DNA of 64,000 nucleotides from Bacteroides luhongzhouii. GTDB taxonomy: Bacteria; Bacteroidota; Bacteroidia; Bacteroidales; Bacteroidaceae. Both the position numbers and the translations under genes were made by a program. Positions 1-64,000 of the stretch are shown here, in pieces. The DNA lies in assembly GCF_009193295.2 (NCBI RefSeq), contig NZ_CP059973.1, positions 4,650,001 through 4,714,000 on the forward strand, read 5' to 3'. Position 1 is the stretch's first letter, and the number at the start of each line of letters is the position of its first letter. The notes beneath the pieces were generated by a model, which worked only from the letters and a program-made list of their open reading frames with translations, did no database searches and was not told where the DNA came from.

Positions 1-31
1 TTTTACAAGACATACTAATATTTTAAGGTAT

Positions 32-388
32 ATGAAAAAGATTGAAGCTATTATCCGTAAGACCAAATTCGAGGACGTAAAAGACGCTCTTCTCGAAGCG
101 GACATCGAATGGTTCTCTTATTACGATGTAAGAGGCATTGGAAAAGCACGGCAAGGACGTATCTACCGTGGCGTAGTATATGACACCAGCACCATTGAAC
201 GAATTTTGATCTCTATTGTCGTACGCGACAAGAATACCGAGAAAACAGTGCAGGCTATCATTAAAGCTGCACAGACCGGAGAAATCGGTGACGGACGTAT
301 TTTCGTCATTCCTATCGAAGACGCTATCCGCATCCGCACTGCCGAACGTGGTGACATAGCCCTCTACAATGCAGAACAAGAACGTTAA
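32..388 (+). CDS. glnB: Nitrogen regulatory protein P-II
   Basis: This 118-residue cytoplasmic trimeric signal protein senses 2-oxoglutarate and ATP/ADP and classically controls AmtB-type ammonium channels. The T-loop carries YRGVVY, with Tyr45 and Tyr50 matching Tyr46 and Tyr51 of the enterobacterial protein; Tyr51 is the uridylylation site there. The C-terminal P-II signature is clear (TGEIGDGRIF followed by RIRT). The length fits the family. It lies 107 bp upstream of the ammonium channel gene on the same strand, the usual glnB/glnK-amt pairing. Whether Tyr50 is modified in Bacteroides cannot be told from sequence. GlnB versus GlnK naming is arbitrary here; linkage to amt favours a GlnK-like role. 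Confidence 0.95.
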   Translation: MKKIEAIIRKTKFEDVKDALLEADIEWFSYYDVRGIGKARQGRIYRGVVYDTSTIERILISIVVRDKNTEKTVQAIIKAAQTGEIGDGRIFVIPIEDAIRIRTAERGDIALYNAEQER

Positions 389-393
389 TCGGC

Positions 394-410
394 AGCGGCA
401 AGGTGCCGCT
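394..410 (+). other. GC-rich hairpin between P-II and amt genes
   Basis: AGCGGCA (394-400) and TGCCGCT (404-410) form a perfect 7-bp stem with a 3-nt loop, six bases after the P-II stop codon. No run of T follows, so it is not a standard terminator. It may protect the glnB mRNA end or partly uncouple glnB from amt expression. The role is inferred. Confidence 0.4.
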
Positions 411-495
411 CCCTGGTTTCCTTGCGGATTATAACGTTTATAAAGAGGTTTACAACATCACTAATAAATAATAGGTATAAAATAAGATAATTATT

Positions 496-1935
496 ATGGA
501 TACAAAATATAAAAGCCATAGCTTCGTAAAGCTGTGGATAGCCACTACTATATTCATTTTGTGCTGTTTTACTACTGATATGTCGGCACAAAACACAGCC
601 GCTGCCGATACAGTTACAGCAGTTACAGAAACAATTACCGAAGTCGTTGCCGCTCCTGCCGAAGAAGCATCAGCAGCTCCCGATACGGTTGGAGAATTAG
701 CTCTTGGATTGAATACTGTATGGATGTTGCTTGCAGCAATGCTCGTATTCTTCATGCAGCCGGGATTTGCATTAGTAGAAGCTGGTTTTACCAGAGTGAA
801 AAATACTGCCAACATTCTGATGAAGAACTTTGTAGATTTCATGTTCGGCTCTTTACTATACTGGTTTGTCGGTTTCGGATTGATGTTCGGCGCAGGTGGA
901 TTCATCGGAATGCCCCACTTCTTCGACCTTTCTTTCATTGATAATGGTTTGCCAACCGAAGGATTCCTCATATTCCAAACCGTATTCTGTGCGACAGCAT
1001 CTACAATTGTATCAGGAGCCATGGCAGAACGTACAAAATTCTCCATGTATATCGTCTACACCATCTTTATCAGTGTACTGATTTATCCGATATCCGGTCA
1101 CTGGACATGGGGCGGAGGCTGGTTGATGAACGGTGAAGAAGGTTCTTTCATGATGAATCTCTTCGGAACCACATTCCATGACTTTGCCGGTTCCACAGTC
1201 GTTCACTCTGTAGGCGGATGGATTGCTTTGGTAGGTGCTGCCATTCTTGGTCCCCGTATCGGTAAATATAGTAAAGAAGGCAAATCAAAAGCTATCCCAG
1301 GCCATAGCCTGACTATTGCTGCACTGGGTGTATTCATTCTTTGGTTCGGATGGTTCGGATTCAATCCCGGTTCTCAATTGGCAGCAGCAACCGAAGCTGA
1401 CGCTATCGCCATCTCCCACGTATTCCTGACTACGAATCTGGCAGCTTGTGCCGGTGGTTTCTTTGCTCTGTTGGTGAGCTGGATGAAATATGGAAAACCT
1501 TCTCTGTCATTGACACTGAATGGTATCTTGGCAGGACTGGTAGGTATCACAGCAGGATGTGACGCAGTATCTCCTGCAGGAGCAGCCTTAATAGGTGCAA
1601 TATGTGGTGTCGTAATGATATTCTCCGTTGACTTCATTGACAAGGTTTTAAAGATTGACGATCCGGTAGGTGCATCTTCTGTACATGGTGTTTGTGGCTT
1701 TTTAGGAACTATTCTTACAGGTTTGTTCTCCACCAGTGAAGGTTTATTCTATGGTTACGGTTTCGGATTCCTCGGTGCACAAATATTCGGAGCATTGATA
1801 GTAGGTGCATGGGCAGCCGGCATGGGATTCATCATTTTCAAAACGCTTGATAAGATTCACGGACTTCGCGTTCCGGCACGTGTCGAAGAAGAAGGCCTTG
1901 ACATTTACGAACACGGAGAATCTGCTTACAACTAA
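496..1935 (+). CDS. amtB: Ammonium channel, Amt family
   Basis: Inner-membrane trimeric channel for ammonium/ammonia, 479 residues. A cleavable signal (hydrophobic segment about residues 12-25, then SAQ) and a low-complexity linker rich in A, T and V precede the 11-helix core starting near residue 70. The twin pore histidines are visible as His237 (STVVHSVGG) and His397 (SSVHGVCG). The GLDIYEHGE motif near the end is the conserved Amt C-terminal region contacted by P-II proteins. It sits between the P-II and glutamine synthetase genes, so uptake and assimilation are physically linked. The ATG at 496 is chosen because it gives a complete signal peptide. Confidence 0.95.
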   Translation: MDTKYKSHSFVKLWIATTIFILCCFTTDMSAQNTAAADTVTAVTETITEVVAAPAEEASAAPDTVGELALGLNTVWMLLAAMLVFFMQPGFALVEAGFTRVKNTANILMKNFVDFMFGSLLYWFVGFGLMFGAGGFIGMPHFFDLSFIDNGLPTEGFLIFQTVFCATASTIVSGAMAERTKFSMYIVYTIFISVLIYPISGHWTWGGGWLMNGEEGSFMMNLFGTTFHDFAGSTVVHSVGGWIALVGAAILGPRIGKYSKEGKSKAIPGHSLTIAALGVFILWFGWFGFNPGSQLAAATEADAIAISHVFLTTNLAACAGGFFALLVSWMKYGKPSLSLTLNGILAGLVGITAGCDAVSPAGAALIGAICGVVMIFSVDFIDKVLKIDDPVGASSVHGVCGFLGTILTGLFSTSEGLFYGYGFGFLGAQIFGALIVGAWAAGMGFIIFKTLDKIHGLRVPARVEEEGLDIYEHGESAYN

Positions 1936-1953
1936 TTTAGTGATGAACGGTTT

Positions 1954-1998
1954 AGTGATTAGTGAAAGACAGCTACGCACCACTTACTACTAATCACT
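1954..1998. repeat. 10-bp inverted repeat between amt and glnN
   Basis: AGTGATTAGT (1954-1963) is exactly complementary to ACTAATCACT (1989-1998), with a 25-nt loop. There is no T-tract. It resembles the symmetric intergenic elements at 4311-4397 and 40395-40554 in this window. It could be a weak transcript-end structure or a degenerate palindromic repeat. Confidence 0.5.
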
Positions 1999-2111
1999 CC
2001 CCCGCTAATCACAGAAAAAACTTCCGGACAGGTTTGATCGCCTTTCCGGGAACTACATAACAAAGTAATTATTTACTCTAACATATTTAACAACAAATCA
2101 AATCAGGTATT

Positions 2112-4301
2112 ATGTCAAAACTTAGATTCAGAGTAGTAGAGACAGCTTTCAAGAAAAAGGCTGTTGAGGTAGCAACACCTGCCGAACGTCCTTCGGAGTA
2201 TTTCGCCAAGTATGTATTCAACAAGGAAAAAATGTTCAAATACCTTCCCAGCAAGGTATACAATGCACTGATTGACGCCATTGACAACGGTGCTCCGCTA
2301 GATCGCAGTATTGCCGATGAGGTAGCTGCCGGCATGAAGAAATGGGCCATCGAAATGGGTGTTACTCATTACACGCACTGGTTCGCACCGCTGACCGAGG
2401 GTACAGCTGAAAAGCATGACGCTTTCGTTGAACATGACGGCAAAGGCGGTATGATGGAAGAATTCACAGGTAAACTGCTTGTACAACAGGAACCGGATGC
2501 TTCTTCTTTCCCGAATGGCGGTATCCGCAATACATTCGAAGCCCGCGGATACAGCGCATGGGACCCCTCATCACCTGCTTTCATTGTAGATGATACACTT
2601 TGCATCCCAACTGTGTTTATTGCATATACCGGCGAAGCTCTCGACTATAAAGCTCCCTTGCTGAAAGCATTGCGTGCCGTAGATAAGGCTGCCGTAGACG
2701 TATGTCGTTACTTCAACCCGGAAGTGAAAAAAGTAGTTGCTTACTTAGGCTGGGAACAGGAATACTTCCTCGTAGACGAAGGATTGTATGCTGCACGTCC
2801 GGACTTGCTAATGACCGGTCGTACTTTGATGGGACATGACAGTGCCAAAAACCAGCAGTTGGAGGACCACTACTTCGGTGCTATCCCCACCCGCGTAGCC
2901 GCTTTCATGAAGGACCTCGAAATTGAAGCGTTAAAGCTGGGTATTCCTGTTAAGACTCGTCACAACGAAGTTGCCCCGAACCAGTTCGAATTGGCCCCTA
3001 TCTTTGAAGAATGTAACCTTGCTAATGACCATAACTTGCTGATTATGTCATTGATGCGTAAGGTAAGCCGCCGTCATGGTTTCCGCGTACTACTTCATGA
3101 AAAACCTTTTAAGGGCGTCAACGGATCGGGTAAACACAACAACTGGTCGTTGGGAACTGACACGGGCATATTATTAATGGGACCGGGTAAGACTCCGGAA
3201 GATAACCTGCGTTTTGTTACATTTGTTGTTAACACACTGATGGCAGTTTATCATCATAACGGATTGCTGAAAGCTTCTATCTCCAGTGCTACCAACGCTC
3301 ACCGTCTGGGAGCTAATGAAGCACCTCCTGCCATCATCTCCTCTTTCCTCGGAAAACAATTGTCACAGGTATTGGATCACATTGAAAACAGTACGAAAGA
3401 TGACTTAATCAGTCTTAGCGGTAAACAGGGAATGAAGTTGGATATTCCGCAGATTCCCGAATTGCTGATTGACAACACTGACCGTAACCGCACCTCTCCT
3501 TTTGCTTTCACCGGAAACCGTTTTGAGTTCCGTGCCGTAGGTTCCGAAGCAAACTGTGCGTCTGCCATGATTGCATTGAACTCTGCCGTAGCAGACCAAT
3601 TGGTGAAGTTTAAGAAAGACGTGGATGCTTTGATTGAAAAGGGGGAACCTAAAGTGTCTGCCATTCTTGAAATTATCCGTGGATATATCAAGGAATGTAA
3701 AGCGATTCATTTTGACGGCAATGGTTACAGCGACGAATGGAAGAAAGAAGCAGCCCGCCGTGGATTGGATTGCGAAACCAGTGTTCCTGTTATCTTCGAT
3801 AATTACCTGAAGCCGGAAACAATTGCCATGTTCGAAGCTACCGGCGTAATGACAAAGAAAGAACTGGAAGCCCGCAACGAAGTAAAATGGGAAACGTACA
3901 CGAAGAAGATTCAGATCGAAGCACGTGTATTGGGTGACTTGGCTATGAATCATATCATTCCGGTAGCCACTCAATATCAAACGGATTTAATTAATAATGT
4001 CTATAAGATGCAATCTCTTTTCCCGGCAGAAAAGGCAGCGAAATTGTCTGCTAAAAACCTGGAACTTATTGAAGAGATTGCCGACCGCACAGCCTTCATC
4101 AAGGAACATGTAGATGCAATGATTGAAGCTCGTAAGGTTGCGAACAAGATAGAAAGCGAACGGGAAAAAGCCATTGCCTACCACGACACGATCGTTCCGG
4201 CACTGGAAGAAATCCGCTACCACATCGACAAATTGGAACTCATTGTTGACAACCAGATGTGGACGCTTCCGAAATACAGGGAACTGTTATTTGTGAGATA
4301 G
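2112..4301 (+). CDS. glnN: Glutamine synthetase type III
   Basis: Cytoplasmic ATP-dependent ligase that makes glutamine from glutamate and ammonium, 729 residues. This is the long GSIII form typical of Bacteroides and cyanobacteria, not the roughly 470-residue GSI. Visible family motifs include the catalytic-domain segment GSGKHNNWS, WEQEYFLVD (metal-binding glutamates), NEVAPNQFE and NRTSPFAFTGNRFEFR. A C-terminal helical extension is characteristic of type III enzymes. It lies downstream of P-II and amt on the same strand, 176 bp after amt, and probably shares nitrogen control with them. Confidence 0.96.
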   Translation: MSKLRFRVVETAFKKKAVEVATPAERPSEYFAKYVFNKEKMFKYLPSKVYNALIDAIDNGAPLDRSIADEVAAGMKKWAIEMGVTHYTHWFAPLTEGTAEKHDAFVEHDGKGGMMEEFTGKLLVQQEPDASSFPNGGIRNTFEARGYSAWDPSSPAFIVDDTLCIPTVFIAYTGEALDYKAPLLKALRAVDKAAVDVCRYFNPEVKKVVAYLGWEQEYFLVDEGLYAARPDLLMTGRTLMGHDSAKNQQLEDHYFGAIPTRVAAFMKDLEIEALKLGIPVKTRHNEVAPNQFELAPIFEECNLANDHNLLIMSLMRKVSRRHGFRVLLHEKPFKGVNGSGKHNNWSLGTDTGILLMGPGKTPEDNLRFVTFVVNTLMAVYHHNGLLKASISSATNAHRLGANEAPPAIISSFLGKQLSQVLDHIENSTKDDLISLSGKQGMKLDIPQIPELLIDNTDRNRTSPFAFTGNRFEFRAVGSEANCASAMIALNSAVADQLVKFKKDVDALIEKGEPKVSAILEIIRGYIKECKAIHFDGNGYSDEWKKEAARRGLDCETSVPVIFDNYLKPETIAMFEATGVMTKKELEARNEVKWETYTKKIQIEARVLGDLAMNHIIPVATQYQTDLINNVYKMQSLFPAEKAAKLSAKNLELIEEIADRTAFIKEHVDAMIEARKVANKIESEREKAIAYHDTIVPALEEIRYHIDKLELIVDNQMWTLPKYRELLFVR

Positions 4302-4310
4302 AAAAAAAGA

Positions 4311-4397
4311 ACGGTGAACGATAAACAGTAGACGGTAAACCAACTGTATTTTTAGACTACAATGTATTTACCGTTAACCATTCACAGTTCACCGTTA
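4311..4397. repeat. Nested inverted repeat downstream of glnN
   Basis: AACGGTGAAC (4311-4320) pairs with GTTCACCGTT (4388-4397). Inside it ACGGTAAA (4333-4340) pairs with TTTACCGT (4368-4375). The arms form an imperfect cruciform of about 30 bp per arm. No T-tract directly follows; a better terminator is at 4441-4473. It belongs with the other symmetric intergenic elements in the window. Confidence 0.55.
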
Positions 4398-4440
4398 TGA
4401 AATTATCTATTTCTTTTGTTGGTTGTTTTAAGTTTGCGGG

Positions 4441-4473
4441 GAGGGGTGCTGTGAAGCAGTCCTCTTCTTTTTT
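4441..4473 (+). terminator. Probable terminator of the glnN transcript
   Basis: A hairpin is formed by GAGG/CCTC and TGCT/AGCA with a GTGA loop (4441-4464). TTCTTTTTT follows. It overlaps the end of the convergent DUF308 gene by a few bases. Confidence 0.6.
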
Positions 4474-5047
4474 ATTCGATTATCTTTGCATCCTCAATAT
4501 CATCATCATGTACTACCGGAGTCTTTGGACGACGACGGTCAAACTTGAACCAGTTGATTAATTCGGTAAGCGAATAAACCAAACTACTCACACCAATAAT
4601 TATAAATGCAGTATTACGTGCTCCTGTCGGATTAAACAAAGCGATGATACCCGCAATGAGAATCAATGAAGGAACCAGATAAAACGCTCCCGGAACAGGC
4701 ATCCACCGACGTGCCATCGATAAAGAAGCAATCTGTTGCACTCCTCCCATTATCAGGATAAATCCCAATAGAAACATCAGAACATCTGCAAAGAATTCAG
4801 GCATCACAATCAGCCAAAGTCCAAATAATAAACTACCGATTCCTTCTATCGGGAAACGGGGAGCCGCCTCACCTTCCTGTCTTTTCCGACCGAAATAGCC
4901 CAAAAGGCTGATAACACCGGGAATCAAAAAGGCAACACCAACTGTTATGACAATATAACTGGCAGCCGCATTGGGCCAAATCACGAGCACCAATCCTATC
5001 ACAAGTGCAAAGAGAATGCGAATAAGGGAATAATTCATTGTTTTCAT
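4472..5047 (-). CDS. HdeD-like DUF308 integral membrane protein
   Basis: A 191-residue inner-membrane protein with about six hydrophobic segments in two similar halves (repeated VIWPNAA / IVMPEFFAD type hairpins), the pattern of the DUF308/HdeD family. The charged C-terminal tail (RRRPK, then DDDIEDAKIIE) should be cytoplasmic. HdeD of E. coli is linked to acid resistance, but function is not established for Bacteroides members. It is monocistronic and convergent with glnN. A TATATTCG element on the minus strand just upstream may be its -7 box. The start could also be Met4. Confidence 0.8.
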   Translation of the reverse strand: MKTMNYSLIRILFALVIGLVLVIWPNAAASYIVITVGVAFLIPGVISLLGYFGRKRQEGEAAPRFPIEGIGSLLFGLWLIVMPEFFADVLMFLLGFILIMGGVQQIASLSMARRWMPVPGAFYLVPSLILIAGIIALFNPTGARNTAFIIIGVSSLVYSLTELINWFKFDRRRPKTPVVHDDDIEDAKIIE

Positions 5048-5221
5048 AAATTCTATATTTTTTTAACCGATTCTGTTCCAATACTTTTGCGAATATAAGT
5101 GTTTCTACTGATATATAAAAATAACAAATAAACATTGTAATAAGTTCGTAATAATATCGTTATGACGATTACATCTCACATTGATATTTTTGCAGAAAAT
5201 TTAGACAGTTCCCTTTCAGTA

Positions 5222-5465
5222 TGAAACAAAGTGAAATAAAAAAGATCACTGCAAGATATATATGAAACATTGAAAGCTCTCTACCGAACAGCGTATCAAG
5301 CAATATAAATTGAAACCGGACCGGGCCGATGTTATTGTTCCTGCTGCTGAAATATTTCTCGAGATAGCTACTCATATAAAAGCCACCGGAATTATTGTAC
5401 CTACCATCGGACTGTCCGACGGTATCATCGATAGTCTGTACACGCAAAATATGAACAAGGTTTAA
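5222..5465 (+). pseudogene. Remnant of a Ppx/GppA phosphatase, C-terminal end only
   Basis: Translation of 5274-5465 reads LSTEQRIKQYKLKPDRADVI, then VPAAEIF and IGLSDGIIDSLY before TAA. This is the conserved C-terminal stretch of exopolyphosphatase/pppGpp phosphatases (LKPDRADVI.P). Upstream, the same homology continues in other frames (YETLKAL at about 5251-5279, KKIT before it), so at least two small indels break it. There is no N-terminal ASKHA domain, which needs about 240 further residues. An intact terminator follows at 5498-5542. It is therefore the decayed 3' end of a former gene whose 5' part was deleted. Confidence 0.7.
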
Positions 5466-5497
5466 TTCTCTACAATCTTGATGCATCAATACACAAA

Positions 5498-5542
5498 GCT
5501 CCTGATACTAGTGTATATTCAAACTTTGTATCGGGAGTTTTT
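5498..5542 (+). terminator. Terminator behind the Ppx/GppA remnant
   Basis: GCTCCTGATAC (5498-5508) pairs over 11 bp, with GU wobbles, with GTATCGGGAGT (5528-5538) and is followed by TTTTT. It marks the end of the ancestral transcript. Confidence 0.7.
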
Positions 5543-5605
5543 GTCTCATCTTGCTATAATGTACAGATTCGTCCTTAAAGAGGTAAATATTCGAATTTTG
5601 TTCTC

Positions 5606-5613
5606 TATATTTG
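5606..5613 (+). promoter_or_regulatory. -7 box (TATATTTG) for the GNAT gene
   Basis: TATATTTG matches the Bacteroides -7 consensus 24 bp before the ATG at 5637. No good TTTG is found 19-21 bp upstream, so the promoter may be weak or need an activator. Confidence 0.5.
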
Positions 5614-5636
5614 TGCAACTATATATTTGAAATAAG

Positions 5637-6284
5637 ATGGATATAAAACTTAGAATTGAGCAACCTTCGGATCATAATGAAACCGAAAATGTCACACGGG
5701 AAGCCTTCTGGAATCATTTTTCTCCGGGGTGTGACGAACATTATCTCCTTCATATCATGCGTAACCATCCCAAGTTTGTACCGGAACTCGATATTGTTGC
5801 AGAACTTAATGGCAAGATTGTCGGCAATGTGGTCTGCCTTAAATCATTTATCATGGCGGATGACGGTAACCAATATGAAGTATTGAGTCTGGGGCCCATT
5901 TCTGTTCTTCCCGAATATCAACAGAAAGGTATTGGAGGAAAAATGATTGCGCTGACCCAAAAACGAGCTTTCGATATGGGATTTCGTGCCATTTTACTTT
6001 GCGGTGATCCGGATTATTACCTCCGGCAAGGATTCATTCCTGCTGAAACATTAGGGATTCGCACCGAAGATAATATGTATGCCACAGCTCTTCATGTTTG
6101 TGAACTGTATGATGATGCTTTAGCCAACGCTAAAGGACGCTATATAGAAGATGAAATATATCAGGTCGATAAATCAGCGGCTAATGAGTTCGACAAACAA
6201 TTTCCTCCAAAAGAAATTGAGGTTGGCACTCCGTCACAAAAAAGATTTGATTTGCTGGTAGTAATGAGAAGAAAAGCGATTTAA
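5637..6284 (+). CDS. GNAT family N-acetyltransferase
   Basis: A 215-residue cytoplasmic acetyl-CoA-dependent transferase. The acetyl-CoA binding motif A is seen as VLPEYQQKGIGGKMI (Q-x-x-G-I-G), preceded by the strand LSLGPISV and followed by the YYLRQGF motif typical of YhbS-like enzymes. The substrate cannot be deduced. It stands alone between the Ppx remnant and the PUL, convergent with the GH3 gene. Its last codons and stop lie inside a palindrome shared with GH3 (6274-6307). Confidence 0.9.
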   Translation: MDIKLRIEQPSDHNETENVTREAFWNHFSPGCDEHYLLHIMRNHPKFVPELDIVAELNGKIVGNVVCLKSFIMADDGNQYEVLSLGPISVLPEYQQKGIGGKMIALTQKRAFDMGFRAILLCGDPDYYLRQGFIPAETLGIRTEDNMYATALHVCELYDDALANAKGRYIEDEIYQVDKSAANEFDKQFPPKEIEVGTPSQKRFDLLVVMRRKAI

Positions 6285-6307
6285 GGTCATTCAACCTTAA
6301 ATCGCTT
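6274..6307. terminator. Bidirectional terminator-like palindrome spanning both stop codons
   Basis: AAGCGATTTAAGGT (6274-6287) and ACCTTAAATCGCTT (6294-6307) form a perfect 14-bp stem with a 6-nt loop. The GNAT stop (6282-6284) and the GH3 stop (6287-6289) both fall within it, so one palindrome encodes both C-termini and can fold in either transcript. T-tracts are weak on both sides. Confidence 0.6.
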
Positions 6308-8578
6308 GGTTTGTACATCACAGGAGTTCGGTCCTACCATGACATCAAATTCTCCTGGCTCGTAGATATATTCCAAACCGGAATTATAGAATCTCAGATC
6401 ATTTTCCGTGATAACAAACTTAATGTCACGACTTTCGCCACTCTTCAGGAAAATACGTTCAAAACCTTTCAGCTCCTTCACCGGACGGGCAATCTCTGCA
6501 TAAATATCACGAAGATATAACTGCACAATCTCGTAACTGTCATAGTCTCCTTTATTGGTGACAGTCACAGAAACCGTTAACTCACCGTTTTTAGGTAAAG
6601 TTTCCGAACTAATCTGAAAATCACTATAAACAAAGTCTGTATAACTCAAACCATATCCGAATGGATACAGAGGCCCATTACTCTCATCCAGATAATTACT
6701 GGCATAACGATTGAATATACGATTGTCAGGATCAGGACGACCAGTATTCAGATGATTGTAAAATAATGGCAACTGTCCTACCGAACGCGGGAAGGTAGTT
6801 GTCAGTTTACCACTTGGAGATACTCTACCGAACAATACGTCAGCAACTGCATCTCCCGTTTCACTACCACCAAACCAGACATTCAAGATAGAATGTACAT
6901 TTGTAGCCTCCCAGTTCAAAACCAAAGGACGACCCGTGAACAAAAGAAGTATGACAGGTTTGCCCGTCTTTACCAAAGCTTTTAATAAGTCTTGTTGAGC
7001 ATCAGGTATCTCCAGACTGGTACGTGAAACCGATTCACCACTCATTTCCGCACACTCACCCAAAGCAGCTACAATCACATCAGCACGGGCAGCTATACGT
7101 AAAGCCTCATCCAATAACTGCCGGTTGTCTCCACGTTCAAGCGGCCGAATACCCATAGCCGCCTTTTCCGTTTCTGCATCATAATATATGTTACTGCCTT
7201 TCGCGTACAGTATTTCAGCCTTATCACCCACTGCCGAACGGATTCCTTCCAATAATGTTCCGTGCCGGGAAGGAGTACATGTCATACTCCACATTCCACA
7301 CATATTATTACGCGCATCTGCCATCGGACCAATCAGGGCAATCTTTCCTTTTATGTCCAAAGGAAGTAAACGATGATCGTTCTTCAACAAAACAAAAGTT
7401 TCAGTTGCAATCGTACGGGCGGAAGAACGATGTTCGGCCGTATAAAGTTTTTCCCGGGTACGCAGAGTATCACAATATTTATACGGATCAGAGAATAATC
7501 CCAATTTATATTTGGCTTCCAGAACACGACGGCAGGCCGCATTTATCTGTTCTTCTGTTACTTTTCCTTCTTTCAGAGATTCCTCCAGTGTGTTCAGAAA
7601 ACCACAGGAAACCATATCCATATCTGTCCCTGCCTGCAAAGCACGTATGGAAGCTTCTTTCAGAGGGGCGACACCGTGAGAAGACATTTCGGCTATCGAA
7701 TTATAATCTGTTACCAATAGTCCCCCGAAGCCCCATTCATCCCGAAGCAGATCAGTCAGTAACCATTTATTGGCGGTAGCAGGAATACCATCGACGATAT
7801 TAAAAGAACTCATGACACTGCCTACACCGGCATTAACGGCAGCTTTATAAGGAGCCAGAAATTCGTTATACATACGCAGGCGGCTCATATCCACCACATT
7901 ATAATCACGTCCTGATTCAGACGCTCCATAAAGTGCAAAATGTTTCACACAGGCAAGTATTTCATCGTTGCCCTGCATATTGTTTCCCTGATAACCACGC
8001 ACATACGCTTTAGCCATTAAAGAACCCAGATAAGGATCTTCTCCGCTCCCTTCTGCGATACGTCCCCAACGGGCGTCACGACAAATATCGACCATCGGGC
8101 TGAATGTCCAGTTAATACCGTCTGCGCTGGCTTCAATGGCAGAAATGCGTGCCATACGTTCGACGACCAGAGTGTCCCAACTGCAAGAAAGTGCCAATGG
8201 GATCGGAAAAATAGTTTCGTAACCGTGGATAACGTCTGCACCTACAAGTAGAGGTATTTTCAACCGGCTTTCTTCTACCGCAAGGTGTTGCAGGGCATTA
8301 ATTTTCTGAATACCCTTGACATTGAAGAAGCCGCCGATTTCCTGTTTACGAATCATATCGCTAAGTTCACCATTCATCACCGAACCTGTCACAAGATCAC
8401 CACCCGAAGGCAGGTTTAATTGCCCGAGTTTCTCACGGAGAGTCATCCGGTCCATTAAGTCAGTAATGAAACAGTCCATTTCATTCTCGTGATGATTTTG
8501 GGATAACAGAGTCGGTATTAATAATATATTATATATAACTAAAAGACAATATCTTTTCATTCTTCTCATCATTAACAT
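6287..8578 (-). CDS. GH3 family beta-glucosidase-like glycoside hydrolase
   Basis: Periplasmic exo-acting beta-glycosidase, about 763 residues, last gene of the PUL operon. The signal peptide is RRMKRYCLLVIYNILLIP. The GH3 N-terminal barrel has KHFALYG and the nucleophile Asp in LLVTDYNS (residue 293 of the longest reading, which starts at a GTG at 8584). The alpha/beta sandwich domain has the likely acid/base Glu in MSGESVSR. A C-terminal FnIII-like domain follows (YPFGYGLSYTDF onward). The first ATG is at 8578; ATGs at 8572, 8569 and 8560 are also possible, and 8560 gives the tidiest signal peptide. It follows GH5 by about 25 bp and would release terminal sugars from oligosaccharides made by the GH5 enzymes. 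Confidence 0.92.
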   Translation of the reverse strand: MLMMRRMKRYCLLVIYNILLIPTLLSQNHHENEMDCFITDLMDRMTLREKLGQLNLPSGGDLVTGSVMNGELSDMIRKQEIGGFFNVKGIQKINALQHLAVEESRLKIPLLVGADVIHGYETIFPIPLALSCSWDTLVVERMARISAIEASADGINWTFSPMVDICRDARWGRIAEGSGEDPYLGSLMAKAYVRGYQGNNMQGNDEILACVKHFALYGASESGRDYNVVDMSRLRMYNEFLAPYKAAVNAGVGSVMSSFNIVDGIPATANKWLLTDLLRDEWGFGGLLVTDYNSIAEMSSHGVAPLKEASIRALQAGTDMDMVSCGFLNTLEESLKEGKVTEEQINAACRRVLEAKYKLGLFSDPYKYCDTLRTREKLYTAEHRSSARTIATETFVLLKNDHRLLPLDIKGKIALIGPMADARNNMCGMWSMTCTPSRHGTLLEGIRSAVGDKAEILYAKGSNIYYDAETEKAAMGIRPLERGDNRQLLDEALRIAARADVIVAALGECAEMSGESVSRTSLEIPDAQQDLLKALVKTGKPVILLLFTGRPLVLNWEATNVHSILNVWFGGSETGDAVADVLFGRVSPSGKLTTTFPRSVGQLPLFYNHLNTGRPDPDNRIFNRYASNYLDESNGPLYPFGYGLSYTDFVYSDFQISSETLPKNGELTVSVTVTNKGDYDSYEIVQLYLRDIYAEIARPVKELKGFERIFLKSGESRDIKFVITENDLRFYNSGLEYIYEPGEFDVMVGPNSCDVQTKRFKVE

Positions 8579-8604
8579 GAACACTTAAATTAATTACCTT
8601 ACTT

Positions 8605-10131
8605 CTAATCAGTGACTTCTTTAAACAGTTCAAATTTATCCAAAATAGGTCCTCCATTCGTTCCCGGAGTAACACACAAGACACTCTGTCCTTTGGGTAA
8701 ATTGATATAGATTTCTGTTTCTTCAAATTTATCATACCAACCACCTGTATTCGGACAACGGATTACCTGACGTGAATTCCCTATTTGCAAATTAAGACCC
8801 ACATCTTCTCCACTTGTATAGCGTATCTTAAATAAGCACTCACCAGCATTTTCAGTAACGACATTAAAGGTCAAACTACAATTACCAAAGAAATCCTTCA
8901 CCACCTCACCGTTTGAAGCATAAGGGTTGGCTATAATAGAAAGAGAGCTTCCAGTCATTTCGCATTTCTCTGCCTCAATCAAACTTTTTTGTTCCCAATC
9001 CCTAATATCCTTACCTTGCAGAATAGCGAGAAGAACACCATCTTTTATGGCTTTATCCGTGTTACAGAAACCAAAAATAGATTTGTAATCCCAGCATGCA
9101 TAAGCAACTTTCTTTTTCTGAAATATTGAGATTAAATCTCTGTACCAGTTATAACGTGAAGCATGGTTTCCAAACGGTAGACAGCCGAATTCTCCACAAT
9201 ATAATCTTACCCCATTCTCTTTAGCCACTTTTAATGCCTGTTCTATTTCATGGGCAATGGTCCTTTTACTATACATTCTTTTATAAGGAGCAACAATCTT
9301 TTTCTCTTCATCAGACAATTTCTCAAAATCCTTTTCATTAATTAAATCACCCGGATATGTCAATGTCACATCAAGTTTGGCAAAGTCTGTCCACGACGCA
9401 CGATAATGGGTCAATAGATAAGGTTCATAACAATGGAATGTTAACATGATATTACGATCACCTTTAGGTATCTGCAAATCTTTTATCGTATTAACACTAT
9501 TATAAGAATTAGATCCTAATATAAGCATACGCTTGGGTGCTACTTCCCGTAGCTCCTTTATCAGGCGCTTTGCCAATTCATTCCAAACCCCATTTTCCGG
9601 AGCTACCGGCTCATTCAATAGTTCATATGCCAGTAAATTCTCCGGATACTTTTCCAATTCCCTATTTATAAGCTTCCACAAATGAATAAACTTGTCCTGT
9701 TCAATGGGGTCTGCCCATAGAGGTCTCTCATTGTTACCAAAATGATGAGAACGAAGAATATGAAAATCAACAATTATCCGCATTTGAAACTCACGGCACC
9801 AACTAATTGCCTGATGCATCAATCCCATCGTTTCTGCATCTACATCCCCTGAAGGAGTGAATAACTGTTCTTCATCAACCGGCAAACGTAAATGGTCAAA
9901 TCCCATCTTTTTAAGAAAAGCGACTTCGTCCTTGCCAAACTTACTTTTCCGCAACTCACCCCTATCTTTACTTTGAGAAAGCCAGTGGCTAATATTCACT
10001 CCCCTCGTAATTTCGAAATTTGACTGTAGACTTTCCATCCGGACATTTCCCCATATTGTATGGTTAGTCCACATCACCGCAACTATAATCAATAATACTG
10101 TAACTCTCATTCGAACAATCTGATTCATCAT
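8605..10131 (-). CDS. GH5 family endo-glycanase with C-terminal CBM6/35-like module
   Basis: Exported 508-residue glycanase. A signal peptide without lipobox is followed by a GH5 barrel at about residues 35-380 beginning RGVNISHWLS. The acid/base Glu174 is in LLNEPVAP and the nucleophile Glu314 in YCGEFGC. Residues 385-508 form a jelly-roll-like binding module starting IEAEKCE and ending GPILDKFELF. It is about 60 percent similar by eye to the GH5 at 11984-13813, so the two are probably duplicates. Lack of a lipobox suggests a periplasmic enzyme, unlike its lipoprotein paralogue. Its start overlaps the esterase stop by 4 bp (ATGA). Substrate is not defined; GH5 covers cellulases, mannanases and beta-glucanases. 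Confidence 0.9.
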   Translation of the reverse strand: MMNQIVRMRVTVLLIIVAVMWTNHTIWGNVRMESLQSNFEITRGVNISHWLSQSKDRGELRKSKFGKDEVAFLKKMGFDHLRLPVDEEQLFTPSGDVDAETMGLMHQAISWCREFQMRIIVDFHILRSHHFGNNERPLWADPIEQDKFIHLWKLINRELEKYPENLLAYELLNEPVAPENGVWNELAKRLIKELREVAPKRMLILGSNSYNSVNTIKDLQIPKGDRNIMLTFHCYEPYLLTHYRASWTDFAKLDVTLTYPGDLINEKDFEKLSDEEKKIVAPYKRMYSKRTIAHEIEQALKVAKENGVRLYCGEFGCLPFGNHASRYNWYRDLISIFQKKKVAYACWDYKSIFGFCNTDKAIKDGVLLAILQGKDIRDWEQKSLIEAEKCEMTGSSLSIIANPYASNGEVVKDFFGNCSLTFNVVTENAGECLFKIRYTSGEDVGLNLQIGNSRQVIRCPNTGGWYDKFEETEIYINLPKGQSVLCVTPGTNGGPILDKFELFKEVTD

Positions 10132-11975
10132 TTTCTTTCCATCTTTACAACATTAACTTTATCCAAGTTGGGACCTCCATTGATTCCCGGAGTTATCACG
10201 ATAGTATTTTCCCCTTTTAATAGTGTTACTGCCATTCCTGCAAATTGTAACTTATTCCACCAACTACCGGATGCAGGACAATTCAGATTCTGTTGTACTC
10301 CTCCATTTACTTGAATCCGGACGGCAGCATCCACCTCATTCATATAATATACACTCAATTCATATAAGCCTTCCTCTTCTACTGCTAAACTCAAGTTCAA
10401 ACGTGCATCTCCGTAAAAATTAGTAAGAAGGCGCTCGCCTGAAGCATATGGATTATCGCTCAAAGCCACTGATGTGCCACTTGAAGTTCCACTTTCAGCC
10501 TCAACCATATAAGTCCCTCCAATATTGCTCTCACCCCTAAAAGGAATCAAAGGTAACCCCGCCTTGTTTCGCATATATCCCAACATAAAATTATGGAAAC
10601 AATAACGGATATGCTTAGGAACAGCAACCTTATCTGAAGAAACAGTGACTACATCACCATCCCCAAATGATATATCCGATGCCGGATAAAAAACATAACA
10701 TCCATCGACCAGTGTTTTTCCATCTGACAGCTCGAAATTTTGAAGCACACTATTCTTATCAATGTCCATCCAGCCACCACCCACATTTTTAAAAGTTAGT
10801 AAAACTCTACCATCCTCCATACACATTCCCTCAAAAGAAGGACTGGTAGAGATTATTTCACCATGCTCGTAAGTTTGGCTCAAAGCCAAATGTGCCAGAC
10901 GCATACCTACTCCTTTTTTATTTGCCGGATGTATCTGATTCTTCTCTGATAATGCAACCAAATCATTTGTGCAAACCATACCAGCCGGCATAATCTCTTT
11001 CTGAACTTCACATTGGACCTCACGCAAAAGAGCAGAAACAATTCCTGTGGCTCCATTATCTTCTGGCAAAGCATACGGTGCAATCTCGGCATAATAAAAA
11101 GGCATATTTTCACCCGTCCCCAAAGAGCCTTCCCACAATGAACGCCACGATTTTACCAACTCTTTCATATTCTTCCGATATTCATACCATTTCCAGACAT
11201 TCGATTCTCCCTGATACCACAGAAATCCTTTAGCTGCATACTTATGGCATGGATAAAGCATACCATTATATTTATCTCCACCGGGTAGCCATGATTCTAT
11301 ATCAGAACCACCCCAAGCAGCAACTACCAGTCCAACAGGAACATTCAACTTCTCCTGTAGCTCCAACGCAAAATAATAAGCAACAGCACTAAATCTTTTT
11401 ACTTGTCCAGAAGAAGCAACCAGCCAGTCTCCTTCCAATTCATTTTGGGACACAGTTGCACTGTTGCGTTCAACCGTCAACATACGAATATCCGAATGTT
11501 TATCAGCATTTGTCACAGCCTCTTCCATATTATCTACAGGACATCCCTCCCAGCCTCCTAAAGGCATCTCCATATTCGACTGTCCGGAACATATCCAAAC
11601 TTCCCCGATCAATATATTCCGTACGATTAATGGGGCGGAAGCGCCATCATCAAACGAAAGCGTCTGCGTTTCAGGACCACCGGCAGGCGTCATAATAGAC
11701 GCCTGCCATTGTCCTGTACCATCAACATTCACTACTATATCCTGCTTTATCCAAGAAGCTGATATTGTAACTGTACATTTAGGTGTAGCTTCTCCCCACA
11801 AAATTACTTTTGAGTTTTGCTGCAATACCATGTTATCACTAATCAAATGAGGCAACTTTATTGAAGTAGGAGCCTTACTCACAGGAATATCATCATTAAC
11901 AGATGTCTCCGAATCTCCACACCCATAAGCGAAGCCAGCCATCCATAGAAAAAACAGAAATATATATTTTGCCAT
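10128..11975 (-). CDS. Sialate O-acetylesterase-like SGNH esterase lipoprotein with C-terminal CBM-like module
   Basis: A 615-residue lipoprotein (FAYGC, Cys19) of the SASA/SGNH hydrolase type, expected to remove acetyl groups from glycans. Visible motifs are CSGQSNMEM (nucleophile Ser133), FLWYQGESN (oxyanion region) and the catalytic His349 in NQIHPANK. An N-terminal beta domain precedes the catalytic part. Residues about 490-615 repeat the binding module found in both flanking GH5 proteins (VEAESG to GPNLDKVNVV). Position between two GH5 genes suggests deacetylation of an acetylated polysaccharide, not host sialic acid; this is inference. Confidence 0.88.
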   Translation of the reverse strand: MAKYIFLFFLWMAGFAYGCGDSETSVNDDIPVSKAPTSIKLPHLISDNMVLQQNSKVILWGEATPKCTVTISASWIKQDIVVNVDGTGQWQASIMTPAGGPETQTLSFDDGASAPLIVRNILIGEVWICSGQSNMEMPLGGWEGCPVDNMEEAVTNADKHSDIRMLTVERNSATVSQNELEGDWLVASSGQVKRFSAVAYYFALELQEKLNVPVGLVVAAWGGSDIESWLPGGDKYNGMLYPCHKYAAKGFLWYQGESNVWKWYEYRKNMKELVKSWRSLWEGSLGTGENMPFYYAEIAPYALPEDNGATGIVSALLREVQCEVQKEIMPAGMVCTNDLVALSEKNQIHPANKKGVGMRLAHLALSQTYEHGEIISTSPSFEGMCMEDGRVLLTFKNVGGGWMDIDKNSVLQNFELSDGKTLVDGCYVFYPASDISFGDGDVVTVSSDKVAVPKHIRYCFHNFMLGYMRNKAGLPLIPFRGESNIGGTYMVEAESGTSSGTSVALSDNPYASGERLLTNFYGDARLNLSLAVEEEGLYELSVYYMNEVDAAVRIQVNGGVQQNLNCPASGSWWNKLQFAGMAVTLLKGENTIVITPGINGGPNLDKVNVVKMERK

Positions 11976-11983
11976 ATACCTAC

Positions 11984-13813
11984 TTACTTCTTTATTTTAC
12001 AAACCTCAAATTTATCAAGGATAGGACTTCCCATTGGTTCCGGAGTGAAAGATATTGTGTTTTTACCAGCCGAAAGATTTACAACAGTCTTTGTATCTGT
12101 AAATTCACTCCACCAACCTCCGGAGTTCGGACAAGGTATCATTTGCTTCACTCCGTCATTCACTTGAGAGTAAATCCACACGTCAGTACCACAAACGTAA
12201 CGAATCTTCAAATAATAAACTCCCTCCTCTTCAACAGTCACATCAAATTTCAAATTAGAATCTCCCCAAAAATGATTCACATGTTTTCCTCCTGAAGCCG
12301 CAGCATTGTCTTCTATAATCATAGTGCCTCCGCCTTTTTCACAATCCTCTGCCTCAACAGCATAAATGGTAGTCAGTTCCGCTCCTTCTCTCCCTAACAA
12401 TATATCGACTAAAGTGGCATCCTTCAATCCTCCGTCAGGAGTACAGAAACCAAAGAGCGCATTGTATTCCCATGCACCATAAGAAATCTCGGTCTCATTA
12501 AAAATAGAAACTAAATCACGATACCACGCATAACGTGAAGTCAGATTAGAATAAGGCAGGCAACCAAATTCACCACAATACAATTTCACTCCTTTTGACC
12601 GAGCTGCCGTAACAGCCACATTGATGTTATTCAAAATAGATTCACGGGTATATTCCTGTTTATAGGGACGCACAATCTCCTGTTGATCCGCAGGAAGATT
12701 ATTGAAATCTTCATCTCTGACCAAAAGTCCCGGATAATTCAATGGTAAATTAAGATTGGCAAAATCTGTCCAACTAGCATGATAGTGAGTCAACAAGTAA
12801 GGCTCATAATAATGGAAAGTCAACATTATATTTTTATCTTCACTTGGTATCTGCAAATCACTTATTGTAGACACGCTATTCCATAAGTTAGAACCAATTA
12901 TCAACATTCTTGCCGGGGCAACTTCACGCAATTCTGTTATCAGGCGATTCACTAACGTATTCCAAATATCACTGCTGGGAGCTACAGGTTCATTCAGTAA
13001 CTCATACGCTAACATATCATCAGGATATTGTTGAAGCTTGTCATGAATTGTTTTCCACATCCGTACAAACTTATCCTGCTCTTCTTTACTAGTCCATAGA
13101 GGTTTATTATCCGCTTCATAATTATGGGACCGCAGTATATGAAAATCAAAAATCAATCTCATATCATACAATTGGCACCAATCTGCAGTTTTATATATCA
13201 GATTCAAAGTTTCTTCATCGACTTCACCTGATTCCGTAAACAACTGCTCTTCATCCACCGGTAACCGCAAATGGTCAAATCCCTGCTGACTTAAAAAGAT
13301 AGCATCAGTTTCCTTAAACTTATTCTTCCTTTCTTCTCCTCTTGCACTACTTTGTGAGAGCCAATTACCGATATTCACTCCTTTGTGAATTTCAAAACCA
13401 GAAAACTCTCCGCCAATACCCGTTGAGTACACATTAAGGTTCACTTCCCGAGTGGTTTCATAGCTGGCAGTACTTACAACCAACTTCAAACGATAAATTC
13501 CCGGAGTCTCATTGCTGTATTTAAATTCATCTCCAGTTCCCTCTTGTACTCCATCCACATACCATACAGCTTCTGCATATTCAAAAGGAGTATAAATAGC
13601 CTTTATCGTAATTGTCTCCCCCTGCTTTACATTGAGTTTTCCCAATTCCCCATTTTCACCTTTCATTGGTAATGTAGGACTTGTTGCAATGATGCGAGGA
13701 TAATTATCTGCCGAAATAGATTCTTCTGCCGCATCATCATTGCACGCGGCTATTAGTACATAAAAACTAATAAAAAAAATTGATTTTATAATATTCCATG
13801 TTTTCATAATCAT
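11984..13813 (-). CDS. Surface GH5 glycanase lipoprotein with Ig-like and CBM6/35-like domains
   Basis: A 609-residue lipoprotein (VLIAAC, Cys24, followed by acidic NDDAAEE, typical of surface export in Bacteroides). Residues about 38-130 form an Ig/PKD-like domain (EAVWYVDG, YRLKLVVS). The GH5 barrel spans about 140-480 with acid/base Glu275 (LLNEPVAP) and nucleophile Glu415 (YCGEFGC). A binding module covers 485-609. It is the first enzyme after SusC/SusD and is the likely surface endo-enzyme that makes fragments for import. Start codon ATG at 13813; Met3 (13807) is an alternative. Paralogue of the GH5 at 8605-10131. Confidence 0.9.
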   Translation of the reverse strand: MIMKTWNIIKSIFFISFYVLIAACNDDAAEESISADNYPRIIATSPTLPMKGENGELGKLNVKQGETITIKAIYTPFEYAEAVWYVDGVQEGTGDEFKYSNETPGIYRLKLVVSTASYETTREVNLNVYSTGIGGEFSGFEIHKGVNIGNWLSQSSARGEERKNKFKETDAIFLSQQGFDHLRLPVDEEQLFTESGEVDEETLNLIYKTADWCQLYDMRLIFDFHILRSHNYEADNKPLWTSKEEQDKFVRMWKTIHDKLQQYPDDMLAYELLNEPVAPSSDIWNTLVNRLITELREVAPARMLIIGSNLWNSVSTISDLQIPSEDKNIMLTFHYYEPYLLTHYHASWTDFANLNLPLNYPGLLVRDEDFNNLPADQQEIVRPYKQEYTRESILNNINVAVTAARSKGVKLYCGEFGCLPYSNLTSRYAWYRDLVSIFNETEISYGAWEYNALFGFCTPDGGLKDATLVDILLGREGAELTTIYAVEAEDCEKGGGTMIIEDNAAASGGKHVNHFWGDSNLKFDVTVEEEGVYYLKIRYVCGTDVWIYSQVNDGVKQMIPCPNSGGWWSEFTDTKTVVNLSAGKNTISFTPEPMGSPILDKFEVCKIKK

Positions 13814-13819
13814 AGTATT

Positions 13820-15442
13820 TTATTCTTTGTCCCACCAAATTCTACAATTCCAGTTATCTTCTCCTCCCATTCTTCCGACTGCTTCATAATATCCGGTCGG
13901 ATTATAAGTCTGCTCAAATAACGGGTACTTCAATCTTCTGGGAATAGTACGGGAGTCTTTGACTGCCGCGCCATATTCTGTTGAAGGTTTCAATACAGGA
14001 TATCCCGAACGTCTCCAGTTAGAATAAGCTTCTGACGGATTAATCAAATGTAAAATCCATAATTGCTCATTGATAAATTGTAATTGTCCATCTTTATCTG
14101 ATGGTAGCGGATTCCGGGACAGATAACTGGCCATTTCCGTATTGGAGACTTCTTCTCCCAGATCAAATTTTTTCAGTAATCCCATGGCTGCCTTTACTCC
14201 ATTTGAATAATGCACCTCTACTGTTTTACTGTCATTTATGGCCGGCCAGCGAAGTTTTGCTTCTGCCAGTAAAAGTTCTGTCTCTGCATAGCTCATAAAG
14301 ATGGCAGGAGAATCTCCCTTTATAAATCCCTTGTTCAGTTGTGGACGACATTCCTTTCCGTAATACGTATCTCCATCCATAAACCCAGCAGGCCAATTAT
14401 CCCACCAATAGAATCCTGGTTTTACTGCTTCTATTGATTCCAGTTGCTTCGGGGCCTTCTCTATAATAAAATCCGTCAAATCTGTTCTTAAAAATGGATC
14501 TGTTGAATCTTCCGCATAACATCTTCCTAAAATCAACAGACGGGGATCATTGGTCGTTTTTAACTTATCCCACATCGTAGTACAGAAATAACACATAGGA
14601 GCATTCTCCCGGCTACGCCACAACTGCGCCAAGCCATTACGTCTGAACTCCGTTTCGTCCCAATCCAATAAATCCATATAATGAATTAATGCATCATCTC
14701 CAGCCCCCAAAAGCCCCGATTCAATATTACAAATAGCAGTCACCCATTCTTCCGCGAGCTCCGGAGCTACTTTAACCAATCTCATTGCAATACGAAGGTT
14801 TAAAGTATTGGCAAACTTTCTCCACTTCTTTAGATCACCACTATAAATTATATCACCGGTCAGTTTATCAGCATTTTCATCCAGTTGCTCCTCCGCTTCC
14901 AGAAGTTCTTTATGCATGTCTTTATAAATCAATTCCTGCTCATCAAACTTTGGGGTAACATTTCCTGTTATATACCCCTGCTCTGCCTCAAAATATGGAA
15001 TATCACCATACATATCAGTCAGGATAAGAAAAAAGTAGCATTTCAGAATCCGGGCCACCGCATTTATATTTTTCTGTTCAACATCCGCCTCCGTTCTCCA
15101 AAGAATATCCGCCAGATTTTTCAGATGACAAGTATAAATACGCTCCCATGGTTGTTGAAACTGTGCATCATCAATCAGGTATTCGCCACCAAAATGCGTT
15201 GCCGACCAGTCACCTTGCAGTTGTTGAACAAAACCTGAATAATAATAGGCAAACGGTTGTTCCATCAGCCAATCACCACCCATACATAATTGTATGTAGG
15301 ATAACTGTGAGTTCGGATCGATAATCGTAGCCACTACTGGATTTTTATTAAAATCCTCATAGTCTATGCAACTACTAAATCCCATCAAAAGGACACTTAA
15401 TAGCAAAGAGTGCATCCACTTTATATTCAATATTCTTTTCAT
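13820..15442 (-). CDS. SusD-like surface glycan-binding lipoprotein
   Basis: Outer-membrane lipoprotein of 540 residues (LLMGFSSC, Cys25) that caps the SusC transporter and captures oligosaccharide. The family signature is seen in FFLILTDMYGDIPYF and in the TPR-like helical region with WRKFANTLNLRIAMRL. The C-terminal WRRSGYPVL segment matches the SusD/RagB fold of the SusD-like_2 branch. It begins 11 bp after the SusC stop and ends 6 bp before GH5, so it is translated from the same mRNA. No ligand-binding residues can be assigned by eye. Confidence 0.95.
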   Translation of the reverse strand: MKRILNIKWMHSLLLSVLLMGFSSCIDYEDFNKNPVVATIIDPNSQLSYIQLCMGGDWLMEQPFAYYYSGFVQQLQGDWSATHFGGEYLIDDAQFQQPWERIYTCHLKNLADILWRTEADVEQKNINAVARILKCYFFLILTDMYGDIPYFEAEQGYITGNVTPKFDEQELIYKDMHKELLEAEEQLDENADKLTGDIIYSGDLKKWRKFANTLNLRIAMRLVKVAPELAEEWVTAICNIESGLLGAGDDALIHYMDLLDWDETEFRRNGLAQLWRSRENAPMCYFCTTMWDKLKTTNDPRLLILGRCYAEDSTDPFLRTDLTDFIIEKAPKQLESIEAVKPGFYWWDNWPAGFMDGDTYYGKECRPQLNKGFIKGDSPAIFMSYAETELLLAEAKLRWPAINDSKTVEVHYSNGVKAAMGLLKKFDLGEEVSNTEMASYLSRNPLPSDKDGQLQFINEQLWILHLINPSEAYSNWRRSGYPVLKPSTEYGAAVKDSRTIPRRLKYPLFEQTYNPTGYYEAVGRMGGEDNWNCRIWWDKE

Positions 15443-15453
15443 AATCGGACAAT

Positions 15454-18400
15454 TTAAAATTTAATATTCACATTCAATCCAAAACTTCTTCTGGAAGGTA
15501 ACGAACCATATTCCAACCCTATAGCAGAAGTATTATAATTTGAGTCCGGATCAATATTCGGTACATTTTTATAGATAATAAAAGGATTTCGCGCAACAAA
15601 TGAAACACTTAACGATTCAACATAACGCTCTATCAACTTTTTGGGAAAGGTATATCCGAATGTTAACTCACGCATCTTGACGTAACTATTATCATAGATA
15701 AAAGGTGAAGCTGTCTTATCACAGATATATCCCCAATAATCGTATGGAGCAATCGCTTTGGTATTTTTCACCCAAGATACATTGCCTGCGGCATCCACTT
15801 GCTTAACAACTCCTTCTGCAACATACCCACCGGTAGATTGCCAATTTCCTTCAACAACTCCAGCTTCCAAACGCTGTTCTTCCGATTTATGCCATTCGTC
15901 ACGTCCCCTTACAGTATATGCTGCCTTACCTGATTTGGCCAAGCCACGTGCCGTCATGGAATAAATATCTGCTCCTACTTTAATATCAAAAATTGCCGAT
16001 AAAGTAAATTGCTTATATCTGAAAGTAGTCGTTAGTCCCCCTGTCCAATCCCAGGTTGCTTTCCCTAACTTTTTCATATCACTGGTTATTTCAGGCAAAC
16101 CGGAATCAGCATTGATAATCACGTCTCCCTGTTCATTTCTCAAGAAATCCTGCCCCATAATCACTCCGTATTCTTCTCCCGGAACAGCCAGTACCTTTAC
16201 TCCCAGCCAACGGGCAGCTGCCAATTCCAGACTCTCGATTCCTGTTGACAAGGACTTCACTTTATTACTATTCTTCGAGAAGTTAAAATTAAAATCCCAA
16301 GAAAAATCTTTCGTTTGAACCGGTGTCGTATTCAATGCAATCTCTACTCCCGAGTTTTCTATTTCCCCTGCATTTATCAGTTTGGTACCATAACCTGATG
16401 TTACTGATGTGGCAACATTCATAATCTGATTATTACTGTTTTGTTTATAGTAAGTAAAATCCAATCCGATCCGGTTATTCAGAAACTTTAAATCCACTCC
16501 AATCTCAAAAGAATTGGTTTTGGATGGTTTCAGGTCTTTATTAGGAATAGTACCCGTACTAATATATCCCGTAGAATAATTACCAAAGGTTTTGTCCGTC
16601 ATAATGTAGTTCAAATCCAACATGAAAGGGTCTGCATCACTACCGACTTGTGCCCAGGAAGCTCTTAATTTACCAAATGAGAAAATCGGATTCGGCTTAA
16701 TCAATTCTGAAAACAAGAAGCTTCCACCAACTGAAGGATAAAAATAAACGTTATTGTTTACCGGCAGTGTGGACGACTGGTCCCGTCTTAACGTCACATC
16801 TGCATACAGTAAATCTTTCCAAGAAAGGTTTACCATTCCAAATAACGAATTAATCTCTTTACGCCAACTACCTTCCGTAATCTCTTTTTGCAGGAAACTT
16901 TGCAGAGCCACTGTCTCATGCATTGACATATTTTTAGCTGTTATGGTATGGGACTTATTATCTACGTGATACACATTCCCTCCTAATGTAATTCCATAAT
17001 TGAAGCGTTTGAAGCTATTTTGATAATTAGCAATAAACTCTACATTATAAGACTTATTTTCAAAAGTTCTTTTTTGTAATTGTCCCAATAAAGTACTAGG
17101 GGTAGAATATGGAATATAATCCATAAATGAGAAGTTCACGTTTTCACCACCACCGGTCAATTTGAAATACAGATTCTTATTTACACTATATTTAAATGAA
17201 GCGACCGCAAAATACTGGTCTTTCTGTGTCGTATTCTTCATTGCATATTGCACCCAATAGGGGTTGATATTCCAGACATCTCCTCGATTCCAGTCGTAGT
17301 AGGTTCCATCCGAATGTATATAATTATCCTTCAACCATACCTGATCAAAGTTTCCTGCCAGATTCATCAGATTGTTAGCTACATTCGTTCTCGAGTCTGC
17401 CAATGCCGGACGGTTCTTTACATATTCATTTACGTAATTGACTTTGAAATCAACTTCCAGTTTCTCTGCAAGCTTAAAGAATGTTCTTAAATCAATCGTA
17501 TTCCTGCTTATCTTGGCATTAGGCATAATATCCTTATTAGTCAGATTCGTATATGACAATCTTATACTGTTGTTCTCTTTGGCAGAACTTAGAATCAAAG
17601 AATTTGTGGCTGTAACACCTGTGTTAAAGAATCCCTTTATATTGTCTTTCCTGTATATAAAAGGACGAGTCACTCCATCAAAATACTTAAAAGCAATTCC
17701 TTCATCGTATCTGGGTCCCCAACTGGCACAAGCCGATTTTGCATCATCATCATTCAGATTTATTCTTCCATCCCATCCCTGACCGAATTCTGTCTGAACA
17801 TCATCATATTCTGTAAGTTGCTTTTCAAAAGTAACGGTTGAGTTTACCTCCACTCCTATCGTCCTGCGATTCTGATTCTTTTGTGCTTTCTTGGTCGTTA
17901 TAAGAATAACTCCATGCGCAGCACGACTACCGTATAAAGCAGAAGCAGCAGGACCTTTCAACACAGACATGGATTCAATATCATCGGGATTGATGGACGA
18001 GATTCCATCTCCCAAATCATATCCTCCATAAGCACCGGCCGAACCGAAATTAGAATTATCCAACGGTACGCCATCTACTACATAAAGAGGTTGGTTGCTA
18101 CCAGTTAAAGAAGTATTACCTCTAATAATTACTCTCGTACTTCCGGCTGGGCCACCAGCTGTTTGAGAAATGACCAGTCCCGGAATCTTACCAGCCAATG
18201 CATTTATAACATTGGTCTCTTTCGCTTTTTCAAGTTCTTTTCCTTTCACGTCACTGACAGCATATCCCAAAGCTTTCCTGTCACGTTTAATACCCAAAGC
18301 AGTCACTACCACTTCATCAAGTCCGGCAGTTTCCTCTTTCAATACAATATCATAGGTACGCTGTGAATTGATTTTCAGTTCTTGTTCTCTATAGCCGATA

Positions 18401-18666
18401 TAACTTATAATGAGAACACCACCGGGAGGCAGCACTATCTCAAAATTACCATTAACATCGGTTACCGTACCATGTGTCGCGTTCTTAATTTTCACAGTCG
18501 CCCCTATCAGTGCCTCTCCTTTCTCATCAGAGACTTTTCCTTTAATCTTCCAATATTGCTGTTGCTGGGAACTCCCCGTGTTTTCCAGCGTAGTATTTGC
18601 ATAACTTCCTTCAGACCAAAGAAAAGCCAGCAAGACACAAGCCATTAAAAATCTTAATTTTTTCAT
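15454..18666 (-). CDS. SusC-like TonB-dependent outer membrane transporter
   Basis: A 1070-residue outer-membrane beta-barrel importer. In order: signal peptide; carboxypeptidase-regulatory-like domain at about 42-115 (WKIKGKVSDEKGEALIGATV); TonB-box-like segment (LDEVVVTALG); plug domain (GKIPGLVISQTAGGPAGST, RGNTSLTGSNQPLYVVDGVP); then the barrel ending SRRSFGLNVNIKF with a terminal Phe. It pairs with the SusD-like protein for TonB-driven uptake of oligosaccharide. There is no N-terminal STN or anti-sigma interacting domain, in keeping with control by HTCS and not by ECF sigma/anti-sigma. Confidence 0.96.
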   Translation of the reverse strand: MKKLRFLMACVLLAFLWSEGSYANTTLENTGSSQQQQYWKIKGKVSDEKGEALIGATVKIKNATHGTVTDVNGNFEIVLPPGGVLIISYIGYREQELKINSQRTYDIVLKEETAGLDEVVVTALGIKRDRKALGYAVSDVKGKELEKAKETNVINALAGKIPGLVISQTAGGPAGSTRVIIRGNTSLTGSNQPLYVVDGVPLDNSNFGSAGAYGGYDLGDGISSINPDDIESMSVLKGPAASALYGSRAAHGVILITTKKAQKNQNRRTIGVEVNSTVTFEKQLTEYDDVQTEFGQGWDGRINLNDDDAKSACASWGPRYDEGIAFKYFDGVTRPFIYRKDNIKGFFNTGVTATNSLILSSAKENNSIRLSYTNLTNKDIMPNAKISRNTIDLRTFFKLAEKLEVDFKVNYVNEYVKNRPALADSRTNVANNLMNLAGNFDQVWLKDNYIHSDGTYYDWNRGDVWNINPYWVQYAMKNTTQKDQYFAVASFKYSVNKNLYFKLTGGGENVNFSFMDYIPYSTPSTLLGQLQKRTFENKSYNVEFIANYQNSFKRFNYGITLGGNVYHVDNKSHTITAKNMSMHETVALQSFLQKEITEGSWRKEINSLFGMVNLSWKDLLYADVTLRRDQSSTLPVNNNVYFYPSVGGSFLFSELIKPNPIFSFGKLRASWAQVGSDADPFMLDLNYIMTDKTFGNYSTGYISTGTIPNKDLKPSKTNSFEIGVDLKFLNNRIGLDFTYYKQNSNNQIMNVATSVTSGYGTKLINAGEIENSGVEIALNTTPVQTKDFSWDFNFNFSKNSNKVKSLSTGIESLELAAARWLGVKVLAVPGEEYGVIMGQDFLRNEQGDVIINADSGLPEITSDMKKLGKATWDWTGGLTTTFRYKQFTLSAIFDIKVGADIYSMTARGLAKSGKAAYTVRGRDEWHKSEEQRLEAGVVEGNWQSTGGYVAEGVVKQVDAAGNVSWVKNTKAIAPYDYWGYICDKTASPFIYDNSYVKMRELTFGYTFPKKLIERYVESLSVSFVARNPFIIYKNVPNIDPDSNYNTSAIGLEYGSLPSRRSFGLNVNIKF

Positions 18667-18698
18667 ATTGTATTAAATTTATAAGAGTTATTCTATTA

Positions 18699-20516
18699 CT
18701 AACGCAATGCATTACATATCTTCTCATTTATTTTTCGTAAGCGTTCTTCATCAAGCTTTATAACCTTACGGTCATAAGTCAGTAAACCATTTATTTCAAT
18801 CTCAACATCAGAGGTTTGTGTATAAACAGCAGCGGAAAAACCTCTCGGAATAAGTTTATACAGCATATCCGCATATTTCTGATATTCGTCAGTAGCCTCT
18901 TGAGAAGAATTGAATTGTACGTATCCCCAATTCTTATCCGGTTCCCACAGATGTTCTTTACAGATCATACCAATTCCACCGAACTCTCCTAAAACATTTG
19001 CTCTTTGAGCATCATAAAGATACATTTCAGGAGCCGGATAATTATGTAAGTCAAGCATATCCCCACATGTATAATGATTGCCGCCACTTGCCGGATTCAC
19101 TAAACGAGACGGATCATATTGTTTGGTCCAAGCTGCAATCTCCGGTGTTTTAAATTGTCCCCAAGCCTCATTAAATGGAATCCAGACACCAATACAAGGA
19201 TAAGAATATAAGTAATCAATGACTTCTTTCCATTCCTTACGATAAATCGCTTCCGATTCTGGAGAACGTTTAAAATCAATACCATCAAAATAACTCCGGT
19301 TTTGCCATTCATAATTACGATCACCACTTGGCATATCCTGCCACACAATAATCCCTAGCTGGTCGCAATGTGTATACCATCGGGCCGGTTCCACTTTGAT
19401 GTGTTTACGAATCATGTTAAAGCCAAAGTCTTTTGTCTTTTGAACATCATAACGCAAAGCCGCGTCACTGGGAGCTGTATAGAGGCCGTCAGGCCACCAT
19501 CCCTGATCCAAAGGGCCAAATTGAAACAAGTCCTGATTATTTAGTTGCAACCGCACTATGCCATCCTTATCCCGTCGGGTTGAATATTTCCGCATGGCGA
19601 CATAACCATTCACCTTGTCCATCGTTTTACCATTGCTTTCCAAAGTCACCTCTGTCTTATAAAGAAAAGGAGATTGAGGAGACCATAGTTTGACATTTTC
19701 AGGCATTGCCAGTTCAATAACCTGTTTATTTACAGCTACTCCTTCAGCAACCAGCTGTTCACTATCAAATACTTTCACTCTTACCCGGCCGGTAAAGTAC
19801 TCACTGGTAGTAACCGCCACATTGATTCGACGTAAATCAATATCAGGCGTCGTACGCACGTTTGTGATATGGCAAATAGGTACAGGCTCCAGCCAAACAG
19901 TCTGCCAAATACCTGTAACAGGAGTATACCAAACACCTTCGGGACGTTCCACTTGCTTTCCTCGTGGTTGTACTCCTTTATCTGTCGGATCCCAAACACG
20001 AACAGTCAGCTTATTTCCTCCTTTTTTTAAGGCGGAAGATATATTAAATGAAAAAGGTGTATACCCACCTGTATGTTCTCCTACTTTAATATCATTCACC
20101 CATACATCGGTTTTCCAGTCCACAGCTCCGAAATGAAGAAGAACATTCATTCCATTCCACTTCTCGGGTACATTAAATATACGGTTATACCATACTTCCT
20201 TTTCACCTCCCACTCTTTTTCCCACTCCGGACAGTGAAGATTCAACAGCAAAAGGGACTAATATCTTACCATCATACACAACGGGGGCTTCCATACCTTT
20301 AGGAACAATGGCATAATCCCAACAACCGTTCAGGTTCATCCATTGGGGACGCTCCATTATGGGCCGCGGATACTCCGGTAATACATTATTCGGGTCTATC
20401 TGCTCCCCCCATCGAGTCTTTATTTTGTCACCTGCCGGCGACCATTGCGCAAATGCTGCAACATTAAAAATCAATATAAATAAGAATAAAAAAATAGGCC
20501 GGATGAAGTTCTTCAT
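18699..20516 (-). CDS. GH2 family glycoside hydrolase
   Basis: Exported 605-residue GH2 enzyme, first gene of the PUL operon. Signal peptide MKNFIRPIFLFLFILIFNVA with cleavage near AFAQ. The sugar-binding jelly-roll domain includes LVPFAVESSLSGVG and VWYNRIFNVP. The Ig-like domain and TIM barrel follow, with acid/base Glu450 in PFNEAWGQF and nucleophile Glu511 in NVLGEFGGIG. It is short compared with LacZ and lacks C-terminal accessory domains. Activity could be beta-galactosidase, beta-mannosidase or beta-glucuronidase; sequence reading does not decide. It probably trims side chains in the periplasm. Confidence 0.9.
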   Translation of the reverse strand: MKNFIRPIFLFLFILIFNVAAFAQWSPAGDKIKTRWGEQIDPNNVLPEYPRPIMERPQWMNLNGCWDYAIVPKGMEAPVVYDGKILVPFAVESSLSGVGKRVGGEKEVWYNRIFNVPEKWNGMNVLLHFGAVDWKTDVWVNDIKVGEHTGGYTPFSFNISSALKKGGNKLTVRVWDPTDKGVQPRGKQVERPEGVWYTPVTGIWQTVWLEPVPICHITNVRTTPDIDLRRINVAVTTSEYFTGRVRVKVFDSEQLVAEGVAVNKQVIELAMPENVKLWSPQSPFLYKTEVTLESNGKTMDKVNGYVAMRKYSTRRDKDGIVRLQLNNQDLFQFGPLDQGWWPDGLYTAPSDAALRYDVQKTKDFGFNMIRKHIKVEPARWYTHCDQLGIIVWQDMPSGDRNYEWQNRSYFDGIDFKRSPESEAIYRKEWKEVIDYLYSYPCIGVWIPFNEAWGQFKTPEIAAWTKQYDPSRLVNPASGGNHYTCGDMLDLHNYPAPEMYLYDAQRANVLGEFGGIGMICKEHLWEPDKNWGYVQFNSSQEATDEYQKYADMLYKLIPRGFSAAVYTQTSDVEIEINGLLTYDRKVIKLDEERLRKINEKICNALR

Positions 20517-20569
20517 AAATTGCTTCGTTTAAAGTTAATAATAGATTTGATACTTTGTTTTCACGTATC

Positions 20570-20577
20570 CAAAAGTA
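20570..20577 (-). promoter_or_regulatory. Putative PUL operon promoter (-7 TACTTTTG)
   Basis: On the minus strand TACTTTTG fits the -7 consensus and would place the start site near 20563, about 47 nt before the GH2 start. No TTTG occurs at the proper -33 distance, as expected for a promoter that needs an activator such as the adjacent HTCS. Its neighbour palindrome at 20629-20653 is a candidate operator. Confidence 0.5.
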
Positions 20578-20628
20578 GCCACTACCCTCTAAATTCAGTA
20601 GAATTATTGAAGCTATTCATATAACAAT

Positions 20629-20653
20629 CGAATCAAAATCTTCATTTGATTCG
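20629..20653. promoter_or_regulatory. 9-bp palindrome upstream of the PUL promoter
   Basis: CGAATCAAA (20629-20637) and TTTGATTCG (20645-20653) form a perfect inverted repeat with a 7-nt spacer. It lies between the HTCS stop and the candidate PUL promoter, 52 bp upstream of the -7 box. It could be an activator site or the HTCS transcript end. No strong T-tract follows on the minus strand, which slightly favours an operator. Confidence 0.4.
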
Positions 20654-20695
20654 ATAATTGCCTATGTAGAAAGGATAATTGCAGAGAAAGGTTGT

Positions 20696-23600
20696 CTACA
20701 TCTCCACAAAGTCCTTTGGAAGTACCCCAAATTGTTTTTGGAAGCACTTTGCAAAATAAGAAGGAGTACTAAAACCAACCGCATAACAGACTTCATTTAT
20801 TTTATAAGATTTATCTTTGAGAAGTACAGCTGCTTTCTTGAGACGCTCTACCCGAATATAATCATTGGGAGTCATATCAAGTATGCCTCTAATTTTCCGG
20901 TTCAAGCTGGAACGACTCATGTTCAGTAACTGTGCCATATTATCCAGATTAAAATCCGGGTCCTGCAAATTATCATATACTATTTTATTCAATTCTTCCA
21001 GAAAAACCCTATCGGCATTCGTTTGTGCCATCGTTGCTGTAAACACAAAAGGAGAATGGCAGAATGCCTGTCTTAGTTTCTCACGATTACAAAGCAGGCT
21101 CTCAATTGTAGCTATCAAATATTCTACAGAGAAAGGCTTTTCAATATATGCATCTGCTGCCAGCCTCAATCCCTCTATTTTCGATTCAAGATTTGTTTTG
21201 GCAGTCAACAGTAGTACAGGGATATGACTATACGTAAGATCTGTCTTCAATTGATGACACAATTCCATCCCGTCCATCCGTGGCATCATAACATCGCTAA
21301 TCAATAAATCAATATTTGCATTCTCCAATACTTCAAGAGCTTCAACTCCGTCTTTTGCTTTCAGAACAACATAGGCCGAAGATAATTGTTTAGCTATAAA
21401 TGCCAGCATATCCTGATTGTCCTCCACTATCAGAATTACAGGAAGATGAGTTCCCTTTTCCAGTTCTTCTGCCATCAGATTTTCAAGATCTGATGTTTTT
21501 TCTTCCTCCTCTAATACATTCTTCTGTAATTCCTGTGCTTCCTCTACATGGCTGACTGGAATTTCTAATGCAAAACAATTGGCTCCTTCCATATTTTCAA
21601 GACATAAGGTTCCATGATGTAACTCTGCCAAAGAACGTGCCAAAGCAAGACCGAGACCGGTACCGGAAGCATATTTTTCGTTGTTCTGAACCTGAACAAA
21701 AGGTTGAAAAATCTCTTCCCGCATATGAATGGGAATAACAGACCCGTCATTGCATACTTTTATTATAAAGCTGCTTGCATTACACTTTACTGTTATAGTT
21801 ATATAAGTAGTTGCAAATTTCACAGCATTACTCAACAAATTGCTTATAATTTTAATCAACGCTTCGCGATCGACAGCAGCGGAAATCTTTTCCGAAGGCA
21901 AATCGATAGAAAGTTTTATATCTTTTTGTCGTGCCAAAGATGTAAAACGGATATAAACTCCATACACTATTTCCTGAATATCACATTCAGATAAAATGAG
22001 TGTGAAACTATTATTGGCTGTTTTGCGAAAATCCAACAACTGATTTATAAGATTCAATAAGCGGTCAGAATTTTGCTTCATGATAACCAAATCCTCCCGC
22101 ACATCATCTGCTAAAGGTTTATCTTTCAAGATACACTCCAAAGGACCTTTGATTAACGTCAACGGAGTCCGTATTTCATGTGCTACATTCGTAAAAAAGT
22201 TAATTTTGGCAGAATAAAGTTCGCGTTCTTTCCTTTGCTCAAACTTTTCCATTTGCTGCATATGCTTGCGAGCCATCCGACGCCTGGAATATCGTATAAT
22301 AGCATAAAAAGCACACAATAATAAAAGAAGATAAACAGCATAAGCCCATCCCGTCAGATAAAACGGCGGACGAATATAAATATGTAATTTTAATGGCACA
22401 TCATTCCAGACTCCGTCACTGTTCACTCCTTTTGCATAAAGGATATACGGTCCATATGGCAAATTAGAATAACTGACTAATGATCCCCTTGCTTCATACC
22501 ATTCTTTATCAAATCCTTCCAACTTATATAATAGTTTATTCTGATCTAAAGTAGAATACCCCAGTGTCGCAAAGCGAAATGAGAAGGAATTTTGAGATGC
22601 GGTCAGTTCAATGGAGTCTGACACCGTTATACTCTGTTTCAAAGGTGATCCTTTTGTATTTGGTATTACTTCTTTATTGAAAATCATAAAGTCCGTTATC
22701 ACCAAAGGAGATACATAATCATTATCGATAAAAGTAGACGGATCAAAAGATATAAGCCCTGTAATACAACCAAAATAGATTCTTCCATCCGCCGTTTGAT
22801 GACTTGAACGGTAATTAAATTGATTGCTCAATAGTCCATCGGCAATGGTAAAGTTTTTAATAACTTTGGTGTCCGGTTGGAAACGAACTAGTCCTTTGTT
22901 TGTGGTCAGCCAAAAAACACCACGCTTATCTTCTATAATCTGATGAACAACATCACTTGGTAGTCCGATAGAATTCGAATCATAACATTCGAAAGTTCCG
23001 GAATCTGAAACCAATCGACAGAATCCTCCACCTTCAGTAGTAAACCATAATTGATGACGGCTATCTTCAAAGATACTTAGAATTTTATCAGAAGATAAGC
23101 TTAGTGAATCATTTTCCTTATGGTAGAAATGAATACACTTTTGCTTCTCTGTTTCTAACTTATACACTCCATTAAAGGTTGCCAACCAAAGGTGTCCTTT
23201 TAGGTCTTCATGCAAATCATAAATCAAAGTAGGTGGGACAGATTCAATTCGTGAAAAGCAATCATTCTCATTATGATATTCAAATAGTCCGTCAGCAGTA
23301 CCCAGATATATTTTACCGGACACTGTGCGTCGAATCACAAAAATATCACTGGAACTCAACCCACAGGAATCTTTTTTCCGGTAAGTTTTCACAGCATTCG
23401 TCTGTAGATTGATTCGATTAAGTCCTCCTGAAAATGTACCAATCCACAAAAATCCATTCTCCAGACATAATCCATGAATATTATGATAAATAGAATGATG
23501 ATGGAACGGTTTCAGCTCCTTTGTCGTAGGATTATAATAAAACAAACCTTTATCCTCTGTACCAATCCACAAATTTCCTTTTTCGTCTTCTACGATTTCC

Positions 23601-24655
23601 CGAACACGTTCACCCAGTTCTTCCATTCCTTTATGAGGATATATTTTCTCAAAGAATGTATATTGTTTAGGGTAATAGTTTATTCCTCCAAAATAAGATC
23701 CAATCCACATTCCTCCTTCTTTATCTTTATATAAAGAATAGACAACATTATCTGATAATGCATAGGAAGTTCCCACCAAACTTTGAATATGGGTTATAGA
23801 ACCTTTCTTGATGTTATAAGTATAAATACCGGATTCCGTACCGATCCACAACTCATTTTCAGAATAGAGCGCAATTTCCCGCACGTAAACATCATCGCCT
23901 TTATCATCTACAGATAGCAACGTACGGACTTGCCGGGTCGCCAAATTGATTTCTTTCAAGCCTTTAGTCAAGCCAACATATAACAGATTCTCTTCTCCTT
24001 TAATTATTTTATTGACTACTTCATTCTTAAAGGGTTGGGTACCATCCTGTGCGATAAAAGGATATACAGTGTTGAAATTATCAAGAGTAAAATACAGATT
24101 ATCGGCATAAAAAGCTCCCCAACAAGTTCCCTGATCGAACAAAAAGTTTTTCATACCGGCCCAGGGTATTTTTAATTGTACCAAATCTTTTTGTTGTGGG
24201 TGAAAACAAAAAAATCCATCAGCAGAAGAGATATAAATGCCATCTTTATTCTCATCAATCATATATACAGAACGGGTAATACCTAAACCATCAGCAGTCT
24301 TTACATCAAAAAAATATGTATTCTCACATGAAATAGAATAAATATAGACTCCGGCATCGGTACCGATCCAGATCTGTCCGTCCTTATCTTCATAAAGTGC
24401 AGTAACACAATTATTACCCAGCATACCATTAGCTTTGCAATATACTTGAAAAGAAGTTCCATCAAAGCGATTCAATCCATCTTTAGTGCCAAACCACATA
24501 AAACCAAGATGATCTTGCAGAATAGCATATATACTATTCTGTGATAAACCATCATTAATGTTCCATGAACGGAAATAATATTGATTACTAGTCATTAAAT
24601 TAGCGAATAGCAATGCAGGACAACTAATTAACACTAATAACAAAAATCTTTTCAT
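20696..24655 (-). CDS. Hybrid two-component system regulator (HTCS) of the PUL
   Basis: A 1319-residue one-protein sensor and transcription factor. After the signal peptide comes a periplasmic sensor of repeated propeller blades (many DG-x-x-WIGT-x-x-G repeats) and a Y_Y_Y domain (LLYKLEGFDKEWYEA). One membrane helix near residue 790 (AYAVYLLLLLCAFYAII) leads to a HisKA domain (VAHEIRTPLTLIKG), an ATPase domain (NLLSNAVKFA, GTGLGLALARSL), a receiver (LISDVMMPRMDG) and a C-terminal AraC HTH (last about 100 residues, VCYAVGFSTPSYFAKCF). All key catalytic residues are present. It lies just upstream of GH2-SusCD in the same direction and should activate them on sensing a glycan fragment. Confidence 0.96.
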   Translation of the reverse strand: MKRFLLLVLISCPALLFANLMTSNQYYFRSWNINDGLSQNSIYAILQDHLGFMWFGTKDGLNRFDGTSFQVYCKANGMLGNNCVTALYEDKDGQIWIGTDAGVYIYSISCENTYFFDVKTADGLGITRSVYMIDENKDGIYISSADGFFCFHPQQKDLVQLKIPWAGMKNFLFDQGTCWGAFYADNLYFTLDNFNTVYPFIAQDGTQPFKNEVVNKIIKGEENLLYVGLTKGLKEINLATRQVRTLLSVDDKGDDVYVREIALYSENELWIGTESGIYTYNIKKGSITHIQSLVGTSYALSDNVVYSLYKDKEGGMWIGSYFGGINYYPKQYTFFEKIYPHKGMEELGERVREIVEDEKGNLWIGTEDKGLFYYNPTTKELKPFHHHSIYHNIHGLCLENGFLWIGTFSGGLNRINLQTNAVKTYRKKDSCGLSSSDIFVIRRTVSGKIYLGTADGLFEYHNENDCFSRIESVPPTLIYDLHEDLKGHLWLATFNGVYKLETEKQKCIHFYHKENDSLSLSSDKILSIFEDSRHQLWFTTEGGGFCRLVSDSGTFECYDSNSIGLPSDVVHQIIEDKRGVFWLTTNKGLVRFQPDTKVIKNFTIADGLLSNQFNYRSSHQTADGRIYFGCITGLISFDPSTFIDNDYVSPLVITDFMIFNKEVIPNTKGSPLKQSITVSDSIELTASQNSFSFRFATLGYSTLDQNKLLYKLEGFDKEWYEARGSLVSYSNLPYGPYILYAKGVNSDGVWNDVPLKLHIYIRPPFYLTGWAYAVYLLLLLCAFYAIIRYSRRRMARKHMQQMEKFEQRKERELYSAKINFFTNVAHEIRTPLTLIKGPLECILKDKPLADDVREDLVIMKQNSDRLLNLINQLLDFRKTANNSFTLILSECDIQEIVYGVYIRFTSLARQKDIKLSIDLPSEKISAAVDREALIKIISNLLSNAVKFATTYITITVKCNASSFIIKVCNDGSVIPIHMREEIFQPFVQVQNNEKYASGTGLGLALARSLAELHHGTLCLENMEGANCFALEIPVSHVEEAQELQKNVLEEEEKTSDLENLMAEELEKGTHLPVILIVEDNQDMLAFIAKQLSSAYVVLKAKDGVEALEVLENANIDLLISDVMMPRMDGMELCHQLKTDLTYSHIPVLLLTAKTNLESKIEGLRLAADAYIEKPFSVEYLIATIESLLCNREKLRQAFCHSPFVFTATMAQTNADRVFLEELNKIVYDNLQDPDFNLDNMAQLLNMSRSSLNRKIRGILDMTPNDYIRVERLKKAAVLLKDKSYKINEVCYAVGFSTPSYFAKCFQKQFGVLPKDFVEM

Positions 24656-24727
24656 AATATTAGATATTTAAAAATAAGCCTCAATCACATAGTGAAATCA
24701 CTCTGCATATTTAGTCTCTCACCTTGA

Positions 24728-24735
24728 CAAATATA
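24728..24735 (-). promoter_or_regulatory. -7 box (TATATTTG) for the HTCS gene
   Basis: A minus-strand TATATTTG about 73 bp before the HTCS start. Upstream, only GTTG-like sequence is found at 18 bp, so the -33 element is poor. It fits low constitutive expression of a sensor. Confidence 0.45.
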
Positions 24736-25110
24736 CAAAATATTAGTAATTGACAACTATTTCACTATTATTTCCTATTAAATAAATTAGGAGAACTTCT
24801 TTCTATTTTACAAAAAGTCACTACTGACACTTTGTAATTCTTAATCTATCAGAAATCGCTTCTTTCCTCCCTTTACGCTGGAGTAAAGTATTTCTGCCAA
24901 CGTAGAGGCATTTAACAAAGTCACTATTATATAATCAAGCATGATATATACACATTTTGATAGATCAAGAAAACTTTTAAAATCTAAAAAGCATCATCTA
25001 TACCAATAAAGTTCCCTTTTATTCTTTTCTATTTATCATTATCAAAGACCGAAATAGAAAAATCAATGGAAGGAAAGTAGAAAATACTAACAATATTTAC
25101 GACATAGCGA

Positions 25111-25242
25111 CACTATCCCAATGGTTTGCTTACTCTATCCATAGCTTTTGGTGACATTATCCGTATCTTTTGCTTACTTTATCCTTATGTTTTTCACAAA
25201 TATAACGATGCTTTTCCGATAAAAACACGGTGTTTTTGTACA
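25111..25242. repeat. Six degenerate 22-bp tandem units in the HTCS-LruC intergenic region
   Basis: Four clear 22-bp units begin at 25111, 25133, 25155 and 25177 with the pattern C-T-x-TATCC-x-x-A-x-x-TTTTG-x-TTA. Two weaker ones begin at 25199 and 25221. The 749-bp interval 24656-25404 that holds them has no plausible gene. The period equals two helical turns, so each unit presents the same DNA face. They lie upstream of HTCS and downstream of the LruC gene. There are no spacers, so this is not CRISPR. The rest of the interval is A+T-rich and featureless apart from the terminator at 25320-25361. Confidence 0.6.
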
Positions 25243-25319
25243 AAACAAGCAAAATTTTCAGCATTTTAAAGGTTTTTGCTTGCTAACAGAGAGAAATAAC
25301 AAAACATGTGAGATAGCAA

Positions 25320-25361
25320 AATCCCTGATTACACAAACAATCGTCAGTATAATCAGGGATT
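25320..25361 (-). terminator. Terminator of the LruC lipoprotein gene
   Basis: AATCCCTGATTA (25320-25331) and TAATCAGGGATT (25350-25361) form a perfect 12-bp stem about 45 bp after the gene's stop codon. On the minus strand TTTTG follows, a short T-run. Confidence 0.65.
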
Positions 25362-25404
25362 CTAAAACTTTATGTAAAAAGTGTAGAGATGACGAAAAGT
25401 TTAT

Positions 25405-27744
25405 TTAGTACAGAATCACCTTATCACTGCTAACAGTCTTATACCAATCTGTAGTTGAGCTCTGATCGTGTGCCCAATCTGCAAATTTAGAATATGCGTT
25501 CGTTATCACTGTTGTTTCTATTGGATAAGCAAATTTATCAGGAACACACAGAGCCCATGTATTATTAACAGCCTTGATTACCTCGAGCACTTCATTATCT
25601 GCCAATTGGCCATTCGCCGTAGCCGAATTAAAATGAGTCAAATGGATTTCCGTTCTCTTTTGACCTATCCCCTGATAAGCAATGAAGAAGTCTAAACCAT
25701 CTGTCACACTAGGGACAGATATTGCATTCTTAAGTTTGACGTTCACTTCAAGAGTGTATATATCGGTCAGAGGAGTACTAGTATTCCCTGTATTCAACAT
25801 GGGACGTTGTGCTCCTGTATATCCATATATATAATGTGCATCTCCAAATAAAGGAATCACAAGTTCATTACCATTCGTTTCATAAGATGCATTTTCAAAT
25901 ATCCCGGAACTTAATGAGGCGGTACGTTGAGCAGCGCCTGCACCAAAACTTACCTCTTCTACATTATTTTTATCTATTCCTCGTATTCTCAAACCAGCAC
26001 CTAATTGTTTCACGGCACCAACCGCCCGAAGGTCGATTTTATATTTCAGTTCTTTCACGTCATTACCGGCTGCAGGCAAAGTTACATTCAACACAATATC
26101 ATTGAAATCATAATCTCCTGCTTTCGGATAGTTATCTTCGAAAGCATAAGAATAAACCGCATATCGGATCTCTACATTATCCGGTTCTTCATCAGAGTTA
26201 TATCCTTCTTTAATACAGTCACCGTCAGCAGGAAGTATAAATTCTGCTTTACCCGGGTTACAATAGGTAGCACCTTGCTGCAATCCTTTATTTGTCAGCC
26301 AATCAAAAGAACTCCATTCCCATTGATTTTTACCATTAGATGTTTGATCCGTTATTTCACAAATAATATTATTCGTTACTTTTGAATTAGAATAAGCCAA
26401 ACCGGAAGTATTGTCTATTGTATGAATTCTTAATAAGGCAGTTCCTTGTGTCGGACCGGTAACTGTTCTGAATAAATTAGCTTTGCCCGTACAAGTCAAC
26501 ATGGATTGTGCTTCCATCACGATATTATTATTATTTCCATTACCCGTCAATTCTTTGCAAACAGCTTCGGAAGTATTTCCCATAACAAGCGTACCAAATT
26601 GTAATTTTCCTGCTTTCAGATAACAACCGTTTTTAATATTTGTATTGTTGTTACCATCTATATTTTCAACTTCAATCGTTCCATGATTTATCAATGTGGT
26701 ACCATTGGTAGAAGCATTATAAGAATTCAGTTTAAGTGTTCCATAATTCACAAAATCAACTCCACTTCCACCTCCATCAATTTTCAAAAAGTCACAATCA
26801 ATCGTACCGGCATTATAGTTCGTACGCCCGGCCGAACTATTTGTTATCTGAATACCTCTGTCGCCTACAATACTTCCTTCCTGCATCACAGTTATATAAG
26901 AAGCTTGAGTTAATACCAGGCTCCCATTTTTAGCGACCTCTATCTTTCCACCATTCTCAACTATAATTTCTGTGATATTAGAAAATTGATTACTATTTTC
27001 TATAACCCATGTGCTTCCTTGAGGAACAATTACTTTCACAGCTTGGGCTCCGCCACTGCTTCCAGTGGTAGTTAAGCCTCCACTAAAAGTACCATTCGGA
27101 ATCTTAAACCAACGTTCTTGTTCCTTGAATACAGGCAAATTAGCATACTCAAACCATCCGAAACCTGCCCCCAAATCCCAACCGTTTTTAACTTCAGTAG
27201 CCGTCATTTTTTTATCACTAATAAACTCTGCTGTATATGGAGCTTCCACAACTGGTATACTAGTCGCCACAGCTCGTGATATAGAACGTGTTGGCGTACT
27301 TTTGTCTCCAAAATGCACTGTCACTGTACCATTTTCAATCGCTGCCGGTTGAACCAGATAACGTTTGTGCTCATCAATACGTGCAACAAACACCTTATCA
27401 AGCGCTGTTGCACAATCCATCCCCACATTCAAAGTCGTACTTTGATTGACAGTTCCTTCCGCTAAGAGTTTTGCTGTACTTCCCGGACTTAATGGATTGG
27501 CATCAAATATTTGTATCTTATAATCTATTCCCTGATCTCTATTGACTGATACATGCGCCGTCACGCTTCGTGACATTGTCCAATCACCATCAGGGTCGAT
27601 GTTTTTTACAGGAAAAGTTTCTTCGTAAATTTGTCTCAGTTGATCTGCATTAAACAGATTTTTCTCATTATCAACACAACTGATAAAACCGATGAAAGAC
27701 GCTAATAACGAGAAAGTGAATACTTTTGCAATGTTCTGTTTCAT
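25405..27744 (-). CDS. LruC-domain (DUF4842) surface lipoprotein
   Basis: A 779-residue lipoprotein (GFISC, Cys23, then VDNEKNLF). N-terminal part: extended beta domain. Middle about residues 240-460: many short repeats of asparagine- and glycine-rich strands (ITEIIVENGGKIEV, YNAGTIDCDFLKIDGG), looking like a right-handed beta-solenoid. C-terminal LruC domain: AFEDNYPKAGDYDFNDIVLN, an acidic loop that could bind calcium, then LGAGLRIRG. LruC proteins are secreted or surface proteins of uncertain role. A paralogue lies at 41879-44263. It is monocistronic with its own promoter and terminator. Confidence 0.85.
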   Translation of the reverse strand: MKQNIAKVFTFSLLASFIGFISCVDNEKNLFNADQLRQIYEETFPVKNIDPDGDWTMSRSVTAHVSVNRDQGIDYKIQIFDANPLSPGSTAKLLAEGTVNQSTTLNVGMDCATALDKVFVARIDEHKRYLVQPAAIENGTVTVHFGDKSTPTRSISRAVATSIPVVEAPYTAEFISDKKMTATEVKNGWDLGAGFGWFEYANLPVFKEQERWFKIPNGTFSGGLTTTGSSGGAQAVKVIVPQGSTWVIENSNQFSNITEIIVENGGKIEVAKNGSLVLTQASYITVMQEGSIVGDRGIQITNSSAGRTNYNAGTIDCDFLKIDGGGSGVDFVNYGTLKLNSYNASTNGTTLINHGTIEVENIDGNNNTNIKNGCYLKAGKLQFGTLVMGNTSEAVCKELTGNGNNNNIVMEAQSMLTCTGKANLFRTVTGPTQGTALLRIHTIDNTSGLAYSNSKVTNNIICEITDQTSNGKNQWEWSSFDWLTNKGLQQGATYCNPGKAEFILPADGDCIKEGYNSDEEPDNVEIRYAVYSYAFEDNYPKAGDYDFNDIVLNVTLPAAGNDVKELKYKIDLRAVGAVKQLGAGLRIRGIDKNNVEEVSFGAGAAQRTASLSSGIFENASYETNGNELVIPLFGDAHYIYGYTGAQRPMLNTGNTSTPLTDIYTLEVNVKLKNAISVPSVTDGLDFFIAYQGIGQKRTEIHLTHFNSATANGQLADNEVLEVIKAVNNTWALCVPDKFAYPIETTVITNAYSKFADWAHDQSSTTDWYKTVSSDKVILY

Positions 27745-27820
27745 AATCTTTTAATGCTTTAGTTTGTTTTATTTGTGAAAAACACAAATCACTACCAATC
27801 AACAATCAGTAATGAATATA

Positions 27821-27828
27821 CAAAGATA
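27821..27828 (-). promoter_or_regulatory. -7 box (TATCTTTG) for the LruC lipoprotein gene
   Basis: Minus-strand TATCTTTG, 77 bp before the start at 27744, gives a leader of about 70 nt. No TTTG lies at 19-21 bp. The rest of 27745-28040 is A+T-rich with no other feature seen. Confidence 0.5.
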
Positions 27829-28040
27829 ATTGTATTTATAAACATTATACAGATTACGTCGCATTTTCCGATTTGCAGTTAACATCTTTTAAACCGCCTC
27901 ACTCTAATTATTTATATTGAAAGACTGTTAGTTATATCGTTGAATATAAAAGTTTAATACTACTTATTCAATAGCATATAGCAAAAAAAGAGTTGCATAT
28001 TTCTTTCATCTCTCCCCATTGACAAGATAAAAATCAAAGA

Positions 28041-29900
28041 CTAAAAGGGAAAAATCAATGGCAATACAAAAATCATCACGATTCCCATAATAATCTGCAA
28101 CGGCAATCCTACTTTTACATAATCCATAAAGGTATATTGTCCGGCAGGCATCACCAAGGCATTAGGCGGTGTAGAGAATGGAGAAGCAAAACACATACTT
28201 GCACCTACCGTCACGGCAAACAAGAAAGGAACCGGACTGACTCCAATCTGTATGGCACTTTGCAAAGCAATCGGAGCAAGCAAAACAGCGGTAGCCGTAT
28301 TACTAATAAACATCGTCATCAACGAAGTTGTAAAATAAATACCTGCCATCAATGCAATCGGTCCGTATGATCCCAATCCGTTCACCAATGTATTGGAAAT
28401 ATATTCTGAAGCTCCCGTTTTCTCCAATGCCAGAGACATAGGGAGCATGGCAGCAATCAATACAATACTTTCCCAGTTGATCGTTTTATAAGCCGCTTCC
28501 ACATTGCGGAAACATCCCGTGAGCACCATCAATATACCCGCTATCATAACAGCTGTAACCGGAGCAACCGGAATGAAGTCAAAAACCATCATTGCCACCA
28601 TTAATACCATAATAGCAGCTGCTACCGGAGCTTTATAATCTAACGTAACTTTAGCCGCTTCCGCCAAAGGTTGCCCCAAAACAACCCAATCAGAATCTTC
28701 CTTACTAAGACGGGCTATATTATTCCAGGTTCCTTGTACCAAAAGCACGTCACCACTATGAATACGCTCATTCCCCAAATCTTGTAATAAGTATTCCTTT
28801 TTACGACGAATCCCCAATACGTTCACATTATACTTATCACGGAAACCAGCTTCTTTAATTGTCTGGTTTATCAAATTAGAGGATGGCATCAATACTATTT
28901 CAGCAATACCAATATCATAAAAATCCAGAGAGCTAGCCGTGTTTTTTGTTTCTTCCGTTGCATGGTCGCCCAAGATCTCCAACAGGTAATCTTCCGCAAA
29001 GAGTTGCACCTTATCAAAGTCTCCAGTCACATACAAAATATCCTCTACTTCTAACATCGTGTCCGGTGCAGCAAACTTTTGAGTAATCGTTTTCAGAAAA
29101 CGATGTTGCGATGCATCACCACGACGAACTTCCATAATATTCAGCCCGTATTTACGGCGAACATCCAAGTCAATAATTGTCTTCCCCAAAAGCCGTGAAT
29201 CTTTTATCACCTGTAAACGAAACAAATTACTGGAGAGTCCATATTCATTAACCAACTGTTTCAATGACTTGCCCGAACGTTTATTATCATCTTTCTGGCC
29301 TTTTTTAGAAAGAAACCATTTACTAAGCGGCATCAGAACCAGTGTACCGACAATTACACAGACAATGCCGACAGGCAGGAAAGAGAAGAAAGAAAGCGGC
29401 TCAAGTCCGGCGGAAGTCAACGTATTCTGTATCACAAGGTTCGGCGGAGTACCAATCAAAGTCATCATACCTCCCATACTACTTGCAAAAGCCAACGGCA
29501 TCAACAGCCTGCTGGGATTCATGCCGGCACTCATCGCCAGACTAACAACAATAGGAAGCATCAATGCCACCGTACCTGTATTACTGACAAACGCACCAAT
29601 GACAGAAGTCACCAACATCACCAATAGAAACAACCGAATCTCACTGGTTCCCGCAAGTTTAAGAATTCGGGAACTAATCATTTTTGCCAGTCCCGTCTGA
29701 AAAATAGCCCCTCCTACTACAAACAATCCGATCATCATAATGACTACCGAATTGGAAAAACCGGAGAGTGCCTCGTCAGGAGTTAATATCTGAAAAACAA
29801 GTAAGGCTATCAGCGCACATAGTGCCACAATATCCGAACGAATCTTACCGTTCACGAAAAAGACAGCCGAAAGAACGAGAATAATAATAGTTATTATCAT
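28041..29900 (-). CDS. SLC13/DASS-type transporter with two TrkA-C domains
   Basis: A 619-residue inner-membrane permease of the sodium-dependent anion (dicarboxylate/sulfate) superfamily. The N-terminal membrane half carries the substrate-loop motif SNTGTVALMLP and the SMGGMMTLIGTPPNLVI motif. A cytoplasmic insert at about 205-395 contains two RCK_C/TrkA-C units (DSRLLGKTIIDLD; NQTIKEAGFRDKYNVNVLGIRR) that may bind a nucleotide or regulate transport. The C-terminal half has the second set of motifs (ISNTATAVLLAPIAL, FASPFSTPPNALV). Substrate is not assignable; sulfate or dicarboxylates are usual. Monocistronic. Confidence 0.9.
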   Translation of the reverse strand: MIITIIILVLSAVFFVNGKIRSDIVALCALIALLVFQILTPDEALSGFSNSVVIMMIGLFVVGGAIFQTGLAKMISSRILKLAGTSEIRLFLLVMLVTSVIGAFVSNTGTVALMLPIVVSLAMSAGMNPSRLLMPLAFASSMGGMMTLIGTPPNLVIQNTLTSAGLEPLSFFSFLPVGIVCVIVGTLVLMPLSKWFLSKKGQKDDNKRSGKSLKQLVNEYGLSSNLFRLQVIKDSRLLGKTIIDLDVRRKYGLNIMEVRRGDASQHRFLKTITQKFAAPDTMLEVEDILYVTGDFDKVQLFAEDYLLEILGDHATEETKNTASSLDFYDIGIAEIVLMPSSNLINQTIKEAGFRDKYNVNVLGIRRKKEYLLQDLGNERIHSGDVLLVQGTWNNIARLSKEDSDWVVLGQPLAEAAKVTLDYKAPVAAAIMVLMVAMMVFDFIPVAPVTAVMIAGILMVLTGCFRNVEAAYKTINWESIVLIAAMLPMSLALEKTGASEYISNTLVNGLGSYGPIALMAGIYFTTSLMTMFISNTATAVLLAPIALQSAIQIGVSPVPFLFAVTVGASMCFASPFSTPPNALVMPAGQYTFMDYVKVGLPLQIIMGIVMIFVLPLIFPF

Positions 29901-30183
29901 ACGTAATTAAATGATTGTTTTATTTTGACTCTATCAAAACTAATTTAGGTGAACAAAAATAGAAAATACTCCAGCGTTATTAAAACAAATTAGAAATGAT
30001 TTTAGTTCATGAGACATCATTTAATATTTTAATACATTTCCCGGCTAAAAAAAAGATTCAAAACCAATCAAAACATCATACCATACAGGAAATAAAAGAT
30101 ACCATATAGCTATATCCATTCCATCATATATGATTACAGCCTTACAATATAATGTTGAAAAGCAATATATTTATGTATTATCT

Positions 30184-30214
30184 TTTGATAGTTAGAGAAC
30201 AATTCATATCTTTA
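30184..30214 (+). promoter_or_regulatory. Promoter of the PAS histidine kinase gene
   Basis: TTTG at 30184-30187 and TATCTTTA at 30207-30214 are separated by 19 bp, a good Bacteroides spacing. It lies inside the longest reading frame, so the start at 30239 is preferred. The remainder of the gap 29901-30183 is A+T-rich, with a minus-strand TATTTTTG at 29954-29961 that may serve the SLC13 gene. Confidence 0.6.
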
Positions 30215-30238
30215 CACCCTATTTATATCAAACATTTT

Positions 30239-31864
30239 ATGGCAAACAATATTTTGTTAATTTCATGGATTGGCGAAGCACATTGGGGTTATAATTATTT
30301 ACTGGTAATTATTTTACTCCTTATCATCAGCATCTTATTATATAGAATCCGCAAATTACAAAAAACAATTAAAAAGACCAATCATTCCTATCGTTTCTCT
30401 TTTGATATTCTCGACAACCTCCCTTTTCCTATCTTCGTAAAAGACATTACAAATGATTTCCGATACTATTACTGGAATAAAGAATCGGCCGCTCAATCCG
30501 GCATTAGCAGTGAAGAAGCCATCGGACATACAGACTATGAAATATACGGAGAAGAAAGAGGAGAAAAATACCGGAATATAGACAAAGAACTCGTACAAGA
30601 AAACAAAGTATATCGCAAGGAAGAAAAATATACCACCCCCGATGGAATCACACATGATACGATTGCCGTAAAATCAATTATTTCATGGGAAGGAGAAAAA
30701 AGATGGCTGTTGGCAACCCGATGGGATATCACTCAACTCAAGAATTATGAAAGAGAATTAGTTGCAGCCAAAGAAGAACTGGAAAAAGCATTGAAGAAGC
30801 AGAAACTAGCTCTAAAAAGTATTGATTTCGGACTTATCTATATTGATAAAAACTATCGGGTACAATGGGAAGAAACAAGACAAATCGCCAGTCTGGTAAA
30901 AGGAAGACAATACATACCGGGAAAAATTTGCTATCAGACCAGTGCGCTCCGTAATGAACCGTGTAGACAATGTGCTTTCAAAAAAGCAATCGAACAAGGC
31001 AAAATTATCCGACATACAATCAGAATAGACGATGTAGATTTTGAAGTGACCGCAACCCCCGTTTTCGGTGACGAAAAAGAAACTGAAATTATTGGCGGAT
31101 TACTTCGTTTTGAAAACATCACTGAAAAATTAAAAATGAACAGGATGTTGCAGGAGGCAAAGGAAAAAGCCGAAGAATCCAATCGACTGAAATCTGCCTT
31201 TCTCGCTAATATGAGCCACGAAATACGAACCCCACTAAACGCAATTGTAGGATTCTCCGAAATGGTTTGTCAAACAGAGGAGGAGGAAGAAAGACAGGAA
31301 TTCGTAAAAATTATCTCCAACAACAATATCTTATTATTGCAACTGATAGACGATATTCTGGATCTTTCCAAAATCGAAGCCGGTACCATGGAATTCACAT
31401 TTGCGCAAACTGACATTAATGAACTGATGGAAGGCATTTGCAGACAAATGCAAGAAAAAAACTCTTCACCAGAGGTACAAATCGCATTCAGAGAGAGAGC
31501 AGATCAATGTATTATAAATACGGACCGCATACGTTTATCACAGGTTATCATCAACTTTACAAATAATGCCTTAAAATTCACTTCCAAAGGTTCTATCGAA
31601 ATGGGATACCGGATTGATGAAGCAAGTGATGAAATATACTTTTATGTAAAAGATACAGGTATCGGAATTCCTGCTGACAAAATAGATAAGGTGTTCGAAC
31701 GTTTCGTCAAACTGAATTCGTTTATTAAAGGAACAGGACTCGGACTAGCCATTTGCCGTGTCATAGTAGAACGACTGGGCGGAGTGATCGGAGCAGAATC
31801 TAAAGAAGGAGAAGGTTCTTGTTTCTGGTTCAAAATTCCAAGAACAGAGAATATTGAGAAATAA
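30239..31864 (+). CDS. Membrane-anchored PAS-domain sensor histidine kinase
   Basis: A 541-residue orphan sensor kinase. One membrane helix at about residues 18-36 ([16 protein letters not shown]) is followed by a PAS domain ([16 protein letters not shown]) and a second PAS-like domain with a cysteine cluster ([20 protein letters not shown]), possibly metal- or redox-sensing. Then come a coiled linker, HisKA ([20 protein letters not shown]) and HATPase ([26 protein letters not shown]). There is no receiver domain and no adjacent response regulator. The start at 30239 is chosen because a promoter lies at 30184-30214; a longer frame begins at 30152 but precedes that promoter. Confidence 0.9.
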
Positions 31865-31915
31865 CAAACAGAATGTCTGAAAAGCTTTTAGTTAAAAAAC
31901 AACCCTTACTACTAC

Positions 31916-31969
31916 AAAAAAAAGAAGAGCACCCTAAAAGTTTTGTGACTAACTTTCCGAATGCTCTTC
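31916..31969 (-). terminator. Terminator of the alcohol dehydrogenase gene
   Basis: On the minus strand GAAGAGCA pairs with TGCTCTTC (31962-31969 with 31924-31931), followed by eight T (31916-31923). It lies 85 bp past the stop at 32055 and may also act on the convergent kinase transcript. Confidence 0.65.
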
Positions 31970-32054
31970 ATATCTTGCAGCAAAGAGATCTTTTCGCTTT
32001 AGAATCTTTCAGTTATCTTCCTAATTCTACTATTTCTCTTATGTTAGGAATATG

Positions 32055-33200
32055 CTACAGTGCAGTCTCTAATATTCTACGAGCGACAGCACCTGTTACA
32101 TTTCCATTCTCGCCATATTTAGCACCACGCTCATTGAAGCGGCGTTCGATTTCCAGAATAGTTTCCTGTCCGATGTTCTCTTCATGCAAACGTGTAGTCA
32201 GTCCCAGTGAACGGAAAAATTCTTCGGTACGGCAAATCGCTTCATCAATCCGCTCTTCTCTCGTACCGGAAGTAATTCCCCAAACTCTTTCACCATACTG
32301 CAAAAGCTTATCTCCTTTTTCTTCATGAAGCACTTGCAGAGTAGCAGGAAGAACAATAGCTAACGTATGGCCATGTGTCAATCCGTGCAACGCAGTAATT
32401 TCATGCCCGATCATGTGAGTAGCCCAGTCTTGAGACACTCCCATAGCAATAAACCCATTCAATGCCATTGTAGCCGAAAGCATAAAATCAGCCATCAGTT
32501 GATAATCATGCTGGTTTTCACGAATTTTCGGAGCGATCTCCACCAAAGTTTGCAGAATACCTTCCGCCCAACGGTCCATAACGCGACTCTGTCCGGGAGT
32601 AGTCATATATTGCTCCATCACATGAACAAAGGTATCGGCCAATCCACAAGCCACCTGATGAGGAGGCAAGGTAAAGGTTACTTCCGGATCGAGAATAGAG
32701 AAGATTGGATAGTTGGCATAAAAAGGATATTTCTCTTTCGTTTCGCGGCGGGAAATAACTGCTCCGTTATTCATCTCCGAACCGGTAGCCGGCAAAGTCA
32801 ATACAGTGGAAAGAGGTACAGTATGAGTTACCGGTCGGCCGGCAAGTACTAAATCCCAGGCATCACCATCATACAGGATTCCTGCGGAAATCAATTTCGT
32901 ACCATCAATAACAGAACCGCCGCCAACAGCCAGCAAATAGTCCACTTTCTCTTCTTTTCCCAAAGCAATAGCTTTACGGAGAGTTTCGATGGCAGGATTG
33001 GGCTCGATTCCCCAGAATTCTACCGTAAAATGGTCCTTTAATGCTTCCTTTACTTGATCGTACACTCCGTTTTTCTTTACGCTTCCGCCACCAAAAGTAA
33101 TCATAATACGTTTGTCGGATGGTATTTCTTTAGCCAGCCGGGCAATCATCCCTTTTCCCATGATCAGTTTCACGGGATTTTGAAAAATAAAATTTTCCAT
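32055..33200 (-). CDS. Iron-containing alcohol dehydrogenase (butanol dehydrogenase/YqhD-like)
   Basis: A 381-residue cytoplasmic NAD(P)H-dependent aldehyde reductase or alcohol dehydrogenase of the type III family. The nucleotide motif is AVGGGSVIDGTK. Metal ligands are visible as Asp and His in GLADTFVHVMEQY and the two later histidines in MIGHEITALHGLTHGH. Full length for the BdhA/YqhD branch. Probably disposes of reductant or detoxifies aldehydes; the exact substrate is unknown. Transcribed alone, or with the 46-residue membrane protein gene immediately upstream. Confidence 0.93.
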   Translation of the reverse strand: MENFIFQNPVKLIMGKGMIARLAKEIPSDKRIMITFGGGSVKKNGVYDQVKEALKDHFTVEFWGIEPNPAIETLRKAIALGKEEKVDYLLAVGGGSVIDGTKLISAGILYDGDAWDLVLAGRPVTHTVPLSTVLTLPATGSEMNNGAVISRRETKEKYPFYANYPIFSILDPEVTFTLPPHQVACGLADTFVHVMEQYMTTPGQSRVMDRWAEGILQTLVEIAPKIRENQHDYQLMADFMLSATMALNGFIAMGVSQDWATHMIGHEITALHGLTHGHTLAIVLPATLQVLHEEKGDKLLQYGERVWGITSGTREERIDEAICRTEEFFRSLGLTTRLHEENIGQETILEIERRFNERGAKYGENGNVTGAVARRILETAL

Positions 33201-33245
33201 ATCTTAGTCTATTGTTATTATTGGGGTTATTAGTCACTATCCTTG

Positions 33246-33253
33246 CAAAGATA
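33246..33253 (-). promoter_or_regulatory. -7 box (TATCTTTG) for the alcohol dehydrogenase gene
   Basis: Minus-strand TATCTTTG 46 bp before the ADH start, with no clear -33 TTTG. It sits between the small membrane protein stop and the ADH start, so the two genes may be transcribed separately. Confidence 0.5.
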
Positions 33254-33279
33254 CATGATTTATCCGAACCCTGTCAGAC

Positions 33280-33420
33280 TCAAGCAAAGAATTGTTGTGC
33301 CACGGAAGGAACCATAGCCGACAACCAGGGTTTCATATCCTCCGCTACCAATAACCAATACAATAATAATATAATGAAAATGGCAATAGCGATACCTACT
33401 AAAACTTTTCTCTGTTTCAT
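33280..33420 (-). CDS. Small single-pass membrane protein, 46 residues
   Basis: A minus-strand reading frame from ATG at 33418-33420 to TGA at 33280-33282. It begins MKQRKVLVGIAIAIFIILLL and continues YWLLVAEDMKPW to end AQQFFA. The basic N-terminus, one strong hydrophobic helix of about 17 residues and a short amphipathic tail are typical of a real small inner-membrane protein. It lies 79 bp upstream of the alcohol dehydrogenase gene in the same direction. No family was recognised and no function is proposed. The plus-strand frame over the same DNA has poor composition. Confidence 0.55.
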   Translation of the reverse strand: MKQRKVLVGIAIAIFIILLLYWLLVAEDMKPWLSAMVPSVAQQFFA

Positions 33421-33523
33421 AATTGTTTTTGTTTAAATATTCAATATTTATAAGAACAGTTCAAGTTGAAAATTGTTCTATATCAGAAAAATGAAGGCAA
33501 AAGAGAAAAAAAGTCATATTTTG

Positions 33524-33554
33524 TTTGCTGTTTCAAACAAAGTGTCTATATTTG
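33524..33554 (+). promoter_or_regulatory. trp operon promoter
   Basis: TTTG (33524-33527), 19 bp, then TATATTTG (33547-33554): a near-perfect Bacteroides housekeeping promoter. Transcription should begin near 33561, just ahead of the Trp leader peptide start at 33578. Confidence 0.75.
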
Positions 33555-33577
33555 CCCCCATAAAATTACAAAAGACA

Positions 33578-33640
33578 ATGAGAACAATGTTAGTAAATAC
33601 ATATTGGTGGTGGCACCCGTTACAACTCCGACAGTCGTAA
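33578..33640 (+). CDS. trpL: trp operon leader peptide with three consecutive Trp codons
   Basis: A 20-codon frame, ATG at 33578 to TAA at 33638, reading MRTMLVNTYWWWHPLQLRQS. The TGG TGG TGG run is at 33605-33613. Three Trp in 20 residues is far above chance, and the frame lies between a strong promoter and a strong terminator ahead of trpB. The likely role is ribosome-mediated attenuation: stalling at the Trp codons when charged tRNA-Trp is scarce. Downstream, CGACAG (33629-33634) can pair with CTGTCG (33698-33703) in the 5' arm of the terminator, giving an antiterminator that a ribosome reaching the stop codon would cover. Confidence 0.8.
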   Translation: MRTMLVNTYWWWHPLQLRQS

Positions 33641-33691
33641 GGGAGCAGTGCTCGTATGTATATACCTCATTAAAGATATAACAAAATTGAA

Positions 33692-33730
33692 AGAGCCCTG
33701 TCGCAACCTGCGACAGGGCTCTTTTTATTT
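33692..33730 (+). terminator. trp attenuator (intrinsic terminator)
   Basis: AGAGCCCTGTCGCA (33692-33705) and TGCGACAGGGCTCT (33709-33722) form a perfect 14-bp stem with a 3-nt loop, followed by TTTTATTT. It lies 50 bp after the leader peptide stop and 50 bp before trpB. Unless antitermination occurs, it should block the whole operon. Confidence 0.88.
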
Positions 33731-33779
33731 ACCCGTTTCAAAACAGATTCAATAATAACATAAAAACAGATATAGGATT

Positions 33780-34967
33780 ATGAAAAGTTTTTTAGTTGAC
33801 CAGGATGGCTATTACGGAGAATTCGGTGGTGCTTATGTACCGGAAATCCTCCACAAATGTGTTGAGGAACTAACGAATAAGTACCTCGAAGTGATTGAAA
33901 GCGAAGATTTTAAAAAGGAATTCGACCAGTTACTGCGTGACTACGTAGGACGTCCTTCTCCACTCTATCTGGCCAAACGTCTTTCTGAAAAGTACGGTTG
34001 CAAATTGTATCTGAAGCGGGAAGACCTGAATCATACAGGTGCTCACAAAATCAACAACACCATCGGACAAATCTTACTGGCACGCCGCATGGGAAAGAAG
34101 CGTATCATCGCCGAAACCGGAGCCGGACAACATGGAGTAGCAACAGCTACCGTCTGTGCATTGATGGATATGGAATGTATCGTTTATATGGGAAAGACGG
34201 ATGTAGAACGCCAGCACATTAATGTAGAGAAAATGAAAATGTTGGGAGCCACCGTTATCCCTGTCACTTCCGGAAACATGACGCTGAAAGACGCAACCAA
34301 CGAAGCGATCCGCGACTGGTGCTGTCATCCTGCCGACACTTATTATATCATCGGATCTACCGTAGGTCCTCATCCCTACCCTGACATGGTGGCACGCCTG
34401 CAATCTGTTATCAGCGAAGAAATCAAAAAGCAACTACAAGAAAAAGAAGGACGTGATTATCCGGATTATTTGATAGCCTGCGTCGGAGGAGGAAGTAATG
34501 CTGCCGGAACGATTTATCATTATATCAACGACGAACGGGTAGGCATTATCCTGGCGGAAGCGGGAGGTAAAGGAATAGAAACCGGAATGACCGCCGCTAC
34601 CATCCAACTCGGCAAAATGGGAATTATCCACGGAGCACGTACCTACGTCATCCAAAACGAGGACGGACAGATCGAGGAGCCATACTCCATTTCCGCCGGA
34701 CTGGATTATCCGGGCATTGGTCCGATACACGCTAACCTTGCCGCCCAAAGCCGCGCCAATGTATTGGCAATCAACGACGACGAAGCGATAGAGGCTGCCT
34801 ACGAACTGACCCAACTCGAAGGTATTATCCCTGCGTTGGAATCTGCCCATGCATTAGGAGCTTTGAAAAAATTGAAGTTCAAGCCGGAAGATATTGTTGT
34901 ATTGACTGTTTCAGGACGAGGAGACAAAGATATTGAAACCTATTTGTCGTTTAACGAACAGCTATAA
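33780..34967 (+). CDS. trpB: Tryptophan synthase beta chain
   Basis: A 395-residue PLP enzyme that condenses indole with serine to give tryptophan, working in an alpha2-beta2 complex with TrpA. The PLP lysine is Lys90 in HTGAHKINN. The phosphate-binding loop is GGGSNAAG and the catalytic Glu lies in the ETGAGQHG region. It is the first structural gene of the operon, following the leader and attenuator; trpA is the last. trpB at the head of the operon differs from the enteric order. Confidence 0.97.
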
Positions 34968-35015
34968 ATAATTAGTCAACCATTATTTGTAATCAATAAT
35001 CAAGCAATTATAGAA

Positions 35016-36422
35016 ATGAAAACATTTAATTATACTACCCATAGCAAACAAGTGCTCGGAGATATGCATACTCCCGTCAGCATTTATCTGAAAGTGCGCG
35101 ACATGTATCCGCAATCCGCATTAATGGAAAGTTCCGATTATCATGCAGGAGAAAATTCCCTGTCATTTATAGCCCTTTGCCCTTTGGCAAGTATCGGTGT
35201 AAACGGTGGTATTGTTACTGCCAACTATCCCGATAATAGCCGTACGGAAGAACCGTTGACAAAAACATTCAATGTAGAAAAGGCCATGAACCGATTTATC
35301 AATCAGTTCCAGGTGACCGGAGATGATAAGAATGTATGCGGACTTTACGGATACACGACGTTTAATGCTGTGAAATACTTCGAGCATATCCCGGTGAAAG
35401 AAAGTCACGATGAACAGAATGATGCTCCGGATTTATTATACATATTATATAAGTATATCGTTGTTTTCAATCATTTCAAAAATGAACTGACATTAGTTGA
35501 AATGTTGTCCGAAGGAGAAGAAAGCGGTTTGCCGGAATTGGAAGCAGCCATCGAAAACCGGAATTATGCTTCCTATAATTTCTCTGTAACAGGCCCCGTA
35601 ACCAGCCCCATCACTGACGAAGAGCACAAAGCAAATGTCCGCAAAGGAATCGCACACTGTATGCGCGGAGATGTTTTTCAAATCGTGCTTTCCAGAAGAT
35701 TTATCCAACCTTATGCCGGAGATGATTTCAAAGTTTATCGCGCACTTCGCAGCATCAATCCTTCTCCTTATCTTTTCTACTTCGACTTCGGAGGATATCG
35801 CATCTTTGGTTCTTCGCCGGAAACACATTGCAAAATTGAAAACGACCGTGCCTACATTGATCCGATTGCCGGAACCACCCGTCGCACAGGAGACACGGTA
35901 AAAGACCGCGAATTGACGGAAGCTTTATTGGCCGACCCTAAAGAAAATGCAGAGCATGTCATGTTGGTTGATCTTGCAAGAAACGACCTTTCACGTAATT
36001 GCCATGATGTACGCGTGGTATTCTATAAAGAGCCACAATATTATAGTCATGTTATTCACTTGGTAAGCCGTGTCAGCGGTATGTTGAATGAAGGCGCAGA
36101 CAAAATAAAAACGTTTATTGACACGTTTCCGGCCGGTACGTTAAGCGGTGCTCCAAAGGTACGCGCTATGCAGTTAATCAGTGAAATCGAGCCACATAAT
36201 CGTGGCGCCTATGGTGGCTGTATCGGATTTATCGGATTGAACGGCGAATTAAACCAAGCGATCACCATCCGCACTTTTGTAAGCCGCAACAACGAGCTAT
36301 GGTTCCAGGCCGGAGGAGGTATTGTAGCACGCAGTCAGGATGAATATGAGCTACAAGAGGTAAACAACAAACTGGGAGCACTGAAAAAGGCGATTGATTT
36401 AGCAGTCAAATTAAAAAATTAG
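35016..36422 (+). CDS. trpE: Anthranilate synthase component I
   Basis: A 468-residue chorismate-utilising enzyme that makes anthranilate with the ammonia supplied by TrpG. The N-terminal ALMESSD corresponds to the LLES tryptophan feedback site of TrpE. Catalytic-domain motifs include DPIAGTTRRTGDT, LVDLARND, HLVSRVSG and the C-terminal AGGGIVARSQDEYE. Feedback inhibition by tryptophan is therefore likely in addition to attenuation. It is separated from trpG by an unusual 145-bp gap with four tandem hairpin repeats. Confidence 0.96.
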   Translation: MKTFNYTTHSKQVLGDMHTPVSIYLKVRDMYPQSALMESSDYHAGENSLSFIALCPLASIGVNGGIVTANYPDNSRTEEPLTKTFNVEKAMNRFINQFQVTGDDKNVCGLYGYTTFNAVKYFEHIPVKESHDEQNDAPDLLYILYKYIVVFNHFKNELTLVEMLSEGEESGLPELEAAIENRNYASYNFSVTGPVTSPITDEEHKANVRKGIAHCMRGDVFQIVLSRRFIQPYAGDDFKVYRALRSINPSPYLFYFDFGGYRIFGSSPETHCKIENDRAYIDPIAGTTRRTGDTVKDRELTEALLADPKENAEHVMLVDLARNDLSRNCHDVRVVFYKEPQYYSHVIHLVSRVSGMLNEGADKIKTFIDTFPAGTLSGAPKVRAMQLISEIEPHNRGAYGGCIGFIGLNGELNQAITIRTFVSRNNELWFQAGGGIVARSQDEYELQEVNNKLGALKKAIDLAVKLKN

Positions 36423-36450
36423 CCGAACATAGTGACTCACTCCCCTATTA

Positions 36451-36542
36451 TGCACGATAATTGCATAGAGTTATACATGATGACTGCATAGAGTTATGCA
36501 TGATGATTGCATAGAGTCATGCACGATGACTGCATAAAATTG
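36451..36542 (+). repeat. Four tandem 23-bp hairpin repeats between trpE and trpG
   Basis: Units start at 36451, 36474, 36497 and 36520 with consensus TGCAYGATGAYTGCATAGAGTYA. With the last bases of the preceding unit, each can fold TATGCA, seven-base loop, TGCATA; units 2 and 4 have one imperfect pair. The array ends 25 bp before the trpG ATG. It contains no spacer-like variable segments. It may slow decay, block or promote translation of trpG, or simply be a minisatellite. Confidence 0.75.
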
Positions 36543-36567
36543 AAAAACAAGCTAATTAAAATCAAAA

Positions 36568-37134
36568 ATGAAAATATTACTTTTAGATAACTACGACTCT
36601 TTCACTTATAACCTGCTACATGTAGTGAAAGAATTAGGGGCCACAGATGTAGAAGTAGTCCGCAACGACCAGATAGAACTTGATGAAGTAAATCGTTTTA
36701 ATAAAATCATTCTGTCTCCCGGACCGGGCATACCCGAAGAAGCCGGATTGTTACTACCTATTATTAAAAGATACGCTCCGACCAAAAGTATTCTGGGTGT
36801 CTGCCTGGGTCATCAGGCTATCGGCGAAGCCTTTGGAGCACATCTGAAAAACCTCAAAGAAGTATATCATGGCGTACAAACTCCGGTGAATATCATTGGT
36901 CAGGATCTGCTTTTTGAAGGGTTAGGAAAGGAAATCCCTGTCGGAAGATATCATTCCTGGGTAATCAGCCGGGAAGGATTTCCCGACTGTCTGGAAATAA
37001 CGGCAGAAAGTCAGGAGGGACAAATCATGGCAATCCGCCATAAAACGTATAATGTACATGGTATTCAGTTCCATCCCGAATCAGTATTAACTCCGCAAGG
37101 AAAAGAAATTATCAAAAACTTCTTAAACGATTAA
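36568..37134 (+). CDS. trpG: Anthranilate synthase component II (glutamine amidotransferase)
   Basis: A 188-residue class I glutamine amidotransferase that supplies ammonia to TrpE. The catalytic triad is visible as Cys79 (GVCLGHQAIG), His169 and Glu171 (FHPESVLTP). LDNYDSFTYNL at the N-terminus and LSPGPG are the family motifs. It may double as PabA, since no dedicated pabA is seen here. It ends 4 bp before trpD. Confidence 0.96.
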   Translation: MKILLLDNYDSFTYNLLHVVKELGATDVEVVRNDQIELDEVNRFNKIILSPGPGIPEEAGLLLPIIKRYAPTKSILGVCLGHQAIGEAFGAHLKNLKEVYHGVQTPVNIIGQDLLFEGLGKEIPVGRYHSWVISREGFPDCLEITAESQEGQIMAIRHKTYNVHGIQFHPESVLTPQGKEIIKNFLND

Positions 37135-37138
37135 ACTT

Positions 37139-38134
37139 ATGAAACAGATTCTATACAAGCTTTTCGAACATCAATATTTGGGACGCGATGAGGCGCGCAC
37201 CATTTTACAGAACATCGCGCAAGGAAAATATAATGATGTACAAGTAGCCTCGCTCATCACCGTCTTTCTGATGCGTAATATTTCCGTAGAGGAATTATGC
37301 GGTTTCCGTGACGCACTGTTGGAAATGCGTATTCCGGTTGATTTGAATGATTTCGCTCCGATAGATATCGTAGGAACCGGAGGTGACGGAAAAAATACAT
37401 TTAATATTTCCACAGCTTCCTGCTTTACAGTTGCCGGAGCCGGCTTCCCGGTTGTGAAACATGGTAACTATGGAGCAACGTCGGTCAGTGGTGCCAGTAA
37501 TGTAATGGAGCAACACGGTGTAAAATTCACCAGTGATGTAGACCAACTGCGTCGTAGCATGGAAAAATGCAATCTTGCTTATCTGCATGCCCCTTTATTC
37601 AATCCGGCATTAAAAGCAGTAGCTCCGGTTCGTAAAGGATTGGCAGTGCGCACTTTCTTCAATATGCTAGGTCCATTGGTAAATCCGGTATTACCTGCTT
37701 ATCAACTGTTAGGAGTTTACAATCTACCGTTACTTCGCCTTTACACCTATACTTATCAGGAAAGCAAAACGAAATTTGCCGTTGTTCATAGCCTTGACGG
37801 ATATGATGAGATTTCTCTGACCAATGAGTTTAAAGTGGCAACCAGCGATCATGAAAAGATTTACACTCCCGAAAGTCTCGGCTTCTCCCGTTATAAGGAT
37901 ATTGACCTGGATGGTGGACAAACACCGGAAGATGCAGCTAAGATTTTCGATCATATCATGAATAATACAGCTACGGAAGCTCAAAAAAATGTAGTGATAG
38001 TCAACTCCGCTTTCGCTATCCATGTGATTTGCCCGGAAAAGTCAATTGAAGAATGTATCGCTCTCGCCAAAGAGTCATTGGAAAGCGGACGCGCATTGGC
38101 AACTTTGAAGAAATTCATTGAGTTAAATAGTTAA
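37139..38134 (+). CDS. trpD: Anthranilate phosphoribosyltransferase
   Basis: A 331-residue enzyme that transfers phosphoribose from PRPP to anthranilate. Motifs: VGTGGDGKNTFNIST (PRPP binding), KHGNYGATSVSGASNVMEQHG, and ARKG-type VRKGLAVRTFFNMLGPL. It is not fused to trpG, unlike some enterobacterial forms. Tightly spaced behind trpG and 32 bp ahead of trpC. Confidence 0.97.
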   Translation: MKQILYKLFEHQYLGRDEARTILQNIAQGKYNDVQVASLITVFLMRNISVEELCGFRDALLEMRIPVDLNDFAPIDIVGTGGDGKNTFNISTASCFTVAGAGFPVVKHGNYGATSVSGASNVMEQHGVKFTSDVDQLRRSMEKCNLAYLHAPLFNPALKAVAPVRKGLAVRTFFNMLGPLVNPVLPAYQLLGVYNLPLLRLYTYTYQESKTKFAVVHSLDGYDEISLTNEFKVATSDHEKIYTPESLGFSRYKDIDLDGGQTPEDAAKIFDHIMNNTATEAQKNVVIVNSAFAIHVICPEKSIEECIALAKESLESGRALATLKKFIELNS

Positions 38135-38166
38135 ATGTAAAATCAGGCATGAATATCAATTAAAAT

Positions 38167-38949
38167 ATGAAAGATATATTATCCGAGATTATAGCAAACA
38201 AACGATTTGAAGTTGACCTGCAAAAGCAGGCTATTTCTATCGAACAATTACAAGAAGGTATCAGCGAATCTCCGGCTCCCCGCTCTATGAAGCAGGCATT
38301 ATCCTCTTCCGCATCGGGAATTATCGCCGAGTTCAAACGGCGCTCTCCTTCCAAAGGATGGATAAAGGAAGAAGCGTGTCCGGAAGAGATCGTTCCCTCC
38401 TATGCAACGGCAGGGGCCTCCGCCCTTTCCATCCTTACTGATGAGAAGTTTTTCGGAGGAAGCCTGAAAGATATCCGTACCGCACGTCCTTTGGTGGAAA
38501 TTCCCATTCTTAGAAAGGATTTCATCATTGACGAATATCAGCTTTATCAAGCTAAAATTGTCGGTGCAGATGCCGTACTTCTTATCGCAGCAGCACTAGA
38601 ACTGGGAAAATGCAATGAACTTGCAGAGAAAGCTCATGGATTAGGTCTGGAGGTCTTATTAGAGATTCATAGTTCCGAGGAACTGGCGTACATCAACAAA
38701 GGAATAGATATGGTAGGTATCAACAACCGTAATCTGGGTACTTTCTTCACCGATGTAGAAAACTCTTTCCGCCTGGCCGGACAACTTCCTCAAGATGCTG
38801 TATTGGTATCTGAAAGCGGTATTTCCGATCCGGAAATAGTTAAACGCCTCCGGACAGCCGGATTCCGGGGATTCCTGATTGGCGAAACTTTTATGAAAAC
38901 ACAGCGACCGGGAGAAACCTTACAGAATTTCCTGCAAGCCATTCAATAA
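38167..38949 (+). CDS. trpC: Indole-3-glycerol phosphate synthase
   Basis: A 260-residue TIM-barrel enzyme that closes the indole ring. Catalytic and phosphate-binding motifs are IIAEFKRRSPSKG, PILRKDFIIDEYQ, LEVLLEIHS, VGINNRNLGTF and VSESGIS. Monofunctional: the PRAI activity is encoded by the separate trpF that follows 26 bp later. Confidence 0.97.
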   Translation: MKDILSEIIANKRFEVDLQKQAISIEQLQEGISESPAPRSMKQALSSSASGIIAEFKRRSPSKGWIKEEACPEEIVPSYATAGASALSILTDEKFFGGSLKDIRTARPLVEIPILRKDFIIDEYQLYQAKIVGADAVLLIAAALELGKCNELAEKAHGLGLEVLLEIHSSEELAYINKGIDMVGINNRNLGTFFTDVENSFRLAGQLPQDAVLVSESGISDPEIVKRLRTAGFRGFLIGETFMKTQRPGETLQNFLQAIQ

Positions 38950-38975
38950 ACTAATTATTCAAAACGGACAGCCCT

Positions 38976-39605
38976 ATGATTAACGGAAAAATTATCAAAG
39001 TATGTGGTATGCGAGAAGCTGAAAACATACAGGACGTAGAGTCTATCGAAGGCATAGATATGCTGGGATTCATCTTTTATCCTAAATCTCCCCGATGTAT
39101 CTACGAGCTTCCGGCTTACTTGCCCATTCATGCCCGGCGTGTCGGAGTCTTTGTAAATGAAGACAAGCAAGTGGTCAGCATGTATGCTGATCGTTTCGGA
39201 CTGAATTATGTACAACTCCACGGAAATGAATCGCCGGAATACTGCCGGTCTTTACATTCTACTGGATTGAAAATCATCAAGACCTTTTCAGTAGACCGCC
39301 CCAAAGACTTGAAAAAGGTATATGACTACGAAAAAGTCTGTGATCTTTTTCTGTTCGATACAAAATGCGAACAATACGGTGGTTCAGGAAATCAATTTGA
39401 TTGGAGTATATTGCATACATACAACGGACATATACCTTTCCTTTTGAGCGGAGGTATCAACTCATACAGCACCAATGCCCTGAAAGAATTCAAGCATCCC
39501 CGACTTGCCGGATATGATCTCAACAGCCGTTTTGAAATCAAACCGGGAGAAAAAGATCCGGAGCGTATCCGGACATTTTTAAACGAATTAAAATCATCAC
39601 TTTAA
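38976..39605 (+). CDS. trpF: Phosphoribosylanthranilate isomerase
   Basis: A 209-residue TIM barrel that performs the Amadori rearrangement. The general base Cys is in IKVCGMREAENI and the acid Asp in LFDTKCEQYGGSGNQFDW. The C-terminal phosphate-binding segment LLSGGINSYS and the GYDLNSRFEIKPGEKD motif agree with the family. Separate from trpC and positioned between trpC and trpA. Confidence 0.96.
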   Translation: MINGKIIKVCGMREAENIQDVESIEGIDMLGFIFYPKSPRCIYELPAYLPIHARRVGVFVNEDKQVVSMYADRFGLNYVQLHGNESPEYCRSLHSTGLKIIKTFSVDRPKDLKKVYDYEKVCDLFLFDTKCEQYGGSGNQFDWSILHTYNGHIPFLLSGGINSYSTNALKEFKHPRLAGYDLNSRFEIKPGEKDPERIRTFLNELKSSL

Positions 39606-39617
39606 AAACCCAACGTC

Positions 39618-40388
39618 ATGAATAGAATTAATCAACTTTTCAATAGCAACAAGAAAGACATACTTTCTATTTATTTTTGTGCCGGCACCCCCACTTTAGA
39701 TGGTACTGCCGATGTTATCCGCACACTCGAAAAACATGGAGTGAGCATGATTGAAATCGGTATTCCTTTCAGTGATCCGATGGCAGACGGCATTGTTATC
39801 CAAAATGCCGCTACCCAAGCATTGCGCAACGGCATGTCTTTAAAACTTCTTTTTGAACAATTGCGGGATATTCGCAAGGATGTAAAAATACCACTTGTAT
39901 TCATGGGGTACTTAAATCCAATCATGCAATTCGGATTTGAAAACTTCTGCCGCAAATGCGTGGAATGTGGTATTGATGGCGTCATCATCCCCGATCTCCC
40001 TTTCCGTGATTATCAAGAACATTACCGTATCATTGCCGAACGCTACAACATCAAAGTGATTATGCTCATCACACCGGAGACCAGCGAAGAACGGGTACGC
40101 GAAATAGATACACATACCGACGGATTCATTTACATGGTTTCATCAGCAGCAACTACCGGAGCACAACAGAATTTCAACGAACAAAAACAGGCATACTTCA
40201 AGAAAATAAAAGATATGCATCTGAACAATCCGTTGATGATAGGATTTGGCATCTCCAATAAAGCGACGTTCCAGGCAGCTTGCGAACATGCTTCCGGAGC
40301 TATCATCGGCAGTAAGTTCGTTACTCTGCTCGAAGAAGAAAAAGACTCGGAAAAGGCCATTCTTAAATTAAAAGAAGCGGTGAAATGA
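39618..40388 (+). CDS. trpA: Tryptophan synthase alpha chain
   Basis: A 256-residue subunit that cleaves indole-3-glycerol phosphate and channels indole to TrpB. Catalytic Glu and Asp are in MIEIGIPFSDPMADG. Phosphate-binding segments are GFGIS and GAIIGSKFV. Last gene of the operon, 12 bp after trpF, ending before an A+T-rich gap with inverted repeats. Confidence 0.97.
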   Translation: MNRINQLFNSNKKDILSIYFCAGTPTLDGTADVIRTLEKHGVSMIEIGIPFSDPMADGIVIQNAATQALRNGMSLKLLFEQLRDIRKDVKIPLVFMGYLNPIMQFGFENFCRKCVECGIDGVIIPDLPFRDYQEHYRIIAERYNIKVIMLITPETSEERVREIDTHTDGFIYMVSSAATTGAQQNFNEQKQAYFKKIKDMHLNNPLMIGFGISNKATFQAACEHASGAIIGSKFVTLLEEEKDSEKAILKLKEAVK

Positions 40389-40394
40389 TTTATA

Positions 40395-40554
40395 ATTTAT
40401 GAATTATGATTTATGCGAATCAACAGTTGAATCTGAGTCATTAGTAATGCTAATAAATCAGATTCAACTACTGAATCACGTAAATGGTAAATGATTCACA
40501 TGAATGATGAATCTACAAAATTATTCGAAAACTCATAAATCATAAATCACAATT
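40395..40554. repeat. Nested inverted repeats after the trp operon
   Basis: AGTTGAATCTGA (40425-40436) pairs perfectly with TCAGATTCAACT (40458-40469). Outside it, an imperfect pair is formed by the ATTTATGAATTATGATTTATG region (40395-40415) and 40534-40554. No T-run follows the inner stem. It may end the trp transcript and resembles the symmetric elements at 1954-1998 and 4311-4397. Confidence 0.55.
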
Positions 40555-40560
40555 ATTTCC

Positions 40561-40568
40561 TATCTTTG
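40561..40568 (+). promoter_or_regulatory. -7 box (TATCTTTG) for the asparaginase gene
   Basis: TATCTTTG, 28 bp before the ATG at 40597. The -33 region is covered by the outer inverted repeat and contains no TTTG. Confidence 0.5.
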
Positions 40569-40596
40569 CCAACGTTTTAACAGTAATTCAACAATT

Positions 40597-41637
40597 ATGA
40601 AAGTAGAAACCCCTTCCGTTTTGTTAATTTACACGGGTGGAACTATCGGAATGATAGAGAATCCGGAAACAGGTGCCTTAGAAAACTTCAACTTCGATCA
40701 TTTGCTTAAGCATGTACCCGAACTAAAAAGATTCAACTACCGCATCTCTTCCTACCAATTCGATCCCCCTCTCGACTCTTCGGATATGGAACCTGCTTAC
40801 TGGGCAAAGCTAGTAAAAATTATCAATTACAATTATGATTATTTTGATGGTTTTGTCATCCTTCACGGAACAGACACAATGGCTTACACAGCCTCTGCAT
40901 TAAGCTTCATGCTCGAAAACCTAAGCAAGCCCGTCATCCTCACAGGTTCCCAGCTACCGATCGGAACTTTGCGCACAGACGGAAAAGAAAATCTCATCAC
41001 GGCCATTGAAATCGCAGCTGCTAAAAATCCGGATGGTACGGCCATCGTTCCTGAAGTATGTATTTTCTTTGAGAATCATTTGATGCGTGGCAACCGTACC
41101 ACTAAAATTAACGCGGAGAATTTTAACGCTTTCCGCTCTTTCAATTATCCTCCCTTGGCACGGGTAGGCATCCACATCAAATATGAACCTAATCTCATCC
41201 GGAAACCGGACCCGACAAAGCCATTAAAGCCGCATTATCTATTTGATACCAATGTAGTTATTCTGACCCTCTTCCCTGGCATTCAGGAGAGTATCGTGAC
41301 TTCTCTGCTTCATGTCCCCGGATTGAAGGCAGTTGTCATGAAAACTTTCGGTTCAGGAAATGCCCCGCAAAAGGAATGGTTCATCCGCCATCTAAAGGAA
41401 GCTACCGATCGCGGAATTATCATTGTCAATATCACACAGTGTGCCTCCGGAGCAGTAGAGATGGGACGTTATGAAACAGGAATGCACCTTTTGGAAGCGG
41501 GCGTAATCAGCGGATATGACAGTACTCCCGAATGTGCCATAACAAAACTCATGTTTTTATTGGGACATGGATTACCCAACAAGGATATCCGATATAAAAT
41601 GAACTCCTGCTTAATAGGAGAAATTACTAAGTCTTAA
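40597..41637 (+). CDS. ansA: Type I L-asparaginase (cytoplasmic)
   Basis: A 346-residue asparaginase without signal peptide. The first catalytic threonine is in IYTGGTIGM (Thr13), and the second in ILHGTDTMAYTASAL; the Lys/Asp site is LRTDGKENL. C-terminal motif GNAPQKEWF supports type I AnsA. It hydrolyses asparagine to aspartate and ammonium. Monocistronic, with its own -7 box and a terminator hairpin at 41661-41703. Confidence 0.95.
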   Translation: MKVETPSVLLIYTGGTIGMIENPETGALENFNFDHLLKHVPELKRFNYRISSYQFDPPLDSSDMEPAYWAKLVKIINYNYDYFDGFVILHGTDTMAYTASALSFMLENLSKPVILTGSQLPIGTLRTDGKENLITAIEIAAAKNPDGTAIVPEVCIFFENHLMRGNRTTKINAENFNAFRSFNYPPLARVGIHIKYEPNLIRKPDPTKPLKPHYLFDTNVVILTLFPGIQESIVTSLLHVPGLKAVVMKTFGSGNAPQKEWFIRHLKEATDRGIIIVNITQCASGAVEMGRYETGMHLLEAGVISGYDSTPECAITKLMFLLGHGLPNKDIRYKMNSCLIGEITKS

Positions 41638-41660
41638 GTTAAATCCACCTAATATAATCT

Positions 41661-41703
41661 CTTGATTTTCATTTTGAGCAGTCTTATAAAAGTGAAAATC
41701 AAG
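41661..41703 (+). terminator. Hairpin after the asparaginase gene
   Basis: CTTGATTTTCA (41661-41671) pairs perfectly over 11 bp with TGAAAATCAAG (41693-41703), 23 bp after the stop. Only a weak T-run follows. Confidence 0.55.
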
Positions 41704-41831
41704 GGATTTCTCTTCATCATCACCAGGGATTTATCAACCCCAAACGAGCCAAAGAAGAACCAAAACGGAAGTATAGTTATTTTCACTCTATAAAATAACA
41801 GAAAAAACAGTTCCAATAAAAGATATGCAGT

Positions 41832-41839
41832 TATTTTTG
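41832..41839 (+). promoter_or_regulatory. -7 box (TATTTTTG) for the second LruC gene
   Basis: TATTTTTG 40 bp before the start at 41879. No TTTG at -33. Confidence 0.4.
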
Positions 41840-41878
41840 TGATGGATTTGGTTACAAACAATCAAGCAATAATACATT

Positions 41879-44263
41879 ATGATGAAGAAAACAGTTCGAT
41901 TTGTGCCCATCATTGCAATAGCAATAGCAGGTACTATGTTTAGTTGTGTGGACTCAGGAAAGGATCTCTATGATCCGTCTTATGAAACACCTAACCCGAT
42001 GGGAGACGGCTTTGCTGCTCCCGATGATATCGATTGGGACATGATAACCACTAAAAATGTTTCAGTCGAAGTAAAAGATGAAGAAGGAGGACAATTTGCT
42101 TATTTAATTGAAATATATGCAGAAGATCCCTTGACTAACGAAAACGCTTCCGTACTCGCTACAAGGACAGCTAATAAAGATAATAACTTTAAATTTACAG
42201 CTGCTGTCAGCCTGCTCCCCACTCAAAAGGGGATTTACGTGAAACAAACCGACCCAAGAGGACGTGAACAGGTATATCAGTTCGATGTGCCGGAAAACAG
42301 CGATAATATTACCTGTAAGCTCTATTATGCAGAATCTGCAGCACAGAATAGAGCATTAATGAGTCGTGGTGTCACTACAAGAAGCCTTGCATTTGAGAAA
42401 CCGGATTATTCGTCCATACCAGCTGATGCTAAAGAAATTACAGAAATGGCAGGAACGACTTTACTGCGTAGTGCTAATTACAAAATCACCTCTGACTATA
42501 ACGGCACATTCAAATTTGACGGATATGACGGTGAGATTGCAACCAGAGTTTATGTAGATGCCCAATGGACTATTCCTGCAACATTCCAATTCCAGAACGG
42601 AATTGAAATCATTGTTATGAACAATGCAAAGATTAATGCATCAGGAACCATGACGTTCATCAGAAACTCCATGCTGACCATTATGGAAAAAGGAGAGGTA
42701 AACGCAGACGATGTATCATTCACCAATGGAGCGCCTGCTGCATTAAGAAACTGGGGTACACTGGCGGTGACAAACACCATGACTCTACATTCCGGTGCAA
42801 CACTATACAACAAAGGAACCATAACAAGCAAAAATATCTCGATCAACTCTAGCACAAAAATTGTGAATGACAATAAGATCGAGCTGGAAGGTGAATTAAA
42901 TCTGCCATCTAATTTTTCATTGGAAAATAACGGAGAGATTTATGGAGAGAAATTAATTGCAAATTCTGATGCTGTTGCTACCAATAACAACATCATGAAA
43001 TTTACAACCATCAGCCTCACCAATACAACATTCAACAATGCTTGCAGCCTGGAAGCCACAACCTCTTTCTATGCAAACGGAGCAACATTCAACTTTACCC
43101 AAGGATACCTAAAAGCTCCTACGATGGAGTTTGTTAATGGAATAGTCAACTTAAGCAATGGCTCTATGCTGGATGCAACTGCAAGTATTTACATGAATAC
43201 AGCTCATGTTAAATTTTACGGAAAAGGCGAAAATACTTCTATGATAAAATCTCCGGTTATAACTGGACAAGGTTTCACGTATGACGGAAATTTAGTTATT
43301 GAATGTGATAATCATGTTGAAAAGAGTCCATATTGGAACAACTTCTACGTACAGAATGGCGCATACTTCACTAAAATGGGAGAATCCAAAGTCATGATAG
43401 ATGTCTGCACGGGTACTAAGAATAATGGAAATGAAGGAGAAGAACCAGAAGATCCTAAATTCCCGATCATCATGGATGACACTCGTAATTACGCCTATCT
43501 ATTTGAAGACCAGTGGCCATTATATGGAGACTACGATATGAACGATCTTGTTCTGATTATCAAAGAAAGAAAGATTTCCATCAACAAGAATAATAAGGCA
43601 GAAGAATTCACGCTAAGTATTGATTTATCGGCTGCCGGAGCTACGAAGAGCATCGGAGCTGCTATCATGCTGGACGGTGTTCCTGCCAGTGCTATCACAC
43701 AGCCGGTAGTGTTCAGTGATAACTCTCTTGCTAAAAACTTTAATGTGAATGGCAATAAGATTGAGAACGGACAGGACTATGCTGTTATCCCATTATTTGA
43801 CGATGCCCACAACGCATTGGGAAGAGACCGTTACGAACAGATTAATACCATTAAAAATCATTCTGCCAATACGAATCCTAAAAATATCAGTTTCACTATC
43901 AAATTCAGCAACCCTATTTCTGTAGATGAACTTAATATCAACAAACTGAATGTCTTCATCTTTGTAGAAGGAAACAGAAACCAGCGTAAAGAGATCCATA
44001 TCGTCGGTTACCAACCCACTAAGTTAGCAAATACCGACTTGTTCGGAGGCAACAACGACGATAGCTCTACTTCCCGCAAAAGATATTACATCAGTAAAGA
44101 TAACCTGGCATGGGGAATCATGGTTCCGACAGACTTCAAATGGCCTTTGGAATATGTGAATATGAAATCTGCTTACTCGTTGTTCGAAAGCTGGGTAACA
44201 AGTGGCGGTACTAAGAATGAAGAATGGTGGAAAACTTCTGATTCATCAAGAGTCTACCAATAA
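41879..44263 (+). CDS. LruC-domain (DUF4842) surface lipoprotein, second copy
   Basis: A 794-residue lipoprotein (TMFSC, followed by VDSGKDLYDP, closely matching VDNEKNLF of the copy at 25405-27744). The middle third is built of short N/T/G-rich strands (IIVMNNAKINASGTMTFIRNS, ITSKNISINSST), probably a beta-solenoid. The LruC domain shows LFEDQWPLYGDYDMNDLVL and ends with a WGIMVP-FKWPLEY segment, again paralleled in the paralogue (ALCVPDKFAYPIE). Role unknown; surface attachment is inferred from the lipobox. A terminator follows at 44282-44318. Met2 (41882) is an alternative start. Confidence 0.85.
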   Translation: MMKKTVRFVPIIAIAIAGTMFSCVDSGKDLYDPSYETPNPMGDGFAAPDDIDWDMITTKNVSVEVKDEEGGQFAYLIEIYAEDPLTNENASVLATRTANKDNNFKFTAAVSLLPTQKGIYVKQTDPRGREQVYQFDVPENSDNITCKLYYAESAAQNRALMSRGVTTRSLAFEKPDYSSIPADAKEITEMAGTTLLRSANYKITSDYNGTFKFDGYDGEIATRVYVDAQWTIPATFQFQNGIEIIVMNNAKINASGTMTFIRNSMLTIMEKGEVNADDVSFTNGAPAALRNWGTLAVTNTMTLHSGATLYNKGTITSKNISINSSTKIVNDNKIELEGELNLPSNFSLENNGEIYGEKLIANSDAVATNNNIMKFTTISLTNTTFNNACSLEATTSFYANGATFNFTQGYLKAPTMEFVNGIVNLSNGSMLDATASIYMNTAHVKFYGKGENTSMIKSPVITGQGFTYDGNLVIECDNHVEKSPYWNNFYVQNGAYFTKMGESKVMIDVCTGTKNNGNEGEEPEDPKFPIIMDDTRNYAYLFEDQWPLYGDYDMNDLVLIIKERKISINKNNKAEEFTLSIDLSAAGATKSIGAAIMLDGVPASAITQPVVFSDNSLAKNFNVNGNKIENGQDYAVIPLFDDAHNALGRDRYEQINTIKNHSANTNPKNISFTIKFSNPISVDELNINKLNVFIFVEGNRNQRKEIHIVGYQPTKLANTDLFGGNNDDSSTSRKRYYISKDNLAWGIMVPTDFKWPLEYVNMKSAYSLFESWVTSGGTKNEEWWKTSDSSRVYQ

Positions 44264-44281
44264 GCCAAACAATTAATAATC

Positions 44282-44318
44282 AACACGGATTTCAACTTTC
44301 ATGAAATTCGTGTTTTTT
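44282..44318 (+). terminator. Terminator of the second LruC gene
   Basis: AACACGGATTTCA (44282-44294) pairs over 13 bp, one GU, with TGAAATTCGTGTT (44302-44314); TTTT follows. Confidence 0.8.
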
Positions 44319-44408
44319 CATTAAGATACTGTTAGTTGCAATTAATAGAAAAAAAACATATATCACGAATTTTACTCTCCAGATAGAGAATTATTCTAAA
44401 ATAATATC

Positions 44409-44416
44409 TATATTTG
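44409..44416 (+). promoter_or_regulatory. -7 box (TATATTTG) for the response regulator/sugar transferase cluster
   Basis: TATATTTG 82 bp before the response regulator start, giving a leader of about 75 nt. No -33 TTTG at the usual spacing. Confidence 0.5.
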
Positions 44417-44497
44417 CAGTGTATCACAAATATAATGTGACAACAATCTTAATACATAAATCAAGTAACAAAGCAAGCGATAGAAAGGTCTATTCGT

Positions 44498-44863
44498 ATG
44501 AAGAAAAAAATATTACTAGTCGACGATAAATCGACAATCGGAAAAGTGGCCGGTGTATATCTAGGAAAAGAGTATGATTTTACCTATTTGGAAGATCCCA
44601 TCAAAGCAATAGAATGGCTTAATGAAGGCAATGTACCTGACCTCATTATTTCAGATATTCGTATGCCTCTAATGATGGGTGATGAATTTTTAAGATACAT
44701 GAAGAACAATGAATTATTCAAGTCCATTCCTATCGTAATGTTATCCAGCGAGGAAAGTACAACGGAAAGAATCAGACTACTGGAAGAGGGAGCAGAAGAC
44801 TATATTCTGAAACCATTCAACCCATTGGAACTCAAAATCCGAATCAAAAAGATTATTGACTAA
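44498..44863 (+). CDS. Single-domain response regulator (receiver only)
   Basis: A 121-residue CheY-like receiver. The acidic pocket is VDDK, the phospho-acceptor Asp is in LIISDIRMP, the switch Ser in MLSSEES and the conserved Lys in ILKPFNP. No output domain. It is followed 17 bp later by a sugar transferase with a pseudo-receiver N-terminus, so it may act by protein-protein contact with that enzyme; this is inference. Its kinase is not adjacent. Confidence 0.93.
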   Translation: MKKKILLVDDKSTIGKVAGVYLGKEYDFTYLEDPIKAIEWLNEGNVPDLIISDIRMPLMMGDEFLRYMKNNELFKSIPIVMLSSEESTTERIRLLEEGAEDYILKPFNPLELKIRIKKIID

Positions 44864-44880
44864 TACCGGGTCTCCTACAC

Positions 44881-46038
44881 ATGCAATATTTTGTTTATAT
44901 AGGCAGAGATAGCAAAACAATAGAACTACTCTCTCGATTAAGTATTGGAGTATTCTATGCTGCACCCAATTGTAGCAAAGCTGTCAAAGTATTGGAGAAA
45001 ATACGCGAAAAATATGACGCTGCCCTATTTTTTGAACAGGTGAACTTATCCATAGATATTGCAGATATCCAATACATGCGTAAAAAATATCCGGGGCTTT
45101 ATATGATACTCGTCATCGATTCTTTGTCTAAGGAAGAAGCATCCGAATATCTTAAAGCCGGCATTAACAATACAATCAAATATGAAACAAGCCAAAAGGC
45201 TTTGAAGGATTTATCGACTTTCCTTAAACGAAGAAAAGATCAGAAAATAAAGGCGCTTCAACTTAAAGCACAAAATATTAATGCTTTCCGGTTGCCTTTA
45301 TGGAAACGAACTTTTGATATATTCTTTTCGGGAATGGCGATATTATGCCTTTCTCCTCTCTTAATATTTACTGCATTAGCTATCCGGACAGAAAGCAAGG
45401 GTCCCATTATCTACAAATCCAAGCGAGTAGGAAGTAACTATCAGATATTCGACTTCCTTAAATTCCGTTCGATGTACACTGATGCCGACAAGCATTTAAA
45501 GGATTTCAATGCTCTTAACCAGTATCAACAGGAAGATGAAGATATTTGGGGAGAAGAACCGGAAGCTGAAATTAATGAAGAAGCCGATGAAGAAGAAATT
45601 CTCCTGATATCAGACGATTTCGTAATCTCTGAAGAAGACTACATCAACAAGAAGTCCAAGGAAAAAAGCAATGCTTTCGTTAAATTGGAAAATGACCCGC
45701 GAATAACAAAGATAGGACGCATTATCCGTAAATATAGTATTGACGAATTACCCCAACTTATTAATATTTTAAAGGGTGATATGTCAATAGTAGGGAACCG
45801 TCCTCTCCCACTCTATGAAGCCGAACTGCTGACAAGCGATGAGCACATCGACCGTTTCATGGGTCCGGCCGGATTGACCGGTTTATGGCAGGTAGAGAAA
45901 AGAGGTGAAGCCGGTAAACTCTCTGCGGAAGAACGCAAGCAATTGGATATCACCTATGCAAAGACATTCTCTTTCTGGTTGGATATAAAGATTATTCTGA
46001 AAACAGTTACTGCATTCATTCAAAAAGAGAACGTATAA
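44881..46038 (+). CDS. Pseudo-receiver fused to polyprenyl-phosphate sugar-1-phosphate transferase
   Basis: A 385-residue fusion. Residues 1-115 have a receiver-like alternating fold (MQYFVYIGRD, AALFFEQ, YMILVIDS) but lack the phospho-acceptor Asp and the usual Lys. A membrane helix at about 146-168 leads to a WcaJ/EpsL-type sugar transferase core (LKFRSMYTDAD, ENDPRITKIGRIIRKYSIDELPQL, GDMSIVGNRPLP, GLTGLWQV). A 45-residue, very acidic insert (about 217-258, EEPEAEINEEADEEEI) interrupts the core between DAD and the NDPR motif. It should start synthesis of a lipid-linked glycan at the inner membrane. Coupling to the upstream receiver is suspected. Confidence 0.9.
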   Translation: MQYFVYIGRDSKTIELLSRLSIGVFYAAPNCSKAVKVLEKIREKYDAALFFEQVNLSIDIADIQYMRKKYPGLYMILVIDSLSKEEASEYLKAGINNTIKYETSQKALKDLSTFLKRRKDQKIKALQLKAQNINAFRLPLWKRTFDIFFSGMAILCLSPLLIFTALAIRTESKGPIIYKSKRVGSNYQIFDFLKFRSMYTDADKHLKDFNALNQYQQEDEDIWGEEPEAEINEEADEEEILLISDDFVISEEDYINKKSKEKSNAFVKLENDPRITKIGRIIRKYSIDELPQLINILKGDMSIVGNRPLPLYEAELLTSDEHIDRFMGPAGLTGLWQVEKRGEAGKLSAEERKQLDITYAKTFSFWLDIKIILKTVTAFIQKENV

Positions 46039-46049
46039 TCTCCTTTCTG

Positions 46050-46997
46050 ATGATAGACTCTTATATCTACATAATAGATGATCTGGTATTCTTCTGTACA
46101 GGGATTTTGCTGCTATACCTCTTTGTGATGGCCGTAGCTTCACATTTCAAACATATCACTTATCCTAAAGCTCAAAAAACATATCGTTGCGCTATTCTCG
46201 TTTCGGAAGGATGCCTTCTTCCGGATATTTATAAAGAAGAATCATACGAGTTTATCACATACAACGATCTGCATCAGACAATCAACAGTTTAGACCAGGA
46301 GCATTACGACCTGGTTCTCTTTCTGTCTCATACAGCCTCCGCTTTATCTCCTCAATTTCTGGACAAGATATACAATGCCTATGATGCCGGTATACAAGCC
46401 ATCCAGCTACATACGGTGATAGAAAACCGCAAAGGTTTCCGTAATCGCTTCCGTGCCATACGTGAAGAAATAAAAAACAGCCTTTGCAGAGCCGGTAATA
46501 CACAATTCGGCCTATCATCCCATCTGCTTGGGACCAATATGGCACTCGACCTGAAATGGCTGCAAAAGAATATGAAAAGCTCTAAAACTAATATTGAGCG
46601 AAAGTTATTCCGGCAGAATATATACATTGATTATCTGCCGGACGTAATTGTGTACTGCCAATCCGCTCCGGTCTGCCCTTATCGAAAACGTATCCGGAAA
46701 ACGACTTCCTACTTACTCCCTTCCATATTTGAAGGAAACTGGAGTTTCTGCAACCGGATCGTGCAACAATTGACACCTTCTCCACTTAAATTATGTATCT
46801 TCGTAAGCATTTGGGCTTCGTTGATAACCGTATATAATTGGACCTTATCATTCGGATGGTGGATTGCACTCTTCAGCCTATTTATTACTTACAGCTTGGC
46901 AATCCCTGATTACCTGGTAGAGGACAAAAAGAAGAAAAAACATTCAATATGGAGAAAAAAACACTTAAACAGCGAATTAAAGAAAACCCCGGCTTGA
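46050..46997 (+). CDS. Degenerate GT2-like membrane protein, probably catalytically inactive
   Basis: A 315-residue protein with an N-terminal helix (about 10-30) and C-terminal helices (about 250-290), topology of processive GT2 enzymes. The middle resembles the GT2 core in length and pattern, but DAD is replaced by LSH ([14 protein letters not shown]) and the TED motif by TNIE (KTNIERKL); the QxxRW helix is absent. [19 protein letters not shown] matches the GLSALLSGTGMAF-type segment of active relatives. It may be a scaffold or substrate-binding pseudoenzyme. Its 3' end overlaps the acyltransferase gene by 49 bp, so translation is coupled. Confidence 0.65.
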
Positions 46998-47596
46998 AAC
47001 AGACTGTGCATCGTTTCATCATGCATCCCGTTAAAACTCGCCCCCACTGGTGGATACGGCTCTTCGATTTCATATACCTGAAACGTGGAAAGGGCTCTGT
47101 TATCTACCGGAGTGTCCGCAAAGACCTCCCTCCTTTCAATCGGTTCTTCTTGGGAAAATATTCTGTTGTCGAAGATTTCTCCTGCTTGAACAATGCAGTT
47201 GGTGATTTAACAATCGGAGATTATACACGCATCGGATTAAGAAATACAATCATAGGTCCGGTTAATATCGGCAACCACGTCAACCTGGCACAGAATGTAA
47301 CAGTCACAGGACTCAACCACAATTACCAGGATGCGGAAAAGATGATTGATGAACAAGGAGTCAGCACACTGCCTGTTATCATTGAAGATGATGTATGGGT
47401 AGGCGCCAACTCAGTCATTCTACCAGGAGTAACCTTAGGGAAACATTGCGTAGTGGCTGCCGGGAGCGTAGTCAGTCATTCTGTTCCACCTTATTCTATA
47501 TGCGCCGGATGCCCTGCAAGAATCATAAAAGCATATGATTTCGAGACTAAAGAGTGGAAAAAAGTAGAGAAAACACCTGCTACTAACTATAAATAG
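46949..47596 (+). CDS. Left-handed beta-helix (hexapeptide) acyltransferase
   Basis: A 215-residue WcaF/Maa-like O-acetyltransferase. Hexapeptide repeats are plain ([29 protein letters not shown], then [22 protein letters not shown]). The active-site His is probably in [19 protein letters not shown] is the usual end. It should acetylate a sugar of the cluster's glycan. It overlaps the preceding GT2-like gene by 49 bp. An earlier in-frame start is not seen. Confidence 0.88.
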
Positions 47597-47630
47597 TGAG
47601 AACCACTACATAATATACCTCATAAAGGTG

Positions 47631-47662
47631 ATTGTGACACATACTGAAACGCACTATCTTTG
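47631..47662 (+). promoter_or_regulatory. Promoter of a candidate plus-strand small RNA
   Basis: ATTG (47631-47634), 20 bp, TATCTTTG (47655-47662). Start site expected near 47669. No gene follows on this strand until 49733. Confidence 0.5.
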
Positions 47663-47668
47663 CAGTAT

Positions 47669-47768
47669 CAGAATTGAATTAATTAGTCATAATTTTATTA
47701 CGTAGCCACATTTAAGTAAAAAATGAAATAGAATCCTGCCGAAGCGATTTCGTCGGGATTTTGTTTTT
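47669..47768 (+). ncRNA. Candidate small RNA, about 100 nt, ending in a terminator
   Basis: Between the promoter at 47631-47662 and the terminator at 47732-47768 lies about 100 nt without a convincing frame (only ATG AAA TAG). The terminator stem AATCCTGCCGAA/TTCGTCGGGATT has one mismatch and TTGTTTTT after it. It may instead be the trailer of the acyltransferase operon, whose stop is at 47596. Confidence 0.45.
47732..47768 (+). terminator. Intrinsic terminator
   Basis: Stem 47732-47743 with 47749-47760, 5-nt loop, one mismatch and a GU pair, followed by TTGTTTTT. It ends either the candidate small RNA or the upstream sugar transferase operon. Confidence 0.7.
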
Positions 47769-47887
47769 ATTCTCCTCCCTAACTACAAGACCCAATGAAA
47801 ATATTCGTCGATAGCCCTTATTATATAGCTAAATAATACTTTCCATTCAACCCACTTATGTTGCAACATACTTAAAGCTGTATACAT

Positions 47888-47924
47888 AAAAAAAACGAGC
47901 TAATTCTTTTTATAGAACCACTCG
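47888..47924 (-). terminator. Terminator of the AGGUA-repeat RNA
   Basis: On the minus strand CGAG pairs with CTCG and TTCT with AGAA around a small internal loop (47896-47924), followed by eight T (47888-47895). Confidence 0.75.
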
Positions 47925-48150
47925 CCACTACATCAGAAAAGCCAAAAGGCTTTTCCATAGTACCTCAAATTTCCTGAAAACTAATCTTCTTTTTACCTAA
48001 AAACCTCTTACCTATTGTTATCCTTTTACCTTCTATTAAAAACTTATCCTATTGAATAAACTAAAAAACTTTTAATACCTTAAATGTCTAATCTAATACC
48101 TTTTTAATATTTTCTTTTACCTTTATAAACTAACAGCAATTTCTCAACTG
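47888..48150 (-). ncRNA. Candidate noncoding RNA with seven AGGUA motifs and a C-poor body
   Basis: A minus-strand transcription unit of about 260 nt. Promoter at 48156-48186 (perfect). In RNA sense, a 5' hairpin (CAG...CTG) leads to about 160 nt of nearly cytosine-free A/G/U sequence with AGGTA at 48118-48122, 48097-48101, 48076-48080, 48027-48031, 48009-48013, 47994-47998 and 47961-47965. A perfect hairpin with GAAAAGCC/GGCTTTTC (47936-47955) and a terminator (47896-47924 plus eight T at 47888-47895) end it. The only frame is 28 codons and runs through the terminator. The pattern resembles sponge RNAs that titrate an RNA-binding protein; the partner is unknown. Confidence 0.6.
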
Positions 48151-48155
48151 CTTTG

Positions 48156-48186
48156 CAAAGGTACGAACATTTTTCGTGTGCGCAAA
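48156..48186 (-). promoter_or_regulatory. Consensus promoter of the AGGUA-repeat RNA
   Basis: Minus strand TTTG (48186-48183), exactly 19 bp, TACCTTTG (48163-48156). Both boxes match consensus. It lies in the gap after the LuxR-type regulator stop at 48217 and points away from any gene on that strand for more than 20 kb. Confidence 0.75.
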
Positions 48187-48216
48187 CGGTTTTGTATTTT
48201 ATAACACTTTCGCAGG

Positions 48217-48828
48217 CTATAAACCTTTCACATCATTCAACGTAACCAGCTTATTTACAATAGCATAAATAGTCAAACCGGCAGCACTATGTATTTGCAA
48301 TTTTTTGCTAATATTCCTCCGGTGCGTGATAACGGTATGAATCGACAAGAACAGCTTTTCCGCTATTTCCTTATTCGTCATCCCCTTCACCACACAGATG
48401 ACGATTTCTTTTTCCCGCTGACTGAGTGTATCCTGATTATCCATCTCTTCTTCTTCAGAAACAACATTCAATAAACCGGCTATTTTCTTGGAAAGAGTTT
48501 CCAAATCATCGAATATTGAAATAGACTCATCATACTTACCCAACAATGAAGCATCTACAAAAGAAGTAACCAGGGCTATTAAACGTATCCTTTTACCGGA
48601 TATTTCCTCCCGGAATTTAGCGACATCAAAATAATCACCAAAAGCAGGATTGACAATCAACATCTCAGGACATTGCGTCCGGACACAATCGTGTAAAGCT
48701 TCAACAGACAGCAATTCTATCGGTTGCACTTTTACGTTGGAAAGACGCTTCAATGCAGCAGTCAATCCACCACGAATAATCACAGAAGTTTCTGCAATAG
48801 CAATTCGAACGACTTCGTTATTTTTCAT
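48217..48828 (-). CDS. LuxR/NarL-type regulator with pseudo-receiver domain
   Basis: A 203-residue DNA-binding regulator. The N-terminal half follows the receiver fold, but the acidic pocket is AET instead of DD and the phospho-acceptor position is Asn60 (EMLIVNPAF). It is therefore unlikely to be phosphorylated in the normal way. The C-terminal HTH (about 135-190) is intact: LSQREKEIV, GMTNKEIAEKLFLSIHTVITHRRNISKKL. It overlaps the upstream hemerythrin gene by 11 bp, so the two are translationally coupled and may form a sensing pair for oxygen, nitric oxide or iron; this is inference. Confidence 0.9.
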   Translation of the reverse strand: MKNNEVVRIAIAETSVIIRGGLTAALKRLSNVKVQPIELLSVEALHDCVRTQCPEMLIVNPAFGDYFDVAKFREEISGKRIRLIALVTSFVDASLLGKYDESISIFDDLETLSKKIAGLLNVVSEEEEMDNQDTLSQREKEIVICVVKGMTNKEIAEKLFLSIHTVITHRRNISKKLQIHSAAGLTIYAIVNKLVTLNDVKGL

Positions 48829-49525
48829 TTTCCCTCATCCTCCTTTCCAAGTTCAGAATAGCAGGAACAAAAATATAATCCTCCACCTTGCAATGAGATT
48901 CCAGTCCGGCTTCGCAAGCATATATATCAAAAAGAGCCGCATTCAGAAGATTCTCATTTGCCTTGGCAGGACAATATTTTATAATGATATTTTTTAGTTC
49001 TGTCAACTTCTCCCCTACCTGATCGTGATGCTTGGAAAAGGTACTGATCTGGTAGTTTTTGGGAGCATTTCCCTTAATCAATGAATCGACATACTTAAAG
49101 ACGGTTTTCTCTTCATAATCCATGTGCTTACGCACTTCCCGCGTATATTCATCAAAAAACTTGAGAATAAGAAAAGCGACATCGTCCTGCGAACAGTCGA
49201 TTGCCTCGATCAGTTTACGACGAATAGCCGGAAGAGAAAAATCAAGAAAATAAATATGCGCCTGCCGCAGATAATCAATCAATGCAGGTATGGAAATATC
49301 ATCTTTATCCCCATCAAGCCGGGAAAAGCCTTCGGCCATAAAGTTGACTACAATCAGAAAGGTCCGACAGTCCACTCCATTTAGTTCACAAACTTCTTTG
49401 ACTGTTTTGTCACCAAATCCCAACGAAAGTCCAAAACGACTCATCACTTGCAACAAAGAATAATTATCGCTGATGAGATCGATCATCTTATCAGTTGGCT
49501 TGTATTTCTGTAAATTATCCATCAT
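48818..49525 (-). CDS. Hemerythrin-like di-iron protein related to RIC/YtfE
   Basis: A 235-residue cytoplasmic four-helix protein. Likely iron ligands His90, His134, Glu138, His166 or His167, His211 and Glu215 have the same spacing as the di-iron ligands of YtfE/ScdA repair proteins. The N-terminal about 60 residues resemble the short DUF542 domain but lack the CC pair. YtfE-type proteins repair iron-sulfur clusters or handle NO. The pairing with a LuxR-type regulator suggests a sensor role instead. First gene of a two-gene unit; a possible -7 box TTTCTTTG is at 49548-49555 on the minus strand. Confidence 0.82.
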   Translation of the reverse strand: MMDNLQKYKPTDKMIDLISDNYSLLQVMSRFGLSLGFGDKTVKEVCELNGVDCRTFLIVVNFMAEGFSRLDGDKDDISIPALIDYLRQAHIYFLDFSLPAIRRKLIEAIDCSQDDVAFLILKFFDEYTREVRKHMDYEEKTVFKYVDSLIKGNAPKNYQISTFSKHHDQVGEKLTELKNIIIKYCPAKANENLLNAALFDIYACEAGLESHCKVEDYIFVPAILNLERRMRENEK

Positions 49526-49677
49526 ACCTATTATATATTAGAGATTGCAAAGAAACGGAATATTTTGCTGAAATACAATCATCATTTATAGGTATTTTAT
49601 GCCCTCATTCGTTAGCAAATACTAATTATATGCTACTATTTTGTGGCACAACTTTAGGCAAGCTAGTCTTTTTTTAG

Positions 49678-49685
49678 TAATTTTG
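49678..49685 (+). promoter_or_regulatory. -7 box (TAATTTTG) for the AICAR transformylase gene
   Basis: TAATTTTG with TTTA 21 bp upstream (49653-49656), a weak -33. It lies 47 bp before the ATG at 49733. Confidence 0.4.
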
Positions 49686-49732
49686 TCGCTATCTATTTGT
49701 AATTAGTAACTCGTAATTTTATATTTAATAAA

Positions 49733-50908
49733 ATGGCAAACGAACTCGAACTGAAATACGGCTGCAACCCTAATCAAAAGCCTGCCCGTATCTTCATGAA
49801 AGAAGGAGAACTCCCCATCGAAGTATTGAATGGACGTCCCGGTTATATCAATCTGCTGGATGCGTTCAACAGTTGGCAATTAGTGAAAGAACTAAAAGAA
49901 GCTACCGGACTGCCGGCTGCCGCGTCTTTTAAACATGTCAGCCCTGCGGGTGCTGCCGTTGCGGTAGAAATGAGCGACACGCTGAAAAAGATTTATTTCG
50001 TAGATGACATGAAGCTGTCTCCATTGGCCACAGCATACGCACGTGCACGTGGCGCAGACCGTATGTCATCTTACGGAGATTTCATCGCATTGTCCGACAC
50101 TTGCGACGAAGAAACAGCACGTATTATCAACCGTGAAGTGTCCGACGGCGTAATTGCCCCCGACTACACAACCGAAGCGCTGGAAATTCTGAAGAATAAA
50201 AGAAAAGGGACTTACAATGTAATAAAGATAGATCCTGCATACCGTCCGGCCCCTATCGAACACAAAGATGTATTCGGAGTAACTTTCGAACAAGGAAGAA
50301 ATGAATTAAAAATTGATGAGAGTCTTTTGAAAGAGATGCCTACGCAAAACAAAGAAATCCCTGCTGATGCAAAACGTGACTTAATCATTGCCTTAATCAC
50401 TTTAAAATATACGCAATCCAATTCGGTATGTTATGCCAAAGACGGACAGGCGATCGGTATTGGTGCAGGTCAACAGTCACGTATCCACTGCACGCGTCTG
50501 GCAGGAAACAAAGCGGATATCTGGTATTTACGCCAACATCCGAAAGTGATGAACTTGCCATGGATTGAGAAAATCCGTCGTGCAGATCGTGACAACACAA
50601 TTGACGTTTACATCTCGGAGGATTATGACGATGTATTGGCAGACGGTGTTTGGCAACAGTTCTTCACAGAAAAGCCGGAAGTGCTGACACGTGAAGAAAA
50701 ACGGGCATGGCTGGATACAATGACAGGCGTAGCTTTAGGATCAGACGCATTCTTCCCATTCGGAGATAATATAGAACGCGCACATAAGAGTGGCGTCAGC
50801 TACATTGCACAACCGGGTGGCTCCGTACGTGATGACCATGTGATTGAAACTTGCGACAAATACAATATGGCAATGGCATTTACAGGCATCCGCTTGTTCC
50901 ACCATTAA
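49733..50908 (+). CDS. Stand-alone AICAR formyltransferase (PurH transformylase domain only)
   Basis: A 391-residue protein corresponding to the C-terminal transformylase half of PurH. LKYGCNPNQKPA, the catalytic SFKHVSPAGAA and GAGQQSRIHCTRLAG are all present, as is the final FTGIRLFHH. The N-terminal IMP cyclohydrolase (MGS-like) domain of bifunctional PurH is absent, and the ATG at 49733 starts directly at the transformylase. It should formylate AICAR with 10-formyl-THF in purine synthesis or clear AICAR. Bifunctional PurH would have to be encoded elsewhere for IMP closure. Monocistronic. Confidence 0.92.
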   Translation: MANELELKYGCNPNQKPARIFMKEGELPIEVLNGRPGYINLLDAFNSWQLVKELKEATGLPAAASFKHVSPAGAAVAVEMSDTLKKIYFVDDMKLSPLATAYARARGADRMSSYGDFIALSDTCDEETARIINREVSDGVIAPDYTTEALEILKNKRKGTYNVIKIDPAYRPAPIEHKDVFGVTFEQGRNELKIDESLLKEMPTQNKEIPADAKRDLIIALITLKYTQSNSVCYAKDGQAIGIGAGQQSRIHCTRLAGNKADIWYLRQHPKVMNLPWIEKIRRADRDNTIDVYISEDYDDVLADGVWQQFFTEKPEVLTREEKRAWLDTMTGVALGSDAFFPFGDNIERAHKSGVSYIAQPGGSVRDDHVIETCDKYNMAMAFTGIRLFHH

Positions 50909-50940
50909 AAAATATCGACTATTTTTTATTCCATACATCC

Positions 50941-50982
50941 CCATTTATAATGAGAAGGAGACAAATCTTCCATTATAAATGG
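50941..50982. terminator. Inverted repeat after the AICAR transformylase gene
   Basis: CCATTTATAATG (50941-50952) pairs perfectly with CATTATAAATGG (50971-50982), and GAAG/CTTC inside extends it. No strong T-run, so it may act weakly; it also lies just upstream of the flavodoxin promoter. Confidence 0.6.
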
Positions 50983-51008
50983 GGATTTCCTATTTCTTCA
51001 AGACCCTC

Positions 51009-51016
51009 TATCTTTG
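51009..51016 (+). promoter_or_regulatory. -7 box (TATCTTTG) for the flavodoxin gene
   Basis: TATCTTTG with TTTC (one mismatch to TTTG) 19 bp upstream. It overlaps a longer in-frame start at 51014, which is thus ruled out in favour of 51044. Confidence 0.6.
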
Positions 51017-51043
51017 CAGCGTTACATTAAAAACGAATCAAAG

Positions 51044-51550
51044 ATGAATAAAATTGGTGTATTTTATGGTTCCACAACCGGAACAACAGAAGACCTTGCC
51101 CGCCGAATTGCAGAAAAATTAGATGTACCCTCGGCACATGTATTTGATGTTTCCAAACTAACAGAGGCATTAGTCAATGAATATGACGTATTGGTGCTCG
51201 GCTCTTCTACCTGGGGAGCAGGCGAACTTCAGGACGACTGGTATGATGGAGTAAAAGTTTTAAAAAAATGCGATTTATCTCATAAGTCTGTAGCCCTGTT
51301 CGGTTGCGGCGACTCTGACTCGTATAGCGACACTTTCTGTGACGCAATAGGTATTCTTTATGAAGACTTGAAAGATACCCATTGTAAATTCCGTGGAGCA
51401 ACAGACACCGCAGGCTACACATTCGACTCTTCTATCGCTGTTGTAAACGGCAAGTTTGTAGGGCTTCCGCTTGACGAAGTCAATGAAGACAATAAGACAG
51501 ACGAACGTATCAGCGCATGGGTTGAACAAGTGAAACAAGAAATCAGCTAA
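51044..51550 (+). CDS. fldA: Long-chain flavodoxin
   Basis: A 168-residue FMN-binding electron carrier. The phosphate loop is YGSTTGTTEDLA, the isoalloxazine-contact segments are GSSTWGAGELQDDW (Trp) and GCGDSDSYSDTFCDA (Tyr). The start is put at 51044, not 51014, because the -7 promoter box covers 51009-51016. It can replace ferredoxin when iron is low. The following DUF2023 gene, 33 bp away, is a frequent partner in Bacteroides. Confidence 0.95.
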   Translation: MNKIGVFYGSTTGTTEDLARRIAEKLDVPSAHVFDVSKLTEALVNEYDVLVLGSSTWGAGELQDDWYDGVKVLKKCDLSHKSVALFGCGDSDSYSDTFCDAIGILYEDLKDTHCKFRGATDTAGYTFDSSIAVVNGKFVGLPLDEVNEDNKTDERISAWVEQVKQEIS

Positions 51551-51583
51551 TTTTACCTTAACATAAAAAGAATACTTTGCATC

Positions 51584-51946
51584 ATGGCAACTGAAAGAAT
51601 CATCCCCGGCGAAATCCGGATTTTTCTTAATCACATTTATGAGTTTAAGAAAGGCGTACGCAACATGGTACTTTATACAATGAGTAAAGAGCACGAAGAA
51701 TTTGCCATCCGCCGATTGAAAAATCAAAAGATCAGTTATATGATACAGGAAGTAGGCACCAATAAAATCAACCTGTTCTTTGGAAAGCCTGAATGTATGG
51801 AAGCCATGCGGCATATCATCATCCGCCCCTTAAATCAACTGACAGCCGAAGAAGACTTTATTTTGGGGGCCATGCTGGGATATGACCTCTGCCAGCAGTG
51901 CAAACGGTATTGCAGCAAAAAAGAAGGTATAAAGATGGCAGTTTAA
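51584..51946 (+). CDS. DUF2023 family protein, flavodoxin neighbour
   Basis: A 120-residue cytoplasmic protein matching DUF2023 by eye: EFKKGVRNMVLYTM, NKINLFFGKPECMEA and a C-terminal GYDLCQQCKRYC with three cysteines in a C-x2-C-x3-C arrangement, a possible metal site. Function unknown; constant linkage to flavodoxin suggests a role in flavodoxin loading or electron transfer. Co-transcribed with it. Confidence 0.85.
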   Translation: MATERIIPGEIRIFLNHIYEFKKGVRNMVLYTMSKEHEEFAIRRLKNQKISYMIQEVGTNKINLFFGKPECMEAMRHIIIRPLNQLTAEEDFILGAMLGYDLCQQCKRYCSKKEGIKMAV

Positions 51947-51969
51947 GCAATAACCTTAGCATAAGTTTA

Positions 51970-52092
51970 GCTTTGTTTGTATGTAGTTTGTCTTGAGTCG
52001 GATCGTTTCTGAAAAGAGCAATTTCCTGATGGTAGATATATCCCAAAAGACTGGTTGTGAAGGAAACGATTCACTCAAATACAAACAAAAGC
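51970..52092 (+). other. Large imperfect palindrome, candidate structured RNA
   Basis: GCTTTGTTTGTAT (51970-51982) pairs, one bulge, with ATACAAACAAAAGC (52079-52092). TTGAGT (51993-51998) pairs with ACTCAA (52073-52078) and ATCGTTTC (52002-52009) with GAAACGAT (52063-52070). A 10-nt bulge sits on the 5' side and a 53-nt loop is at the tip. It starts 23 bp after the DUF2023 stop and a terminator follows at 52137-52192. It may be a structured 3' UTR, a separate RNA, or a MITE-like remnant. The gap 51947-52337 holds this, that terminator and the porin promoter, and no gene. Confidence 0.55.
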
Positions 52093-52136
52093 GATGATGA
52101 AATAAACAAGAAGGACAACTCTACACATTAACAACA

Positions 52137-52192
52137 GGCAAAGGTATATATCAGTAAAAATTACCACACTAATATAGACCTTTGTCTTTTTT
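52137..52192 (+). terminator. Terminator downstream of DUF2023 and the large palindrome
   Basis: The arm around GGCAAAGGTATATATCAGT (52137-52155) pairs imperfectly with ACTAATATAGACCTTTGTC (52168-52186), followed by TTTTTT (52187-52192). It lies about 190 nt after the DUF2023 stop, so a long structured trailer or separate RNA precedes it. Confidence 0.65.
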
Positions 52193-52282
52193 ATTCTCTC
52201 AATACTTATCTTTCTTTTACTCTTTAGTCTCAAATTACCTACATATACTGAATTTAAGAAATAACTATGCCTAGTATTAGGT

Positions 52283-52314
52283 ATTGCCACATTTTTTAAC
52301 CTCATCTAACTTTG
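52283..52314 (+). promoter_or_regulatory. Promoter of the porin-imelysin-cytochrome operon, with adjacent palindrome
   Basis: ATTG (52283-52286), 20 bp, TAACTTTG (52307-52314). Just upstream, at about 52270-52281, is CCTAGTATTAGG, a short dyad that could bind a repressor. The position of the -7 box rules out the longer start at 52284 for the porin. Confidence 0.6.
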
Positions 52315-52337
52315 CAACCGATAAAATTATTAAAAAG

Positions 52338-53678
52338 ATGAGAAAAATAACCGCAATCGTTATTCTATGTCTCCTGCCTTCTCTTTCAAATTCAGCACAG
52401 GAGACAAAAGAAATTTCCAAAAATAGTAATTCTTCTTCTACAGAAGATTATACTAAATTCCGTTTTGGTGGATATGGTGAAATGGTCGCTAATTTTAAAG
52501 ATTATGGCATCAACCGTTTCTATGGAGGAAACGATGGTAATCCAAAGAAAAACAGGAATACCATTTCAATCCCCCGTTTCGTTTTAGCTTTTGATTATAA
52601 GTTTAATTCCAAATGGATACTCGGTGCAGAGATTGAGTTTGAATCCGGTGGAACAGGTACAGCTTTCGAATTAGAAAACACCGAAAACGGTGAATACGAA
52701 ACCGAAGTTGAAAAAGGAGGAGAAGTGGCTATTGAGCAATTTCACATCACACGTTTGATTCATCGCTCCCTCAACGTGCGTGCCGGACATATTATTGTTC
52801 CGGTAGGACTGACCAACGCACACCATGAACCGATCAATTTCTTCGGAACTTCACGTCCGGAGGGTGAAACCACCCTTCTGCCCTCTACCTGGCATGAAAA
52901 TGGTTTGGAAATCTTTGGTTCCTTTGGAAAAGGTTATGCCAGTTTTGACTACCAAGCTATGGTTGTAGCAGGTCTGAACCCTAACGGATTCGATCGCAAT
53001 ACATGGGTAGGCAGTGGTAAACAGGGAATTTTTGAAGAAGATAATTTCACTTCTCCCGCATATGTATTCCGCTTGGACTATAAAGGAGTTCCCGGCTTAC
53101 GTGTAGGTGCCTCATTCTATTATTGCGCAGATGCAGGAGCCAATTCCGACAAGGAACAGACTTATTCAAGCTATGGAAAAATTCCGGTAAGAATCTTCAC
53201 CGCAGATGCACAATATCGCAATAAATATGTAACGGCACGTGGTAATATTTTATATGGAAATTTAGGAAACTCTTTGGGAGTGAGCCAAGCAAATGTCAAG
53301 TTATCCAATAAATCACCGTACAGTCGTCTGGCACCGGTAGCTAAGAATGCTGTAAGCTATGCAGCAGAAGCCGGTATCAATATCCGCTCAGTCTTCGGAG
53401 GCAATAAAAAGATTCCGGTTATCTATCCATTTGCCCGCTATGAATACTACAATCCACAAGAAAAAGGAGAAAAAGGGCAAACGATGGAAAAACGCTGCCA
53501 AGTAAGTATGTGGACAGCGGGATTAAATTGGTATGCGTTGCCAAACTTAGTGATAAAAGCTGACTATGCCACCCGTCAGATTGGTACCAACAAAGTTTTT
53601 GGCGTTTCAAAAGCATATAACAGTGAAAACGAATTTTCCATTGGAATAGCCTATATAGGATGGTTTATCAAGAAATAA
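52338..53678 (+). CDS. Outer-membrane porin-like beta-barrel protein
   Basis: A 446-residue outer-membrane protein. A signal peptide (MRKITAIVILCLLPSLSNSAQ) is followed by a porin-like barrel (FRFGGYGEMVANF, WILGAEIEFESGGTG, VRAGHIIVPVGLTN, FARYEYYNP) and a C-terminal Phe-x-x-K region (SIGIAYIGWFIKK). The start at 52338 is chosen from the promoter and signal peptide. First gene of a probable seven-gene operon with imelysin. The solute is unknown; iron complexes are a natural guess from context. Confidence 0.85.
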   Translation: MRKITAIVILCLLPSLSNSAQETKEISKNSNSSSTEDYTKFRFGGYGEMVANFKDYGINRFYGGNDGNPKKNRNTISIPRFVLAFDYKFNSKWILGAEIEFESGGTGTAFELENTENGEYETEVEKGGEVAIEQFHITRLIHRSLNVRAGHIIVPVGLTNAHHEPINFFGTSRPEGETTLLPSTWHENGLEIFGSFGKGYASFDYQAMVVAGLNPNGFDRNTWVGSGKQGIFEEDNFTSPAYVFRLDYKGVPGLRVGASFYYCADAGANSDKEQTYSSYGKIPVRIFTADAQYRNKYVTARGNILYGNLGNSLGVSQANVKLSNKSPYSRLAPVAKNAVSYAAEAGINIRSVFGGNKKIPVIYPFARYEYYNPQEKGEKGQTMEKRCQVSMWTAGLNWYALPNLVIKADYATRQIGTNKVFGVSKAYNSENEFSIGIAYIGWFIKK

Positions 53679-53704
53679 CAAATAATCAATTATTTAATTT
53701 TTAT

Positions 53705-54859
53705 ATGATGAAAACAAAATTCTTTTATGTTGCAGCCCTCATATGGGGATTAGCATTTACAACTACTTCTTGTAGCAGTGACGATGACAACCCGACAGTA
53801 GATCCTGCTAACATCGATTACACTTCTGAAAACGCATCAAGCTGGCATAACTACATGAGAAATGTAGCAGCACTTTTAAAAACAGATGCAACCAATCTTT
53901 ATAACGCATGGAACTCAAGTTATAAAGGAGGCGACAGTTATGCTTCTCTCTTTAAGGCTCATAACGGTTCTCCTTATGCAAGTGCATTGAGCTGTGTAGA
54001 AGAAATCGTAGATAAATGCGCGGAAATTGCCAACGAAGTCGGTACCGCCAAGATTGGTGATCCGTACAACTTATACAAAGCGGGAAATACAGAAGAAGCA
54101 TTGTACGCTGTGGAATCCTGGTACAGCTGGCATTCACGTGATGATTATACAAACAACATTTACTCCATCCGGAATGCGTATTACGGTTCTTTAGACGGCA
54201 GTATAAATGCTAACTCTTTATCAACTGTAGTCGCCGGTGTTAATCCATCCTTAGATACTAATGTAAAGAATGCCATTCAAAAAGCGGCAAAAGCCATTCA
54301 GGATATTCCGCAACCTTTCCGTAATCATATACCCAGTAATGAAACAGTAGCAGCAATGGACGCTTGTGCCGAACTGGAAAGTATATTGAAGAATGACTTA
54401 AAATCTTATATTGCCAATAATGCCAACAACATCAATACCGACGCCGTACTGAATCCTGTGGTAATGCAATATGTAGATGCAGTAGTAGTACCTACCTATA
54501 AAAGCTTGAAAGAAAAGAACGATGCTCTCTACAATGCAGTAATAGCTCTTGCAGACAACCCGTCAAATAGTGCTTTCGATAAAGCCTGTGATGCTTGGAT
54601 CACCGCACGTGAGCCATGGGAAAAGAGCGAAGCCTTCTTGTTCGGTCCGGTAGACGAGATGGGACTTGATCCTAACATGGACAGCTGGCCTTTAGACCAG
54701 AATGCCATCGTGCAAATTCTGAATTCTCAAAGCTGGAGTGATCTTGAATGGAATGAAAATGATGATGAAGCTGCTGTTGAGTCAGCACAGAATGTACGCG
54801 GTTTCCACACATTAGAATTCCTTCTCTACAAAAACGGTGAACCACGTAAAGTACAATAA
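53705..54859 (+). CDS. Imelysin family lipoprotein (iron-regulated, IrpA-like)
   Basis: A 384-residue lipoprotein (TTTSC, then SSDDDNP). The imelysin GxHxxE motif is clear (VRGFHTLEFLLY), as is the R-PWE-SEAF-FGPV segment (ITAREPWEKSEAFLFGPV). Imelysin proteins are peptidase-like by name but most likely bind metal and take part in iron uptake. The start is at 53705 (MMKTKFFYV), giving a proper signal peptide; a longer frame from 53660 overlaps the porin. Two palindromes follow the gene (54865-54880 and 54887-54926). Confidence 0.88.
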   Translation: MMKTKFFYVAALIWGLAFTTTSCSSDDDNPTVDPANIDYTSENASSWHNYMRNVAALLKTDATNLYNAWNSSYKGGDSYASLFKAHNGSPYASALSCVEEIVDKCAEIANEVGTAKIGDPYNLYKAGNTEEALYAVESWYSWHSRDDYTNNIYSIRNAYYGSLDGSINANSLSTVVAGVNPSLDTNVKNAIQKAAKAIQDIPQPFRNHIPSNETVAAMDACAELESILKNDLKSYIANNANNINTDAVLNPVVMQYVDAVVVPTYKSLKEKNDALYNAVIALADNPSNSAFDKACDAWITAREPWEKSEAFLFGPVDEMGLDPNMDSWPLDQNAIVQILNSQSWSDLEWNENDDEAAVESAQNVRGFHTLEFLLYKNGEPRKVQ

Positions 54860-54864
54860 AGACT

Positions 54865-54880
54865 TATCTTAGCTAAGATA
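54865..54880. repeat. Perfect 16-bp palindrome after imelysin
   Basis: TATCTTAGCTAAGATA is fully symmetric with no spacer, six bases after the imelysin stop. It could be a protein-binding site for an internal promoter or an RNA structure. Confidence 0.45.
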
Positions 54881-54886
54881 TTATTG

Positions 54887-54926
54887 AGAAGTAAAGGTTG
54901 GAAGTCAATCATCCACCTTTACTTCT
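54887..54926 (+). terminator. Intra-operon hairpin between imelysin and the di-haem gene
   Basis: AGAAGTAAAGG plus TGGA (54887-54902) pair with TCCA plus CCTTTACTTCT (54912-54926), one bulged T. Only TTGG follows. It may cause partial termination or mark a processing site in the operon. Confidence 0.45.
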
Positions 54927-54969
54927 TTGGTATGTTTAAAACATATTATTGAAATAAAGTCAATAAACA

Positions 54970-56400
54970 ATGAATCACTTTCTAAAATATTCATTCTCTA
55001 TTTTTTGCCTGTTGGCATGCTCTGCCTGTGATGACGACGGAATTGACGTATTGGATATCGAAATCCCGGAAGGCTATGCCCTGTCAGCCGGAACATCAAC
55101 CATTTTCTTGAGTTCATCCGTTGCTTATGATACGCCTGCAGATTGGATAACAGGAGCATATGACGTACGCTTCACCCGAGGCGACAGGCTATATGACGAT
55201 GTACGTACAAGCAACAACGGGCATGGTGGCGGTCTCGGACCTGTTTATGCCGGTTACTCGTGCGGCAGCTGCCACCGGAATGCAGGGCGCACTAAACCCT
55301 CTTTATGGACAGAGGGCGGATCGGGCAGCTATGGTTTCTCCTCCATGCTGGTTTACATATCCCGTAAGAACGGAGCTTTCTTTCAGGATTATGGCCGTGT
55401 GCTTCATGACCAGGCAATCTACGGAGTACAACCGGAAGGCAAACTATCCGTAGAATACACTTACGAAACATTTTCTTTCCCTGATGGAGAAGCCTACACG
55501 CTTTGCAAACCGCAGTATAGCATATCCGAATGGTATGCCGAAGAGATCAAACCGGAAGATTTGTTTTGCACCGTACGTATTCCATTACGCCACGTAGGTA
55601 TGGGACAGATGATGGCATTAGATCCCATTGAAATTGAAGCACTCGCAGCAAAAAGCAATTATCCCGAATATGGAATCAGCGGACGATGTAATTACATCAC
55701 CGAACGGGGAGTAAGATGTCTGGGATTGTCCGGCAACAAAGCCCAACATGCCGATTTAACGGTAGAGTTAGGATTCTCCAGTGATATGGGTGTTACCAAC
55801 AGCCGCTATCCGGAAGAAATCTGCGAAGGACAAACGCAAGTCAACCAAGGCAGCATGATGGGACTTTCTTATGACCAGTTGGATGTCAGTACAGAAGAGA
55901 TGGAAAATGTAGATCTCTATATGCAGAGTCTCGGCGTACCCGCCCGGCGTAATATAAACGATCCGCAAGTAATCAAAGGGGAACAAAACTTTTATAAAGC
56001 CAAATGTCATCTTTGTCATGTGACGACCCTGCATACCAAACCACGCGGTACTGTGTTATTAAACAATACCCAACTCCCGTGGCTGGGCGGTCAGACCATT
56101 CACCCTTATTCCGATTATCTGTTACACGACATGGGTTCGGAAATTATGGGAGTCGGCCTAAATGACAACTACGTAAGCGGCCTGGCACGTGGAAACGAAT
56201 GGCGCACTACCCCTCTTTGGGGAATTGGCCTGCAAGAAAAGGTCAACGGGCATACTTATTTCCTACATGACGGCCGTGCCCGCAATCTGACAGAAGCTAT
56301 CATGTGGCATGGCGGAGAAGGAGAAGCATCGAAGAACTTATTTAAAAACATGAGTAAAGAAGACCGCGATGCGCTGATCGCATTTTTAAATTCACTTTAA
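54970..56400 (+). CDS. Di-haem oxidoreductase (DUF1111) lipoprotein
   Basis: A 476-residue exported lipoprotein (ACSAC, then DDDGIDVL) with two CxxCH haem sites: SCGSCHRN near residue 98 and KCHLCHVTT near residue 346. The second half resembles di-haem cytochrome c peroxidase/MauG-like proteins (NDPQVIKGEQNFYKAKCHLCH, TTPLWGIGLQ, FLHDGRARNLTEAIMWHGGE), the DUF1111 family. It may oxidise a metal or a substrate in the periplasm. Followed 27 bp later by a porin. Haem attachment requires a system such as the CcsBA encoded at the end of the operon. Confidence 0.9.
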   Translation: MNHFLKYSFSIFCLLACSACDDDGIDVLDIEIPEGYALSAGTSTIFLSSSVAYDTPADWITGAYDVRFTRGDRLYDDVRTSNNGHGGGLGPVYAGYSCGSCHRNAGRTKPSLWTEGGSGSYGFSSMLVYISRKNGAFFQDYGRVLHDQAIYGVQPEGKLSVEYTYETFSFPDGEAYTLCKPQYSISEWYAEEIKPEDLFCTVRIPLRHVGMGQMMALDPIEIEALAAKSNYPEYGISGRCNYITERGVRCLGLSGNKAQHADLTVELGFSSDMGVTNSRYPEEICEGQTQVNQGSMMGLSYDQLDVSTEEMENVDLYMQSLGVPARRNINDPQVIKGEQNFYKAKCHLCHVTTLHTKPRGTVLLNNTQLPWLGGQTIHPYSDYLLHDMGSEIMGVGLNDNYVSGLARGNEWRTTPLWGIGLQEKVNGHTYFLHDGRARNLTEAIMWHGGEGEASKNLFKNMSKEDRDALIAFLNSL

Positions 56401-56427
56401 ACTAAAAGTAGTATATACAAAGCAATT

Positions 56428-57642
56428 ATGAAGAAATTTATAATCATTGCCATGCTGACTGCCATCATGCCTTTGGCTGCAATGGCGCAACATGAAGAAG
56501 ATACAGAAAATGGTGTAGTATCATTGGCTGGAAGAGAAGGATTCACGATCGAAACCAAGAAGGGAGATTTCGTATTCAAACCCTATCTGCTCGTACAAAC
56601 CAGTGCAAACTTCAATTGGTACGACGATGAAGGACTAGATAAGGCATATAATCAGGATAACATAGCCAACTCCGGTTTTTCCGTTCCTTACGCTGTACTC
56701 GGGTTCACCGGAAAGGCTTTCGATAAAGTGTCTTTCAACCTTTCCATCAATGCGGCAGCCAGCGGAGGCGCATTACTTCAACAGGCATGGTTTGATGTTC
56801 AGCTGAAAAAGCAATTTGCCATCCGGGTCGGTAAATTCAAGACTCCGTTCTCACATGCCTATCTGACAACACTGGGAGAAACATTGTTACCCAATTTACC
56901 AGTATCACTCACTGCTCCCGTTATCCTCCCCTACTCCTTGAATGCGGTAACACCTAACATTGGCACCGGATTCGATTTAGGGGTAGAGATTCACGGTTTA
57001 GTGGCTGACAAATTCGGGTATGAAATCGGTCTATTCAATGGTACGGGCGCTTCTGTCAACACCGCGACAAAGACATTCAGCGATGACTGGCACATTCCGT
57101 CTTTACTGTATGCCGGACGTTTCACTTATATGCCGAAGGGAGTGATGCCTGCCACACAGGGAAATCCGAACAGGCTGAATGAAGACAAAATTATGTTTGG
57201 TATTTCTACTTCTATTAATGTAGAAAGTGAAAATGAAAGTACCAATGATTATCGTGCGGGATTAGAGTTTGCAATGCTAAAAAACAAACTTTATCTGGGT
57301 GCTGAAGTTTATTATATGAATGTAGGTTTTACAAAAAGACAAAAGATTTCCGAGTCATATAATTACCTGGGCGGTTATGTACAAGGTGGTTATTTTATAG
57401 CTCCCCGCCTGCAGGCAGCCGCACGTTATGATTTCTTCAATCGTAATGGAATGGACACCAATGGTTTCCTGAATATGCCAGCCGTAGGCATGAACTATTT
57501 CTTCAAAAACTGCAACTTGAAGTTACAAGCTATGTACCAGTATATTGCCCGCAAAGGTCATGACACCCAACTCGATCGGGATAACGATGATTTAGGTTTG
57601 GCAGTACATTCGGCCAGTATTCTACTTCAATATACATTCTAA
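56428..57642 (+). CDS. Phosphate-selective porin O/P-like outer-membrane porin
   Basis: A 404-residue barrel protein with signal peptide (MKKFIIIAMLTAIMPLAAMAQ). Typical OprO/OprP-family features: FVFKPYLLVQTSANFNW, FAIRVGKFKTPFS, NIGTGFDLGVEIHG, and strands ending LLQYTF with terminal Phe. Solute unknown in this context. It is the second porin of the operon. Confidence 0.85.
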   Translation: MKKFIIIAMLTAIMPLAAMAQHEEDTENGVVSLAGREGFTIETKKGDFVFKPYLLVQTSANFNWYDDEGLDKAYNQDNIANSGFSVPYAVLGFTGKAFDKVSFNLSINAAASGGALLQQAWFDVQLKKQFAIRVGKFKTPFSHAYLTTLGETLLPNLPVSLTAPVILPYSLNAVTPNIGTGFDLGVEIHGLVADKFGYEIGLFNGTGASVNTATKTFSDDWHIPSLLYAGRFTYMPKGVMPATQGNPNRLNEDKIMFGISTSINVESENESTNDYRAGLEFAMLKNKLYLGAEVYYMNVGFTKRQKISESYNYLGGYVQGGYFIAPRLQAAARYDFFNRNGMDTNGFLNMPAVGMNYFFKNCNLKLQAMYQYIARKGHDTQLDRDNDDLGLAVHSASILLQYTF

Positions 57643-57665
57643 ATAGCACAAGAAAGGATTTGTTT

Positions 57666-58379
57666 ATGAAAAAATACATTCTTTTCGGTGGCTGTCTACT
57701 GTTATTGGCATATATCACGTCATGTGATGACGGACGTATTTATGAAAAAACAGAGACCCTGTCAGAAGAAGGACGCACATTGAAAATGAGCGGAAGAATC
57801 AGTGGTATCAATAAATGGCCCGATGGTTATAGTGTTGTAGTGGCAGGCTTCAGTGATGAGAGCGAGTATGCCGTTGTCACAAAAACAATTCCGGCGGTCG
57901 AAAATGATGAGATTCAGGTAACCATGACAGGAGTCAGTGACAAAGTAACCACTATTGAGTTATGCGTTATTAATAGATTAAGAAAACGAGTAATCAGCTT
58001 TCGGTCAATGGACGATCTTACGGCAGTTGACGACACTATTCTTATGGATGTGGGAACTGTGGATGCAGGTATGTATCATGGCATTCAGGAAAAAGTATTT
58101 AATACTACATGTGCCCACTGTCATGGTGGAGGTAGTTCGGCAGCAGGCAACCTGTATCTGACAGAGGGCAAAAGCTATGAGGCACTCGTCAACCGTCCGT
58201 CAAAGAAAGTAGACGGTATGTTACTTGTCAAACCGGGCAGTGCACAAGAAAGTGTATTGCATACATTATTGAATACCACTATTAGTTCAACTTGGGGATA
58301 CGATCACTCTAAAGAAATACTGTCATCCCCTATTTTGACCCTTATTGACGATTGGATCAATAACGGCGCACAAGAATAA
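57666..58379 (+). CDS. Mono-haem c-type cytochrome lipoprotein
   Basis: A 237-residue lipoprotein (YITSC, then DDGRIYE). An N-terminal beta domain is followed by one CxxCH haem site in NTTCAHCHGGG near residue 155. Start at ATG 57666; a TTG two codons earlier is less likely. Probably passes electrons to or from the di-haem oxidoreductase two genes upstream. No family was recognised beyond the cytochrome motif. Confidence 0.82.
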   Translation: MKKYILFGGCLLLLAYITSCDDGRIYEKTETLSEEGRTLKMSGRISGINKWPDGYSVVVAGFSDESEYAVVTKTIPAVENDEIQVTMTGVSDKVTTIELCVINRLRKRVISFRSMDDLTAVDDTILMDVGTVDAGMYHGIQEKVFNTTCAHCHGGGSSAAGNLYLTEGKSYEALVNRPSKKVDGMLLVKPGSAQESVLHTLLNTTISSTWGYDHSKEILSSPILTLIDDWINNGAQE

Positions 58380-58399
58380 ATAGTTATTATACAATTGAT

Positions 58400-59554
58400 A
58401 TGAACAACAAAAAACAACAGAATATTCAGTCTGAAAAGACACTAACAGAGATTTTTAAATACGATGCAGAAGGAGAAGCTTCAGAGTATCACATCATCAT
58501 TCATTCTACTAAACCGGAAGATACATACGAAGAACAACTGAATGCAGTATTAAACACTTACGACTATTTACTTACCCAAGAACTGAAAGGAGCAGTCGCC
58601 ATCCTCAAACGCTATTTCTTAAGTGACGCCGCCAATCAGGCAGATACACTATTGGCATTGACAACTGAAGGTTCGGACTGCACGCTTTCCATTGTGGAAC
58701 AGCCCCCGCTGGACGGAACCAAGATTGCCTTATGGGTCTATCTGTTGACTGACGTACAGACGCAAGTCCTGCATAACGGGCTTTTCGAGGTGAAGCACAG
58801 TGCCTACCGCCACTTTTGGGGTGGTAGCGCATTCAATCGTGCCGCCAATTCGGAATACCAGACCCGCCTGTTATTGAACGACTATGTGATGCAACTCATG
58901 GAGCAAGGTTGCAGACTGGCGGACAATTGTATCCGCACATGGTTCTTTGTACAAAATGTAGACGTGAATTATGCCGGAGTAGTGAAAGCGCGTAATGAAG
59001 TTTTCGTTACCCAAAACCTGACAGAAAAAACACATTACATTTCCAGCACCGGTATCGGCGGTCGCCATGCCGATCCGAAAGTACTGGTACAAATGGATAC
59101 TTATGCCGTAGCAGGATTACAACCGGAACAGATTCATTTTCTCTATGCACCTACCCACCTGAATCCGACTTATGAATATGGAGTAAGTTTTGAACGTGGC
59201 ACGTATGTAGATTATGGCGACCGCCGCCAGATATTTATTTCGGGTACGGCAAGCATCAACAACAAAGGCGAAGTGGTATATCCCGGCAACATTCGCAAAC
59301 AGACAGAACGGATGTGGGAAAATGTGGAAGCCCTGCTAAAAGAAGCAGAATGCACTTTTGAAAATTTGGGACAAATGATTATATATTTGCGTGATATAGC
59401 CGACTATGCAGTCGTTAAAGCAATGTATGACCAACGTTTCCCACACACTCCCAAAGTATTTGTTCATGCTCCGGTATGTCGCCCCGGATGGTTGATTGAG
59501 ATGGAATGTATGGGAGTGAAAGAATGTAAGAACAAGGGGTACGCTCCATTTTAA
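58400..59554 (+). CDS. Tandem Rid (YjgF)-like protein
   Basis: A 384-residue cytoplasmic protein with two Rid/YjgF-like halves. The C-terminal half (about 285-384) shows SGTASINNKGEVVYPGN, QTERMWENVEALLKEA, IIYLRDIADYAVV and VCRPGWLIEMECMGV, keeping an Arg and Glu in the Rid active-site pattern. The N-terminal half is more diverged (QLNAVLNTYDYLL, IVEQPPLDGTKIALWVYL). Related double-domain proteins include chorismatases, so that is an alternative activity. Its place in a cytochrome operon is unexplained. Confidence 0.75.
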   Translation: MNNKKQQNIQSEKTLTEIFKYDAEGEASEYHIIIHSTKPEDTYEEQLNAVLNTYDYLLTQELKGAVAILKRYFLSDAANQADTLLALTTEGSDCTLSIVEQPPLDGTKIALWVYLLTDVQTQVLHNGLFEVKHSAYRHFWGGSAFNRAANSEYQTRLLLNDYVMQLMEQGCRLADNCIRTWFFVQNVDVNYAGVVKARNEVFVTQNLTEKTHYISSTGIGGRHADPKVLVQMDTYAVAGLQPEQIHFLYAPTHLNPTYEYGVSFERGTYVDYGDRRQIFISGTASINNKGEVVYPGNIRKQTERMWENVEALLKEAECTFENLGQMIIYLRDIADYAVVKAMYDQRFPHTPKVFVHAPVCRPGWLIEMECMGVKECKNKGYAPF

Positions 59555-59573
59555 ATCATAAAAGATTATACCG

Positions 59574-61673
59574 TTGAAAAGGTTACTTATTATCTTATAT
59601 ATCTGTCTGGTGGGACTACTCGCTGCAGCTACTTTTGTAGAGCAAGCGTATGGGACAGATTTTGTAGAGAGAAATATATATCATACATGCTGGTTTTGTT
59701 GTTTGTGGGGAGTTATTGCCGCAATTGCACTTGTTGCTCTCATCCGACGTGCTTTATGGCGACGGTTCCCCATATTGTTGTTTCATGGCTCCCTCCTCGT
59801 TATCCTGGTGGGGGCCATGATTACGTTTACCGGCAGTAAAAAAGGATACGTACATTTACTGCCGGGAGTGACGGCAGGTAGTTTTCAGGAGTCGGAAAGC
59901 GGAAGAGAAGCAGACCTGCCATTCACAATACAGCTGGATAGTTTTCGTATAGCATACTATCCCGGAACTGAAGCTCCGGCAGACTACATCAGTTATATCA
60001 CCTACTCTCTTCCCGGACAAAAAGATGTTCTGTCACACGAACAGATTTCAATGAACCGTATATTTACATTACAAGGTTTCCGTTTCTATCAGTCATCTTT
60101 CGATGATGATGGAAAAGGGAGTTGGCTGACTGTCAATTATGACCCGTGGGGTACGGGAGTTACGTATGCAGGATATGTTCTGCTCGGTATCTCCATGATC
60201 TGGTTATTATTTTCCCGCTATGGCGATTTCCGACGCCTGCTAAGTCACCCGCTACTGAAAAAAGGAGGTGTATTTCTATTGTTCCTCTTCTGTCTTGCAG
60301 GTAGTATGCAAGCACAAAAAAAACTTCTCCCGGCCCTGAAACGGGTACAAGCAGACAGTTTGGCACAAGAACAGGTCATTTATCACGACCGAGTAGTACC
60401 ATTCAATACATTGGCGCGCGATTTCATTCAGAAATTGACAGGCAAAGCTTCATATAAAGGTTTGACGCCTGAACAGGTAATTGGTGGCTGGCTACTCTAT
60501 CCGGAAGTATGGAGAAATGAACCATTGATATACATCAAAAATACAGAGTTGCAGCATTTGCTAAACTTACAGACACCTTACGCCCGATTAACCGATTTAT
60601 TTGACGGTCCGGTCTACCGTCTTCAGAAAACCTGGCAACAAGAACAGGGAAAAGGTAGCAAACTCGCCAAAGCCATCCAAGAAACGGACGAAAAAGTGGG
60701 ATTGATCCTGATGCTGGAAAAAGGAACATTCATTCAGCCATTACCCACTGATGGCAGCGTGCAACCACTCTCCGAACTGGAAATAAAAGCCGAACTACTC
60801 TACAACCGGATTCCGTTCAGCAAGATTCTTTTTATGATTAATCTATCATTGGGAGTATTGTCTTTCCTGCTTCTGCTTCAGTACAGCCTGCGAAGAAGGG
60901 TACTCTCACCGAAAGCCAAAGCGATTACCCGCACAGCAGGAGCGTTCTTTTCTGTTGCGCTCTATCTTGCTTTCATATTCCATTTAGCAGGATATTGCCT
61001 ACGTTGGTATATTGGCGGACGCATTCCACTTAGCAACGGTTACGAAACCATGCAGTTTATGGCACTCTGCATCCTCTTGGTAGCCTGCCTGCTCCATCGA
61101 AGATTCTCATTCGTACTTCCATTCGGATTCTTGCTCTCCGGCTTTGCGTTGTTAGTCTCTTACCTGGGACAAATGAATCCGCAGATAACGCCATTAATGC
61201 CGGTGCTCGTCTCTCCGTGGTTAAGCATTCATGTTTCATTGATTATGATGTCTTATGCCCTATTGGCATTTATCATGCTAAACGGAATACTGGCATTATG
61301 TCTCCGAAAAAAAGAGCCGGAAAACAATGTCTCTGAAAATGACGACAGACAAGATAACCGGATAGAACAGTTGACGCTAGTCAGCCGTTTGCTACTCTAT
61401 CCTGCGACGTTCTTTTTAGGGGCAGGCATCTTTTTGGGAGCAGTCTGGGCAAACGTTTCCTGGGGAAGATACTGGGCGTGGGACCCGAAAGAAGTATGGG
61501 CGCTGATTACCTTCCTTGTATATGGAGCAGCCTTCCATTCACAAAGCCTGCGCATTTTCCGCAAGCCTTTATTTTTCCATATTTATATGATTCTTGCTTT
61601 CCTTACAGTCTTAATGACTTATTTCGGAGTGAATTATGTTCTTGGCGGGATGCATAGTTATGCAAACTCCTGA
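59574..61673 (+). CDS. ccsBA: Cytochrome c assembly protein CcsBA (ResB-CcsA fusion)
   Basis: A 699-residue inner-membrane haem exporter and cytochrome c synthetase. N-terminal ResB/CcsB part: helices near 5-20, 40-60 and 68-85, then a periplasmic domain (VNYDPWGTGVTYAG). C-terminal CcsA part: haem-binding WWD-type motif WGRYWAWDPKEVWAL and flanking histidines (SIHVSLIMMSYAL; AAFHSQSLRIF). The start codon is TTG at 59574: a stop lies four codons upstream (59559-59561) and no ATG gives the first helix. It closes the operon and can mature the two haem proteins encoded upstream. A terminator follows. Confidence 0.9.
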   Translation: MKRLLIILYICLVGLLAAATFVEQAYGTDFVERNIYHTCWFCCLWGVIAAIALVALIRRALWRRFPILLFHGSLLVILVGAMITFTGSKKGYVHLLPGVTAGSFQESESGREADLPFTIQLDSFRIAYYPGTEAPADYISYITYSLPGQKDVLSHEQISMNRIFTLQGFRFYQSSFDDDGKGSWLTVNYDPWGTGVTYAGYVLLGISMIWLLFSRYGDFRRLLSHPLLKKGGVFLLFLFCLAGSMQAQKKLLPALKRVQADSLAQEQVIYHDRVVPFNTLARDFIQKLTGKASYKGLTPEQVIGGWLLYPEVWRNEPLIYIKNTELQHLLNLQTPYARLTDLFDGPVYRLQKTWQQEQGKGSKLAKAIQETDEKVGLILMLEKGTFIQPLPTDGSVQPLSELEIKAELLYNRIPFSKILFMINLSLGVLSFLLLLQYSLRRRVLSPKAKAITRTAGAFFSVALYLAFIFHLAGYCLRWYIGGRIPLSNGYETMQFMALCILLVACLLHRRFSFVLPFGFLLSGFALLVSYLGQMNPQITPLMPVLVSPWLSIHVSLIMMSYALLAFIMLNGILALCLRKKEPENNVSENDDRQDNRIEQLTLVSRLLLYPATFFLGAGIFLGAVWANVSWGRYWAWDPKEVWALITFLVYGAAFHSQSLRIFRKPLFFHIYMILAFLTVLMTYFGVNYVLGGMHSYANS

Positions 61674-61796
61674 ACCACCATACATAAGAATCGGCCGAAG
61701 TGATTCACCCGCATTTCTTTTATTTGGTTGTTAAGTTGAAAAAACATTAATGTATTCATTTTGGAATATGAATAGATGATGTATTCTAAAAGAGGT

Positions 61797-61831
61797 AAAG
61801 AGGGTGCACTTCACAAAAGGGTACCCTCTTT
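61797..61831. terminator. Bidirectional terminator between ccsBA and GH20
   Basis: AAAGAGGGT (61797-61805) pairs with ACCCTCTTT (61823-61831). T follows on the plus strand and A-rich sequence precedes, so it can act for both convergent genes. Confidence 0.7.
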
Positions 61832-61844
61832 TACCCATCCAGTT

Positions 61845-64000
61845 TCACACACGTGCGTGCACCTCATGTTTCAACCACGCACCCGGCAGCATTTCTTTTT
61901 CACCTTTTTCATTCACCAGTTCCATCTGCAATACACCTCCGTTACAATCGAAGTAACGAACCTCTATCGGATGCAATCCGGCTTTCAATGCCTTCTGCAC
62001 AATAATCTCTACCGATGAGTGTGCACCGTCATTATCTCCCAGCAATTCACCGTCAAGCGTCAATGTACTACCGTCATCCGATAGAAGGGCAAAGGTGTAA
62101 ATACCATCAGCGGGAACTTCCAGATAACCGGTCATCACCAAGCCGATATTTCCTTTCACCTCTTCGGGGATAGATACCGATTCTACCACATATTCCCCTT
62201 TTACCGGAGCCGCGTCAATATCTGCACAAAGATTACCGCGGAAGTCATGCCATACAGCTTTCAAGCCGGGCTGCAAGGCAGCCGGAGCAGTCACCGCCTC
62301 CGCATAAGGAGCCTTTACATATTTAGTATGTGCCACATCCGAAGGAGAACCGTCCGGACGGAACGTGCGGAAAGCGAAATCGGTAGTCTCCGTCACGTCC
62401 AGAGCACCATTATAAAGAGTAGATTCTTTGGTAGGCATACTGCCGTCTGTCGTATAGCGTATTTCAGTACCGGGCAACGGGCAAGTCAAATCAACCGTTG
62501 TTTCATCAATAAATGCATTCACTTTATAGAATCCCTGCAAATCGGGCACACGATAATTTACCCTCATCACATCCATCCGTTTAAACTGCGGAACAAGCTG
62601 ACGATAGAACTCTTCGAGGCTTGGTTTAGCAGCCGGCTCTGCCCAGGCTATTTCACTCAATGCAATCATACGGGGAACGATCAGGTATTCAATGCGCTTC
62701 ATTGTCGGAATCCATTCAGACCAGAGATTAGCCTGTACACCCCAGATATATTTCTTCTGTTCGGGTGATAATCTATCATCCGAACACGGATCGTATGCCA
62801 GTATTTTCTTCACTGAATTCTGATCCTGCGCATAATCGAAATAGAAATATTCATTCGGACAAGCAATCACTTTCTGCTTTTGCGCGGTCGCCGTAGGCAA
62901 CGCGTCTTTCGCCCAACTTCTCCACCATGTAATAGCGGCATCGGAAGATAATCCGTCGGCTACCACTTCATCCCAGCCGATGAGTCTCTTTCCGTTGGCG
63001 AGGAAGAATTTCTCCATGTCACGTACAAACCATGCCTGAAGTTCTTCTACCGAACCCAGCTTCTCCGTACGGATACGTTTCTGACAGAGAGGGCATTTCT
63101 TCCAGTTGGCTTTTTCCACTTCATCACCACCCATGTGCACATATTCATAAGGGAAAAGCTCGAAAACTTCTTTGAATACATTCTGGCAGAATTCCAGCGT
63201 CGCGTCTTTACCCGGGCAGACAGGAGAAGAGAAGGTTTCTCCCCATCCGATTAGTCCGTCGCATGCCAACTCCGGATATTGGCTGATAGCCGCGAGAAAA
63301 TGTCCCGGCATATCAATCTCGGGAATGACATCGATTCCTCTTTGCGTAGCATAGGCTACTATTTCTTTGATATCATCATGAGTATAATAACCTCCATACA
63401 GCGTATCTCCTTCCACAATGCGTATCTTATCTTCCGGAATCAGGAAATCGGTATTATCTTCCTCTTTCGCACGTGCCATGCAGATCCGATCCTGCTCATT
63501 AAACTTACGCCAGGCTCCTTTTTCGGTAAGTAGCGGGTATTTCTCAATTTCTATACGCCAGCCCTGATCGTCAGACAAATGCCAGTGGAATTTATTGAGT
63601 TTATACAAAGACATCAGATCCAATACATGCTTTACCTCATCTTTACTCCAAAAATGACGGGAAGCATCCAGCATAAATCCACGCCATTCAAAACGGGGTA
63701 CGTCTTCTATTTGCACGACAGGGATTGAATAAGTTTGTTTCTCTCCCTGCACTTCTATCGCTGCAGGAAGGAGCTGGCGAATAGTAGTAATCGCAGAAAT
63801 GATGCCCGAATAATCATTAGCCTCTACCTGGATATATTCCGGCGTAGACTGAAGTTTATAAGAACCGGGCTTGCCACCGGTATCTTTCAACTGAAAATAC
63901 ATATCTACCTGATTCTTATCAGTAGTGACCTCCACAGAAGACGATATGACATTGCGGAGAATCTCCTGCAAATACCCGACTGCCGGAAACAACGACTGAT
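61845..64000 (-). CDS. GH20 beta-N-acetylhexosaminidase, 5' end outside the window
   Basis: About 718 residues of a periplasmic exo-hexosaminidase; the frame is open to the window edge, so the signal peptide and first residues are missing. Domain 2 (YSIPVVQIEDVPRFEWRGF) leads into the GH20 barrel with the catalytic Asp-Glu pair in HMGGDEVEKANW and EFYRQL-containing helices. A chitobiase-type C-terminal domain (IRYTTDGSMPT) and a PA14-like module (about residues 590-715, YTFALLSDDGSTLTLDG) complete it. It removes terminal GlcNAc or GalNAc, for example from host glycans. It converges on ccsBA. Confidence 0.93.
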   Translation of the reverse strand, partial: QSLFPAVGYLQEILRNVISSSVEVTTDKNQVDMYFQLKDTGGKPGSYKLQSTPEYIQVEANDYSGIISAITTIRQLLPAAIEVQGEKQTYSIPVVQIEDVPRFEWRGFMLDASRHFWSKDEVKHVLDLMSLYKLNKFHWHLSDDQGWRIEIEKYPLLTEKGAWRKFNEQDRICMARAKEEDNTDFLIPEDKIRIVEGDTLYGGYYTHDDIKEIVAYATQRGIDVIPEIDMPGHFLAAISQYPELACDGLIGWGETFSSPVCPGKDATLEFCQNVFKEVFELFPYEYVHMGGDEVEKANWKKCPLCQKRIRTEKLGSVEELQAWFVRDMEKFFLANGKRLIGWDEVVADGLSSDAAITWWRSWAKDALPTATAQKQKVIACPNEYFYFDYAQDQNSVKKILAYDPCSDDRLSPEQKKYIWGVQANLWSEWIPTMKRIEYLIVPRMIALSEIAWAEPAAKPSLEEFYRQLVPQFKRMDVMRVNYRVPDLQGFYKVNAFIDETTVDLTCPLPGTEIRYTTDGSMPTKESTLYNGALDVTETTDFAFRTFRPDGSPSDVAHTKYVKAPYAEAVTAPAALQPGLKAVWHDFRGNLCADIDAAPVKGEYVVESVSIPEEVKGNIGLVMTGYLEVPADGIYTFALLSDDGSTLTLDGELLGDNDGAHSSVEIIVQKALKAGLHPIEVRYFDCNGGVLQMELVNEKGEKEMLPGAWLKHEVHARV

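Follow-up and report, generated by a model that had tools for sequence, protein, structure and literature searches.

A probable multi-site RNA sponge for the small RNA BTnc060 in Bacteroides

We analysed a 64,000-nt stretch of DNA (hereafter the window) from the 5.76-Mb genome of Bacteroides luhongzhouii, whose minus strand carries a gene for a C-poor RNA with seven AGGTA motifs. Judged from sequence comparisons and predicted duplexes, this RNA is probably a dedicated multi-site sponge (decoy) for the trans-acting small RNA (sRNA) BTnc060. If true, an antagonist, a target and a probable regulon are assigned at one stroke to BTnc060, an sRNA already catalogued and strongly conserved; sRNA-sponge logic extends to Bacteroidota; and a natural multi-site sponge, testable and reusable in gut bacteria, becomes available.

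The RNA gene and its relatives

The gene and its upstream neighbours comprise the following features, in window positions:

48818..49525, minus strand: gene with a hemerythrin domain, overlapping the LuxR gene (context)
48217..48828, minus strand: LuxR/GerE-type regulator gene, some 60 nt upstream of the RNA (context)
48156..48186, minus strand: promoter TTTG-N19-TACCTTTG, read from the letters (TTTG 48186-48183, 19-nt spacer, TACCTTTG 48163-48156)
47888..48155, minus strand: candidate sponge RNA, about 260 nt, 5' end approximate
48136..48151, minus strand: 5' hairpin GCAGTT-GAGA-AATTGC with a GNGA loop
47961..48123, minus strand: C-poor tract with ten BTnc060-complementary blocks of 9-13 nt
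48122, 48101, 48080, 48031, 48013, 47998 and 47965, minus strand: AGGTA starts in the tract
47971..48033, minus strand: strongest seed-A region, complementary to BTnc060 GUUAUCCUGAAAACAAUCUUUUUACCUU (predicted duplexes)
47936..47955, minus strand: hairpin GAAAAGCC-TTTT-GGCTTTTC, arms nearly invariant and loop variable (homologue alignment)
47888..47924, minus strand: bulged terminator stem (47924-47896) with compensatory changes, and T8 (47895-47888)

The promoter, C-poor tract, hairpin and T8 terminator described in an initial annotation of this minus-strand RNA gene are all present in the letters, and the seven AGGTA follow one another at exactly the steps it gave (21, 21, 49, 18, 15 and 33); the 5' hairpin at 48151-48136 and two AGGATA at 48050 and 48024 on the same strand were absent from it. 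A simple terminator scan found none at the locus, in our opinion because the stem is bulged. We take TTTG-N19-TACCTTTG to be the Bacteroides sigma-ABfr promoter type. Sigma-ABfr promoters are mentioned in an excerpt of PMC11697453, and the promoter type in the window agrees.

C makes up 4.0% of the 200 nt preceding the GAAAAGCC hairpin, and the C-poor stretch with the seven AGGTA is about 180 nt long. Over both strands of the window, no 170-nt stretch has fewer C than one in this RNA (4), the next distinct minima being 9 on the same strand and 16 on the other. It is also the densest AGGTA cluster of the window: its 7 copies fall inside 200 nt, the other strand reaching 3 at best, and 300 dinucleotide shuffles have 1.0 (p 0.003). 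The RNA had been called unstructured, which the folding predictions do not bear out: mean unpaired probability is 0.48 for the tract and 0.45 for shuffles (0.62 at the AGGTA sites). The absence of a plausible frame, by contrast, holds up, with the sole ATG ORF of at least 10 aa, 28 aa long, crossing the terminator, and a closed ATG ORF of at least 20 aa lying inside only 1 of 49 distinct homologues, so that we find no conserved coding.

No Rfam family matches the RNA (best sub-threshold match 13.6 bits, compared to a cut-off of 382), including the CsrB/Rsm families. The only Rfam match of the window at gathering score is the Bacteroidete tryptophan peptide leader RNA (RF01692, 113.5 bits) at 33558-33702 on the plus strand.

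A LuxR C-terminal signature lies upstream of the RNA in 33 of the 49 distinct loci. The hemerythrin-domain gene resembles iron-sulphur repair proteins at a score far below cut-off, and a cluster of glycosyltransferase and hexapeptide-transferase genes converges with the RNA. These surroundings suggest control of the RNA by stress or surface signals.

Matches to the window RNA were reported by blastn in 65/119 genomes of the genus, among them G111 with 99% identity over the RNA; this count includes 9 genomes whose match (query 154-199) is the BTnc060 locus, and one row (G068:C71) that is a target leader, G068 carrying the RNA as well. A pattern for the 3' module, scanned over 84,980 named species genomes, gave 47 stretches in Bacteroides, in records labelled Mediterranea and Caecibacteroides, and in one Thiothrix, the last of which looks like chance. 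B. thetaiotaomicron VPI-5482 is not among these 47, possibly through pattern mismatch or the omission of near relatives. A covariance model matched 45/399 family genomes, namely 42 of the same genus (among the 60 same-genus genomes listed), one of another genus (E 1.7e-6) and two marginal; it covers the 3' module, and sponges with a different 3' end would escape it. We assembled 77 loci, 12 of which, including the Thiothrix chance match, lacked the full RNA by script rules, leaving 65 (49 distinct).

The top over-represented 5-mer in the 49 distinct RNAs is AGGTA (274 occurrences versus 38.9 in shuffles, or 5.59 versus 0.80 per RNA), and its excess is significant (p<0.05) in all except L028, L093 and L105 (46/49). 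AGGTA columns are better kept than the remaining tract, with identities to the window RNA of 0.780 and 0.614, respectively, and of 0.724 and 0.532 in 35 distant relatives, a conservation that 0/179 circular shifts equalled. The repetition of the motif noted in the initial annotation is thus borne out, and the motif is conserved above its flanks. Compensatory changes in the terminator helix amount to 30 cells, reached by 0/500 shuffles; they sit at three pairs, a number that 39/500 shuffles equalled. Set A2 comprises 38 of 39 hand-picked loci, one being left out for length.

The host genome has a paralogue (G000:C1:1373200) that shares the RNA's type of promoter and of 5' hairpin as well as its AGGTATTAG repeats, and that ends differently at the 3' side. 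Two sponge-like AGGTA clusters each in G100 (contigs C13 and C118) and G069 (C29 and C153) are perhaps further sponge copies. Several contigs of G056 bear short tandem AGGTATTAGG-like arrays, apparently simple repeats.

A leader with the same elements and the sRNA BTnc060

A search of the host genome for three clustered AGGTAW gave 16 matches, only slightly above the 11 of the control and hence a lead rather than proof, among them the window RNA, its paralogue and a leader at C1:38406; a C-free AGGTA pattern run on the 119 genomes, with control counts similar in size, is likewise a lead and not proof. The leader precedes the gene for a conserved 118-aa secreted protein and has AGGTA in the same orientation as the RNA at its 5' end, in its middle and, as AGGTATT, immediately before the ATG. 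Three to five copies are present in 29 of 30 fetched leader homologues, the 30th (L062) being unreadable by the script, and one to four in each of another 60 leaders, most of them more distant. In all, 90 rows were read (30 loci and 60 stretches), and some others, weak or partial, were passed over. Since RNA and leader share the motifs on the same strand, they cannot pair with each other through them, which points to a third partner.

We rejected a general role of AGGTA in leaders: the 22 leaders in the window, few as they are, have five in sense and one in antisense, which does not account for the clusters. We also discarded the idea of another leader having a pair of AGGTA ahead of an ATG, since the search gave 8 places versus 4 in the control, with only the known leader and the paralogue standing out. 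The secreted protein, perhaps Spy/CpxP-like, gave no fold match at E <=0.001, no NCBIfam family and no Pfam family above cut-off. In a remote clade, leaders of its homologue (L192, L194, L195 and L196, from G101, G003, G026 and G050) have a long inverted repeat and a T run before the AGGTA site, an attenuator-like layout.

Searching the host genome for CAATAGG...TTTTYAGG yielded six matches, compared to one for the reversed pattern. The match at C1:4811817 is antisense to an sRNA gene flanked by phoU and riboflavin synthase, and this sRNA is BTnc060 (Rfam RF04184; 245 bits, gathering cut-off 228.9). Its first 60 nt are predicted to be single-stranded and contain two UACCU-containing seeds, GUUAUCCUGAAAACAAUCUUUUUACCUU (seed A) and CUAAUACCUAUUGAAAAC; they are nearly letter-invariant, with a variable terminator stem, in the 30 best-matching genomes, a choice of sequences that flatters conservation. 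A BTnc060 search found a match in 113/119 genomes of the genus and in 70/70 near-complete ones, and by our count BTnc060 itself in 109 of the 113, excluding G002, G038, G043 and G085, which have nothing better than a weak match (E no better than 2e-7), in at least G002 and G043 to a leader. The Rfam model is 213 nt long; we used a 97-nt form starting from an internal promoter-like box. A search of one paper collection for the name BTnc060 found no paper.

Pairing with BTnc060 and alternative readings

The predicted duplex of BTnc060 with the window tract has an energy of -46.3 kcal/mol (shuffles -25.4), compared to -44.7 with the leader (shuffles -21.1) and -38.2 with the paralogue (shuffles -21.6), and in each case 0/500 shuffles reach the value. 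All seven AGGTA fall inside 9-13-nt blocks that, by complementarity, should be able to pair with BTnc060, the seed-A region having predicted sites at 47999-47971 (-26.0) and 48033-48007 (-17.2). When both strands of the window were cut into 2838 stretches and compared, the four covering the RNA ranked 1-4. Predicted pairing is conserved in the 20 genomes for which both loci were fetched, with z from -3.2 to -7.7 in 20/20 genome-matched pairs, 19 of them with 0/100 shuffles reaching and one (G030) with 1/100. Independently, in the 9 genomes mentioned above, what blastn with the window RNA picked up was the opposite strand of the BTnc060 locus.

Among the 34 places listed by seed blastn against the host genome, BTnc060 itself comes first, followed by the leader at rank 2, the window RNA at rank 4 and the paralogue at rank 7; the places ranked 3, 5 and 6 are 3' or coding positions that look like chance, and complementarity alone is therefore no proof. 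Full-length BTnc060 duplexes that fit in the tract number two (2.1 in shuffled tracts) and seed-A sites four (shuffles: mean 1.9, maximum 4), the sole clear excess among site counts being that of seed-B sites, of which five fit (shuffles: 0.9, maximum 2). We considered, and rejected, a pairing between the GAAAAGCC hairpin and the terminator of BTnc060, given that sponges of G034 and G078 keep GGCTTTTC where the BTnc060 arm is GAAAAGCTCC. GAAAAGC of the GAAAAGCC/GGCTTTTC hairpin recurs in the BTnc060 terminator, with no covariation.

The leaders behave similarly. Of 89 tested, all against BTnc060 of the host genome and with L062 left out, 84 are distinct, and 82 of these have z<-2 (mean energy -39.4 versus -17.8). 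In G074, a remote homologue matches the other BTnc060 seed perfectly over 26 nt, and the G026 leader shows no pairing beyond chance (-16.3; 12/60 shuffles reach).

A protein that reads AGGUA was the partner originally proposed, which would predict enrichment of AGGUA and of nothing else. Masking AGGTA in the 49 tracts left 440 BTnc060-complementary 8-mers compared to 125 expected, and masking every AGG left 360 compared to 109, excesses that 0/500 BTnc060 shuffles reach in either case and that favour base-pairing. Moreover, CAATAGG, GGATAAC and GTTTTC, among the top enriched k-mers, are all complementary to BTnc060, and leaders such as L152 and L166 pair strongly with BTnc060 yet have a single AGGTA. 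We hence consider it unlikely that AGGUA/AGGAUA repeats act in a CsrB-like manner to titrate an RRM protein such as RbpB from AGGUA leaders, even though AGGTA is the top 5-mer and is common to the RNA and the leaders, the host genome encodes three RRM_1 proteins, and RbpB is reported to bind GUAGGAUA with a KD of 5.1 uM (excerpt of PMC12119571, a secondary source) and AU-rich single-stranded RNA (excerpt of PMC11697453). Binding of an RRM protein in addition to BTnc060 could nevertheless occur. From the initial proposal we therefore retain titration, which is also our best reading, and replace the protein ligand by BTnc060, which is likelier since elements other than AGG are complementary to it and the same elements occur in the leader. 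CsrA was rejected as a partner: as had been supposed for Bacteroides, it is absent, with PF02599 in 0/119 genomes of the genus, a profile that does detect CsrA in E. coli, B. subtilis and T. maritima.

Two further readings accept the complementarity to BTnc060 and interpret it differently. That the window RNA is itself a BTnc060 target, acting through its invariant hairpin or a peptide, would account for a nearly invariant GAAAAGCC hairpin that otherwise lacks an explanation, and for BTnc060 being more widespread than the sponge; the lack of a conserved ORF (1/49) and the decoy-like spread of many blocks across the tract make it, to our mind, quite improbable. It is very improbable that the RNA is a functionless, decayed duplicate of a BTnc060-controlled leader, an origin that the extended elements shared by sponge and leader (e.g. 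TTCAATAGG and GTTTTYAGG) might suggest, because AGGTA columns are conserved above their flanks, as no circular shift was, and the terminator stem is kept by the compensatory changes described above. A sponge for BTnc060 thus remains our preferred reading.

Proposed circuit and comparison with known systems

BTnc060 would pair with leaders and block their translation, and in the host genome its coverage of the leader would extend to within 19 nt of the start codon. Translation repression by leader coverage is described for GibS, MasB, BatR and FopS in an excerpt of PMC11697453. The sponge, transcribed from its own promoter, would bind one or more BTnc060 molecules and thereby relieve repression, and may also speed BTnc060 decay; the paralogue at G000:C1:1373200 would act as a second sponge. 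BTnc060 and paired leaders are also found in genomes with no match to the sponge model (G017, G039, G060, G094, G045, G096 and G112 are examples), and the sponge is therefore not essential to the circuit and looks like an added layer.

Among the BTnc060 matches listed in other species, we hand-chose 20 further complementary places, and hence claim no enrichment. By our reading, a leader or the start of a gene or small ORF is involved in 15, a sponge in one, and no gene of this sort accompanies the other four. Domains of representatives (GH43, SusC-type TonB plug, GH35, SASA esterase, L-rhamnose mutarotase and PL8) suggest, from their sequence context, a BTnc060 glycan-use regulon that would differ by species. 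In L266, L267 and L268, from three genomes, tandem ORFs of ~30 aa have BTnc060-complementary elements at their starts, AGGTTATG or AGGTATG at the start codon, and in L276 (minus strand) two tandem BTnc060-complementary copies of TCAACAGGTATTAGTTTTT lie directly before a SASA esterase gene (1528-2403). We give about an even chance to the broader view that BTnc060 is a genus-wide glycan/envelope repressor, gated in many Bacteroides by the sponge gene (and its paralogue), which often follows a LuxR-type gene, and that stress or surface signals could thereby switch genes through RNA-RNA titration without Hfq.

Like CsrB/CsrC and RsmX/Y/Z, the window RNA combines a repeated purine-rich motif, paralogues and a titration logic with occurrence of the motif in target leaders; unlike them, it has no GGA-in-loop hairpins, its ligand appears to be an sRNA, and its genus has no CsrA (0/119). 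BTnc060, in turn, resembles FopS/GibS, as these are presented in part of PMC11697453, in its single-stranded 5' part, its terminator and its sites near glycan-gene starts, and belongs to another Rfam family. The antagonist of FopS is reported there to be the protein RbpB, whereas that of BTnc060 would be an RNA.

A search by title for an sRNA sponge in Bacteroides, within one collection and with few wordings, gave no paper, and one Bacteroides paper speaks of sponges in general terms. Like bacterial sRNA sponges, the window RNA would pair with the seed of a trans-acting sRNA, which should free mRNA targets. It differs in being a separate gene with its own promoter and terminator, in offering about ten blocks to two seeds where, to our knowledge, most known sRNA sponges have one or few sites, and in belonging to a phylum that, as far as we know, is reported to lack Hfq and CsrA. 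Known sponges named in an excerpt of PMC12721325 include the chitosugar-operon trap of ChiX, phage-derived anti-sRNAs, the tRNA 3'ETS, a GcvB sponge, InvS/PinT, OppX/MicF, the RoxS sponge of B. subtilis and a Vibrio quorum-sensing sponge. Altogether, on our best reading, the kind of system, an sRNA sponge, is already known, and a dedicated multi-site sponge for BTnc060 would be a new form of it.
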